Part shown: piece after piece, positions 1 to 29,544 of the stretch
How positions within the stretch are numbered: the stretch's first letter is position 1
Layout of the letters: every line of letters begins with the position of its first letter
Position numbers and translations under genes: made by a program
IMG/VR virus record: IMGVR_UViG_3300009183_000266
Span: 1-29,544 of that record
Strand: one strand, 5' to 3'
DNA length: 29,544 nt
Source of the DNA: a virus
The notes under the pieces: generated by a model
Seen by the model: the letters and a program-made list of their open reading frames with translations, nothing else
Databases searched by the model: none
Told to the model about the DNA's origin: nothing

Positions 1-1
1 A

Positions 2-508
2 AGCTATTCTTATACTCTTCCAGCAGCATCGGTATCTGTTTTAGGGGGCGTTAGGATTGGGACGGGTGTTGGTCTGGATGCAAACGGATTCCTGATCTCT
101 GATGTTAAGCTCACCACAAACACTTTCACAGGCACGCAAAACCTCGGTGGCAACCTGATCACTCAGCCAAAGTTACAGGCATACAGAGAGACAAGTACAG
201 CACCAACGATTTCTGCTGGCACGCTTACTCTGGATCTATCTGGTAGCAACTTCTTCGCCGTGAGTTTAAATGCCGCCATCACAACCCTGACCATCAGCAA
301 CACCCCAGCAAGCTCCGCAGCAAGTTTTACGCTGGAATTTACAGCAGACGGCACAGCTCGGGCAGTGACTTGGGGAGCGGCCATCAAATGGTCTGGCGGG
401 ACTGCTCCAACTCTGACCAGCACCAGCGGCAAGAAGGATGTGTTTGCGTTTTATTCTAACGATGGCGGGACAAGCTGGCAGGGTTTTACAGGAGGTCAAA
501 ACTTCTGA
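2..508 (+). CDS. Tail-fibre-like structural protein, C-terminal part (5' truncated by window edge)
   Basis: The frame is open from the first bases of the window, so only the last 168 residues are seen and the true start lies outside. The visible part begins with a repeat-like stretch (LPAASVSVLGGVRIGTGVGL) of the kind that decorates phage tail fibres. It is followed by a Thr/Ser-rich beta-strand region and ends in an aromatic Gly-rich tail (YSNDGGTSWQGFTGGQNF). There is no signal peptide, membrane segment or catalytic motif in view. Its stop overlaps the next start by one base (TGATG), so it is translationally coupled to the LamG protein. A receptor-binding or tail-fibre role is inferred from composition and neighbours only. 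An internal ATG at 260 would give 82 aa, but the upstream frame is clearly coding. Confidence 0.7.
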   Translation, partial: SYSYTLPAASVSVLGGVRIGTGVGLDANGFLISDVKLTTNTFTGTQNLGGNLITQPKLQAYRETSTAPTISAGTLTLDLSGSNFFAVSLNAAITTLTISNTPASSAASFTLEFTADGTARAVTWGAAIKWSGGTAPTLTSTSGKKDVFAFYSNDGGTSWQGFTGGQNF

Positions 509-2547
509 TGCTAGCCAATATCATTCGGAACGCCAAGAAGTATTCGACAACAGGCGACCCTTACTATTCAGCCGTTTCGCTCATGCTCAGTATGGATGGA
601 ACGAATGGATCGACCACATTTACTGATTCTGGGCCAAATGCTTTCACGCTAACGAGGTATGGAACAGCGGCAGTCAGCACGACCCAGAGTAAGTATGGTG
701 GAGCATCAGGCTATTTTGACGGCAGCGGTGCAAGACTGGGATTAAGCTCTACCGCAATTGATTTTGGGACAGGAGATTTTACAGCGGAATGCTGGATATA
801 TTTGAATGCGTCTCCATCTAGTGCCAACGCTCACATTATGGGAAAACATGTTTACGGAATTAGTGCGTCTTGGATTTTACAGATCAACACCTCAAGAGTC
901 TTGTCGTTTCTTTGGAATGACGGCGTAAACATCCTCTCAACCGGAACAGCTTTAAACCTTTCGCAGTGGTATCACATTGCAGCTTGCAGAAGCGGGTCAA
1001 CTCTTAGGGTGTTTATCAATGGAACTCAAGTCGCAACCACTACGATTAGTTACACGTTCTCTTCAACCACAGAGTTCACGGTGTGTTCAGCGTCAAATGA
1101 CAACGCTCTTTCCCGTGTAAATGCTTATATCGACGACCTCAGAATTTCCCAATTCGCTCGCTACGTCTCCAATTTCACGCCTCCCACAGCAGCATTGCCA
1201 ACAACCGCATCCTCCACGGTGGCCGACCCTTACTACAATTACACATCCCTCCTGCTGCACATGGATGGCACGAACGCATCAACGAACTTTGTGGATTCTG
1301 GGCCAAATGCACTGGCAGTGACTGCGGCAGGAAATGCTCAAATCAGCACGACTCAAAGCAAGTATGGTGGGGCAAGTGCTTATTTTGATGGGACGGGAGA
1401 TTACCTGTCAGCCAGTAGCCCTGATATCACTGGATCGTGGACTGTCGAATGCTGGTGGTATCCATCCACGGTCACGGTGCAACAAACGATCTTGTCTTGC
1501 AATAGTGGATCGTCGGCAGGGATCAATATTTGGTGCAACACCTCGGGTCGGATGGTGGTTGATAACGGGGTAACAGGGCAAGCCGCATTTACAGGAGGTT
1601 CTTTCACGGCTAATCAGTGGAACCATATTACAGTCGTGCGAAACGGAACAACTACAACGGGATATATTAATGGATCGGCAGTTGGAAGCAACACGTTCTC
1701 GCCTATATCTTCATCATTTATAAATGTTGGTCGTTATGCAGCAACTCCGTTTGCTTATCTAAATGGCTACATCGACGACCTCAGAATCACCCGATTCGCT
1801 CGCTACGTCTCCACGTTCACGCCTCCCACAGCAGCACTACCAGACATTTACAACCCGTACACTTCGCTGCCTGTCACAGGTGCTGCGTTATGGCTTGCTG
1901 GTGATGACAGTTCAACGCTTTACACAGATGCTGGTAGCAGTGCGGTTACCAAGAGCGGCGATCTTGTCTACCAGTGGTCGGATAAGTCAGGCAATGGCCG
2001 AAATGCAACGCAAGCCACCAGCGGAAACAGGCCCACCTGGGTTGCCCCCGCAAATGCCAGAAATAATCTTGGTGCGGTAGGGTTTAATGCGTCTCAGTGG
2101 ATTAATCTGGCGGACAACACTTCTTTGGCATTTGGGACTAGCGATTTCACGGTAGAATGCTGGATCAAACCAACTTCGTTTTCGGGGACTTCATTCCTTC
2201 TTGGTGCTGCAACAAATAGCTTTTGTATTTACTTTGCAAGTACGGGTGCATTAAATATTGGACAATACGGTGTTGCTGGGCTAGTCGCATCATCTGTTAT
2301 CTCCACCAGCACTTGGACGCACATTGCAGTTTCACGTTCTGGAACAAGTCTAAGGGTGTTTTTGAATGGGACATTGACAAATACCTTAACGAATTCCAGC
2401 AACTTTCAAGGCAGTCAAGTCACACGCATTGGACAAGACCCAGCACCGTCAAACGGCAATACCAACTACAACGGACAGATTCAGAACCTCATCATCTACA
2501 AGGGTCAAGCCCTCTACACCGCAAACTTCACCCCGTTTATGTCATAA
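508..2547 (+). CDS. Triple LamG (concanavalin-A-like) domain protein, probable receptor-binding virion protein
   Basis: A 679-residue protein built from three consecutive LamG-like jelly-roll domains at about residues 20-230, 240-445 and 450-679. Each has the signature order of a ...DSGPNA/KSGNGRNA loop, a YFDG or FNAS strand, FTxECW(I/W), a (S/T)xWTH/QWNHI strand with R(S/N)GT and (F/Y)(I/L)NG, and a closing Y(I/N)DDLRI or IQNLIIY strand. LamG_3-type domains bind carbohydrate or cell-surface ligands, so a virion adhesin role is inferred. Domains 1 and 2 are much closer to each other than to domain 3, also at the DNA level. The start overlaps the upstream stop (TGATG), and the stop is 9 bp before the next start. 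No membrane anchor is seen. Confidence 0.85.
   Translation: MLANIIRNAKKYSTTGDPYYSAVSLMLSMDGTNGSTTFTDSGPNAFTLTRYGTAAVSTTQSKYGGASGYFDGSGARLGLSSTAIDFGTGDFTAECWIYLNASPSSANAHIMGKHVYGISASWILQINTSRVLSFLWNDGVNILSTGTALNLSQWYHIAACRSGSTLRVFINGTQVATTTISYTFSSTTEFTVCSASNDNALSRVNAYIDDLRISQFARYVSNFTPPTAALPTTASSTVADPYYNYTSLLLHMDGTNASTNFVDSGPNALAVTAAGNAQISTTQSKYGGASAYFDGTGDYLSASSPDITGSWTVECWWYPSTVTVQQTILSCNSGSSAGINIWCNTSGRMVVDNGVTGQAAFTGGSFTANQWNHITVVRNGTTTTGYINGSAVGSNTFSPISSSFINVGRYAATPFAYLNGYIDDLRITRFARYVSTFTPPTAALPDIYNPYTSLPVTGAALWLAGDDSSTLYTDAGSSAVTKSGDLVYQWSDKSGNGRNATQATSGNRPTWVAPANARNNLGAVGFNASQWINLADNTSLAFGTSDFTVECWIKPTSFSGTSFLLGAATNSFCIYFASTGALNIGQYGVAGLVASSVISTSTWTHIAVSRSGTSLRVFLNGTLTNTLTNSSNFQGSQVTRIGQDPAPSNGNTNYNGQIQNLIIYKGQALYTANFTPFMS
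591..1842 (+). repeat. Tandem duplication of the LamG coding module
   Basis: Two long blocks are repeated with few differences. The stretch near 593-640 recurs near 1263-1310 (shared GATTCTGGGCCAAATGC). The stretch near 1122-1200 recurs near 1762-1842 (shared ATCGACGACCTCAGAAT and TTCACGCCTCCCACAGCAGC). The period is about 640-670 bp, one LamG domain. This looks like a recent in-gene duplication. Confidence 0.8.
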
Positions 2548-2556
2548 GGAGCAGTC

Positions 2557-3135
2557 ATGCAGTATTGCCAAGTCAGTCCAAACGGTCAAATCTCCAGCCC
2601 ACAGTGGCTACCACAGTCCTTCACGACTGTATCCAACTTCAGTGCTTTGGACGATGCAAGTTTAGCCACATACGGCTATTACCCGTACATTCCATCGCCA
2701 ATCCCAGCGTACAACCCTGCCACACAGCGGATTCAGCAATCATTCACGTTTGATGGCACATCCGTAAGTGATACATGGACAGTCGTTGATCTGACAGCGC
2801 AAGAGCAGCAAGCATACCTCATTCAAAGGCTCACAGAAATCGGCAACGGAATCGGCTCATTTCTCGATCAAGCGGTGTCCGTAAAGCAATACGATTCCAT
2901 CCTGTCAGCCACAAGCTGGACACTGAGCAACATAACGACCTATAAGGCCGAGGGCGAAGCAGCATTAGCCTATCGGGACTCCATCTGGAGCTTGTTTTAC
3001 AACATGGTTCAGGCTGTTCAGGCTGGTACTCAGGCAGTTCCTACAGTGGGCGAGTTCTTCGCATCCCTGCCACCTCTCTGGCCTGTAAACAACGGCAACG
3101 GAACATCCAACGGAACAGCTAACGGTCCAATCTGA
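2557..3135 (+). CDS. Probable tail-fibre-associated protein, family not recognised
   Basis: 192 residues, preceded by a good Shine-Dalgarno (AAGGAG, 5 nt before the ATG). The N-terminal half is Ser/Tyr/Pro-rich. The middle (about residues 80-165) is helical with a TAQEQQAYLIQRLTEIG segment, a layout often seen in phage proteins that accompany tail fibres (fibre-assembly or DUF4376-like). I cannot assign it firmly. The C-terminus is a low-complexity Asn/Gly/Thr tail (NNGNGTSNGTANGPI). No signal peptide or membrane helix. It ends in a one-base stop/start overlap with the small membrane protein downstream. A virion or fibre-accessory role is inferred from position. Confidence 0.6.
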   Translation: MQYCQVSPNGQISSPQWLPQSFTTVSNFSALDDASLATYGYYPYIPSPIPAYNPATQRIQQSFTFDGTSVSDTWTVVDLTAQEQQAYLIQRLTEIGNGIGSFLDQAVSVKQYDSILSATSWTLSNITTYKAEGEAALAYRDSIWSLFYNMVQAVQAGTQAVPTVGEFFASLPPLWPVNNGNGTSNGTANGPI

Positions 3136-3344
3136 TGACTTTCAGTGCTGCCGCCAAGAACTTTGTCGTGTTGATCACAGTTGCAATCGTGCTGCTGATT
3201 GTTGATCTGATCAAGTGGCAAAGCGGCGGCGTGACATGGTCTGAAGCAATCTGGGAAGTCAATCAGCACAGTCTCAGCTTTGCACTCGGTGTTGGAGTTG
3301 TTCTGGGCCACTGCTTCACTGTTCCTAAAGGACTCGGCAAATGA
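3135..3344 (+). CDS. Small membrane protein, holin candidate
   Basis: 69 residues with two hydrophobic segments, about 10-26 (FVVLITVAIVLLIVDLI) and about 47-61 (LSFALGVGVVLGHCF), separated by a short polar stretch with KWQSGG. It ends in a basic tail (PKGLGK). Size and topology fit a small class II-like holin or another phage inner-membrane protein, but no family-specific motif is visible. The start lies in a TGATG overlap with the preceding stop, and the stop overlaps the next ATG (ATGA), so it belongs to a tightly coupled run of small genes. Two other candidate membrane proteins (3941, 4237) compete for the holin role. Confidence 0.6.
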   Translation: MTFSAAAKNFVVLITVAIVLLIVDLIKWQSGGVTWSEAIWEVNQHSLSFALGVGVVLGHCFTVPKGLGK

Positions 3345-3586
3345 CAGGCAGAGAATTTCTTGACTGGATGATAGGCAGACAAAAGCCAACGCTTGAAGAA
3401 ATGGCGAAACGAGCTGCACGGCAAAATGCAATTGAGCGATATAACTTGGACTCCAAGCGGCACGCCCAACTAATCACCCAGCTCGTCAATGCCCCTGCTC
3501 CAGTGTTTCAAAACTATCTGGACGACCCAAATTACACCTGGAATCCCAGCGTCATCCCAGTGCCACCCAAACCAAGGCCGATCTGA
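3341..3586 (+). CDS. Small protein of unknown function
   Basis: 81 residues, not recognised. The N-terminal 55 residues are charged and predicted helical (MTGREFLDWMIGRQKPTLEEMAKRAARQ is the region to inspect, residues 1-28). The C-terminus is Pro-rich (VPPKPRPI). No Cys, signal peptide or membrane segment. It is coupled on both sides by ATGA and TGATG overlaps with the membrane protein and the nuclease gene, which supports it being a real gene of the same transcript. Confidence 0.55.
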   Translation: MTGREFLDWMIGRQKPTLEEMAKRAARQNAIERYNLDSKRHAQLITQLVNAPAPVFQNYLDDPNYTWNPSVIPVPPKPRPI

Positions 3587-3939
3587 TGAACCCAGTCGTC
3601 AACTACACCTACGCAGCTAGGCTTGAGCGAATCATCGACGGTGATACGGCAGTCTTAATGATTGACTTGGGTTTTGACATGCAGACACGGCAGCATGTTC
3701 GCTTTAAAGGCTACAACGCCCCAGAAATGCACAAATCGCTCGCAATCGAAGGCATTAGAGCCAAGGCTGAACTGGAAACGCTTCTATCTGGCAAGCAACT
3801 GGTGGTCACGACAACTCAAGACTTTCAGCAGACCTTTGCACGCTATCTGGCCGATGTTTACGTCATTCACCAAACCGGCATCGAATCTGTGTCAGAACAT
3901 ATGATCAAGTATGGATTCAACGTCAAACAGGGGGATTGA
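3586..3939 (+). CDS. Staphylococcal-nuclease-like (thermonuclease, SNase family) endonuclease
   Basis: 117 residues forming one SNase (OB-fold) domain. The calcium and catalytic elements are all visible. IIDGDTAV (residues 16-23) supplies Asp18, Asp20 and Thr21. VRFKGYNAPEM (38-48) supplies Arg39 and Glu47, equivalent to Arg35 and Glu43 of staphylococcal nuclease. FARYLADVYV (84-93) supplies Arg86, equivalent to Arg87. The family hydrolyses DNA and RNA with calcium. No signal peptide is present, so it should act in the cytoplasm of the infected cell, for example on host DNA, or be carried in the virion; both are inference. It starts in a TGATG overlap with the preceding gene, and its stop is just before the next ATG. 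Confidence 0.88.
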   Translation: MNPVVNYTYAARLERIIDGDTAVLMIDLGFDMQTRQHVRFKGYNAPEMHKSLAIEGIRAKAELETLLSGKQLVVTTTQDFQQTFARYLADVYVIHQTGIESVSEHMIKYGFNVKQGD

Positions 3940-3940
3940 T

Positions 3941-4201
3941 ATGAGCGAAGACGAACTAAAGAATCTGCCGAGCCTTCAGGGCTACATCAACGTCGAAGAG
4001 CTTAAATTAACGCTCCTAAAGGCGTTCGGAACAGGCTCGGTTTCGGCTTTGATTCTAACCCTTCTGACTGTCATCCTCGAGAACCTCAGCAAGATTTATG
4101 TAGGTCCGGCAGCAGCAGTCGTAATTTCAGTCGCATCCGCTTTAGCAGCATTGCTTAAGGCTCATCAAGTCGGGATGAAGTATTTACAAGAGGGCGAGTA
4201 A
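3941..4201 (+). CDS. Small membrane protein, holin candidate
   Basis: 86 residues from the ATG at 3941, chosen over the in-frame ATG at 3911 because it sits after a GGGGG Shine-Dalgarno and just beyond the nuclease stop. An acidic N-terminus (MSEDELKNLPSL) is followed by two hydrophobic helices at about 35-52 (VSALILTLLTVILENL) and 57-75 (AAAVVISVASALAALL), then a short charged tail (KAHQVGMKYLQEGE). Two-helix topology with a charged C-terminus is typical of phage holins, but no named family can be confirmed. An apparent promoter overlaps its 3' end. Confidence 0.6.
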   Translation: MSEDELKNLPSLQGYINVEELKLTLLKAFGTGSVSALILTLLTVILENLSKIYVGPAAAVVISVASALAALLKAHQVGMKYLQEGE

Positions 4202-4212
4202 CAGGTTATAAT
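4183..4212 (+). promoter_or_regulatory. Candidate sigma70 promoter inside the late cluster
   Basis: TTTACA (4183-4188), an 18-bp spacer and a perfect TATAAT (4207-4212) lie at the end of the holin-like gene, 25 bp before the ATG at 4237. This would give separate expression of the genes from 4237 onward. Confidence 0.5.
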
Positions 4213-4236
4213 ATGCTTATATGAAGAGGCCTCGAA

Positions 4237-4572
4237 ATGTCGTCTTCCGCCGCCACCGTGTCAGCATACGACCGCACCGCACCCCAAGACCCCAATCGGA
4301 TCTTAGCGATGCAAACACCCGACCCCTCGTTCGACCTCCTGAACCCCAATGTGGGATGGGTGATCGGCCCAATTGCTGTCACAACAAACTGGGTGGGGGC
4401 CAATCTGGTGAATGTCGATCTGAGCTGGGCAGAGTTGCTGTACAGCGTTGCGGCTGTGATATATGCAAGTGCGGGCTTAGTGAAGAGCTTCAAAGAGAAG
4501 CGGCAATCCAACTCCTCCCAGACATCCAAATCATCTTCGACTGACAAAGAAGAGACAATCGACCTGAAATAA
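4237..4572 (+). CDS. Small single-helix membrane protein, unknown function
   Basis: 111 residues with one hydrophobic segment at about 65-82 (AELLYSVAAVIYASAGLV), preceded by a polar N-terminal region with a GWVIGPIAVTTNWVGANLV stretch. It is followed by a Ser/Lys-rich charged tail (residues 83-111). Another frame starting at 4221 is open, but its product is Arg/Pro-rich and lacks structure, so this frame is preferred. The Shine-Dalgarno is weak (GAAGAGG). The candidate promoter at 4183-4212 lies just upstream. It could be a holin, antiholin or spanin-type component by position, but nothing in the sequence decides this. Confidence 0.5.
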   Translation: MSSSAATVSAYDRTAPQDPNRILAMQTPDPSFDLLNPNVGWVIGPIAVTTNWVGANLVNVDLSWAELLYSVAAVIYASAGLVKSFKEKRQSNSSQTSKSSSTDKEETIDLK

Positions 4573-4658
4573 CCTCTGTCCCCAGAAGGGTAAGGTGATC
4601 TAAGTGCCGGTTGGTCAAACGGTTCCATCGACTCCAATCACTTGAAAGGTGAGCAATC

Positions 4659-4898
4659 ATGTTTATCGAAGCCATTTTCTTGTACGCCGCACAGCCGGAA
4701 TGCCCAAAAGGCAACTGCAATCCAGTTCAAGTAATCACGACAACAACTACGGTTGAAAAGACTGTGTCGCCGCTGATCACTTTGCCACCTCGCCCAGGTA
4801 ATGGTGGTCGTCGCCCAAGGCTATTTCTTTTTAATCGCAAGCCAGCGGCAACGAAAATGAATTACATCTACATCTGTCCCAACGGGGCATGCAAATAA
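4659..4898 (+). CDS. Small Cys-containing protein, unknown function
   Basis: 79 residues with a hydrophobic start (MFIEAIFLYAAQ) followed by a Cys pair (ECPKGNC). The middle is Thr-rich (VITTTTTVEKT), then comes a basic Pro/Gly/Arg stretch (PPRPGNGGRRPR), and a second Cys pair sits at the end (YICPNGACK). The two CPxGxC-like motifs at opposite ends could form disulphides or bind metal. The hydrophobic N-terminus is too short for a convincing signal peptide. The Shine-Dalgarno is GAAAGGTGAG. The same CACTTGAAAGGTG leader also precedes the tail chaperone gene (13200-13212). The stop overlaps the next ATG (TAATG). Confidence 0.45.
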   Translation: MFIEAIFLYAAQPECPKGNCNPVQVITTTTTVEKTVSPLITLPPRPGNGGRRPRLFLFNRKPAATKMNYIYICPNGACK

Positions 4899-5080
4899 TG
4901 TTTACCCAACTCATCATACGCCTGATGACCCCACTGATCGTGGAAGTGATCAAGGAATTGCTCCAGCAACTCGCCAGGGGCGAAGTCGTGAGCCTCAACG
5001 AGGAAACGGTTAAAGCCGCAATGGTTCAGCGTGAAGACGCTATTTCCAAAGCAGTAGCCGCAGCGACAGCTGGCCTGTGA
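4898..5080 (+). CDS. Small helical protein, unknown function
   Basis: 60 residues from the ATG at 4898, preferred over 4889 because it forms a TAATG stop/start overlap with the preceding gene. The N-terminal half is amphipathic to hydrophobic (MFTQLIIRLMTPLIVEVIKE), and the C-terminal half is charged then Ala-rich (ISKAVAAATAGL). Probably helical throughout, with no recognised family. Its stop (TGA, 5078-5080) overlaps a GTG that starts the next tiny gene. Confidence 0.5.
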   Translation: MFTQLIIRLMTPLIVEVIKELLQQLARGEVVSLNEETVKAAMVQREDAISKAVAAATAGL

Positions 5081-5214
5081 TACGGGTGTTAGCCACTTTC
5101 GGATACATCATACTTGGAATTCTTATCGGTTTGTCCTTGTGTCTCTACTGGTCTATGGATGACGACTGGTACGAGAAGTGGGAACACCAGGACAAGCCGG
5201 AGGGGTGGGATTGA
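5077..5214 (+). CDS. 45-aa single-pass membrane protein
   Basis: Starts at GTG 5077 in a GTGA overlap with the upstream stop and ends TGA at 5214, two bases before the next ATG, so it exactly fills the gap. The product has a hydrophobic helix at about residues 5-22 (LATFGYIILGILIGLSLC) followed by a strongly polar aromatic tail (YWSMDDDWYEKWEHQDKPEG, ends WD). Small type II-like membrane proteins of this kind occur in phage lysis clusters, but the function here is unknown. Confidence 0.5.
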   Translation: MIRVLATFGYIILGILIGLSLCLYWSMDDDWYEKWEHQDKPEGWD

Positions 5215-5216
5215 CT

Positions 5217-5720
5217 ATGCTTTTTGCCGCATTGATGCTACTTGGGCAGACCTCGATCCCCTCTTTCAATGTGCCTCCGGTGACGGAAGTTTCCATTGTT
5301 TTTGTGGATCGCGGTAGGACATACGTTGTCGGGACACAATCTGGAACAGTCAAGGCTTATGACGGGCAGGAAAACCCTGACTCCGAAAAGAAGCCCGTTC
5401 CCCCGCACCTGACAGGCCTTGCAAACGAGTTCTGGTCCATAGTCACCATTACTGTGCCTGACAAGGCAAAACGCAAGCAAGGGGCATTAGCCCTCGACAA
5501 ATCGATACAGATCACGGAAGCACAGGCTGGAGCGTTGGGCCTGGACATGGCTCAGATCATCGGATTATTGGCAAAGAGTGCTGACGACAATGGCGTTCGG
5601 ACTTATTGGGCTGGTGTGGGTCTTGGCGATCTGCTTGCAAGCAAGGGATACAAGACACGCGAAGAATTGCTGGCAGCATTAGCTGAAATCAAAAAGGCCT
5701 GTGAGGAGTTGAGCAAATGA
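5217..5720 (+). CDS. Secreted or membrane-tethered protein, unknown function
   Basis: 167 residues from the ATG at 5217, chosen over 5178 because it follows a GGAGGGG Shine-Dalgarno and begins a plausible signal sequence (MLFAALMLLGQTSIPS). The body carries a short beta region with an RGRTYVVGTQSGTVKAY segment, then a helical C-terminal half (residues about 70-167, ending REELLAALAEIKKACEELSK). No Cys pattern or catalytic motif is recognised. It overlaps the C1 protease start (ATGA). Lying between membrane proteins and a protease, it may work in the envelope, which is inference. Confidence 0.55.
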   Translation: MLFAALMLLGQTSIPSFNVPPVTEVSIVFVDRGRTYVVGTQSGTVKAYDGQENPDSEKKPVPPHLTGLANEFWSIVTITVPDKAKRKQGALALDKSIQITEAQAGALGLDMAQIIGLLAKSADDNGVRTYWAGVGLGDLLASKGYKTREELLAALAEIKKACEELSK

Positions 5721-6625
5721 CCCCCTACGACGCCCTCAATTTCGGCTTCGGCTGGCACAAAGATCCTCAGGAAGTCGCCCGAATCGTCTCCGAAAACGGA
5801 ATCCAAGGCTTTTCCGCAACGGCTCCCCACCTCATGGGTTCTGCTCCGACTGGTCCTGTGATCCTCACAAAATACATGGACATGGTCTGGGGCAAGGACA
5901 AATGGATCTACAATCAAGGCTCCTGCGGCTCATGCGTTGCCAACGGTGCTGGAATGGCGGCAGAAATCCTCGTAGCCGAAGACATAACAGATAAAGGTGC
6001 TGAGAATCCCGGTCGCCTTGACTGCATGTCCATCTACTGGGGTAGTCGTGTCGAAATCGGTGGTGGAAGAATTTCAGGGGAAGGCTCGGTCGGAGCCTGG
6101 GCGGCCCAGTATTTACAGAAATATGGATGCCTCCCCCGTAAGAAATATGCATCCGTAGATCTTACAGAATACTCTGCGGCTTTGTGCTGCTCAGGCTATG
6201 CCCGAAAAGGTGTTCCTGACGATCTCGAGCCTACGGCAAAGCTCCACCCAATCAAGTCTTACGCTAAGGTGGACGAGTGGGATGAACTGGTCAGTGCGAT
6301 CACCTCTGGTTACCCAGTCACAGTCGCTTCCGATCAGGGGTTTAGCTACAAGCGTGATGCAAACGGATTCTCAGCCCCTAAAGGCTCCTGGTCGCACCAA
6401 CAGATCATCATTGGGATTGACCTCTCGGACGATTCCGCAGTGATTCTAAATTCATGGGGCAACGACTGGATCTCAGGCCCGAAACCCGAATGGATGCCCG
6501 CTGGAAGCTATAAGATCCGCAAGAAAACTGCGGAAAGCATGCTTAAAGAGGGCGATTCGTGGGCCTTCAGTGATCTGGCTGGCTGGCAACGTAAAGAAAT
6601 TCCTTGGGCGAAACTCAATTGGTAG
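5717..6625 (+). CDS. Papain-like C1 family cysteine peptidase
   Basis: 302 residues with the catalytic set of the papain family. Oxyanion Gln67 and nucleophile Cys73 are in NQGSCGSCVANG (residues 66-77; papain-like enzymes have QGSCGSCWAF). His227 is in WSHQQIIIGID (225-235) and Asn245 is in ILNSWGNDW (243-251). There is no signal peptide and no propeptide of usual length; about 60 residues precede the core. Extra Cys residues at 70, 103, 138, 157 and 158 could form disulphides. C1 peptidases are uncommon in phages. This one follows the small membrane and secreted genes where an endolysin would be expected, and precedes the capsid genes, so a lysis, virion-entry or maturation role is possible. 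It starts in an ATGA overlap. Confidence 0.85.
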   Translation: MTPYDALNFGFGWHKDPQEVARIVSENGIQGFSATAPHLMGSAPTGPVILTKYMDMVWGKDKWIYNQGSCGSCVANGAGMAAEILVAEDITDKGAENPGRLDCMSIYWGSRVEIGGGRISGEGSVGAWAAQYLQKYGCLPRKKYASVDLTEYSAALCCSGYARKGVPDDLEPTAKLHPIKSYAKVDEWDELVSAITSGYPVTVASDQGFSYKRDANGFSAPKGSWSHQQIIIGIDLSDDSAVILNSWGNDWISGPKPEWMPAGSYKIRKKTAESMLKEGDSWAFSDLAGWQRKEIPWAKLNW

Positions 6626-6732
6626 CCTGGACTCTGTTCCTGCTGTATTTCCATCTGTACTTGATCTTCAACACAATCGCTCTGGCAATAGGGACCATTA
6701 GACATGCCTCAAGAACCAGACGACGACGATGA
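6619..6732 (+). CDS. Possible 37-aa hydrophobic peptide
   Basis: A TTG at 6619 overlaps the protease stop and opens a frame encoding a hydrophobic helix (LFLLYFHLYLIFNTIALAIG) followed by an Arg-rich end (RHASRTRRRR). It fills the gap before 6704 and overlaps that gene's first codons. The hydrophobic-then-basic pattern is suggestive, but the rare start codon and lack of a clear Shine-Dalgarno leave it doubtful. Confidence 0.25.
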   Translation: MVAWTLFLLYFHLYLIFNTIALAIGTIRHASRTRRRR

Positions 6733-7024
6733 AGTCACAAAGAAGTCTCCAATTGACTCGCTCTTGGTCGATTTCGAGCAAATTGATGTTCAGGATAACG
6801 AAGGCTTTCAAGCCTGTGTCCTGCATCACTCCCGCTTGCAATCTCTTCTGGGGGTTTGGCTACATGCTTCTCAAATGCAGTTGAGCAGCGAAGACGATCT
6901 GGTCATGGACGAACTCCGGCAGCAACTAAAGCTCCTCTTGGCCGATCAGACCCATGACAAATACCTGAAGACAGTCAGCGTGTTTCGTACAGGAGACTAC
7001 ACGGCAGAACCGGAAAAGATTTAG
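6704..7024 (+). CDS. Small acidic protein of unknown function
   Basis: 106 residues, very acidic at the N-terminus (MPQEPDDDDEV), then predicted helical (residues 15-90, including SRLQSLLGVWLHASQMQL and DELRQQLKLLLADQ). No recognised domain. Short acidic helical proteins next to head genes can be scaffold-like or accessory factors, but nothing here shows that. It is the last gene before the intergenic region with a candidate promoter for the capsid genes, so it probably ends the preceding transcription unit. The Shine-Dalgarno is weak. Confidence 0.5.
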   Translation: MPQEPDDDDEVTKKSPIDSLLVDFEQIDVQDNEGFQACVLHHSRLQSLLGVWLHASQMQLSSEDDLVMDELRQQLKLLLADQTHDKYLKTVSVFRTGDYTAEPEKI

Positions 7025-7025
7025 T

Positions 7026-7055
7026 TTGCATCAACAATTGTTTATCTGTTAATAT
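7026..7055 (+). promoter_or_regulatory. Candidate promoter for the head module
   Basis: TTGCAT (7026-7031), an 18-bp spacer and TAATAT (7050-7055) lie in a markedly AT-rich 68-bp gap upstream of the prohead protease. Matches are 4 of 6 at each box, so this is tentative. Confidence 0.35.
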
Positions 7056-7092
7056 ATATATGTGAGTATCAATCTATTGCGAGGAAAATATC

Positions 7093-7851
7093 GTGTCTGA
7101 ACCGGAACTAAGTCTGGTTTACAAGCTGGCCCCAGCACCGAGGGTTGACAATTCCGACTCTGGCGGGTTTGCTGGATACGCTTCGACATTCCATTTTCTT
7201 GATTACCACAATGACATCATCGCTCCAGGTGCTTACAAGGCTGATATCCAGAGGTTTATGTCCAAAGGGTTTATCGGTGGCGTGAATCACGACCATGCGA
7301 ATCCTATCGGCAAGCCAGTCGAACTCTTTGAGGATGCCAAAGGGCTGTTCCTCGAGGCGATTCTGGTGGATACGGTCAAGGCTCAGGAAGATCGCAAGCT
7401 CATCACGTCAGGCGTTGTCAAAGAGCTTTCTGTGGGCATCATCCCCCTGCAAATCAAGCGAATGACGAAGAAGGAAACGCTCGACTACTGGAAGAAGGCT
7501 GGATACAGCCCATCCGAAGAAGAGTTGATGCGATCCGAGAGCGGTTCACGCCTGATCAAACGAGCCAAACTTCTGGAAATCTCACCAGTTGCACTCGGTG
7601 CAAACGAGCAAACAGCCATCTCGTCCTTCAAAGCTGGGCGAAAGATCTCACAAACAACGGCAGACCTTCTGGCTCAAGTGTGCGCCCAGGTCAAAGCGTC
7701 CTACGAAATGCTTGAAACTCTGCTTGTCGATGCCGGAATCAAATCCGAATCGGAAGAAGAAGAAGCCGAAGCTCCGGCCCAGGCAAAAGTTGCAGTTGAA
7801 GACCCATTAAACGACCTTCTCGAAGCGTTTCGCGCCTACATCAAGGAGTAA
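7093..7851 (+). CDS. HK97-family prohead protease
   Basis: 252 residues starting at GTG with a GAGGAAAA Shine-Dalgarno. The family hallmarks are present: FAGYASTFHFLDYHNDIIAPGA (residues 26-47), the His in GGVNHDHANPIG (62-73), the catalytic Ser113 in VVKELSVGI (108-116), and a late LLEISPVALGANE motif. The serine protease trims the capsid protein's N-terminal domain and scaffold during head maturation. The C-terminal 70 residues are charged (SEEEEAEAPAQAK) and probably disordered. It sits directly upstream of the capsid gene, the standard order. Unusually, portal and terminase are not immediately upstream. Confidence 0.9.
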   Translation: MSEPELSLVYKLAPAPRVDNSDSGGFAGYASTFHFLDYHNDIIAPGAYKADIQRFMSKGFIGGVNHDHANPIGKPVELFEDAKGLFLEAILVDTVKAQEDRKLITSGVVKELSVGIIPLQIKRMTKKETLDYWKKAGYSPSEEELMRSESGSRLIKRAKLLEISPVALGANEQTAISSFKAGRKISQTTADLLAQVCAQVKASYEMLETLLVDAGIKSESEEEEAEAPAQAKVAVEDPLNDLLEAFRAYIKE

Positions 7852-7856
7852 TACCC

Positions 7857-9197
7857 ATGGCAGCATCGCCAAAATTGCGTGCTGAGTTCAAAAGTGCCTT
7901 TGCTGAGGCTGAAGCACTTCGGTTGAACGAAGATCGCAACGACGACCAGACAGCTCGCTACAAGGCAATCTTGCAAGAGACCCTGCCTACGCTCAAAGCC
8001 AAAATCGACGAAGCCGACGCACTCGACTCTGTCAATCTGGACGCTTACCGCGACCTGACCAACAAGTCTGTTGGTACGCCTTACAGTGGCTCAACACGCT
8101 CTGCCGGGTTCACGACGATCTCGGATTCAGGTGAGGTCCAAGACGATGGTCTGGGCATCCTGACAGAGAAACAAAACAAGTCGATCTCGACTCCAGAATA
8201 TGCCCGGGCCTTTAAGGCTTTCCTCCACTTTGGTGAAGACAAGCTCAAAAACAACTACGCTCGGACATTCAAAACGCTGGTCGAAGGCATCGACGAAGGT
8301 GCTGGCTATTTCGTACCACCTGACATGCTCAACGAAGTCATTCAGCGCAAGCCAGCCCCAACAACCCTGCGAGGTCGTGTTCGTCAGATCACCACCAACA
8401 GCAACCGTGTTGTCATGCTGCGTACCACCTTCCGCGACGATGTCTATACCAGCCCGATTCAGGGTATGTGGACAGGCGAAGCCGGAACACCAAGTGCTTC
8501 CCTTGAGCCAACCTTCGGTGAGGTCTCGATTCCAGTCCATGAGTACATGGGCCGAATTTCGATGTCCAACACGCTCCTGGAAGACTCAGGATTCAACTTG
8601 GAATCCTACTTCAATCAGGAACTGCAAACCTGGCTGGATCTCCACTACGAAAAGCACCTTGCTTACGGTACGGGTGTAGGCCAACCTCGGGGCATCTGGA
8701 ACTCGATTTCCAGCAGTTCGGGTGGCGAGGCAGGTAAATTCGGCTTCGTGACTGCATCTGGTTCTAGCTCGACGCTGGACGCCGATACGGTCAAGGCAAT
8801 GCGATTCAGCATCCTGCCGCAATACGCCCAACCCAACTTCAGCTTCGTGATGCACCAGCAAACAGCGAAGACTGTGAGCCTGTTCAAAGCGTCCAACGGT
8901 CAGTATCTGTTCCAGAGCGGTCAGAACTTCCCTGGCATCGTCCAGCCGATTCCTGACTCGATTGACGGGTTCCCAATCAGCTACTGCCAGTTCGCTCCTC
9001 TTCAGGGTACGAGTGGTAACGCAGTTGCGTTCTTCGGATCGCTTCAAGGCGTGTTCATGCCGATTCGTATGGGCTTATCCGTACGGGTTTTAAATGAAAT
9101 CGAAGCCGTGAACAATCGCCGTGTTTACCTCTTCCGTTTGCGTTGGGGTGCAGACACGATCCAAGAACAATACGGCAAATTCATCAAGGTATCTTGA
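7857..9197 (+). CDS. HK97-fold major capsid protein
   Basis: 446 residues with an AAGGAG Shine-Dalgarno. Residues 1 to about 125 are charged and helical, corresponding to the delta or scaffold domain removed by the protease. The mature part begins around the FKTLVEGIDEGAGYFVPPDM segment and carries typical capsid landmarks: FVPPDMLNEVI, the TGEAGTPSASLEPTFGEVSI E-loop/P-domain stretch, ISMSNTLLEDS, a YGTGVGQPRGIWNS loop, FVMHQQTAK, and a terminal RLRWGADTIQEQYGKFIKVS. It should form the icosahedral shell in the cytoplasm. Codon choice is regular, consistent with high expression. The 23-bp gap to the next gene contains a strong AGAGGAG. Confidence 0.95.
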   Translation: MAASPKLRAEFKSAFAEAEALRLNEDRNDDQTARYKAILQETLPTLKAKIDEADALDSVNLDAYRDLTNKSVGTPYSGSTRSAGFTTISDSGEVQDDGLGILTEKQNKSISTPEYARAFKAFLHFGEDKLKNNYARTFKTLVEGIDEGAGYFVPPDMLNEVIQRKPAPTTLRGRVRQITTNSNRVVMLRTTFRDDVYTSPIQGMWTGEAGTPSASLEPTFGEVSIPVHEYMGRISMSNTLLEDSGFNLESYFNQELQTWLDLHYEKHLAYGTGVGQPRGIWNSISSSSGGEAGKFGFVTASGSSSTLDADTVKAMRFSILPQYAQPNFSFVMHQQTAKTVSLFKASNGQYLFQSGQNFPGIVQPIPDSIDGFPISYCQFAPLQGTSGNAVAFFGSLQGVFMPIRMGLSVRVLNEIEAVNNRRVYLFRLRWGADTIQEQYGKFIKVS

Positions 9198-9220
9198 TAT
9201 AAGCACAAGAGGAGAACCAT

Positions 9221-9727
9221 ATGTCACGTCATAATCAGCTCTTAAGTAGTGTTCAAGTCAAGAACCTTGTGTTTACCTCGGGAAACAGCTCGTCTGTTCA
9301 GGTAAACAGTGCCAACGGACTCTTCGGTGGGGTGACCTTTCTGGTCAACTTCGCTCTGGCTGCATCCTCGGCAATCAAGGTTCAGGAATCAGCCGATGGT
9401 TCTACGTGGACTGACCTTACGGTCGGTTATCAGGTATCAACCACATTCGGTGCGCCAATCACTGCCGTCCCTGCTGTTCCTGGTGCTGCAATCTCTGCAT
9501 CTGCTACGACAGCTGCGACAAACCAGTTCCTGGCGATCAGCGTCAACCACCCAGGCAAGGACACTGCCGTCCAAACGTCAAACATAACTCCTTTTGTAAG
9601 CAAGCCTTACATGAGAGTTGTAGCGACAACTGGAACTGCCACTTACGGTGTTGCATTGCTGCATAACGCCAATCTGACTCCGGTTCCGCAACCTGATGTT
9701 GCCATCGAAGTCAAGGGAACCAACTGA
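9221..9727 (+). CDS. Probable head accessory or decoration protein
   Basis: 168 residues, Ala/Ser/Thr/Val-rich, almost all predicted beta strand, with no Cys. A strong Shine-Dalgarno (AGAGGAG) and its place right after the capsid gene, before a hairpin, suggest an abundant structural protein such as a capsid decoration protein. Motifs such as QESADGSTWTDL and KPYMRVVATTGTATYG resemble beta-sandwich virion proteins, but I do not recognise a family. The assignment is positional. Confidence 0.6.
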   Translation: MSRHNQLLSSVQVKNLVFTSGNSSSVQVNSANGLFGGVTFLVNFALAASSAIKVQESADGSTWTDLTVGYQVSTTFGAPITAVPAVPGAAISASATTAATNQFLAISVNHPGKDTAVQTSNITPFVSKPYMRVVATTGTATYGVALLHNANLTPVPQPDVAIEVKGTN

Positions 9728-9747
9728 TTCCCACCTTTCGGCCCTCT

Positions 9748-9772
9748 GGGGCGACCTTCGGGTCGTCCCTTT
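9748..9772 (+). terminator. UUCG-loop hairpin after the capsid genes (terminator or attenuator)
   Basis: A 9-bp stem (9748-9756 with 9761-9769, one G-T pair) closed by a TTCG tetraloop and followed by TTT. The short T run suggests partial termination or 3'-end stabilisation, so that head mRNA exceeds downstream tail mRNA. Confidence 0.6.
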
Positions 9773-9797
9773 GGGTTCGAGAGCTTAAGGAGACCTT

Positions 9798-10469
9798 GTG
9801 GATATTCTGCTGACTCTAAACGAATGCCTGACATATATTCCTGCCCTAGCGGATGCTCCATCGGCTACTGTACAGGTCTATATCGACGCTGCTTCAAGAT
9901 CAGTAGAGAAGTTCTGCAACCGAATTTTCCTATCCGACACAGTCACCGAGCGTTACGTTATCAATCAAAGCCAGCGTATCTACCTACGCAGAACACCAGT
10001 TACAAGCGTTTCCCGAGTCGCAATCTACCAGCAGTCAGACCCTGTCAAGGGCGATTCCTGCGGCTATGTGGACAGCTATAACTCTAGCGAAACAAACCTG
10101 ACCGAAACAAAGCTGGACATCAATCTCGAATACGTTCTTGAGCCATCCACGGGCGTGCTTACATTCGTTAATCCATATATAAACAGATTTAAGTCATTCA
10201 TCAAGCAAGATAACCCGTACAGTTTGCAATATTTTTACAAAGTCGATTACACGGGTGGTTTTAGCTCTTGCCCAGATCCCGTAAAACTTGCAATTGCCCA
10301 GCTCGTCAACAGCATGTATGCCGCCGCAAAATACGACAACGCCTTACAGTCAGAGCGAATCGGCGATTACTCGTACACGCGATCCAATTTTGACGCATTC
10401 CTTTCAGCACGAAACCCAGTCGCCCACTTGCTGTCCCCTTACGTGAGGTATTCGGTCAATGGCATTTGA
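9798..10469 (+). CDS. Head-tail connector (gp6-like adaptor)
   Basis: 223 residues starting at GTG 9798 after AAGGAG. The N-terminus resembles phage head-tail connector proteins: a first helix (LTLNECLTYI), then VQVYIDAASRSVEKFCNRIF, then a beta segment with RIYLRRTPVTSVSRVAIY. The C-terminal part ends in a helical region (PVKLAIAQLVNSMYAAAKYD and a following SERIGDYSYTR), also common in this family. Such adaptors form a 12-fold ring under the portal. The next gene overlaps its last 11 bp, and the whole head-completion set follows in order, which strengthens the call. Confidence 0.75.
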   Translation: MDILLTLNECLTYIPALADAPSATVQVYIDAASRSVEKFCNRIFLSDTVTERYVINQSQRIYLRRTPVTSVSRVAIYQQSDPVKGDSCGYVDSYNSSETNLTETKLDINLEYVLEPSTGVLTFVNPYINRFKSFIKQDNPYSLQYFYKVDYTGGFSSCPDPVKLAIAQLVNSMYAAAKYDNALQSERIGDYSYTRSNFDAFLSARNPVAHLLSPYVRYSVNGI

Positions 10470-10782
10470 CGACTTCCTCAACCAGACTGCCGTGATCAGC
10501 GAACTGCAATCCCTAAAGGATGTTCAGGGCGGCGTGTATCAATCTTGGATACCCGTTCTGACAGTCAAATGCCTTGTCCAGCCCAGGTCCGGTGGTGTTG
10601 ACCGTGAAGATGCCAAGGACGGTTCTGCTGCAACGCATAACATCCTGCTCAAAGGCTCGCGTAACCTTACGGCACGCAATCAGATAAAGGTTGGAACATA
10701 TGTTTATAACGTGGTAAGATGTAATGACTGGAATTCTTTGAGCCATCACACAACCGCTGAATGCGTAGTGGAGACATCCTGA
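10459..10782 (+). CDS. Head closure / head-tail joining protein
   Basis: 107 residues, small beta-barrel type. The pattern of an N-terminal MAFDDFLNQTAVI, a central VKCLVQPRSG, and a late RNQIKVGTYVYNVV strand followed by a short tail fits the SPP1 gp16-like head-tail adaptor family, which plugs the connector after packaging. It overlaps the connector gene by 11 bp and the gp10-like gene by one base (TGATG). Family assignment is by pattern and order, not by a catalytic motif. Confidence 0.7.
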   Translation: MAFDDFLNQTAVISELQSLKDVQGGVYQSWIPVLTVKCLVQPRSGGVDREDAKDGSAATHNILLKGSRNLTARNQIKVGTYVYNVVRCNDWNSLSHHTTAECVVETS

Positions 10783-11633
10783 TGGATATTAACTCCGCAA
10801 TGAAACTGATTAATCAGATCGCAAAGAGCGGCGTAACGTCCGGTTCCAGCCAGAGCATGCCTCAAAAGGCCTCGAAGCAATGGATCTCAGCAAACAATGA
10901 TGTTCACAAGATCAATTCCGCTGCCTTGGATGCTGTCGCAGAACACGCTGTGAAGCGGGTGAAAAGGTCGTTGAGCCTAAAGTACCCACCTTCATCCCTT
11001 CCAGGTGAAGCCCCTGCAAGAAGAACTGGAACACTCCAGGATTCAATTCACTGGCGAAGAGGCGTAGAATCCCGTCAATTCCCAGGACCAGCCAGCAATT
11101 CTGCCAGTGATGAAATGCGATTTGCCTCTAAGAAGCCAGCAGATTATGCATGGCGAGAGAAGATCCAAAGAGAAGGCTTCAGCGACAAATCGATGATTAC
11201 GCCTTATCCCGCCAGAAAGCCGCCTTCCATTGGAACGCGAATCATTCAGGTGAATCCTCGGGCTGTTGATGAATCAGAACGCAGTCGCCTTGAGTATTAC
11301 AGCTATTTCCTTGAATCAGGCTGGTGGTCCAAGGGTAACGATGGGTTTGGCGACAAACGACCTAAAAGCGAAGGCTCAGGCAAGAAAATCAAACGGCAGT
11401 CTGTTCCCAAGAGCGAGAAGCGGGATGGCCCGAAGTGGAACCCACCCAGACCTTACCTCTCGAGGCTAGCCTGGCCGGGAATTGCAAAGGAACTGGAGGG
11501 AGTCTACAAGGATTACCTGAGAGACAAACTTCCAGCTGCATTCAAATCGCTCGCAGATAAAGCGACCCTCAAGGTCACTTACAACCGTGGTCTTCGTGTT
11601 CCGTACATTTCCGACAACAAAAATCGTCTCTAG
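10782..11633 (+). CDS. HK97 gp10-like minor tail / tail-completion protein
   Basis: 283 residues from the ATG at 10782, preferred over 10761 because of the TGATG coupling. The gp10 signature is present: a helix ending HAVKRVKRSLSLKYP, then PSSLPGEAPARRTGTLQDSI (about residues 68-87), the usual 'PG.P....TG.L..SI' motif. A later PRPYLSRLA motif followed by a C-terminal helix also matches. It is longer than the typical 110-170 residues because of an insertion (about residues 90-215), rich in Lys/Arg/Ser/Gly, that may be a flexible surface loop. It acts at the head-tail interface. Confidence 0.75.
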   Translation: MDINSAMKLINQIAKSGVTSGSSQSMPQKASKQWISANNDVHKINSAALDAVAEHAVKRVKRSLSLKYPPSSLPGEAPARRTGTLQDSIHWRRGVESRQFPGPASNSASDEMRFASKKPADYAWREKIQREGFSDKSMITPYPARKPPSIGTRIIQVNPRAVDESERSRLEYYSYFLESGWWSKGNDGFGDKRPKSEGSGKKIKRQSVPKSEKRDGPKWNPPRPYLSRLAWPGIAKELEGVYKDYLRDKLPAAFKSLADKATLKVTYNRGLRVPYISDNKNRL

Positions 11634-11648
11634 GGGTGGGTTTCGTAA

Positions 11649-12215
11649 ATGCCAACCTCAATCGGCACTGACACTGGTAATAACGGTACTACTACAGGGG
11701 GAACCTCCATGGCTATGACAGCTTCCGGCGTAATCAGCGCATCCACCAGCATGACCTTGACCGATTCGGACGTGAACAGCACATCCACGGTCACCCAAAG
11801 CAATTCGCTATCATCCGTCACTCGGCCTTCTACAGGGGTTCCCGCCTCGCCTACAGCGACAGAACTCACCTACATGTATGCCGACCGGATCTTCAAGAAA
11901 ACTTATACGGGCATCGCGGCCAATGCGACAACAACCGTATCGCTCAGTTCATTCCCAGACTTGTTCTGTAACACTGGCACAATCTCCAAGATCAACTCTG
12001 TCAGCGTCAAGAACAACTCCAATGTGCCGATCAATTTTGTCTTTGACAACCTGACAGGTGCTACGGGCGACATCATCAAGGTTCCGTCCTACGGATATGC
12101 ACAAGTCGGCGCACCATTAGACGGGATCACCGTTACAGCCGCCAACTTTACGTTGACGTGTGCCACAGCTAACTCCACAGCCGATGCCGTTGTGACAATT
12201 GCATACCAACGATGA
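11649..12215 (+). CDS. Ser/Thr-rich probable virion protein, unknown family
   Basis: 188 residues. The first 70 are low-complexity Ser/Thr/Gly/Val, and the rest is predicted beta (VSVKNNSNVPINFVFDNLTG, then a YGYAQVGAPLDGITVTAANF strand pair). No Cys pattern, membrane segment or catalytic motif. The Shine-Dalgarno is GGGGTGGG. It overlaps the next gene by 4 bp (ATGA). A shorter start cannot be excluded because the N-terminus is low-complexity. Its place between gp10-like and tail-terminator genes suggests a tail or neck structural component. Confidence 0.6.
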   Translation: MPTSIGTDTGNNGTTTGGTSMAMTASGVISASTSMTLTDSDVNSTSTVTQSNSLSSVTRPSTGVPASPTATELTYMYADRIFKKTYTGIAANATTTVSLSSFPDLFCNTGTISKINSVSVKNNSNVPINFVFDNLTGATGDIIKVPSYGYAQVGAPLDGITVTAANFTLTCATANSTADAVVTIAYQR

Positions 12216-12580
12216 TTCCATTCGCCCAGATCGTCAACCGCTGGACAGCTTATTCAGTAGCTCCGATGTATGTCGGGGCTATTCCTGAAGGCTTGTTCCC
12301 ACCTTACGCAGCACTAAACGTGGTGCAAAGCAACCAGGTGACACTTAGCGGAAACGCGATTCTATGGACGGAGTCTCTTCTGCAATTGAGCGTGGCTCAC
12401 ACAACACTTGCGAACTGCGAGTCTCTGGCTGATCAAGCGATCCAGACTTATGACCGTAAGCAGTTTGCCGGAGTTGCCGACATGACCTTGCTCAATCGAG
12501 CCACATCTTACAGCGAACAGCCTAATCTCACAGGCAACCGCATATGGACAGCGACTTTGGAATTCCGAGTCAGACACTAA
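12212..12580 (+). CDS. Tail terminator protein (gpU / gp17-like)
   Basis: 122 residues with the layout of siphophage tail-terminator proteins: an N-terminal helix (MIPFAQIVNRWTAY), a short strand-loop with GAIPEGLFPPYAALNVV, a beta strand with LLQLSVAHTT, an amphipathic helix (LANCESLADQAIQTYD), and a closing strand (WTATLEFRVRH). These ring proteins stop tail-tube polymerisation and join tail to head. The position directly before the tail-tube gene is canonical. It overlaps the upstream gene (ATGA). Confidence 0.7.
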   Translation: MIPFAQIVNRWTAYSVAPMYVGAIPEGLFPPYAALNVVQSNQVTLSGNAILWTESLLQLSVAHTTLANCESLADQAIQTYDRKQFAGVADMTLLNRATSYSEQPNLTGNRIWTATLEFRVRH

Positions 12581-12601
12581 TATCCCACCAAGGAGACTCC
12601 G

Positions 12602-13195
12602 ATGGCAGTAACGCCAAGACCAACGCCAATTGACAAATACGCTCTCGGGCGTAACTCATCAATCACTATCTGGTTTGATCATACGTCTGCGGCTGGAGTT
12701 GTGACTCCCGTAGCTTTTGAAGTCTGTATCTCTGAGGGGAGTATCTCTCTGGACACGGATACCATTGAAATCAACTCCAATTGCCAAAACGGGTGGAAGG
12801 TTAAACTTCCTGGACTCAAGTCTGGAACAGCATCTTTCACTGGCTATATCGCATCTTCGGTCTCGAAGACTCCTGGCCCTGGCATGACCGAGAACACGGG
12901 CGTAGCAACAAGCATGTACGACATCATGTCGTATCTTGGACAAACCTGTTACCTATATATCAACACAGTCCAAGACCCTGACGCATCAGACGCCAACGTA
13001 GAATACCCATTAAGCCTGATCCCACCCGGGTCAACCGCTGCTGGTACTGAGCAGAAGAACGGATTCTTTAAGACGGGCAGCGTAACCATCAGTCCTGATG
13101 ATGCTGTCAAGGTCTCTATGGCTGTAGAACTCTCCGGTGCGCAGCACGTCACTGGCTTCGTTGCAGCATCGACGCTTTTCCCAGCTCCCGTTTAA
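12602..13195 (+). CDS. Major tail tube protein
   Basis: 197 residues with AAGGAG 8 nt before the ATG. Predicted all-beta with the order seen in siphophage tube proteins: an early strand after a Ser-Ile-Thr-Ile segment, a loop with EGSISLDTDTIEINSNCQNG (about residues 43-62), and a GFFKTGSVTISPDDAVKVSM region near the C-terminus. It ends in a Pro/Val tail. It lies between the terminator and the frameshifted chaperones, exactly where the tube gene is expected. It polymerises into the tail tube around the tape measure. Confidence 0.75.
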   Translation: MAVTPRPTPIDKYALGRNSSITIWFDHTSAAGVVTPVAFEVCISEGSISLDTDTIEINSNCQNGWKVKLPGLKSGTASFTGYIASSVSKTPGPGMTENTGVATSMYDIMSYLGQTCYLYINTVQDPDASDANVEYPLSLIPPGSTAAGTEQKNGFFKTGSVTISPDDAVKVSMAVELSGAQHVTGFVAASTLFPAPV

Positions 13196-13222
13196 TCATC
13201 CACTTGAAAGGTGGGATCTACC

Positions 13223-13672
13223 ATGTCAGAAGCATTTTACGTCGACAAGCTGGCTAACTCTGGAATCGAAGTCAAGATGGCAGGGGCGACCTTCCGGGTT
13301 CGTCAGCTTACACTTCGCGATCAGGGCGTTCTTCAGGCAATCATCCGCAAACTGCAACCATTCCCATCAGAAAAGGCCAAGAAGCTGGTCATCGGAATGG
13401 ACAAGCAAGTTGCGGGAGATGTGATGAAGGAAGCCTTGAAAGCCGACCTTTTCTATCCGACTCCGGTGGCATCCCCAGAAGGATTGCAATTACTGGTCAA
13501 CTCAGACGAAGGCCAGAAGGCACTCTTGAAAGCCGCAATTGGTCGTAACGAGGGTGTCTCTGATTCCACGATTGAAGATCTGTATGGGGAACTCTCCTAC
13601 GCAGAATTCATGCGGATTGCTGCTATTGCAGTCTCTGGGGAAGATCCAGACAACGACCCAAAAGCGGAATGA
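13223..13672 (+). CDS. Tail assembly chaperone (gpG-like)
   Basis: 149 residues from the ATG at 13223, chosen over 13211 because it has a GAAAGGTGGG Shine-Dalgarno. The N-terminus has a short beta hairpin (IEVKMAGATFRVRQLTLRDQ), and the rest is helical. A gpG-like chaperone role follows from position after the tail tube, small helical architecture, and the frameshift signal near its end. The protein ends PDNDPKAE; a -1 slip at the CCCAAAA sequence (13657-13663) would fuse it to the next ORF to make a 214-residue product, as in the lambda G/GT pair. It should bind the tape measure during tail assembly. Confidence 0.75.
   Translation: MSEAFYVDKLANSGIEVKMAGATFRVRQLTLRDQGVLQAIIRKLQPFPSEKAKKLVIGMDKQVAGDVMKEALKADLFYPTPVASPEGLQLLVNSDEGQKALLKAAIGRNEGVSDSTIEDLYGELSYAEFMRIAAIAVSGEDPDNDPKAE
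13657..13663 (+). promoter_or_regulatory. Programmed -1 ribosomal frameshift slippery site (CCCAAAA)
   Basis: In the zero frame the codons read C CCA AAA. Slipping back gives CCC AAA, after which the ribosome reads AGC GGA ATG, continuous with the frame of the ORF at 13669. This is a canonical X XXY YYZ heptamer nine bases before the zero-frame stop TGA (13670-13672). No convincing long pseudoknot was found by eye downstream. Confidence 0.75.
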
Positions 13673-13866
13673 GCAGCGGTTCGCATAAAGGTGATTCAGG
13701 AATGAATTATCAGAAGTTGATCAAGAATCTTGTGGTCGATGGGCATATGTCCTTCCATGAGGTTCTTGATTTAACTCCTTTACAGATCGCTGCTCTCATG
13801 GCCGAAAACACTGTCCCGCCAGGCGAAGTTGATCCAGATCTATACCGGAGAATTGTAAATGGCTGA
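13669..13866 (+). CDS. Tail assembly chaperone C-terminal extension (gpT-like), reached by -1 frameshift
   Basis: The 65-codon frame from ATG 13669 is most likely the T-like extension of the upstream chaperone, produced as a G-T fusion of about 214 residues. It is helical (LIKNLVVDGHMSFHEVLDLT, then PLQIAALMAENTV), like T domains that recruit the tail tube protein. The upstream product stops at 13672, and the slippery heptamer puts the frames in register. Independent initiation at 13702 (behind AAAGGTGATTCAGG) is possible. It overlaps the next gene by 8 bp. Confidence 0.7.
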   Translation: MSSGSHKGDSGMNYQKLIKNLVVDGHMSFHEVLDLTPLQIAALMAENTVPPGEVDPDLYRRIVNG

Positions 13867-15499
13867 CCCAACCCCTTTTTGGAAAATCAATCCTCCGACC
13901 CCGACTACTGTAGCTGGAATCCCATACAATCAAATTGATAAAATTCCAGACGAACCAAGCGATGTAGATATTTCATGGCTCGACCCAGGCATCATTCAGT
14001 CGCACACTCGATACTGGTTCCCTGATATGTCTGGTTGGCGTGTAGGTTACGGCAAAAACGGATTGACGAGTTGTCAGCAGTCGTGGGTTGCTCCTTGGAA
14101 GTGTAAGGTTGAAGCAGATAGCGAAGATGGTCGTCCTACTGAGAAAGCCAGTGTGGCTTATCTGCCAGTCGTCCTCAGGCAAATGCTGAGTTGGAATCGC
14201 GAGCGATATTCTTACTACAATAAGTTCTGGGATACGGATATTGCCAACGATAAAGACCTTCGCAGCCATGGAAAGAACCAGTACAGAAATTTAGTGATTA
14301 CGGATATCGAGCTTATACCGAGAACGGATCTACTCGACTCGCAGTCGGAATCCAAGATTGTATCGGACACGGGGACTCGGACTTCGCTTGGAGTAATGTC
14401 GAACACTGGGGATGCAACTCGTTGGGATAAGGATAATGCGGATGTTCTTGAGTTTACCCGAATGGTTCAGCAGCAACTCCGTATGACGACCACAGGTGGA
14501 ATAGAGACAGACTTCTTGAAGAACTATCAGCAACCGTTTCCACGCATCCGCTCTCAGTTCTGGCAGATTAATATCACTTGGCAACCTGATCCGTACCAGA
14601 ACAGATATGGAATTCGTTACGCAAAAATCGACATACAGCCTTCGTTGCGAATGGAGTCGCTCAAGAACGTACCAATGGGAGTTGTTCCCACCAGGTCTGA
14701 TGGGCAACCGGAATTTACCCTCATAGATCCTAACGTGATCGTGATTCCTAAAGGAACTCCAGGTGGAGACCAGTCCGACCCAGGGAACATGAATCTGTTC
14801 GCACCTGTAGATTACATGGGTAAGCCGGAATGGATTCAGCCAATATCAACAGGATTTCCTGTCAGAGAACCTCAGATCACTTTCAAGGTGTCGTACCCGT
14901 GGGTTAGCCTCAAAGACTTGTTGAACGCCGGTCCTATTGGCAATCCTAAGCAGTTAGACTTAAATAGCAAAACAGGATTTGCTGGAGAAGTTAGCCCGCT
15001 ATTAACACCTGAAGGTCTGTACATCGGATGTGTCAACAAGAAATCTTTCTTGGGGTATTCTAGGGGCAGAGTATTATATAATTCCGCAGAGATCACTGAA
15101 TCTACAAGTCCGATCACGGGGAAGATTGGCTACGAGATCTCGCACGAATTTATCGTCAATCCTAACATGGAATGGAACCAGACGAGATATACGGGCGATT
15201 ATCAGCCAACACCAGACTCGGTAGCCAAGTGGTACAGCAGAAAGACCGCTCCAGCCATAGTTGCATTCAATGTAAACGAAGTCCCTGCGGATACTAGCAC
15301 TCCATCATTTAATACTGGCTACGTAGTGCAAATGCTTCCAGCCGCCGGAGGCAGACGTGTTTTCCGAGTAAAGATGGCAGGAGCAGACGATTTTCAAGCC
15401 GTATACCCTTACCCGTACAAGGAATTCAAGAATCTTCTTTACTACGGGATGGTTGGCGACAAAATCTTCTTTGACCCAGAACTAACCATAGAGGGCTGA
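13859..15499 (+). CDS. Large tail-region protein of unknown family
   Basis: 546 residues, not recognised. It is Trp/Tyr/Pro-rich, largely beta in prediction, without signal peptide, membrane segment or Cys motif. Aromatic-rich stretches occur at RYWFPDMSGWRVGYGKNG (about 51-68) and FWQINITWQPDPYQNRYG (about 236-253). The position between the chaperones and the tape measure is odd, because siphophages usually have the tape measure directly after G/GT. It could be a distal tail or baseplate component, or a second tail-tip protein. It overlaps the chaperone extension by 8 bp, and the tape measure starts 3 bp after its stop. Confidence 0.6.
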   Translation: MADPTPFWKINPPTPTTVAGIPYNQIDKIPDEPSDVDISWLDPGIIQSHTRYWFPDMSGWRVGYGKNGLTSCQQSWVAPWKCKVEADSEDGRPTEKASVAYLPVVLRQMLSWNRERYSYYNKFWDTDIANDKDLRSHGKNQYRNLVITDIELIPRTDLLDSQSESKIVSDTGTRTSLGVMSNTGDATRWDKDNADVLEFTRMVQQQLRMTTTGGIETDFLKNYQQPFPRIRSQFWQINITWQPDPYQNRYGIRYAKIDIQPSLRMESLKNVPMGVVPTRSDGQPEFTLIDPNVIVIPKGTPGGDQSDPGNMNLFAPVDYMGKPEWIQPISTGFPVREPQITFKVSYPWVSLKDLLNAGPIGNPKQLDLNSKTGFAGEVSPLLTPEGLYIGCVNKKSFLGYSRGRVLYNSAEITESTSPITGKIGYEISHEFIVNPNMEWNQTRYTGDYQPTPDSVAKWYSRKTAPAIVAFNVNEVPADTSTPSFNTGYVVQMLPAAGGRRVFRVKMAGADDFQAVYPYPYKEFKNLLYYGMVGDKIFFDPELTIEG

Positions 15500-15502
15500 T
15501 CC

Positions 15503-18316
15503 ATGTCCAACTCTGTCAATATCACGGGATCAGACTTCGGCGAACTGACAAAAGCTCTCTCCACGATCAACAGGGTAGCGGCGAAAGCCAACGCCAAGAT
15601 TGACTCGATGTTTCAGCTTAACTTTAGTGGATCAAAGCTGTTTTCTTCTCTGGATGCCCTAAACGGTAAACTCGCAGTCGCCAGAATCCGCGCCGATGGT
15701 CTCGCCACAGCCCTCAAAGGACTCAAAGGAATCGGGTCGATCAAGGTTCTCTCTGGTGGTGGATCTGGAGGAGGTTCAGGTGGAGGTGGAGGTAAAAGCA
15801 AAGATAAGAGCGGGTTCTGGATCAGTTCTGACACTGGGTACTTTAGGAATCCTGCTTCCGACCTCAAAAACAACTTCGCTTCCAGTCTCCATGCCATGCT
15901 TCAAGCGGATAAGTTCAATAAAAAGATGGAGATGAAAGCTGCAAAGGATGCGTTGTCTGTTGAAAAGCTGAAAGGTCGGCAAGGGTCGGCTTACTTTGTT
16001 GGTCCAATCGACCAAGGCATAGCCCAGAAACGATACGACGCATCAATCGCCAGAGCCAAGGAACGTGACGCTAAAGCAGCAGAGAGGGCAGCAAAGACCA
16101 GCGAGAGGGCAGCAGCACGCCAAGAGGAGATGAATAGAAGGTCTCGCAACAGGTTGATGGCAGATTCATCGCCCAGCAGCACAATTGGCAATCTCGCAAC
16201 AAGTGCATGGAGACGTAAACTCGGACTCAAAAATCTCTTTGACTTCCAATCAGCCAAGGGCTTGCTAAACGGTGGTTCAGGCAATCCGCTCATGGTCTCC
16301 CGTTTTGGCAATCCCGGCCAGATGCCCCTGATGAGCCGATTTCGCGTCTTTCAGCGGCCATTTCCTGGCTCGGAACGTAATCCGTTTGCTTTGGGCGATG
16401 CTGCCAACATTTTAAATAACGGTGTTTACTCTGCTGGTCGTGGGATCGAAGGCCTCTTTAAAGGTATCACTTCCGCTGGTACGGATTCCGTTCGAGCCTT
16501 GACAGGCTTTACGCAGATCGGTCTATCGTTTGCCACTTCTCTAGGCAGTGCAATCCCCGTAATCGGCCCATTTGTTTCCATGCTCGGCCAAGGATTGATG
16601 ACAGGTTTAGATATCGCCTCAAAATCGCTAACCTTCTTTGTGGACTCGCTTTCCAAGGCAATCGGTGGATTAGCCAACTTTGTGACGAACCTGACTCTTG
16701 GTGTCAGCGGAATTCTCTCTCGAGCCGTACAAGCCGCATCCACCCTGACAGAATTAGAGAACGCCGCAAAGGTTTATGTGGGCAAAGGTTCGGGCAAGCT
16801 AATCGACACTTCGATGGACTACCAGTCCAGATACGGAATTTCGGCGACCGACTCGCTGAGGCTTATGACACGGATCGCAGGACAAGTTCGCCAAACAACA
16901 TCGCTTTCCAGTGACCAGTCAGCCCAGGCCGCCGTGGATATTTTCAAACAAGTCGCAGAGGCAGGATCAGTCCTAAACCTTTCAGTCGATGACATGGGCA
17001 AGATGATTCAGTCAATGATCGCTGGAAGGTATACGCCAGGTAGACGGATGGGTGTGACAGTCTCTGCTCCCATGCTGGATCAAATCTCGAAGAACGATAC
17101 TTCTCGCGGTAAGCCAGGGACGATGTTTGAAGGCCGGACGATGTCATTCCTGTCAGAATTTAAGCGTCAAACGATGCCGTTCACGGGTGACTTGGAGAAG
17201 ACGCAGTACGAATTTGCGAATCAGCAGCGTAAGATTCTCGGTCTGTTCGAGGGCATGTTTGTGCAGTTGGGGCGTGTTGTTGAGCCTTTCGCCAAGGGTT
17301 TGTTGATTGTCAGTAACACTCTGTTGACTACCGTATACGACAAGCTCAAAGGGTTTGCAGAAGGTGCTAAGGCATCTATTGAGGACATTCGTGCTGGAGG
17401 GTCTGGAGGTGGATTCGGCTCTGCCTTAAGATCATTTGTATATGCTGTATCACGTGCTGGTGACTACGTGTATGCCTTCGGGCAAGCTGCGTATGATGCC
17501 AGAGACACGATCATGGAGTATGGCAAAGCATTTGGTACTATGGTTTTGCTCGTTGCTAAAGACCTTGCTGTTTATGGACTCCGAATGACCAGCGTAGTCA
17601 TCAAGATTGTCGAGGCGATCAGCAATTTGCTTCCTTCAATAACAGACATGACCCATGCGTTAGTGCTTGGAGCGGAATTTACAGCCAGGCAAACAGGCAT
17701 GCAGTCTCCAGGCCAGAAGGAAGCGGATAAGAAATATTATGAAGACCAATTATTGGTAGACAAGACGAAACAGAGGCTAAGAGGCTTTAAGGGTGGCGAC
17801 CGATTCATGAGGGACAACGTGTCTGGGGAACAGATGTCTAAGGAGCAACAGCTTGCCAAAGCCGCCCAGAAACGCCTTGATGCTGTCGCGTCAGGAATCC
17901 CTAGATCTTTTGCTTATGGAACAGAGAATGCCCCCGCGATTACCCTTGGCGATTCAGTTTCAAAGTTTGCGGATAAACTCAAAAGCGTCAACAATATCGG
18001 CGACTTAAAAAATATTTTCGGTAATGTCCCTGATTCAGGTGCAGCGGAAGATATCCTCAAAAAGCTAGTCATGTCCACAGAACGCGAAGCCAAGTTCCAA
18101 CCGCTTCCACCGATGGCTGAGAAAGGCCGACTCTCGTCTTACTTCTCTCCTGCCGCATTCCGAGATGAAATCGCTGGTTCTGACAGAGGGCTAAACGCTG
18201 CTGAAGAGACTGCTGCAAACACGGCTGAAATGGCAACTTACCTTCAAAAACTTACCGAAACCGCAAGTGTAAACTCGCTGCTTAGTGGCGGCAAGGTTGC
18301 TTATCTAGGGGCATAA
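15503..18316 (+). CDS. Tape measure protein
   Basis: 937 residues, the longest gene of the tail module and in the right place. The N-terminal 80 residues form a helix with TKALSTINRVAAKANAKIDS. A Gly/Ser linker follows at about 84-103, then a Lys/Arg/Glu/Ala coiled-coil segment (about 180-220). A hydrophobic stretch spans about 330-420 (LSFATSLGSAIPVIGPFVSM and GLANFVTNLTLGVSGILS) as in most tape measures, and the C-terminal region is helical. At roughly 0.15 nm per residue this predicts a tail of about 140 nm; the conversion is general knowledge. It sets tail length and is ejected ahead of the DNA. Confidence 0.9.
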   Translation: MSNSVNITGSDFGELTKALSTINRVAAKANAKIDSMFQLNFSGSKLFSSLDALNGKLAVARIRADGLATALKGLKGIGSIKVLSGGGSGGGSGGGGGKSKDKSGFWISSDTGYFRNPASDLKNNFASSLHAMLQADKFNKKMEMKAAKDALSVEKLKGRQGSAYFVGPIDQGIAQKRYDASIARAKERDAKAAERAAKTSERAAARQEEMNRRSRNRLMADSSPSSTIGNLATSAWRRKLGLKNLFDFQSAKGLLNGGSGNPLMVSRFGNPGQMPLMSRFRVFQRPFPGSERNPFALGDAANILNNGVYSAGRGIEGLFKGITSAGTDSVRALTGFTQIGLSFATSLGSAIPVIGPFVSMLGQGLMTGLDIASKSLTFFVDSLSKAIGGLANFVTNLTLGVSGILSRAVQAASTLTELENAAKVYVGKGSGKLIDTSMDYQSRYGISATDSLRLMTRIAGQVRQTTSLSSDQSAQAAVDIFKQVAEAGSVLNLSVDDMGKMIQSMIAGRYTPGRRMGVTVSAPMLDQISKNDTSRGKPGTMFEGRTMSFLSEFKRQTMPFTGDLEKTQYEFANQQRKILGLFEGMFVQLGRVVEPFAKGLLIVSNTLLTTVYDKLKGFAEGAKASIEDIRAGGSGGGFGSALRSFVYAVSRAGDYVYAFGQAAYDARDTIMEYGKAFGTMVLLVAKDLAVYGLRMTSVVIKIVEAISNLLPSITDMTHALVLGAEFTARQTGMQSPGQKEADKKYYEDQLLVDKTKQRLRGFKGGDRFMRDNVSGEQMSKEQQLAKAAQKRLDAVASGIPRSFAYGTENAPAITLGDSVSKFADKLKSVNNIGDLKNIFGNVPDSGAAEDILKKLVMSTEREAKFQPLPPMAEKGRLSSYFSPAAFRDEIAGSDRGLNAAEETAANTAEMATYLQKLTETASVNSLLSGGKVAYLGA

Positions 18317-18318
18317 AC

Positions 18319-18777
18319 ATGACTGATCGATTTAGGGCTGGCGAACCACTTTCGGCCTCCAAGCTGAACCGGAACTCGGCAAGCACGAACACTACAGGCT
18401 ATTACGGTCCTGGCTCATACGTTAAAAGCGGATCGACATACGGGTCGGTACAACCAGATGTATCTGGTGTTGAATCATTCTGGGTCTCGATTGACGAAGA
18501 AAACGCTGAACAGGTTGACCAGAGCTTTGCATCCGGCAGGGTCATTTACAGGTACTCATGGACAGAAGTGCAGTTTGATCAAGGGGCTGGCAGTTGGAGG
18601 AAGTCGTCCTCTCGAAGTGGGCATTTCTCTTTCGATCCGGTTTACAATTTTGACCCCACGCAGAGGATACCGATAACCGCAGAGGGGACTTTAGGAAATT
18701 CCTCTGTAAAATACGTCAGTACGGTTTACCCAGTAACCCGAGACCCTCACACCGGGGTTTTATTTTTTTTTTCCTAG
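18319..18777 (+). CDS. Distal tail protein, N-terminal part (frame broken at T10 tract)
   Basis: 152 codons ending in ...GVLFFFS and a TAG inside a homopolymer neighbourhood. The N-terminus (MTDRFRAGEPLSASKLNRNS) is a typical phage structural start. The frame one base ahead of the T10 tract reads on without a stop into the 567-aa ORF at 18839. The break must fall between 18737 (after an opposing-frame TAA) and 18777. A one-base loss in the tract joins both parts into a 740-residue protein. It may be a sequencing error, a real mutation, or programmed or transcriptional slippage. The gene starts 2 bp after the tape measure stop. Confidence 0.7.
   Translation: MTDRFRAGEPLSASKLNRNSASTNTTGYYGPGSYVKSGSTYGSVQPDVSGVESFWVSIDEENAEQVDQSFASGRVIYRYSWTEVQFDQGAGSWRKSSSRSGHFSFDPVYNFDPTQRIPITAEGTLGNSSVKYVSTVYPVTRDPHTGVLFFFS
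18763..18772 (+). repeat. T10 homopolymer at the frame break
   Basis: Ten consecutive T, the longest homopolymer noticed in the window, lies inside the coding region where frame 1 terminates and frame 2 continues. Such tracts are hot spots for replication slippage, transcriptional slippage and sequencing error. Confidence 0.9.
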
Positions 18778-18838
18778 AGGGTGCAAACTCCCGCAAGATC
18801 CGGGCTGGCCTGTCAGCATATTTGGGTTTGGTGGGACG

Positions 18839-20542
18839 ATGGAGTTCGTTTATCTCGACCAGCAGGACGAGCAGGGAAATTACTTCATCAATCCCTCAGT
18901 TCCAGACAAGGATGACTTAAAAAATATTCAGGCGTGGCGAGTCGCTATTATGCAAGGGGATGACGGTAAGACTTATCAGGTCCGAGGGTATTCTGGGTGG
19001 TATTTTCAAGCGTCCTCAAGCACGTCAAATGTTGAAGTGAATTCAACACCAAACGGCGAAGACAATTATTTTCAAGGCCGAAACAAATGGTACAACTTTA
19101 CGAAATGGTGGGCAAACAAGCCGAAGGATGACCCATGGTACGCTGACCCAGAATTTTCACCTAATCTGAAGTATTACGGACTGGAGCATCTATTCCTTGG
19201 GCTAGCGGAGTTTGGCGGGCATAATTTTACTGGGAGAGGCGTAAATCCTGAAAACCCATCGCTGGGTTCCATAACCAGATATCCTGGGCCTATTCGCATG
19301 AGCCATCTTTATGGACCGCATGCACAGTACCAAACTAACAATATTTATCACACGATGAAGTTTGAGTACTCTGGGAAATGTTCCGCTAGATTGACCGGAA
19401 AAACGCCAACCGTTGAGAACTGGGGCAACCTTGGGTCGCTCCTCGACGGAAACGGCAAGACAAAATTCGCCGCAGGATCGGATACCCTTTTGGTAATCGA
19501 CGGTCAACGAGGAATCCGAATCAGGGTTAATGGCTGGCACGCTCACTTTGGTGACCACATACAGGCCAATTCGGCAAGCAACAACGCCGCAGCAGCAACG
19601 GCTAGCCTTTTGGCTTGGCAACTCCCAGGGTCGCTGTACTCGGTCAACCTAGAGACAGGAGCAATCAATCCGGTAGGAGGATTTACAATTCGTGCGTTTC
19701 ACCACTGGTGGATCTCGAAATGGTGCGAAAAGAACCCAGAGAAAAAGCTGGACCGTTACAATATTTATGCAAGGGCGCAGCTTTTTAACTACACGCCAGT
19801 TGCCCCTGGTGCTGTACCGATTACCGAATTTTCTGATCCATACAAGGTGCTTAAAGATCCGTCACATCTTTTGATTCCTGATGACATATGTTTTGCAAAG
19901 GCAAGAGTGGATAGAACGATTCACGAACCAGCTATACCCCCGTGGGTCCCAGAACCGACTTACGCTGACTCTGTCGCTATTGATTTTAGCTTTAAGTATA
20001 ATTCCTCAAAATGGAGATATGTCGTTATCGATCTGTTCAGTGATGGCACGCACATAGGCTCATGCACGTTAAAGGTCACGCAGGAAGGAGAGAGAGTGTA
20101 TGTGCTGCCTCAGCCTCGCTGGAAACAATTTACAGGCGGATACGAGGGAGAAGACGCAGAAGAGCGGGGGTTACCTGGCCTTGACGAGAATCAGGCGTTC
20201 ATGATCTGTTTGCCATTTGGTCAAAGAGAAAAATCTGTTCTACCGACATGCGGAGTCGTCATCACAAAGAAGGGTTTCGTAGGCAAGCCTTACACTTTCG
20301 TCCCATGGTCTCGAGACAACCCTTACGTCAAAGGCATGCCAATGGGTGGACCAGCGATTGAAGGTGTCACTGTTGAGTGGGGTGATGGTCTTGCTGACGC
20401 ATGCTTGTTGGGGACCGCTATAGATCATCAGTACGATACGGCAGGGGTTTACACGGTCACCGTTAAGGTTCGTTACAAAGCTAGCGATGGACGACAAACA
20501 GACGTGTCTAAAACCTATATCACTGTGGAGGTCGCACCATAA
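18839..20542 (+). CDS. Distal tail protein, C-terminal part with PKD domain
   Basis: 567 residues from the first ATG, but coding continues upstream in this frame to about 18752, so this is most likely the second half of the gene that starts at 18319. The Shine-Dalgarno before 18839 is weak (GGTGGG). The body is aromatic-rich (YNFTKWWANKPKDDPWY). The last 65 residues are a PKD domain with GVTVEWGDG, HQYDTAGVYTVTVKVRY and a terminal strand (YITVEVAP). PKD domains in virion proteins usually mediate surface or polysaccharide contact. The stop overlaps the next ATG by one base (TAATG). A tail-tip or fibre role is inferred. Confidence 0.7.
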   Translation: MEFVYLDQQDEQGNYFINPSVPDKDDLKNIQAWRVAIMQGDDGKTYQVRGYSGWYFQASSSTSNVEVNSTPNGEDNYFQGRNKWYNFTKWWANKPKDDPWYADPEFSPNLKYYGLEHLFLGLAEFGGHNFTGRGVNPENPSLGSITRYPGPIRMSHLYGPHAQYQTNNIYHTMKFEYSGKCSARLTGKTPTVENWGNLGSLLDGNGKTKFAAGSDTLLVIDGQRGIRIRVNGWHAHFGDHIQANSASNNAAAATASLLAWQLPGSLYSVNLETGAINPVGGFTIRAFHHWWISKWCEKNPEKKLDRYNIYARAQLFNYTPVAPGAVPITEFSDPYKVLKDPSHLLIPDDICFAKARVDRTIHEPAIPPWVPEPTYADSVAIDFSFKYNSSKWRYVVIDLFSDGTHIGSCTLKVTQEGERVYVLPQPRWKQFTGGYEGEDAEERGLPGLDENQAFMICLPFGQREKSVLPTCGVVITKKGFVGKPYTFVPWSRDNPYVKGMPMGGPAIEGVTVEWGDGLADACLLGTAIDHQYDTAGVYTVTVKVRYKASDGRQTDVSKTYITVEVAP

Positions 20543-20886
20543 TGGCTCACACATGCGTATGCACAGAATCAGGTACTTGCAATTTCTTCAAACGCGAGAT
20601 GAGCGATACCGATTACGATATCTGCCGCAACTGCTTCAATAACCAATCTCGAGCCTCAATCGTATCCCAGTGGTACAAAGAAAGAGGCCGAAAACTCGGC
20701 ATACTCAACGGTTGTGCCTTGAAGGGCGATCCCGTTCTAAACGAGTTTGGCAACCAAAAGATTCGCAGGACGTGCGGTTGTGGTGGAATGAAGTCCGAGA
20801 TTCCTCTGTTTGAGTGCCATCACCCACAGCCCAGAACAGCTGAAGAAGATTGCGAGAAAAGATGTACGGATTACACAAGTTTCTAA
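20542..20886 (+). CDS. Cys-rich, probably metal-binding small protein
   Basis: 114 residues with 11 Cys. Several are in close pairs (C5-x-C7, C13, C28-x2-C31, C78-x-C80, C104-x3-C108), plus His93-His94, which suggests one or two zinc sites. No named zinc-finger family is recognised. It is the last gene on the plus strand of the tail transcript, coupled to the PKD protein by TAATG. It faces the minus-strand replication genes across a 163-bp gap containing a terminator. Confidence 0.6.
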   Translation: MAHTCVCTESGTCNFFKREMSDTDYDICRNCFNNQSRASIVSQWYKERGRKLGILNGCALKGDPVLNEFGNQKIRRTCGCGGMKSEIPLFECHHPQPRTAEEDCEKRCTDYTSF

Positions 20887-20907
20887 AAAAGTAGCCCATC
20901 CATGGGC
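20885..20907 (-). terminator. Rho-independent terminator of the minus-strand operon
   Basis: Read on the minus strand, a GCCCAT/ATGGGC hairpin (20894-20907) is followed by TAC and six T (complement of AAAAAA 20885-20890). It lies 140 bp beyond the last minus-strand gene. Between 20908 and 21049 I see no gene. Confidence 0.65.
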
Positions 20908-21049
20908 CTCGGAAACTGCTTGCTATTGCCTCTCGATTGGATCAGTCGTGCTGGGTCACTGCAACTTGAATGTCTGAGTCGCTCGCCAGCAAAACACAGC
21001 GATAGCACCGACCAAATTGATGCAAACATCGGCCTACGGTTTCCGGTTG

Positions 21050-21535
21050 TCAGTAACGACTGTCAATGACTCCCGAGTTCTTCAGGGATCTTGCGTAAAC
21101 TGCTACGCACAAAGCGTCCGCTGGGCCATCCTTGAGCTTACCTTGATCAGGCCACCGTTGCTGGCAGTAGATAATCGAGCGAGCCTTGCCCAGTTTTTTG
21201 TCCAGTCCCTTGAATACAGCGGATTGCCACACCTGAGGTCGCACTAGGGCAAATGGACTGTCAAGAGTGCAAAGCACAGCCTGTAAGCCTCCAAAGCCCA
21301 TGCCGAAGGTAAACATGCTTGTCACGCCTTGACCAGGCATCGCGCTCACCTTCTCGATCACAGAAAAGTCCGGTTCCCATTCTCTCACAAGAGTCGCGAC
21401 AGCATGGAAATCTATGCTCGACCCTTTCTCACCTTTGGTTACAGGCATGGACTGAGTATGCAGAATGTCTCCGTATTCGTTGACAGCTGATATCCCACCC
21501 TTCAAGCCTGGATCAAACCCTATGTAAACAGCCAT
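21050..21535 (-). CDS. RuvC-like Holliday junction resolvase (RNase H fold)
   Basis: 161 residues with the acidic catalytic set of RuvC-like resolvases: Asp8 in IGFDPGLKGGIS (5-16), Glu61 in SVIEKVSAM (58-66), and Asp136 and Asp140 in LKDGPADALCVA (134-145). The MPGQGVTSMFTFG segment (66-78) is also typical of phage members. The enzyme would cut branched DNA with magnesium during phage recombination, replication or before packaging. It is the last gene of the minus-strand operon, contiguous with the gene upstream (21536). Confidence 0.85.
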   Translation of the reverse strand: MAVYIGFDPGLKGGISAVNEYGDILHTQSMPVTKGEKGSSIDFHAVATLVREWEPDFSVIEKVSAMPGQGVTSMFTFGMGFGGLQAVLCTLDSPFALVRPQVWQSAVFKGLDKKLGKARSIIYCQQRWPDQGKLKDGPADALCVAVYARSLKNSGVIDSRY

Positions 21536-21859
21536 TTATCTGCCCAGCTTTCTACGCTCAAGGATTACCAGGTCGTATGCTTTTCGTCTTCCCAGAGTGT
21601 CTGGCACGTCATGCCACCACCAGTGGAACGACTCCATATCCGTTTCTGCCTCGCCCTCCTTAACTCCCATCCGAAACAGATGTTCCAGAGCGGAGATCGC
21701 ACAGTGATAAGGCCAACCGACAATCCCATGGTTCCACAGTGTGGTGGTCAGATCTGTCGCTGAGAACAGCCAGAAAGGCCTCCCGTCAGCCAGTCGGTAA
21801 TACTCTGGGCAACTGCTGATCCTGTCGGTTCTTAGTTCGCCGTCCAACGAGTTTGCCAT
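21536..21859 (-). CDS. Possible DUF3310-like small protein
   Basis: 107 residues. The order CPEYYRLADGRPFWLF, then GIVGWPYHCAISALEHLFRMG, then KEGEAETDMESFHWWW resembles the DUF3310 pattern (a YY...G start, a helix around N/Y..A..YL.R.GxKxG, then D(L/M)..F..W). That family is common next to phage nucleotide and replication genes, and its function is not established. It overlaps the upstream 85-aa ORF by 74 bp in another frame. An AAAGAGG lies directly against the ATG, so a slightly later start (TTG five codons in) is possible. Confidence 0.5.
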   Translation of the reverse strand: MANSLDGELRTDRISSCPEYYRLADGRPFWLFSATDLTTTLWNHGIVGWPYHCAISALEHLFRMGVKEGEAETDMESFHWWWHDVPDTLGRRKAYDLVILERRKLGR

Positions 21860-22043
21860 CCTCTTTTATCTCGTATCTTTTAAGTGCAACGCCGTCAGAA
21901 TCTCTCTGAGTCAAAACCCGATTCGTCAAATCGATTTCCACAGAGTGAAGTCTGTTGGCCTTGTCAGGACATTTTTGTCTCAAGTCTTTGTAGGCCTGAA
22001 TCTCAAGCCCGTCTTTAAAGACTTCCAATTGGAAGTTGATCAT
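21786..22043 (-). CDS. Small protein of unknown function
   Basis: 85 residues, charged, with an N-terminal beta-like MINFQLEVFKDGLEIQAYKD and a middle VEIDLTNRVLTQRDSDG. The last 25 codons overlap the next gene and are basic and probably unstructured. The start follows the stop of the 52-aa gene directly (TAAATG), with AGGGAG 10 nt upstream. No family is recognised. Confidence 0.5.
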   Translation of the reverse strand: MINFQLEVFKDGLEIQAYKDLRQKCPDKANRLHSVEIDLTNRVLTQRDSDGVALKRYEIKEDGKLVGRRTKNRQDQQLPRVLPTG

Positions 22044-22202
22044 TTATATTATACTCCCTGAGGATGCGTTTATCTCTAATCTGAGCCTGTTTTCTGCAAG
22101 AGGAAGCCACCAATTGAAATTTAATTCAGGCCTCTCTTCCGAGACTTCGCCAATCAACTGAATCAGTTTTAGAAGCCTGAGCAGCATGATGTAATGGTCC
22201 AT
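22044..22202 (-). CDS. 52-aa protein between thyX and the next gene
   Basis: A short frame fills the whole gap. Its ATG at 22202 has a clear Shine-Dalgarno (AGAAAGG, 7 nt upstream, inside the last codons of thyX), and its TAA abuts the next ATG (TAAATG). The product starts with an amphipathic helix (MDHYIMLLRLLKLIQLIGEV), then SEERPELNFNWWLPLAENRL, and ends SGSII. The spacing and signals make it a credible gene; the function is unknown. Confidence 0.65.
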   Translation of the reverse strand: MDHYIMLLRLLKLIQLIGEVSEERPELNFNWWLPLAENRLRLEINASSGSII

Positions 22203-22204
22203 GG

Positions 22205-23002
22205 TCAAACCTTTCTGTGGTCAAACTTGAGAGACTCATACCCATCAACATCAATGAATATGTGCATATCTTGAAACACGCTTGTTGCATAGACGTAGAT
22301 TTCTCGAGCTATCGCCACAGCCAGTCGCCTGATTTCCAGGTCAGCGTGAATCGAACCCCTCTGTTCAAGGATATTTCGCCATGCCCTTAGATTCCCAGAC
22401 ATGAACAGGTGAGTTTCAATCGAGTTGGGCAGAACAGATCTCGCGGCTTCGCGAGCCTTTTTGCGGATATATGTCAACGCTTCACGGTCAGCTGTCTCGT
22501 CAGGATGATCTTCCTGCCATCTCCGGCTGATAGCTGTTGTGCAAACATTGAGCATCCGGTCATAAGAGGCAGACGCAGCAGTCACTTCTGATTTGAAGCA
22601 TTGCTCCGCGACAAGATCTCTAATGATCAGAGGTGGAACAATGTACCCCAGGTTGTCAGGCTCAACGTATCTTTGAGATAGTTGCGAGAAAGCCGTTCCA
22701 GCCCTGTGACGGATCAACTCATGAGTCAGGCTTCGAGATACACCTGTGATCAATAAGCCCACGTAGGAGTGTTCCAGGACGCTTCCATGACCAACCTCGA
22801 GTATATGCCCAATGTAACCCCTATTGCCTCCAGGACGAGGGTTTTTGAACGACTGATAGCATACTCGGCCAGCGAACTCGGGAATGTGGTCCAAGCTGTG
22901 TGTGTTCTGGGCGTGCATGCCTGATGCATAATCTTTAAGATCGTAGTCTCGGAAAACCGACACTGTTGCAACTTTTACCTTTGGTTCGTATATCAACTGC
23001 AT
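22205..23002 (-). CDS. thyX: Flavin-dependent thymidylate synthase ThyX
   Basis: 265 residues from the ATG at 23002. This start is chosen over 23080 because it overlaps the upstream stop by 10 bp, has a GGGCG-containing leader, and begins the conserved sequence (MQLIYEPKVKVATV). The ThyX motif is RHRAGTAFSQLSQR (residues 98-111), the RHRX8S variant, preceded by VLEHSYVGLLITGVSRSLTHE. The enzyme methylates dUMP to dTMP using methylene-tetrahydrofolate, FAD and NADPH, raising thymidylate for phage DNA synthesis. The protein has normal length and all recognisable motifs, so it should be active. Confidence 0.93.
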   Translation of the reverse strand: MQLIYEPKVKVATVSVFRDYDLKDYASGMHAQNTHSLDHIPEFAGRVCYQSFKNPRPGGNRGYIGHILEVGHGSVLEHSYVGLLITGVSRSLTHELIRHRAGTAFSQLSQRYVEPDNLGYIVPPLIIRDLVAEQCFKSEVTAASASYDRMLNVCTTAISRRWQEDHPDETADREALTYIRKKAREAARSVLPNSIETHLFMSGNLRAWRNILEQRGSIHADLEIRRLAVAIAREIYVYATSVFQDMHIFIDVDGYESLKFDHRKV

Positions 23003-23286
23003 GACGAATTCGCCCTTTGTTCGATGACGTAAAAATGGAATGCCTGAATCGCTTCTTTCCTCGACGGATGACCTATCCACTTCAATCCAAAGACCCCGTC
23101 TTTCGCAAAGACCCCGTCAGTAAGCACATAAACCATCAGGTAATGCAAGGCGTCCTTGTCATAGTAGAAGATCTCGGCCTTATAAGGCTCATCCACCAGA
23201 GTGATCGTAGCCCCGTCTATCGTTGACCATCTGTTGTCTGGCTTCATTTCTCTGATTAGCTCTCCAACCTGGTTCTTTTCCAGCAT
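22993..23286 (-). CDS. Small protein of unknown function upstream of thyX
   Basis: 97 residues with a good Shine-Dalgarno (AAGGA, 9 nt before the ATG). An alpha/beta composition (TIDGATITLVDEPYKAEIFY, then YLMVYVLTDGVFAKDGVFGL) ends in a helix with SRKEAIQAFHFYVIEQ. No family is recognised. It overlaps thyX by 10 bp, and its first 98 bp overlap the end of the upstream gene in a different frame. Confidence 0.55.
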   Translation of the reverse strand: MLEKNQVGELIREMKPDNRWSTIDGATITLVDEPYKAEIFYYDKDALHYLMVYVLTDGVFAKDGVFGLKWIGHPSRKEAIQAFHFYVIEQRANSSCS

Positions 23287-23482
23287 TTCTTTTCTTCCTT
23301 TCTCTCAACTTCGCGCTGCGAACACCGTTGACATGTCCCATTTCCTGCAACTCACAGGGGGGCAACGGCACTTTCTCATCCATCAATTCCGATGACGGGC
23401 ATTTCAGAGTCAGCCTCATGTGAGCCGATACAAAAGCCAGCCTTTTATCCATCGCTTTCATGTACGCACGGGTGTACTCCAC
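23189..23482 (-). CDS. Small basic protein of unknown function
   Basis: 97 residues starting at GTG 23482 behind a strong AAGGAG (8 nt). The N-terminal half is helical (MEYTRAYMKAMDKRLAFVSA), and the C-terminal third is strongly basic (SAKLRERKKRNAGKEPGWRA) and overlaps the next gene by 98 bp. A frameshift near the end that lengthened the C-terminus is possible. A nucleic-acid-binding role is only suggested by charge. Confidence 0.45.
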   Translation of the reverse strand: MEYTRAYMKAMDKRLAFVSAHMRLTLKCPSSELMDEKVPLPPCELQEMGHVNGVRSAKLRERKKRNAGKEPGWRANQRNEARQQMVNDRRGYDHSGG

Positions 23483-23494
23483 TAGATTTTCTCC

Positions 23495-25954
23495 TTACTC
23501 TTGCGATCCAGCCTGGTTCGACCTGTACTTTTGAATCGCTGCTGCTGCGTCACCAAACTGCAATCCCCGAGCCTTTTCAGGCTTCATCCCCAGTGAAATG
23601 AGGTAGTTCAACTGTTTAATCGAACACAGCCCTGAGTTTCGCCTGTCAATGATCTGGCCGATCAACTGCGAAGCCTGACGCTTGGTCATGTTGTTGACAT
23701 CTGCCATTCCAGACTTGTTTAGAAAATCCTTCTGGGCGGGAGTCGCAAGCTCTCCGAATCGGTTGGCGTTGGTCAGCATGGCTCGGGACACACCCAAAGA
23801 AGCAGCAAGCTCAAATGGATTAATCTCGACCCGCCGATAACTCATGTCCAGCCTGGCAACCGGAACCTTAATCTCCTGCCTTTGCTTCCTTTCCGTCTTG
23901 GCTCGCTCCACGGCTTGCCAGAGATCAACACCCTCTTCGACCAACTCCTCAGCACGCTTGGAATCAACCTCCTCACAATCTGTCAATGAGCTTGGCCCAA
24001 TTAGGTCCATGTCTGTTGTGTGTGAGAAATCCAGAATCAAACAGTCCGATTTGTCTTTGCAAAGCCTCGTCCCTCGACCAACCATCTGGGCATAAGCGAT
24101 ACGGCTTCGAGTGGGCTTCAACACAACACAGTCTGTAGGCTTGTCATCAAACCCTTCCGTCAGGATCTGGCAGTTGACAAGGATCTTTGTGAGACCGTTT
24201 TTGTAACGCTGAATTGTGTTGTCACGGTCAGGCTTATCGCCGGAAACCCAGTCCGCAGCATGTCCCAGTTGCTTTAAGGCATCAGCCATGGCAATCGAGC
24301 TACCAACGTCAGGCATGAAGACAATGATCTTCTTTCGATCCTGGATCTCTTTGCTGATCGCGTTTGCTAGTAACTCGATGGCTGGCTGGATCTTACGTCC
24401 AAGATCACCCTGAGCGAAGTCGCCATTCTTGCCCGTTGTTTTGCACCCCCTCAGGTCAACCCCCAAAGAACACCGGACAAACTTGACAGGTGATAGAAAT
24501 GGCCCAGCAGGATCATGGATCGCGTCATAAAGCGAGTAGCTGTAAACAACATCCTCAAAACGCTTCAGGCTCTGTCCATCAGGTCGATCAATCGTTGCAG
24601 TGACCCCAACAAGTTTTGCGTCAGGAAAGTGGTCATAAACAGACGAGTAAGTCTTATTGGACTCTCCTGCGTGATGGCAGTTGTGTACTAATACGCCGTT
24701 GGCAAAGTAGTTATTGTTTCCTTCAACTTCGAGGTTATAAGTAACACCTCCTTCACACAGTCCTCCGAATGTTCCATCACCTGTTTGTTCGTGAAACGCA
24801 ACACTTTCCACCCTTGCGAATTCAGACAAGCCTCCTTTCGCCGATCCTGCTCTCTTCTTGGTATCGAGTTGTGCGATTGACCGTCTATCTCGACCGCTAG
24901 CCGAATGTCCTTGCAACCCAAATCTATTTTGTAATGATTCGGAGTCTTGAAGAGTTGCCGTGATTCCTGCGTTGTTAAAACCGTAATAGGAGCCAAGCCA
25001 GTCAGATCCGACAGAGTCTTTTCGGCAACCGACATGCCCCTCCCATTCCCCCCTTGCACTGGGGGTTTCCAGCCGATCTCCTTTAGCCTGGCTTTCTGCT
25101 TCTCCCGAACCTCCTCCCTCTTCATTGGATTGTTGGACTTCATACGACCAGACGCATACTTCCGGTTTGTTGCTGCCATCCTTAGAGAGGAATCGATCCC
25201 CTGACATTCTTTTGAGCATGTCGCTCGATAACGCCCGTAACCCATTTCCGTCTGTTTCCCGCACACCTTGCATTTGCCATCCATAAACCATGTCTCCTGG
25301 AGAAAGATCGCAAGCCTTAACCCATTCCCGATCTCGGGAAAACACTGGGTGATTCGGCGTGACAGTCATTGCTGAACCGTTTGAGAAACGTACAGTCATT
25401 AATTCCGATGGAACTGAAACCAGTTTTTTCTTAACCGACTTCATTTCAATTTTGCGGCTTGACTCGTTGAATGTAGCGACCAGGTCGCCATTGCAAATTC
25501 TTTCAATAGGAACCCCATCCACAAGCGTCCCAGCGGGAAAACATTCATCTGTGATGATCAACTGAAAGTCGTCTGGCTGATACCTTTTGCATCGCTTTGT
25601 CATGGACTGAATTGTTGTGCAAACCACATGCGGATCGCCCAGGGCAAACCCGTGATGGGAACCCTGTTCACGACCCACCATCAAGCCGCACAGTTCAAAC
25701 GTATCTATTGCCTGTTTTACAAGTTCCGTACGGTGGACCGCGAACAAGGCTCGAGAAATCAACCCTTCCTCAATCAACTGACGAATCAAGACTCCTACCG
25801 TTACAGTTTTCCCCGCGCCGGTCGCCATCTGGAGAATTCCAGCCTTATGATCATCCTCGTAGACCCATGACCTAATCTTAGCAATCGCCTCATCCTGGTA
25901 CGGATAAGTTGAAAACTCGCAACTCTGGATAGCAGAATAGGTTAGCTCAGACAT
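23495..25954 (-). CDS. SF2 DEAD/DEAH-type helicase interrupted by an intein
   Basis: 819 residues from the ATG at 25954 (an in-frame start at 26017 would overlap the upstream gene by 71 bp; 25954 overlaps it by 8). Numbered from 26017, the motifs are: Q-like YPYQDEAI (38-45), Walker A MATGAGKT (64-71), motif II IITDE then C-H-H split by the intein (D157, E158, C447, H448), motif III VTATID (472-477), IV IIVFMP (564-569), V ILTEGFDD (618-625) and VI QMVGRGTRL (644-652). After splicing the protein would be about 531 residues. It resembles SSL2/COG1061-type translocases used in phage replication or recombination. The C-terminus carries a helical QASQLIGQIIDRR repeat region. The helicase should be inactive until the intein leaves. 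Confidence 0.92.
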   Translation of the reverse strand: MSELTYSAIQSCEFSTYPYQDEAIAKIRSWVYEDDHKAGILQMATGAGKTVTVGVLIRQLIEEGLISRALFAVHRTELVKQAIDTFELCGLMVGREQGSHHGFALGDPHVVCTTIQSMTKRCKRYQPDDFQLIITDECFPAGTLVDGVPIERICNGDLVATFNESSRKIEMKSVKKKLVSVPSELMTVRFSNGSAMTVTPNHPVFSRDREWVKACDLSPGDMVYGWQMQGVRETDGNGLRALSSDMLKRMSGDRFLSKDGSNKPEVCVWSYEVQQSNEEGGGSGEAESQAKGDRLETPSARGEWEGHVGCRKDSVGSDWLGSYYGFNNAGITATLQDSESLQNRFGLQGHSASGRDRRSIAQLDTKKRAGSAKGGLSEFARVESVAFHEQTGDGTFGGLCEGGVTYNLEVEGNNNYFANGVLVHNCHHAGESNKTYSSVYDHFPDAKLVGVTATIDRPDGQSLKRFEDVVYSYSLYDAIHDPAGPFLSPVKFVRCSLGVDLRGCKTTGKNGDFAQGDLGRKIQPAIELLANAISKEIQDRKKIIVFMPDVGSSIAMADALKQLGHAADWVSGDKPDRDNTIQRYKNGLTKILVNCQILTEGFDDKPTDCVVLKPTRSRIAYAQMVGRGTRLCKDKSDCLILDFSHTTDMDLIGPSSLTDCEEVDSKRAEELVEEGVDLWQAVERAKTERKQRQEIKVPVARLDMSYRRVEINPFELAASLGVSRAMLTNANRFGELATPAQKDFLNKSGMADVNNMTKRQASQLIGQIIDRRNSGLCSIKQLNYLISLGMKPEKARGLQFGDAAAAIQKYRSNQAGSQE
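24680..25543 (-). mobile_element. Intein inserted in the helicase DECH box
   Basis: 288 codons from Cys159 to Asn446 (numbering from 26017). Block A is CFPAGTLVDG, block B is SAMTVTPNHPVFSRDREW (Thr and His of the TxxH motif), followed by DLSPGDMVYG. Block F is VTYNLEVEGNNNYFANG and block G is VLVHN with Cys447 as the +1 nucleophile. All splicing residues (Cys1, His of block B, penultimate His, terminal Asn, Cys+1) are present. In-frame residues from about 250 to 420 lack any endonuclease motif and are Gly/Ser/Glu-rich, because that DNA encodes an endonuclease in another frame. Confidence 0.9.
24688..25284 (-). CDS. EDxHD/Vsr-type homing endonuclease encoded out of frame inside the intein
   Basis: 198 residues in the +1 frame relative to the helicase-intein, wholly inside the intein. 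The domains are: an N-terminal zinc finger (C5-x2-C8 and C23-x3-C27); a NUMOD3-like DNA-contact segment (SNNPMKREEVREKQKARLKE, 50-69); and a Vsr-like nuclease core with Asp121 (KIDLG), Glu132-x-Asp134 (VEIDG), His138, Asp147 and GWKVLRF (158-164). A Shine-Dalgarno AGGAG lies 9 nt before the ATG, formed by the intein's Pro-Gly-Asp codons. The stop is two codons before the intein's last residue. This family acts as homing enzymes near introns and split inteins, so it probably mobilises this intein. Confidence 0.88.
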   Translation of the reverse strand: MDGKCKVCGKQTEMGYGRYRATCSKECQGIDSSLRMAATNRKYASGRMKSNNPMKREEVREKQKARLKEIGWKPPVQGGNGRGMSVAEKTLSDLTGLAPITVLTTQESRQLFKTPNHYKIDLGCKDIRLAVEIDGQSHNSIPRREQDRRKEACLNSQGWKVLRFTNKQVMEHSEDCVKEVLLITSKLKETITTLPTAY

Positions 25955-26366
25955 AATACCCGTGTCCCCAGCATCCGTTGCAATGAGCAATCGTTGGGTC
26001 TTCACCAGTCCCATCACAAATCCCGCAAATCCTCCAGTTCCTGGGCGACCTAATCACTGGCCGTTGCAATCTTGCAAGTAGTGGGCCAGGCGTTTCGCCT
26101 TCAGCGTTTAGCAAGCAGATCTGGGACTGGGCCAGAAGTTCATGGGCTATCTTATGTAGATATAACCATGCGTTCATATCACGGGCAAGAGCAGACCTTT
26201 TGGGCTTCGCCAATCGCTCGTAAATGTACTCGTACTGTCGTTCATCATCATCCTTATGAGTCTCAAAAGCCTCTCGAATAATTGTGTATTTCAATTCCGC
26301 ATCTGGCACAGCCTTTTCAGCGTCCGAAAAAGCATTTCTGATTTTCTGATCTGCATCCATCATCAC
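25947..26366 (-). CDS. Helical protein with a DnaJ-type zinc-finger tail
   Basis: 139 residues. A strong AGGAGG precedes three ATGs in a row (26366 used here). The N-terminal 100 residues are helical and charged (DADQKIRNAFSDAEKAVPDA, then DDERQYEYIYERLAKP). The last 30 residues carry two CxxCxGxG-like motifs (CGICDGTG and CNGCWGHG), the DnaJ central-domain zinc pattern. It may be an adaptor that brings a partner to DNA or to the adjacent helicase, whose start it overlaps by 8 bp; this is inference. It follows a terminator, so it may be less expressed than the genes upstream. Confidence 0.65.
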   Translation of the reverse strand: MMMDADQKIRNAFSDAEKAVPDAELKYTIIREAFETHKDDDERQYEYIYERLAKPKRSALARDMNAWLYLHKIAHELLAQSQICLLNAEGETPGPLLARLQRPVIRSPRNWRICGICDGTGEDPTIAHCNGCWGHGYYV

Positions 26367-26376
26367 TGCCTCCTAT

Positions 26377-26401
26377 AAAAAAGTTGCCCCGTCCATGGGG
26401 C
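26377..26401 (-). terminator. Rho-independent terminator after the ssDNA-binding gene
   Basis: On the minus strand, a GCCCC/GGGGC stem (26386-26401, 6-nt loop) is followed by AAC and six T (complement of 26377-26382). It is nearly identical in sequence and spacing to the terminator at 20885-20907. Confidence 0.7.
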
Positions 26402-26413
26402 GTTCCCACATCC

Positions 26414-27088
26414 TTAGAAACCAAACGTCATAGCCACATTAGGATCTTTTGCAGGGGCTGGAGGTGCGGGTGCTGGTGGAGGTGGAGTGAAATCCACTTC
26501 TGACCCCTTAACCTGTTGCCCCATGACATAAGATGGCTGGCTTAGATTCCCACCTGTTTTGCGTTTGAACTCTTTCGACTGCATTGCAATCCGAGAAAGC
26601 CATTCTGGTAGAGAAGACGTTTCGTCTTCGTCAACGCACCAACTGTACTCAGCGACCTGAGAATTGAAGGTGCTGGCAGTCGGGAAAATGCGTGCGATGT
26701 TGCTATACGTCTCTCCATCCCTCTTGCTGACCGAGTGGGTGAACACGACAGAGACAAACTTGCCGACAATCGATTCAATCCTGAACTCGCCAGCCTCTGT
26801 GTTATTCAGCGGTTTGGCAATCACGTTCTCGACCAACTGTCGCAGCTTGGAAGTGGCGTACATCGACGCTCCGTAATCCTTCCATTTGGTGATGGGCCGA
26901 CCACCTGTAGTCTCTGGGGGAAACTCAAAGCCGACCTTGATCGTCCTAGAGTCTTTTGTGATACCTTCAAAGGTCTTGGGATGAGACCCAACGTCAACGA
27001 CTGCAAAGATTTTGCCCAGGTGAGTACCTTCAGGCATAATGTGGCGAGCTTTTTCGTCCGACTTCGTGTAGTCACTAGCGTAATTCAT
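26414..27088 (-). CDS. Putative phage single-stranded DNA-binding protein
   Basis: 224 residues from the ATG at 27088 (TGATG overlap with prim-pol; a TTG at 27091 is too close to the Shine-Dalgarno GAGGG). The N-terminal pattern EGTHLGKIFAVVDVGSHPKT then IKVGFEFPPET is seen in phage OB-fold replication proteins, and the central FRIESIVGKFVSVVFTHSV strand is consistent. A Pro/Ala-rich linker (FTPPPPAPAPPAPAKD) leads to a conserved-looking aromatic end (NVAMTFGF), like the partner-binding tails of SSBs. The position between prim-pol and helicase supports this. No direct motif proof. Confidence 0.6.
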   Translation of the reverse strand: MNYASDYTKSDEKARHIMPEGTHLGKIFAVVDVGSHPKTFEGITKDSRTIKVGFEFPPETTGGRPITKWKDYGASMYATSKLRQLVENVIAKPLNNTEAGEFRIESIVGKFVSVVFTHSVSKRDGETYSNIARIFPTASTFNSQVAEYSWCVDEDETSSLPEWLSRIAMQSKEFKRKTGGNLSQPSYVMGQQVKGSEVDFTPPPPAPAPPAPAKDPNVAMTFGF

Positions 27089-27942
27089 CAAATCCCTCTT
27101 ATTGCCGCCACTGCGGCTTCAATCGAGTCAAAAGCATGGAGTGCAACCAATGCACCCCAGAAGTCCATAGAACCACCACTTGTCCAGACTACCGATCCAT
27201 CAACTCGCACAGAGGCACTGGGCCGACTATCATGCGGGTCACCTGGTCGATAACATGGAATCCATCCAGCCTGATTAGGCCTTCCGGCCAGCCTCAAGCC
27301 ATAACTCTGCAAGATAGAGAGTCGTTCAGGGATCTCATCGGATGGGGCAAGAGATCGAGACGCAGAAAATGTCAATGATCCTGTAAAAGGTTGCTTCTTC
27401 TGAGTCGTTTTGTCTTCGATTTCACTGAGCAACCACTGCGGCGCGATGCCACATTTGCCCGTGAGCGGGTTGACTGAACCCGTCCATTTGTACATTTTCC
27501 CAGAGCCGTACTGAGTAGGAGGGCAGGAAGCAAGCCTTCTGTCACCAAGGACGAGGATTTCTTCGTGTTTGCCAGTTCCTTGCCACAGACGCACGTTGGG
27601 GATTGGTCGGGAGTACCAGTGAGGTAATCTGAGCCAGATGTGCAAACCACCCCCGCCAGTACTAACTTGCCAAGTTCGCGGTAAAGACGGTCGAGTTTGA
27701 AAGAATTCACGGATCATATCCTGCGGACCATCCAGGTCCAGTACGAGTAAACGTGATGCCAGCCCTGGCAATGCAGCAATATTCTTAGGTGATAGATCTT
27801 TCATGGCCGACAGTGGAAAACCGCTCCAATATTGGGACGTTTGAATCAATGGCATTTTCTGTTCAGAAGACATGGGAACCGTATTGATCCCATGATTCTT
27901 AAGAACTTTTATCCATTCGAGAGTGAGGGAGTTTTTTCCCAC
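27088..27942 (-). CDS. Bifunctional DNA primase/polymerase (prim-pol, AEP superfamily)
   Basis: 284 residues from GTG 27942 (behind GGGGC). A TTG at 27960 would add six residues and lacks a Shine-Dalgarno. Numbered from 27960, the AEP motifs are LLVLDLDGP (71-79, metal ligands Asp75 and Asp77), VSTGGGGLHIW (99-109, with His107) and RRLASCPPTQYGSGKMYKW (141-159). Together they make primer synthesis or DNA polymerisation likely at the phage origin. The C-terminal 80 residues resemble a CHC2-like primase segment (GWIPCYRPGDPHDSRPSASV) that has lost most zinc Cys residues. It overlaps csrA by 44 bp and the SSB gene by one base. Confidence 0.85.
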   Translation of the reverse strand: MGKNSLTLEWIKVLKNHGINTVPMSSEQKMPLIQTSQYWSGFPLSAMKDLSPKNIAALPGLASRLLVLDLDGPQDMIREFFQTRPSLPRTWQVSTGGGGLHIWLRLPHWYSRPIPNVRLWQGTGKHEEILVLGDRRLASCPPTQYGSGKMYKWTGSVNPLTGKCGIAPQWLLSEIEDKTTQKKQPFTGSLTFSASRSLAPSDEIPERLSILQSYGLRLAGRPNQAGWIPCYRPGDPHDSRPSASVRVDGSVVWTSGGSMDFWGALVALHAFDSIEAAVAAIRGI

Positions 27943-28117
27943 AATTTGGTCGCCCCACAATTTCAGAACGGGCCACCTGAACGTCTAATTCTGCTTCGAT
28001 GCCAACCCTGATCGACCTCGTGCTTGACAGAGTGATATACGTTATCTTTGCAAGCAACCTCCCGTCAGGTCCAAACAATTCAATCGATTCGCCAGGGTTT
28101 CTTGAAAGTACTAGCAT
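27899..28117 (-). CDS. csrA: CsrA-family carbon storage regulator / translational regulator homologue
   Basis: 72 residues. The core matches CsrA closely: MLVLSRNPGESIEL (1-14), RLLAKITYITLSSTRSIRVG (20-39), then IEAELDVQVARSEIVG. The family's RNA-contact residues in strand 1 (LxLSR, Arg6) and near the end (Ala-Arg-Ser-Glu-Ile) are present. The extra C-terminal tail (RPNCGKKLPHSRMDKSS) is unusual and overlaps prim-pol. A perfect AGGAGG is 7 nt before the ATG. CsrA dimers bind GGA in RNA hairpin loops and block or permit translation. A phage copy probably controls phage or host mRNAs during infection. Confidence 0.9.
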   Translation of the reverse strand: MLVLSRNPGESIELFGPDGRLLAKITYITLSSTRSIRVGIEAELDVQVARSEIVGRPNCGKKLPHSRMDKSS

Positions 28118-28120
28118 GGT

Positions 28121-28135
28121 TGATCCTCCTGATCA
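28121..28135 (-). promoter_or_regulatory. GGA-loop hairpin covering the csrA Shine-Dalgarno (possible CsrA operator)
   Basis: On the minus strand, TGATC-AGGAG-GATCA forms a 5-bp stem with an AGGAG loop, 3 bp upstream of the csrA ATG. CsrA sites classically display GGA in a hairpin loop and often cover a Shine-Dalgarno. Autoregulation is therefore plausible. Confidence 0.6.
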
Positions 28136-28142
28136 GTTCTTA

Positions 28143-28649
28143 TCAGACAACAGGTTGTTGAGTAAGTCGTTCCGTCATGACCAATGGACCCACACGACCA
28201 GCATCCCACAAGTCGGCAAGAGCTTTACCCTGCTTCTGGAAATCCGTTTCCGAGCCATCGACAAAGCATTTGTACCAGTGCTTGACAAGCCCTTGTGGAG
28301 CAACAGCCAGTTCCTGAGACTTAGCCAGCAAGAAATCCCTGAAAGGTTTTTCAGGTTTGATCACGGTTGGCTGTTCAGCCGCCTGTTCAATCAGATTTTG
28401 CTTGGCAGGAGGTGGTGTGGCAGAGACTCCGTCTCGACCAACTTCTTCGGCAATCTGCTGATCCACTGCTTTTTGTACACGGTCGTAAATGTCTCCCAGC
28501 AACTGTGGAAAACGCTCATCCGTAACCATCCCAAGATCGACCGACATTTCAATCTGGCAGTTTGCTTCGTACGAGCTAAAGTGTGGTCTGCCAATCTTTT
28601 TGGCGATTCCTGCACGTACCAACACAACAGCTTGATTCTTTAAATCCAT
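28143..28649 (-). CDS. First gene of the replication operon, unknown function
   Basis: 168 residues from the ATG at 28649 (AGGGAG 7 nt upstream), preferred over 28682. It has an alpha/beta N-terminal half (AVVLVRAGIAKKIGRPHFSS, then MSVDLGMVTDERFPQLLGDI), a Pro/Gln-rich linker (about 80-100), and a helical C-terminal part (PFRDFLLAKSQELAVAPQGL). No catalytic motif or family is recognised. Being first behind the early promoter and ahead of csrA suggests an early regulatory or recombination role. Confidence 0.55.
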   Translation of the reverse strand: MDLKNQAVVLVRAGIAKKIGRPHFSSYEANCQIEMSVDLGMVTDERFPQLLGDIYDRVQKAVDQQIAEEVGRDGVSATPPPAKQNLIEQAAEQPTVIKPEKPFRDFLLAKSQELAVAPQGLVKHWYKCFVDGSETDFQKQGKALADLWDAGRVGPLVMTERLTQQPVV

Positions 28650-28701
28650 TGCTGGACTCCCTTCGTTAAGACTTCTTGTCATCCCCCAGTTGGGATAGTG
28701 G

Positions 28702-28730
28702 AAGATATCGGTTCACGCAAAACATGTCAA
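28702..28730 (-). promoter_or_regulatory. Early promoter of the minus-strand operon
   Basis: On the minus strand, a perfect TTGACA (28730-28725), a 17-bp spacer and TATCTT (28707-28702) lead to the gene at 28649. One GATATCGGT copy (28704-28712) overlaps the -10 box and could be an operator. Confidence 0.55.
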
Positions 28731-28904
28731 CAGCAAATACGAAAAAATTTTCAGGTTTTTCACGAAACGCTTAAAAATACGCAGGAGGTCGTGGATATCG
28801 GTCAGGTAAAATCTTGTACACTACTCCCCTGCACCATTTTGTTTTGCTCTATATATGAAGGGTCAACGTAGGATCGATACGAAAAAATATTTTTGACTTT
28901 CTTG

Positions 28905-28933
28905 TTGACAATCGTTTCGAGACGGACTACTAT
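28905..28933 (+). promoter_or_regulatory. Promoter for the gene at 29000
   Basis: A perfect TTGACA (28905-28910), a 17-bp spacer and TACTAT (28928-28933), about 65 bp upstream of the ATG. This is a good sigma70-type match. Confidence 0.6.
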
Positions 28934-28999
28934 CTGATTGACGCAAGAACGTCTTGTGTCTAAATCTCAATCGTCCCACGTGGAAAGGGTCGTATAGTA

Positions 29000-29257
29000 A
29001 TGGCTACGTTAAGCTCTGGACCGCGAGTTAATGCCCGATCAACGCCTCGTATACATGAAGGCATTAAAAGAAACTGCATCGAACTGTCTGAACGAGGATT
29101 GGTTTTTGAAGGCCGACAGGTCTCAGCCGAAGCCCTCGTATCAGCTTTACTAAAATGTTATTTGGATCTGACATTCGACGAGCAAATCGCCATGATGAAA
29201 CCTGCCCTCAAGGAACTTGAAAAAGAACTTGAAGAAATGGATCAAGATTTTTCTTGA
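29000..29257 (+). CDS. Small protein divergent from the replication operon, possible regulator
   Basis: 85 residues, with AAAGGG 11 nt upstream. It has a basic N-terminus (GPRVNARSTPRIHEGIKRNC) followed by helices (VSAEALVSALLKCYLDLTFD) and a coiled-coil-like acidic end (KELEKELEEMDQDF). A short basic arm with two helices recalls small DNA-binding repressors such as ribbon-helix-helix proteins, but no family motif is certain. Its divergent position across a promoter region from the replication genes fits a phage repressor or control protein. Confidence 0.55.
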   Translation: MATLSSGPRVNARSTPRIHEGIKRNCIELSERGLVFEGRQVSAEALVSALLKCYLDLTFDEQIAMMKPALKELEKELEEMDQDFS

Positions 29258-29291
29258 CAGTCAGGTGGTCGGAAGTCTAAATTCACTCTTG

Positions 29292-29314
29292 TCCCGTCGA
29301 GCTGTTCGGCGGGA
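29292..29314. repeat. Inverted repeat near the attachment site
   Basis: A 9-bp stem (29292-29300 with 29306-29314, one G-T pair) with a 5-nt loop, just after the gene at 29000. There is no T run, so it is a weak terminator at best. It may be a protein-binding or structural element of the att region. Confidence 0.45.
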
Positions 29315-29356
29315 TGAAAATGACCTAAACCCATACAGTACAACAGTTTGCCCTCA

Positions 29357-29400
29357 GCTTTGCAAGCAGGGGGTTGTCGGTTCGATCCCGATCGTCTCCA
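29357..29400 (+). other. tRNA-Ala(UGC) 3' fragment: probable phage attachment core (attP, or attR if integrated)
   Basis: Sequence from the anticodon loop onward matches tRNA-Ala: loop TTTGCAA with anticodon TGC (29361-29363), stem end GCAGG, variable loop GGGTT, T-arm GTCGG-TTCGATC-CCGAT (29376-29392), acceptor CGTCTCC (29393-29399) and discriminator A29400. The 5' side of the anticodon stem is broken (TCAGC, one A-A mismatch), and no D-arm or 5' acceptor strand lies upstream. It is therefore not a working tRNA but the piece a phage carries to restore a host tRNA after integration. Confidence 0.75.
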
Positions 29401-29439
29401 CTATTTGCCTATTCAGATTTTTACCAAACGCTTTGTTTA

Positions 29440-29468
29440 TTGCTATTTCAGCCCTTTCATGGTATCAT
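29440..29468 (+). promoter_or_regulatory. Candidate promoter downstream of the att core
   Basis: TTGCTA (29440-29445), a 17-bp spacer and TATCAT (29463-29468), 50 bp before an ATG at 29519. This would suit an integrase gene. Confidence 0.4.
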
Positions 29469-29469
29469 G

Positions 29470-29516
29470 GGGGCTAATAAGAAGGGGCAAACAGCAGTTT
29501 AAAAGGGGCAAATAAG
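29470..29516 (+). repeat. Repeated GGGGC-A/T-rich motif
   Basis: AAGGGGCAAA occurs at 29482-29491 and 29503-29512, 21 bp apart (two helical turns). GGGGCTAATAAG at 29470-29481 is matched by GGGGCAAATAAG at 29505-29516. Arm-type integrase or excisionase sites are possible. Confidence 0.45.
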
Positions 29517-29518
29517 CG

Positions 29519-29544
29519 ATGCGTCAACGCTCTAACGACCACCT
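29519..29544 (+). CDS. Start of a truncated gene at the window edge (possible integrase)
   Basis: An ATG at 29519 opens a frame (MRQRSNDH...) cut by the window end after nine codons. A GGGG lies 10 nt upstream and a promoter-like element further up. An integrase is expected beside a tRNA attachment core, but nothing in these few residues shows it. Confidence 0.25.

Follow-up and report, generated by a model that had tools for sequence, protein, structure and literature searches.

The window, that is, the whole stretch of DNA analysed here, corresponds to a single virus record 29,544 bases in length, whose open reading frames (ORFs) by inspection make up a phage-like gene set. Its minus strand carries a helicase gene with an inserted intein and, inside the intein, an overprinted nuclease ORF (Table 1). 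The helicase ORF comprises 840 codons, intein included, with a GTG start as called, and was matched by the PHROG profile "DNA helicase" at E = 6.8e-64. Another ORF of the minus strand, at 22205-23080, resembles the flavin-dependent thymidylate synthase ThyX via an RHRxxxxSxxSQRY-like motif.

Table 1. Features of the helicase locus, in window coordinates
Feature	Position	Strand	Remarks
Host gene, RadD-like SF2 helicase (ResIII and Helicase_C)	23495..26017	minus	Pfam and PHROG profile matches
Intein, 288 aa (864 nt)	24680..25543	minus	C1 FPAGTL ... VLVHN, then C+1; Intein_splicing and TIGR01443 matches
Hint N-terminal half, intein residues 1-92	25268..25543	minus	pLDDT >90 through residue 90
Linker, intein residues 93-237	24833..25267	minus	Predicted disordered (pLDDT <50); nuclease-coding in the +1 frame
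Hint C-terminal half, intein residues 238-288	24680..24832	minus	Residues 238-285 also nuclease codons, doubly constrained
Nuclease ORF, 198 aa	24688-25284	minus	ATG start; 198 codons plus stop; DUF559/EDxHD-type
Internal Shine-Dalgarno AGGAG	25294..25298	minus	9 nt upstream of the nuclease ATG, inside the intein SPGD motif

The intein is inserted into helicase motif II, between ...ITDE and CHHAG..., and the insertion is in frame: no stop interrupts the host ORF across it, and intein-less alleles exist. Pfam Intein_splicing matched in the helicase frame (E = 1.3e-12), and TIGR01443 matched as well. Among 45 sequences the splicing residues C1, T62, H65 (block B TxxH corresponding to T62xxH65) and N288 were invariant and H287, the first residue of the C-terminal HN, nearly so; C+1 was found in nearly all loci. 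Modeling with AlphaFold2 from the 45-sequence alignment yielded a Hint fold composed of residues 1-92 and 238-288, both with high pLDDT, and Foldseek matched this fold to the NpuDnaB, RecA, NrdJ-1 and gp41-1 inteins. The host gene holds an intact intein, which, judging from the intact splicing residues, would be capable of splicing.

Of the 864-nt intein, the first 259 nt (86.33 codons) precede the nuclease ORF and the last 8 nt follow it; the ORF is in the +1 frame relative to the intein. This frame is open for 225 codons, the intein frame is without a stop, and the third frame is full of stops. An initial annotation of this DNA had described a 198-codon +1-frame ORF within a 288-codon intein, with both frames open for about 600 bp; coordinates and frame agree with our results, and the strand, which had not been given, is the minus strand. 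Profile matches to DUF559 (E = 2.9e-15) and MTES_1575 (E = 4.4e-11) cover the C-terminal half of the ORF, and the DUF559 match was found in 70 of 70 family members. The residues E132, D134, H138 and D147, previously proposed as an EDxHD/Vsr core, are all invariant in these 70 nuclease homologs, as is D121. At the N terminus, a CxxC...CSKEC motif resembles a zinc finger, as had been suggested, and is followed by a helical, DNA-binding-like middle part with RMKxNNPM and GGNG. The segment called NUMOD3-like in the initial annotation had no NUMOD3 match in Pfam, hence this label denotes a resemblance only.

The AlphaFold model of the nuclease (pLDDT 87.4) found its best matches among solved structures in, e.g., 3hrl and I-Bth0305I (PDB 3r3p), the EDxHD homing endonuclease of a phage group I intron. 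The catalytic fold is shared with the latter (Foldseek probability 1.00, TM-score 0.69 on target), whereas sequence similarity is weak (profile E = 0.012) and no intron was found in the window. As no Rfam family matched in the window at the gathering threshold, we rejected the possibility of a group I intron-encoded nuclease. Both the catalytic residues and the fold place the protein among the EDxHD, Vsr-like (DUF559) nucleases; EDxHD nucleases have been described before (PMC3943268). The 198-aa ORF encodes a complete nuclease of the EDxHD/DUF559 type, which probably spreads the intein.

We used the nuclease protein alone as search query, with no reference to the intein. It matched 43 phage records (from Vibrio, Corynebacterium and Pseudomonas phages, plus a few weak ones), at least 80 IMG/VR loci and 11 loci from bacterial contigs, while the plasmid collection contained no match to the nuclease. 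Among the matches listed, both intein halves were detected in 97 loci, and all 97 had the same +1 register. With better profiles and additional scans, the set grew to 160 loci among the matches listed, of which 135 were overprinted without a stop in the intein frame, 9 kept the +1 register with intein-frame stops, 3 were truncated at the end of their contig, 5 distant loci had the nuclease in frame and a few lacked an intein. Loci repeat between scans, and the matches listed contain 105 distinct inteins; at 90% nuclease identity, the loci reduce to 92 overprinted, 3 fractured, 3 in-frame and 3 intein-less loci. None of the homologs examined showed stops in the 198-aa frame.

The insertion site was almost always between DE and C of the Walker-B/motif-II sequence, and the hosts were SF2 helicase and clamp-loader (DnaX-type) genes; hence, the overprinted element is not restricted to helicases. 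Overprinted inteins in clamp-loader genes were observed at five loci (L135, L136, L104, L140 and L144), of which L136 was assigned by visual inspection; its intein frame contains one stop. Beneath the nuclease match, the phage annotations list one helicase, a "coil" or a hypothetical protein, and the nuclease is absent from them; about 40 annotated phage genome records contain this overlooked gene. Some host genes carry more than one intein: a sister phage helicase (L002, about 3590-4330) has a second one in Walker A (CISGDAIV...VVAHN, between ATG and CGKT) besides the overprinted one, and in L095 (1921-5709) an in-frame LAGLIDADG intein and an overprinted intein lie within one helicase gene. 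The five distant inteins with an in-frame DUF559-like nuclease (L147-L151) occupy a different site (C-extein CRCMALP) in what is putatively a phage head protein gene. In-frame fusion of the nuclease occurs only in these distant relatives and is excluded for the overprinted family.

Selection keeps both reading frames open. For 72 non-redundant loci, we permuted synonymous codons within each nuclease, keeping protein and codon usage, and compared the stops in the other frames. No stop was observed in the intein frame vs 599.6 expected from the shuffles, whereas the third frame of the same loci contained 1050 stops vs 961 expected. The fractured loci served as a natural control; here, observed and expected intein-frame stops were 14 vs 15.2, 12 vs 15.0 and 17 vs 21.3. 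That the long ORF is spurious, or that sequencing indels moved an in-frame nuclease out of its frame, is vanishingly improbable, since the same frame occurs in independent isolates, assemblies and genera and both frames have family matches (Intein_splicing in the helicase frame, DUF559/MTES_1575 in the nuclease frame). We rejected both readings on the conserved +1 register and the avoidance of intein-frame stops; the recurrence of the +1 arrangement in about 100 distinct sequences excludes the pair of sequencing indels that, according to the initial annotation, might hide an in-frame endonuclease.

Substitution rates by codon position, calculated from 18 independent pairs, were 0.20/0.15/0.30 at intein positions 1/2/3 before the overlap, where position 3 was fastest. 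Within the overlap they were 0.36/0.19/0.16, and the fastest position was intein position 1, which is position 3 of the nuclease. The dN/dS-like ratio, based on a neutral simulation, was 0.31 for the nuclease in the middle part and 0.48 for the intein before the overlap. Therefore, the middle part is constrained as nuclease and merely kept stop-free as intein. The folded C-terminal half of the splicing domain shares its DNA with the last ~47 codons of the nuclease; in this C-terminal overlap the position-specific rates were 0.16/0.11/0.13, the overall rate was halved (0.10 vs 0.19) and neither frame was free, indicating that this part is constrained twice.

To initiate translation, the nuclease could use its own start. 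The best nuclease start in the 105 inteins had its median at intein codon 86 (89 ATG, 10 GTG and 5 TTG), and a Shine-Dalgarno match of at least 5 nt was present at the start in 55 of 105 inteins vs 5% at internal start codons. The strength of the match varies among inteins, and the count is inflated as each start was picked as the best of several candidates; this evidence is therefore supportive, not conclusive. If ribosomes instead underwent programmed +1 frameshifting close to where the N-terminal splicing half ends, an IntN-nuclease fusion would result; this would fit with the nuclease frame being open 27 codons upstream of the ATG in the window and somewhat upstream of the start in several relatives examined. 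However, we regard such frameshifting as improbable, given the near-constant place of the start codon, often behind a good Shine-Dalgarno sequence, and the use of the same start region by fractured relatives although their IntN ends in a stop.

Intein-less alleles, which the initial annotation had proposed to look for and which are expected for homing, were found in phage phi674 and in eight relatives of the window's helicase. The helicase of phi673 carries the element and that of phi674 does not; outside of an exact, clean insertion, the two are 98.9% identical. This presence and absence of the intein was reported before, without mention of the nuclease (PMC6132909). Differences adjacent to the junction include the +1 codon, which is GTG (V) in phi674 vs TGT (C) in phi673, and the eight intein-less relatives likewise have V where carriers have C. 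The pattern fits an insertion with co-conversion of the +1 residue, the direction of this change being presumed, and the distribution of alleles suggests cleavage at the empty site. Alternatively, the nuclease might no longer drive homing and be a relic kept open by frame entanglement, or have been co-opted; vertical descent can sustain intein-carrying lineages, and nuclease activity is a prediction. We find this hard to reconcile with the invariant catalytic residues in 70 diverged proteins, the strong purifying selection on the nuclease and the nearly identical phages that differ by the presence of the element, and consider it unlikely. Two further arrangements were observed at intein-less helicases. 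In L073 (about 4880-4960), the nuclease gene lies directly upstream of such a helicase, whose motif II is shifted in frame by one base precisely where the target site lies (GATGAA CGGA CACCAC), possibly a scar of cutting or an assembly error. In a Spirochaetaceae contig (L097, 3900-4900), a free-standing nuclease lies just upstream of an intein-less helicase with a DESHH motif.

In textbook inteins, splicing domain and nuclease domain are joined in a single reading frame. The element in the window shares with these the Hint fold, the nuclease coding sequence between blocks B and F, the insertion in a conserved motif of a gene for DNA metabolism and, as far as can be inferred here, mobility by homing. 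It differs in that the nuclease forms a protein of its own, encoded in another frame, and a disordered linker occupies the in-frame stretch. In phage methylase genes, the ShiLan domain and the Pacc40 insertion contain an out-of-frame HNH endonuclease, for which the authors found no splicing domain (PMC11855218). Common to these insertions and to our element is a selfish nuclease that lies out of frame inside an insertion keeping the host gene open. In contrast to the HNH enzymes without splicing domain, the window has a complete Hint intein around an EDxHD/DUF559 nuclease, with codons partly shared. A full-text literature search turned up no account of an intein whose endonuclease is overprinted, though such an intein may have been noticed earlier in Dassa 2009 or Gorbalenya 1998 on non-canonical inteins or in Gosselin 2025 on actinobacteriophage inteins of non-canonical architecture.

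Three non-redundant relatives (L058, L060 and L082) are fractured. They encode the N-extein with an 88-aa IntN, followed by the nuclease and by a separate IntC with the C-extein; the nuclease is in the same +1 register, and its start codon precedes the IntN stop at codon 88. Dassa et al. in 2009 reportedly described fractured genes and split inteins in which an EDxHD nuclease separates the two halves. A free-standing EDxHD-type nuclease at the split point is shared, whereas in the window helicase and intein form one uninterrupted ORF, not two, and the nuclease is wholly overprinted. The overprinted, fractured and nuclease-upstream forms constitute the series that would be expected if overprinted inteins can become fractured. 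In a quick nuclease tree, the fractured clade was placed among the overprinted ones. However, a topology in which all overprinted sequences form one group could not be rejected and reached a higher likelihood (p-AU 0.966), hence we do not claim the direction from overprinted to fractured. The initial annotation's suggestion of an intermediate between a mini-intein and a fractured gene gains real support from those relatives in which nuclease and register are unchanged but the gene is fractured at intein codon 88.

The concept of an intact intein with a nested out-of-frame nuclease is supported by homologs, two-frame selection, structure prediction and intein-less alleles. We assign a probability of roughly 0.88 to a mobile intein that carries its homing endonuclease in the +1 frame of the same DNA and not as an in-frame domain, and infer that this element is expressed, splices, cleaves and homes. 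Translation in the helicase frame would yield a helicase with a Hint domain interrupted by a disordered linker of ~145 residues; the intein would excise itself and thereby restore helicase motif II, as the intact splicing residues suggest. Ribosomes starting at the internal Shine-Dalgarno sequence and ATG at intein codon 86 would produce the free 198-aa EDxHD/DUF559 nuclease. During co-infection, the nuclease may cut intein-less helicase genes at the conserved motif-II DNA, and repair would copy the entire double-coded element along with a short adjoining sequence, which, judging from the intein-less alleles, supplies the C+1 needed for splicing.

Phages phi673 and phi674 both grow on a laboratory strain of Corynebacterium glutamicum, and the question of homing is directly testable in this pair. 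Splicing and mobility would be divided between two proteins, yet locked into one DNA stretch, so that neither function is easily lost without harming the other. At even odds, we further propose a widespread class of phage and bacterial inteins in which the homing endonuclease is a fully overprinted +1 gene and has folded, doubly constrained codons in common with the C-terminal half of the splicing domain, and which is an evolutionary source of natural split inteins, as a nuclease that is already equipped with a start of its own leaves the linker frame free to gather stops. This would show concretely how contiguous inteins may turn into split ones, which serve as major tools in biotechnology.
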